A stretch of 5,700 bases of DNA, from the NCBI GenBank assembly GCA_947304085.1, contig CAMZAC010000049.1, positions 1-5,700 on the forward strand. The letters run 5' to 3'. Below are positions 1-5,700 of the stretch, one piece after another. The translations under genes were made by a program, and so were the position numbers. The stretch comes from an uncultured Alphaproteobacteria bacterium. Lineage in GTDB: Bacteria; Pseudomonadota; Alphaproteobacteria; Rs-D84. A model generated the notes under the pieces. The model worked only from the letters and a program-made list of their open reading frames with translations. It searched no databases and had not been told where the DNA came from. Each line of letters begins with the position of its first letter. Within the stretch, counting starts at the first letter, position 1.

Positions 1-385
1 TACCATGCCAATTTTTACACAAATCTAATCCATGCAGTTTTGTTTTGGCTTTACATTTGACAGATTCTACATTTGCAAAATCTGTATAATGAAAATATGC
101 TTCATCAGTTTCCATCAAATCTATAACCTTTGGTAAACTTTTTGCACCATAAAAACTCATAATCTTGGCACCAAATATACAATCAACTTTTGATAATTCG
201 GAAAAACATAAAAAAACTTTTTCTATATGTCTAAAATTCCATTTACCGCGCCAACCGAAACTATTACTCAGCTCCAAAACCTTTACGTCTTGGACGCTTT
301 TCGCGCGCGACATATCAGCGCCGTTTAAATCAGCATAATCCATCCCACCGAAATTCAATTTTCCAACAGGTTGCTTTTTTACCAT
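1..385 (-). CDS. Small solenoid-like family protein, copy A (C-terminus beyond window)
   Basis: An open frame of 128 codons runs leftward from ATG at 385-383 to the window edge with no stop, so the C-terminus is missing. I do not recognise a named family. The first 44 residues align without gaps to the two neighbouring proteins (399-731 and 917-1204), sharing a pattern like VxxxxFxG, then GADxS near residues 22-26, then LxLxN near 37-41. The remainder reads as roughly 20-residue units with alternating hydrophobics, such as VKVLEL, IEKVFL and KIMSFY, which suggests a leucine-rich-repeat-like solenoid. Its end (KTKLHGL...NW) resembles the C-terminal part of copy B (KTKIEGL...GW), but A has about 40 more residues between. 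No signal peptide or membrane segment is seen. The ribosome site AAAGGG overlaps the region right after the stop of copy B, 13 bp away, so A and B are one operon. Function unknown. Confidence 0.75.
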   Translation of the reverse strand, partial: MVKKQPVGKLNFGGMDYADLNGADMSRAKSVQDVKVLELSNSFGWRGKWNFRHIEKVFLCFSELSKVDCIFGAKIMSFYGAKSLPKVIDLMETDEAYFHYTDFANVESVKCKAKTKLHGLDLCKNWHG

Positions 386-398
386 ATTTTACCCTTTG

Positions 399-731
399 TT
401 ATCTGGTATTTTCCAACAAAGCATCTATCTTGCGGTTCATTATTTCGCTTGAACTGATATACAGACAAAAACCACTCCAACCTTTTGGCAAGCCTTCAAT
501 TTTAGTTTTCAGGCTACAAACAAATTTCGATATTTTTGACACATCAGCTTTCTTCACAATGACGGTTTCAACACCAACAGCATCAAAAACATCGTGTAAA
601 CCTGTTACATTTTCCAAAATTAACGTTTTAACACCTTTGGCACCCGTCATACGCGACAAATCAACATCACTTATCGTGACAGACTTTTTACCGCGAAAAT
701 CAACCACACCGACATACTTTTGTTGTTTCAT
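399..731 (-). CDS. Small solenoid-like family protein, copy B
   Basis: A complete 110-codon gene. The start is supported by AAAGGA placed about 8 bases before the ATG and by a promoter just upstream at 774-802. The N-terminal 50 residues are a clear paralogue of copy C (VVDFxG at 9-14, DLSxM at 24-28, then LILENVTGLHD at 37-47 shared exactly), and the two genes are also close at nucleotide level around 582-640 and 1060-1110. The repeated pattern VKTLIL, VETVIV and LKTKIEGL is LRR-like. There is no signal peptide or transmembrane stretch, so a cytosolic or non-classically exported protein is expected. It is first in the B-A operon. Beyond a possible protein-binding solenoid, no role can be stated. 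A pentapeptide-repeat relationship (the GADLS-like motif) was considered, but the motif occurs only once. Confidence 0.8.
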   Translation of the reverse strand: MKQQKYVGVVDFRGKKSVTISDVDLSRMTGAKGVKTLILENVTGLHDVFDAVGVETVIVKKADVSKISKFVCSLKTKIEGLPKGWSGFCLYISSSEIMNRKIDALLENTR

Positions 732-773
732 TTTTTCATCCTTTGTTTTACTTTCTTTGAACTCGCAAACGCG

Positions 774-802
774 ATTCTAGCCCATAAAAACGAAAAAATC
801 AA
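774..802 (-). promoter_or_regulatory. Promoter of the B-A operon
   Basis: On the minus strand TTGATT (802-797) and TAGAAT (779-774) are separated by exactly 17 bases. This is a near-consensus housekeeping promoter with five of six matches at -10 and four of six at -35. The predicted transcript start is near 768-767, giving a leader of about 36 bases that contains the AAAGGA site of copy B. Confidence 0.65.
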
Positions 803-806
803 TTAC

Positions 807-837
807 AAAAAATATTTTTTGCCAAGTTATATGCCAA
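807..837 (-). promoter_or_regulatory. AT-rich palindrome and TTGGCA direct repeat upstream of the B promoter
   Basis: Right before the -35 box lies a perfect 14-base palindrome (six A, TA, six T) at 807-820. It partly overlaps two direct copies of TTGGCA on the minus strand (837-832 and 825-820) that are 12 bases apart. The position suits an UP element or a regulator site. The AT tract could also be chance in an AT-rich genome. Confidence 0.3.
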
Positions 838-859
838 AAAAACAGGGCGACTGCCCTGC
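836..859 (-). terminator. Rho-independent terminator (leftward)
   Basis: The inverted repeat CAGGGC / GCCCTG (843-848 and 853-858) with a four-base loop is followed on the minus strand by seven T. It ends the leftward unit that contains the M23, zincin and chimeric genes and insulates the B-A operon. It lies 17 bp past the remnant M23 stop at 876-878, so it was probably the terminator of the ancestral M23 gene (inference). On the plus strand the tail is weak. Confidence 0.8.
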
Positions 860-875
860 TTTTACATTGAAAAAA

Positions 876-1057
876 CTATAATCTTACAATTTGTTTTAGA
901 TTTGTTTTCAAAGATTCTATGTATGGGCGTACAACGTTTCGTATGTTCCATTATGACGTATTTTTACAAAATTACCATGTCCGCGATTGAAACTGCGCGC
1001 AACAACGCGTCCTGCACCAGCCGCTGGAATTGGTGTTCCAGTAGAAGCGCGAAAATC
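876..1057 (-). pseudogene. Partial duplicate of the M23 peptidase 3' end
   Basis: Two blocks match the intact gene at 3014-4315. Positions 922-1057 correspond to 3286-3421 (codons for D299 to H343 of the intact protein), and 876-921 correspond to 3014-3059 (the last 14 codons and stop). The 226 bp between these blocks in the intact gene (3060-3285) are missing, which breaks the frame. In its own frame the tail would still read IESLKTN then L instead of P, ending ...IVRL and TAG. The missing part includes the HLH zinc ligands, and the copy starts after the first ligand histidine, so it cannot be a working peptidase. The upper block is nevertheless read in frame as the C-terminal half of the chimeric gene at 917-1204. 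Confidence 0.9.
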
Positions 1058-1204
1058 CAAAATATCGTGCAAACCTGTAACATTTTCTAAAATTAATATG
1101 TCTGCACCGGTAGCGCCTTTCATTTCTGATAAATCAGCACCATCTATTTTGGCCAACTTGTCACCATGAAAATCAACTACCCAAACATAATTTTGTTTTA
1201 CCAT
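917..1204 (-). CDS. Chimeric ORF: family copy C N-terminus fused to an M23 core fragment
   Basis: A 95-codon frame. Residues 1-49 are the third member of the small solenoid-like family (VVDFHG at 9-14, GADLSEM at 22-28, LILENVTGLHD at 37-47). Residues 50-94 are identical to residues 299-343 of the M23 peptidase encoded at 3014-4315. The junction is at a shared Asp codon near 1055-1057, where both parents read GAT. Just after the M23 block a 226-bp deletion throws the frame into Thr and TAG. The fragment keeps the Asp of HxxxD and the His of LYAH but lacks the other metal ligands, so no peptidase activity is expected. The site AAAAGG precedes the ATG and a promoter lies at 1252-1280, so the gene may well be expressed. 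It could be a decaying copy-C gene or a new fusion protein; the all-synonymous divergence leaves this open. Confidence 0.7.
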   Translation of the reverse strand: MVKQNYVWVVDFHGDKLAKIDGADLSEMKGATGADILILENVTGLHDILDFRASTGTPIPAAGAGRVVARSFNRGHGNFVKIRHNGTYETLYAHT

Positions 1205-1251
1205 TTTTAACCTTTTCTTATTCTTTATTTTTTACGCAACGTGCGGACATA

Positions 1252-1280
1252 ATCTTAGACAATCGCCGTATAAAAATCAA
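1252..1280 (-). promoter_or_regulatory. Probable promoter of the chimeric gene
   Basis: On the minus strand TTGATT (1280-1275) and TAAGAT (1257-1252) are 17 bases apart. The -35 hexamer and spacing are the same as in front of copy B, and a short T run follows in both. The -35 box overlaps the stop codon of the 569-codon gene. The -10 match is only four of six, so read-through from upstream may contribute. No terminator is visible between the two genes. Confidence 0.45.
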
Positions 1281-2986
1281 TTCAATCTAGAATCTTTGCC
1301 AACAAATGTGAGATTGTTTTTTCTATTTAATTTGTTTGTGACCTGTTTCAGAGTATGTTTTTTTGTTGATGTCAGAAACATTCTTACACCATCTGGAACA
1401 TTATCTGATTCATTATATTCAGATAATAATTTATCTTTCAAATTTTCCAAAAATTTACTTCCAGCAACTTCGCCAACTCTGTGTGCCATGTTTTCATTAG
1501 GATTAAGAAATCTGTAATCAAATTCTGATTCATTGTTGATGGACAACAGTTCTTGAACTAACTTATCAAATTCCGATTTTGAATCTAAAGATAGTATTTT
1601 TTGGTCATCCCGACCATCCAATGCACGAAAACCACCATATTTAACCCCGTTGTTATTTTCCGTAGGAATTTGAATTATTGTATCCACAATCAAATTTTCT
1701 TTACCTTTGAAAATAGTAAATTCTGGATTATGAGAAATCAGATGATGTTCTAATTCATGAAAAAATGCCAATGCCGCATCATTAAAATTCTTATGTTGAT
1801 GAAGTGTCCGACGATTTCCCAATAAATCCACTCTGATATTCTTTGTTTTACTTGAAATATTTATAACATCTTCATGTGAACTGTTTCCAGTAGCACCAAA
1901 ATTGACCACTGGCAGATTGTTAATACCTGGATAAGCCCTTTTTACAAATTCATTAAAAAATGCTTGCTGTTTATCATAACTTTTTTTATCCCAGTTTTTA
2001 ATGATATTTGCATACTTGGCACCATCATGTTCGTCTTTTAACATGTCTGCAACCACCCCCAGATACTTGTCTTTGATCTTATAAGCATGTTTCAAAATTG
2101 CTTCTTGACCACCAAGTTCTTTCATAATGGCACGTTCAATAGCGATATGTCTGTTTCTGAGCAACTGATTAAATTCTGTATTAGATTTCACTTTATCTGC
2201 ATCATCTAAAAATTTTTTATTAATAGTTTGAATTTCTTTTGAATATTTTGACATATTACCATCAGTTAGATAAACCGTATTATACCGAGCACGCAATTCG
2301 GCATCTCTTCTTAATACCAATGCCGCCTGATTTCTAAAACTATCTTCTGTAACAAATGCACCAGATTCATAACCAACTATTTTTTTACCTCTGTATTCTG
2401 ACTTGTCCGCTACAACAAAATTAAGTTCGGCAGGTTTGGCTGTTCCATCAACAAACCGATCCAATATTTTCTCTTGCAAACGATATTGAGCCTCTAATAA
2501 CAACTGATGCTTCGCCCTTTTACAAACTTTATTAAAATCTGCATATTCTTTTGCATTTTTTAAATATGCATATGTTTTAAGCATTTCTATATTGCCAGAT
2601 TGACAAATTGATTCAATATGCTCAACCGCTACGGCACGCAAATAATCACAAACACGAACCAATTCACGACGAAATTCATTTGGAACTTTGCCGGCATCAA
2701 ATTCATAAATATCTTCACCACGTGCAAAAGTCGTCTTGGTCCATTCTGGTAAATCAGAACGTGTTTTGTCTATCTTTACGAAACATGCTTGATTTGCCAG
2801 ATTTACATTTGTACGAATTCTTAATTTGAAATATTGAAACACAATATTGTTTGCAATCGCATCTATATTTTCACGTACTGTTTCAACACTGTCAACCCTG
2901 ATAATTGTTGGAGTGCCGCCGTTATAAACCAAATTTTGTAAATACCTGTTTAATGATTTTTCTTCCAAAAAATTTATGACAGCCAT
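1277..2986 (-). CDS. Uncharacterised protein with HELEH zincin motif, possible metallopeptidase effector
   Basis: A 569-residue protein that I do not recognise as a named family. The visible signature is LAFFHELEHHLISH at about residues 406-419, a HEXXH zinc site on a predicted helix (H410, E411, H414). It is preceded by a strand-like stretch, IRVDLLGN near 384-391, as in many zincins. About 84 residues later NPNENMAHRVGE (495-506) offers E498 as a possible third ligand, in the style of the NPxExxA helix of gluzin-like peptidases. Residues 1-380 are mostly helical and charged, with no signal peptide or membrane segment, and the C-terminus is basic. The gene looks more AT-rich than prmC or the M23 gene. 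It starts 27 bp after the M23 stop with a strong AAAGGAG site, so it is probably co-transcribed with M23. A secreted effector, toxin or phage-type polyvalent protease are all possible; this is inference. Confidence 0.8.
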   Translation of the reverse strand: MAVINFLEEKSLNRYLQNLVYNGGTPTIIRVDSVETVRENIDAIANNIVFQYFKLRIRTNVNLANQACFVKIDKTRSDLPEWTKTTFARGEDIYEFDAGKVPNEFRRELVRVCDYLRAVAVEHIESICQSGNIEMLKTYAYLKNAKEYADFNKVCKRAKHQLLLEAQYRLQEKILDRFVDGTAKPAELNFVVADKSEYRGKKIVGYESGAFVTEDSFRNQAALVLRRDAELRARYNTVYLTDGNMSKYSKEIQTINKKFLDDADKVKSNTEFNQLLRNRHIAIERAIMKELGGQEAILKHAYKIKDKYLGVVADMLKDEHDGAKYANIIKNWDKKSYDKQQAFFNEFVKRAYPGINNLPVVNFGATGNSSHEDVINISSKTKNIRVDLLGNRRTLHQHKNFNDAALAFFHELEHHLISHNPEFTIFKGKENLIVDTIIQIPTENNNGVKYGGFRALDGRDDQKILSLDSKSEFDKLVQELLSINNESEFDYRFLNPNENMAHRVGEVAGSKFLENLKDKLLSEYNESDNVPDGVRMFLTSTKKHTLKQVTNKLNRKNNLTFVGKDSRLN

Positions 2987-2992
2987 GCAAAT

Positions 2993-2999
2993 CTCCTTT
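2993..2999 (-). promoter_or_regulatory. Strong Shine-Dalgarno of the zincin gene
   Basis: AAAGGAG on the minus strand stands six bases before the ATG at 2986-2984. It is the best ribosome site in the window and fixes the start of the 569-codon gene. It contrasts with the nearly leaderless M23 and prmC starts. Confidence 0.8.
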
Positions 3000-3013
3000 C
3001 CTTTTTTCTGAAT

Positions 3014-4315
3014 TTATAATCGCATAATTTGTTTTGGATTTGTTTTCAAAGATTCTATGACAGCATTTAATTTATCTTTGTGCTCTAAAAACACTTTCTT
3101 GTTCGCCGCATCCAGATTATTTATTGCCGGCAATTTCACAGTCATCGGATTTACGTGCTGACCATTTTTAATAATTTCGTAATGTAAGTGTGGCCCCGTA
3201 GACAGACCTGTCGAACCAACATAACCAATTGTTTGCCCCTGACGCACAACAGTCCCGACATTTACCCCTTTTGCAAATCTGGACATATGCGCATACAACG
3301 TTTCGTATGTTCCATTATGACGTATTTTTACAAAATTACCATGTCCGCGATTAAAGCTACGCGCAACAACACGCCCTGCCCCAGCCGCTGGAATTGGCGT
3401 TCCAGTAGAAGCACGAAAATCAACACCTTTGTGTGCGCGTGTAAAGCCCAACACAGGATGTTTTCTGCGTGTTGAAAAACTAGATGTCACTTTTGCATTG
3501 TTTATTGGTGTTCGTTTTAACGATTTAATTGCGCCATTACCATTTTCATCATAATAACCAACCCCACCATCAGACCGAACAAAACGATACATTTGGACAT
3601 TACCACGCAAAGCCTCGAATGAAACAGCAATCACGCGCCCATTATCAACCTTTTTATCAGACGCATAATTTTCTTCGTATAAAACAAAGAAATGTTGCCC
3701 CGCACGCACATCACGTTCAAAGTCCATTTCGAACGCCAACAAATCATAAACGTCTGCCAATATTCCCGCCGGTATTCCAGCACGCATCCCGGCCAGATAA
3801 AAACTGTCCCCGTCCAAGATTTCGCCCTCTTTATAGGCGACACGTGTATCACGTTCAATCACAACCTTTTGACACTGCCAATCGCCAGTTTCGCCACAAC
3901 TGATTTCAACACGTTGCCATGGTCCATTTAAAATTACAACCTTGGAAACAGGTTTATCTTCGGATGGTTTAACAAATTCAATTTTATCAGAGCCTGCACG
4001 TAAAGTTGTAAAATCAGCGTCTTTCTTTAATGTTTTTGAAATTGTATCTATATCACGTATGGAAAAACCCTGACCAGAAAAAATCTTGGACAAAGTATCG
4101 CCAGATTTAACTTCTATAACCGTTTTAATTTCAGATGGGGCAAACACAGCATCACGTGCAGGTTTATAGAAAACCAATACACCAAACGCAACAACTATCA
4201 TAACCACCGCAACCCACAATACAATACGCGACAATACATTTATATCACGCGCTTTCTTACAAGATTTTGCCAAGCCGACATTAATCTTTCTGATAATATA
4301 TTTTGCTTTTTTCAT
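3014..4315 (-). CDS. Membrane-anchored M23 peptidoglycan endopeptidase (MepM/YebA-like)
   Basis: A 433-residue protein, close to the roughly 440 residues of E. coli MepM, which cleaves peptide cross-links in murein to allow wall growth. A basic N-terminus is followed by one transmembrane anchor at about 31-49, placing the rest in the periplasm. A LysM/OapA-like region (VIEVKSGDTLSKIFSGQG) lies at about 67-84. The C-terminal LytM domain has all catalytic signatures: HKGVD with H295 and D299, LYAH with H343, and GPHLHYE with H376 and H378. The start at 4315 is preferred over an in-frame ATG at 4351. The upstream one would overlap prmC and lie upstream of the -10 box, whereas 4315 sits one base after the predicted transcript start. 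It is divergent from prmC and followed by the zincin gene. Part of its LytM sequence recurs at 922-1057. Without biochemical data, amidase versus endopeptidase specificity is inferred from the architecture. Confidence 0.93.
   Translation of the reverse strand: MKKAKYIIRKINVGLAKSCKKARDINVLSRIVLWVAVVMIVVAFGVLVFYKPARDAVFAPSEIKTVIEVKSGDTLSKIFSGQGFSIRDIDTISKTLKKDADFTTLRAGSDKIEFVKPSEDKPVSKVVILNGPWQRVEISCGETGDWQCQKVVIERDTRVAYKEGEILDGDSFYLAGMRAGIPAGILADVYDLLAFEMDFERDVRAGQHFFVLYEENYASDKKVDNGRVIAVSFEALRGNVQMYRFVRSDGGVGYYDENGNGAIKSLKRTPINNAKVTSSFSTRRKHPVLGFTRAHKGVDFRASTGTPIPAAGAGRVVARSFNRGHGNFVKIRHNGTYETLYAHMSRFAKGVNVGTVVRQGQTIGYVGSTGLSTGPHLHYEIIKNGQHVNPMTVKLPAINNLDAANKKVFLEHKDKLNAVIESLKTNPKQIMRL
3286..3421 (-). 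repeat. Source segment of the M23 duplication (pairs with 922-1057)
   Basis: This part of the intact peptidase gene matches 922-1057 with ten differences and no gaps. Every difference is at a third codon position. A block of 59 bases (3294-3352, matching 930-988) is identical, while eight of the ten changes fall in the next 70 or so bases. The gene's last 46 bases (3014-3059) also recur, at 876-921, but there they include amino-acid changes. Confidence 0.9.
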
Positions 4316-4330
4316 AGGGGCTATTATAAT
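4303..4330 (+). promoter_or_regulatory. Promoter of prmC (leaderless)
   Basis: A perfect TATAAT at 4325-4330 with a weak TTGCTT at 4303-4308 (16-base spacing). The first base of the transcript is predicted at 4337, the A of the prmC ATG, so the mRNA would be leaderless. This agrees with the absence of a Shine-Dalgarno before that ATG. Confidence 0.5.
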
Positions 4331-4351
4331 AAAAATATGAATATAAATCAA
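4323..4351 (-). promoter_or_regulatory. Promoter of the M23 operon (nearly leaderless)
   Basis: On the minus strand TTGATT (4351-4346) and a perfect TATAAT (4328-4323) are 17 bases apart. The predicted start is 4316, one base before the M23 ATG. The -10 overlaps the prmC -10 within the perfect palindrome TATTATAATA (4322-4331), so the two polymerases compete for the same DNA. The -35 box lies inside the prmC coding sequence. Confidence 0.65.
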
Positions 4352-5104
4352 GCGTTCGCAATTTTACAAAAATCTGGTGGCGTGCGCGCCGCCCGTATTA
4401 TTACTGAAAAGCATAAAAAGATGTCTTTTTTCAGAGTGATGCGTTATGCGCGCCTGCTGAAACGCGGTATGCCAGTTGCAAAAATCATACATTCCAAATG
4501 GTTTTATGGCCTGGAATTTTATACAAATACGCATACATTGGACCCACGCCCAGATACCGAAACTTTGGTATCCGCAGTTATAAATGATTGTCGCGAAAAT
4601 AAAGAACGCAGAATATTAGATATGGGAACTGGAACGGGTTGTATAATATGTGCACTTTGTAGAAACATAGATGGTTTAACTGGGGTTGCCATTGACAAAT
4701 CAAGGCCTGCCCTGCGCGTTGCAAATAAAAACATAAAAAAATTGTCTTTGAAAAATAAAATCAAAACTGTGCACGCTGATTTCGGCAAATTCAAATCGGA
4801 TGAAAAATTTGACATAATTGTTTCCAATCCGCCATATATAAAATATGGCGACATACGCGTAAATGATGGCGCCAGATTTGACCCTAAAATCGCGCTTTAT
4901 GCGAAAAACAATGGCATGTATGCATACGAACAAATCGCCAAAAATGCAATAAATCTGATAGCAGATAATGGCAAGATATATTTGGAAATCGGCATTGGTA
5001 TGGCAAATCAGGTTATAAAAATATTCAATTATTTTGGCTGGAAATTCGAACGCACAGAAAAAGATTTAGCTGGTCTGAATCGCGTATTGGTTTTCACACG
5101 ATAA
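4337..5104 (+). CDS. prmC: Peptide chain release factor N5-glutamine methyltransferase
   Basis: PrmC (HemK) uses S-adenosylmethionine to methylate the glutamine of the GGQ motif in release factors RF1 and RF2, in the cytoplasm, and so speeds translation termination. The 255-residue protein has the family hallmarks in order: a short helical N-terminal domain ending in KWFYGLEFY (54-62), LDPRPDTE (68-75), the SAM-binding loop DMGTGTGCI (95-103), the catalytic NPPYI (164-168), FDPKIALYAKNNGM (181-194), and the C-terminal DLAGLNRVLVF. It is a little shorter than the 277-residue E. coli enzyme, mostly at the N-terminus. The start at 4337 matches the predicted transcript start and no better ATG with a ribosome site is seen. 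The prfA gene, often adjacent, is not next to it here. It stands alone between a divergent promoter and a terminator. Confidence 0.95.
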   Translation: MNINQAFAILQKSGGVRAARIITEKHKKMSFFRVMRYARLLKRGMPVAKIIHSKWFYGLEFYTNTHTLDPRPDTETLVSAVINDCRENKERRILDMGTGTGCIICALCRNIDGLTGVAIDKSRPALRVANKNIKKLSLKNKIKTVHADFGKFKSDEKFDIIVSNPPYIKYGDIRVNDGARFDPKIALYAKNNGMYAYEQIAKNAINLIADNGKIYLEIGIGMANQVIKIFNYFGWKFERTEKDLAGLNRVLVFTR

Positions 5105-5108
5105 AAGA

Positions 5109-5132
5109 AAAACCCTGAATTAACAGGGTTTT
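5109..5132. terminator. Bidirectional terminator between prmC and the ankyrin gene
   Basis: A nine-base inverted repeat AAAACCCTG / CAGGGTTTT (5109-5117 and 5124-5132) with a six-base loop AATTAA. It lies five bases after the prmC stop and nine bases before the stop of the convergent ankyrin gene. T-rich tails occur in both directions, with the better tail on the minus strand, so it can serve both genes. Confidence 0.8.
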
Positions 5133-5141
5133 GTGTAATGT

Positions 5142-5700
5142 TTATATGCCTCTATATTTTCTTTTAAACAAAACCTCTCTCATTCGTTTTTGTTCTCTTT
5201 TCTTATCTTGAAACTTTTTCCGAGCCAGTTGTGCTTCGAGTTCGACAATTTTTTGTTCTTGCTGTAGTAAATCTACGATATCTTTGTGCTCATTTATAGC
5301 CGCCCACATCAATGCTGTACGACCATAATTATCTGTTATATTTTTATATGCACCGGCTTTAATAAGCGATTTTACGATATCTGTGTGACCGTTTTTAGCC
5401 GCCAACATCAATGCTGTACAACCATCATTATCTGTTATATCTAATTTTGCACCGGCTGTAATCAGCGAATCTACGATGTCTTTGTCACCGTTTTCAGCCG
5501 CCAACATCAATGCTGTACAACCATCATTACATTTTATATCTTTATCTGCACCGGCTTTAATCAGCGAATCTACGATGTCTTTGCGATTATTCAGCGCCGC
5601 CCACATCAATGCTGTACGACCACAATTATCTTTTATATCTTTATCTGCACCGGCTGTAATCAGCGAATCTACGATGTCTTTGTCACCGTTTTCAGCCGCC
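5142..5700 (-). CDS. Ankyrin-repeat protein (N-terminus beyond window)
   Basis: The frame stays open to the window edge at 5700, giving 185 visible residues. The ATG at 5609 is the Met of a repeat (TALMWAA), not a start. Four complete 33-residue ankyrin repeats are visible, each with the pattern DNxGxTALMxAAxNGxxDIVxSLIxAGA, plus parts of one more at each end. Ankyrin stacks bind other proteins. In symbiotic and parasitic bacteria such proteins are often effectors delivered to the host cell, but nothing here proves secretion. The last 40 or so residues are a highly charged, Lys/Arg-rich helix (QQEQKIVELEAQLARKK), probably a short coiled coil. The gene converges on prmC, with the shared terminator at 5109-5132 between. 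The promoter and N-terminus are not in the window. Confidence 0.93.
   Translation of the reverse strand, partial: AAENGDKDIVDSLITAGADKDIKDNCGRTALMWAALNNRKDIVDSLIKAGADKDIKCNDGCTALMLAAENGDKDIVDSLITAGAKLDITDNDGCTALMLAAKNGHTDIVKSLIKAGAYKNITDNYGRTALMWAAINEHKDIVDLLQQEQKIVELEAQLARKKFQDKKREQKRMREVLFKRKYRGI
5299..5700 (-). repeat. Tandem 99-bp ankyrin-coding repeats
   Basis: Units begin at 5299, 5398, 5497 and 5596, with the start of the next at 5695, at an exact 99-base period (33 codons). Identity is very high at DNA level. The 55 bases at 5448-5502 are the same as 5646-5700, two units apart, which points to recent expansion or gene conversion. The 5299 unit, nearest the C-terminus, is the most diverged. 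Confidence 0.95.

Follow-up and report, generated by a model that had tools for sequence, protein, structure and literature searches.

What kind of object is an open reading frame (ORF) that runs in frame from the start of one gene into part of another: a new gene, or something that recombination has left behind? The question is raised by a chimeric ORF in the DNA analysed here (the window), which is one whole contig of 5,700 bp from a draft genome of 636 kb (99 contigs, 68.8% complete). The initial annotation described the ORF as an in-frame fusion of a small protein with part of an M23 peptidase, and a 95-aa ORF running from ATG to TAG at 917-1204 on the minus strand was confirmed. We consider it probable that this ORF, made of the first 49-52 codons of a small-protein gene and of an M23 remnant, is a non-functional and decaying by-product of recombination at the 3' flank of the M23 gene. 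The features of the locus are collected in Table 1.

Table 1. Coordinates of the chimeric ORF, its parts and its neighbours in the window.
Feature	Position	Strand	Remark
Second small-family paralogue, 128 aa, to contig end	2..385	-	
Small-family paralogue, intact, 110 aa	399..731	-	
Intrinsic terminator	836..858	-	Stem CAGGGC/GCCCTG, then seven T
Remnant, last 45 bp of M23 gene, IVRL-stop type	877..921	-	
Chimeric ORF, 95 aa	917..1204	-	ATG 1202-1204, TAG 917-919
Inner joint, 226 bp of M23 absent (= 3060-3285)	921..922	.	Makes Thr95 and TAG end
Residues 50-94, M23 core piece, 45 codons	923..1057	-	Against intact M23: 10 synonymous, 0 nonsynonymous
Joint GATTTTCGCG, residues 50-52 DFR	1048..1057	-	Encodable by either parent
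Residues 1-49, from small repeat-protein gene	1058..1204	-	W8 in place of nearly invariant G
569-aa protein, HELEH at residue 410, between intact M23 and chimera	1277..2986	-	
Intact M23 peptidase, ShyA/MepM-like architecture, fragment's parent family	3014..4315	-	

Both parentages claimed for the ORF were borne out. Residues 50-94 are identical to 45 residues of the M23 peptidase encoded at 3014-4315 on the minus strand; the blastn match (136 bp, 92.6% identity, E 8.7e-55) is far above chance level, and Pfam recognised the fragment as PF01551 with E 9e-12. Residues 1-49 belong to the local family of small repeat proteins, with 57% identity to the 110-aa neighbour across residues 2-52. The nearest relatives of this N-terminal part are P0021 (77% over 52 residues) and P0025 (71%), both of which read LDFRG, and no intact direct parent of residues 1-49 closer than these 77% was found.

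The small family comprises 20 proteins at E <= 1e-3 (from 562 candidates out of 5.8 billion proteins), one of which is P0001, treated below; the other 19 are 110-164 aa long, and longer proteins were not among the candidates. Matches to the family were found in 25 of 156 genomes of the genus. The full-length stand-alone form occurs in only three (the window's genome, G065 and G076), the remaining matches being partial and situated within longer frames. The 110-aa paralogue was modeled with repeated strands and a C-terminal helix (pLDDT 89), and a PDB fold search with it gave no match at E <= 0.001. NCBIfam has no family for either small protein or for the 569-aa protein. In Pfam, too, the 110-aa protein and the 569-aa protein are without a family, and the 128-aa protein gave only a sub-threshold pentapeptide match (E 0.034). 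Set against a family body of about 110-165 aa with beta repeats and a C-terminal part, the chimera corresponds in residues 1-52 alone; nothing in it answers to the later strands or to the C-terminal helix that the 110-aa model shows. The poor model of the chimera (mean pLDDT 55, with 42-51 in the M23 half, as against 89 for the paralogue) would be expected of an unfolded tail, or of too few related sequences.

The expression signals of the ORF are weaker than first annotated. What had been taken for its own ribosome site is AAGG with a 6-nt spacer to the ATG, and the supposedly plausible promoter is weak: the stretch 700-1700 contains five promoter-like sites, where shuffled sequence has 4.4 (sd 2.3), and the 72-nt gap ahead of the ORF has no such site on the minus strand. 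The best site in that scan (11 of 12 matches; 1441-1412, minus strand) falls within the 569-aa gene, about 210 nt upstream of the ORF. At the other end the terminator region 830-880 folds with -17.9 kcal/mol (z -4.28); one scan listed the stem on the plus strand. An in-frame ORF with a start codon, a weak ribosome site, an upstream promoter-like site and a strong terminator downstream is also what would be seen if the chimera were a selected new gene, in which a truncated M23 core, carried on a repeat module, serves to bind peptidoglycan or to interfere with the intact enzyme; we return to this possibility when the remaining evidence on it has been given.

The joint had been assigned to a single GAT codon present in both parents, which has to be amended to the whole DFR motif. 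At this position M23 reads GVDFRA and the nearest small-gene relatives LDFRG, and DFR is found there in 8 of the 21 family rows other than the fusion, so that residues 50-52 could derive from either parent. The G065 gene and the window's M23 have GATTTTCGTG (10 nt) in common at the joint, where the chimera has GATTTTCGCG. We infer that this short stretch common to both fits illegitimate recombination.

Just downstream of the ORF the stretch 877-921, which is absent from the initial annotation, aligns with the final 45 bp of the M23 gene (91%, E 1.6e-13). Owing to this tail piece, the remnant can be recognised as the 3' end of M23 with a gap of 226 bp (3060-3285), and the stop codon of the ORF was created at the inner joint. 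The second parent is a gapped 3' part of an M23 gene, not a neat domain.

Since the 45-bp M23 tail occurs twice, site-specific insertion with target duplication was considered. This was rejected on the ground that the tail copy adjoins another 136 bp, from the inner part of M23; in addition, no recombinase was named by Pfam or NCBIfam among the window proteins scanned. Integration linked to a tRNA was rejected as well, there being no tRNA within the 5,700-bp window.

Little of a working peptidase is left in the fragment. It covers profile positions 3-51 of the 96 in PF01551, short of most of the domain, and has just the D and the LYAH histidine of the HxxxD and HxH ligand set of a working M23. 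The ligand positions were taken from the sequence, with the intact M23 aligned to ShyA. The statement that most zinc ligands are missing holds for the first histidine and the HLH motif, which are gone, and has to be qualified for the HxxxD aspartate and the LYAH histidine, which are kept; by the roles that we take the HxxxD and HxH residues to have in zinc binding, one of three ligands is left. The chimera thus resembles M23 enzymes of the ShyA/ShyC/MepM type in 45 residues of the catalytic core, including the aspartate ligand and the LYAH histidine, but unlike them it has neither the first histidine ligand nor the HLH motif nor the remaining domains, and zinc binding of the M23 kind would not be expected of it.

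Comparison of the fragment with the intact M23 shows where this half may have come from. They differ at 10 of 135 bases; all 10 differences are synonymous and no amino acid is changed. When polarised with G064, the sole outgroup and nearest species found (M23 94% identical in protein), six changes fall on the fragment branch and four on the M23 branch, and the same synonymous sites are also variable among 19 further relatives. In the absence of selection, six random changes would all be synonymous with P 2.6e-4 to 6.3e-4, depending on transition bias. The fragment must accordingly have been in a working M23 for most of its divergence, or be under selection now, or have undergone gene conversion. 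The last is possible in view of a run of about 60 nt without a difference: between 922-1057 and 3286-3421 this run is identical, with differences on either side of it.

The first of the three options is favoured by the allele type of the tail, and for most of its divergence the fragment was probably part of a working M23. The fragment tail ...ATTGTAAGATTATAG resembles ...ATTGTAAGGTTGTAA of G064 (GTAAG type), whereas the tail of the window's intact M23, ...ATTATGCGATTATAA, resembles ...ATTATGCGATTGTAA of G065 (ATGCG type). G064 is free of the island; G065 bears it, with a homologue of the 569-aa gene directly behind M23. Outside the last ~40 nt the M23 3' end exhibits no clear likeness to G065 or G076, so the evidence for an allele swap is short and made up of few bases. 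On the other hand, the fragment and the window's M23 have states in common that are absent from G064 (S instead of P, GCT, ACG), which means that the two alleles are closer to each other than to G064.

These shared states, and the location of both copies on the same contig, in the same orientation and 2.4 kb apart, are what would be seen if the M23 piece were a partial tandem duplicate of its neighbour in the same genome, which lost 226 bp and became joined to the small gene. A free copy should gather amino acid changes, however, and all six changes on its branch are synonymous; moreover, its tail is of the G064 type, unlike that of the neighbour. We therefore regard tandem duplication as unlikely. 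The view that the ORF was built from neighbouring genes is not quite right, given that the differences are synonymous only, six of the ten lie on the fragment branch and the tail is of the other type; judging from the base differences, the M23 part most likely came from a diverged M23 allele and is not a plain copy of the neighbour.

The surroundings of M23 genes in the genus were surveyed as well. Among the best 80 of 453 named M23 relatives, a 68-aa membrane gene or enolase follows within 700 nt behind M23 in 17 loci and other genes intervene in six (L094, L095, L105, L109, L111 and L113), while these downstream genes were not seen in the available sequence of 48 and nine end too soon. The intervening gene sets differ: L109 and L111 have one long gene in common, and the other four loci differ from these two and, except for the small gene of L094 and L095, among themselves in the frames listed. 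The M23 3' flank is apparently an insertion-prone site with variable cargo. When the 6 kb downstream was searched at the six cargo loci, five contained no M23 remnant; a 20-nt antisense match in L094 (E 0.002) was read as chance, and none of the six has anything like the remnant in the window.

Exchange of parts may have occurred in the cargo too. The N-terminal ~165 residues of the 569-aa protein recur in G007, G014, G025, G029, G037 and G041, and weakly in G010 and G024; its complete relatives have this domain in front and a repeat domain instead of the C-terminal half, so that the protein looks like a member of a family with exchangeable ends, possibly secreted. Two of six relatives of the 569-aa protein that were examined (L030 and L031, out of L026-L031) have the same type of N-terminal domain followed by C-terminal small-family repeats. 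As these repeats match the stand-alone small family, they link the window's two neighbours. G065 has the order M23, 560-aa homologue, intact small gene, which may be compared with an unfused state, the direct parent not having been found (nearest 77%). Its small gene starts ~1.8 kb after the end of M23, and that of G076 ~2.6 kb after it; the chimera starts 1.8 kb after it.

The following history would account for the locus. One chromosome would have carried M23, the 569-aa gene and the small gene. On another, which lacked the 569-aa gene, a terminator and more small genes would have come after a diverged M23 allele. Through illegitimate recombination, in the form of an unequal exchange at the DFR codons common to both (GATTTTCG...), the small gene would have become linked to the second M23, with the resulting order M23, 569-aa gene, small::M23', M23 tail, terminator, small, small. 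A loss of 226 bp inside the M23 remnant, simultaneous or later, would have set the present position of the stop codon. As expected for fusion ORFs born of recombination or deletion, the chimera consists of the start of one gene and part of another. A by-product history of this kind is favoured by the two M23 pieces lying in order and in the same orientation right behind the small-gene piece, by the purely synonymous changes on both branches (six on that of the fragment and four on that of M23) together with the G064-type tail, and by the occurrence of DFR in 8 of the 21 rows, including the two nearest relatives, and of cargo in 6 of the best 80 of 453 loci. Against it, the donor chromosome and the DNA of P0001 were looked for and not found, and the polarisation of the changes rests on one outgroup.

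Further evidence was obtained by searching for the junction in other genomes, as suggested in the initial annotation, and in proteins. Positions 860-1204 were matched in 119 of 156 genus genomes, with four candidates scored in each, and outside the window's genome no match among these spans both parents. What they cover is either small-gene sequence, the M23 part or the M23 tail, and the longest of them extend across the joint by only ~23 nt (G156 and G117). In the protein collection 12 proteins match the chimera (of 15 candidates), and just one, P0001, has the junction. P0001 (77 aa, from a contig of 1,231 nt) has G at residue 8 and is out of frame after residue 74 (..FNRRTW, stop). A search of viral contigs with the chimera returned six pattern stretches, none of which encodes a relative, and plasmid and phage collections queried in distant mode with 860-1204 gave no match.

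P0001 bears on two readings at once. It places the joint outside the window's contig as well, and it disfavours the assembly error that had been named as a reason for doubt. If the junction were an assembly chimera of two metagenome strains, a fragmented draft genome and the involvement of two M23 alleles would be in keeping with it; but the identity at the joint, about 8-10 nt, appears to be far under assembly word sizes, and P0001 has the same junction on its own contig with a substitution and a frame change absent from the window. We give this reading the slightest chance of those considered, albeit P0001 may be from the same sample as the window.

In P0001, moreover, the M23 part has lost its frame: the only other sequence with the junction (n = 1) has a disrupted frame, which had likewise been named as a reason for doubt, unless its frame break is a sequencing error, as it may be. 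Residue 8 is W in the window's own copy and G in 22 of the 23 aligned family rows. The broken frame, W8 and the low pLDDT of the fusion again favour a by-product. The absence of any amino acid change in 45 codons despite 10 synonymous differences speaks for a selected new gene, as a purely synonymous divergence would be compatible with selection acting on the chimera itself, too. This reading is opposed by the frame break in P0001 and W8 in the window's copy, by the single zinc ligand left of three and the low-confidence fold, and by the joint being found in no other of the 156 genus genomes with four candidates scored in each. We therefore consider a selected gene very unlikely. Still harder to credit would be a newborn gene that acted as a decoy for or brake on the adjacent M23, was selected in the window's lineage and was lost by frameshift in a sister strain. 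Among binding, dominant interference and no role, all three of which had been left open, the last is best supported, by the P0001 frameshift, the lost glycine and the pLDDT of 42-51 in the M23 half, and a function of the chimera is unlikely.

Objects of this kind are already known, both as fusion ORFs that are by-products of structural change (PMC12803068) and as short ORFs that are gene remains (PMC2447293, PMC2374718). In the deletion-born fusion genes described by Kaul et al. (preprint, PMC12803068), a structural change fuses the start of one ORF with the end part of another, and the new ORF spreads first as a by-product; signs of selection are reported at some positions of one fusion, whereas a clear new beneficial function was, according to the authors, not identified. 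The chimera is likewise the start of one ORF joined to part of another. It differs in that the fusions of that preprint arose by deletion and are compared with a split ancestor of the same lineage, whereas here there is no split ancestor to compare with, and the remnant is from a diverged M23 allele, presumably by unequal exchange. The orphan ORFs of Rickettsia, according to 'The Journey to smORFland' (PMC2447293) and a pseudogene study (PMC2374718), are fragments of degraded full-length genes. The chimera resembles them as a short ORF in a reduced alphaproteobacterial genome that appears to be a leftover of duplication or transfer and not a working gene, but unlike these gene remains it is an in-frame joint of two unrelated families.

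The locus shows cleanly, and in a natural setting, how cargo that varies behind a conserved gene can give rise to an in-frame chimeric ORF; the common short motif, the tail of the remnant and two copies, each changed in its own way, can all be seen. There is a warning in it as well, in that a perfect match at the protein level can conceal another allele: as the synonymous sites indicate, the neighbour cannot simply be taken for the donor. On new function the chimera tells little.

The best 80 of the 453 named M23 relatives are from metagenome genomes, mostly titled Alphaproteobacteria or proteobacteria and from animal guts, and include that of Candidatus Enterousia merdequi (76%). Enterousia, of the order Rs-D84, has been described from farm animals as a gut lineage whose genomes are reduced (PMC12306168), and the window DNA appears to belong to this genus. 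Literature searches on the genus and on chimeric or orphan genes gave no paper about the locus among those listed. Relatives of the two small neighbours of the chimera are P0013 and P0029; the longest contig is 2,348 nt for both, and the pair at 2-385 and 399-731 may for this reason be conserved as a unit. At the opposite end of the window, 5142-5700 on the minus strand encodes an ankyrin-repeat protein with a 99-nt period, which runs past the contig end.
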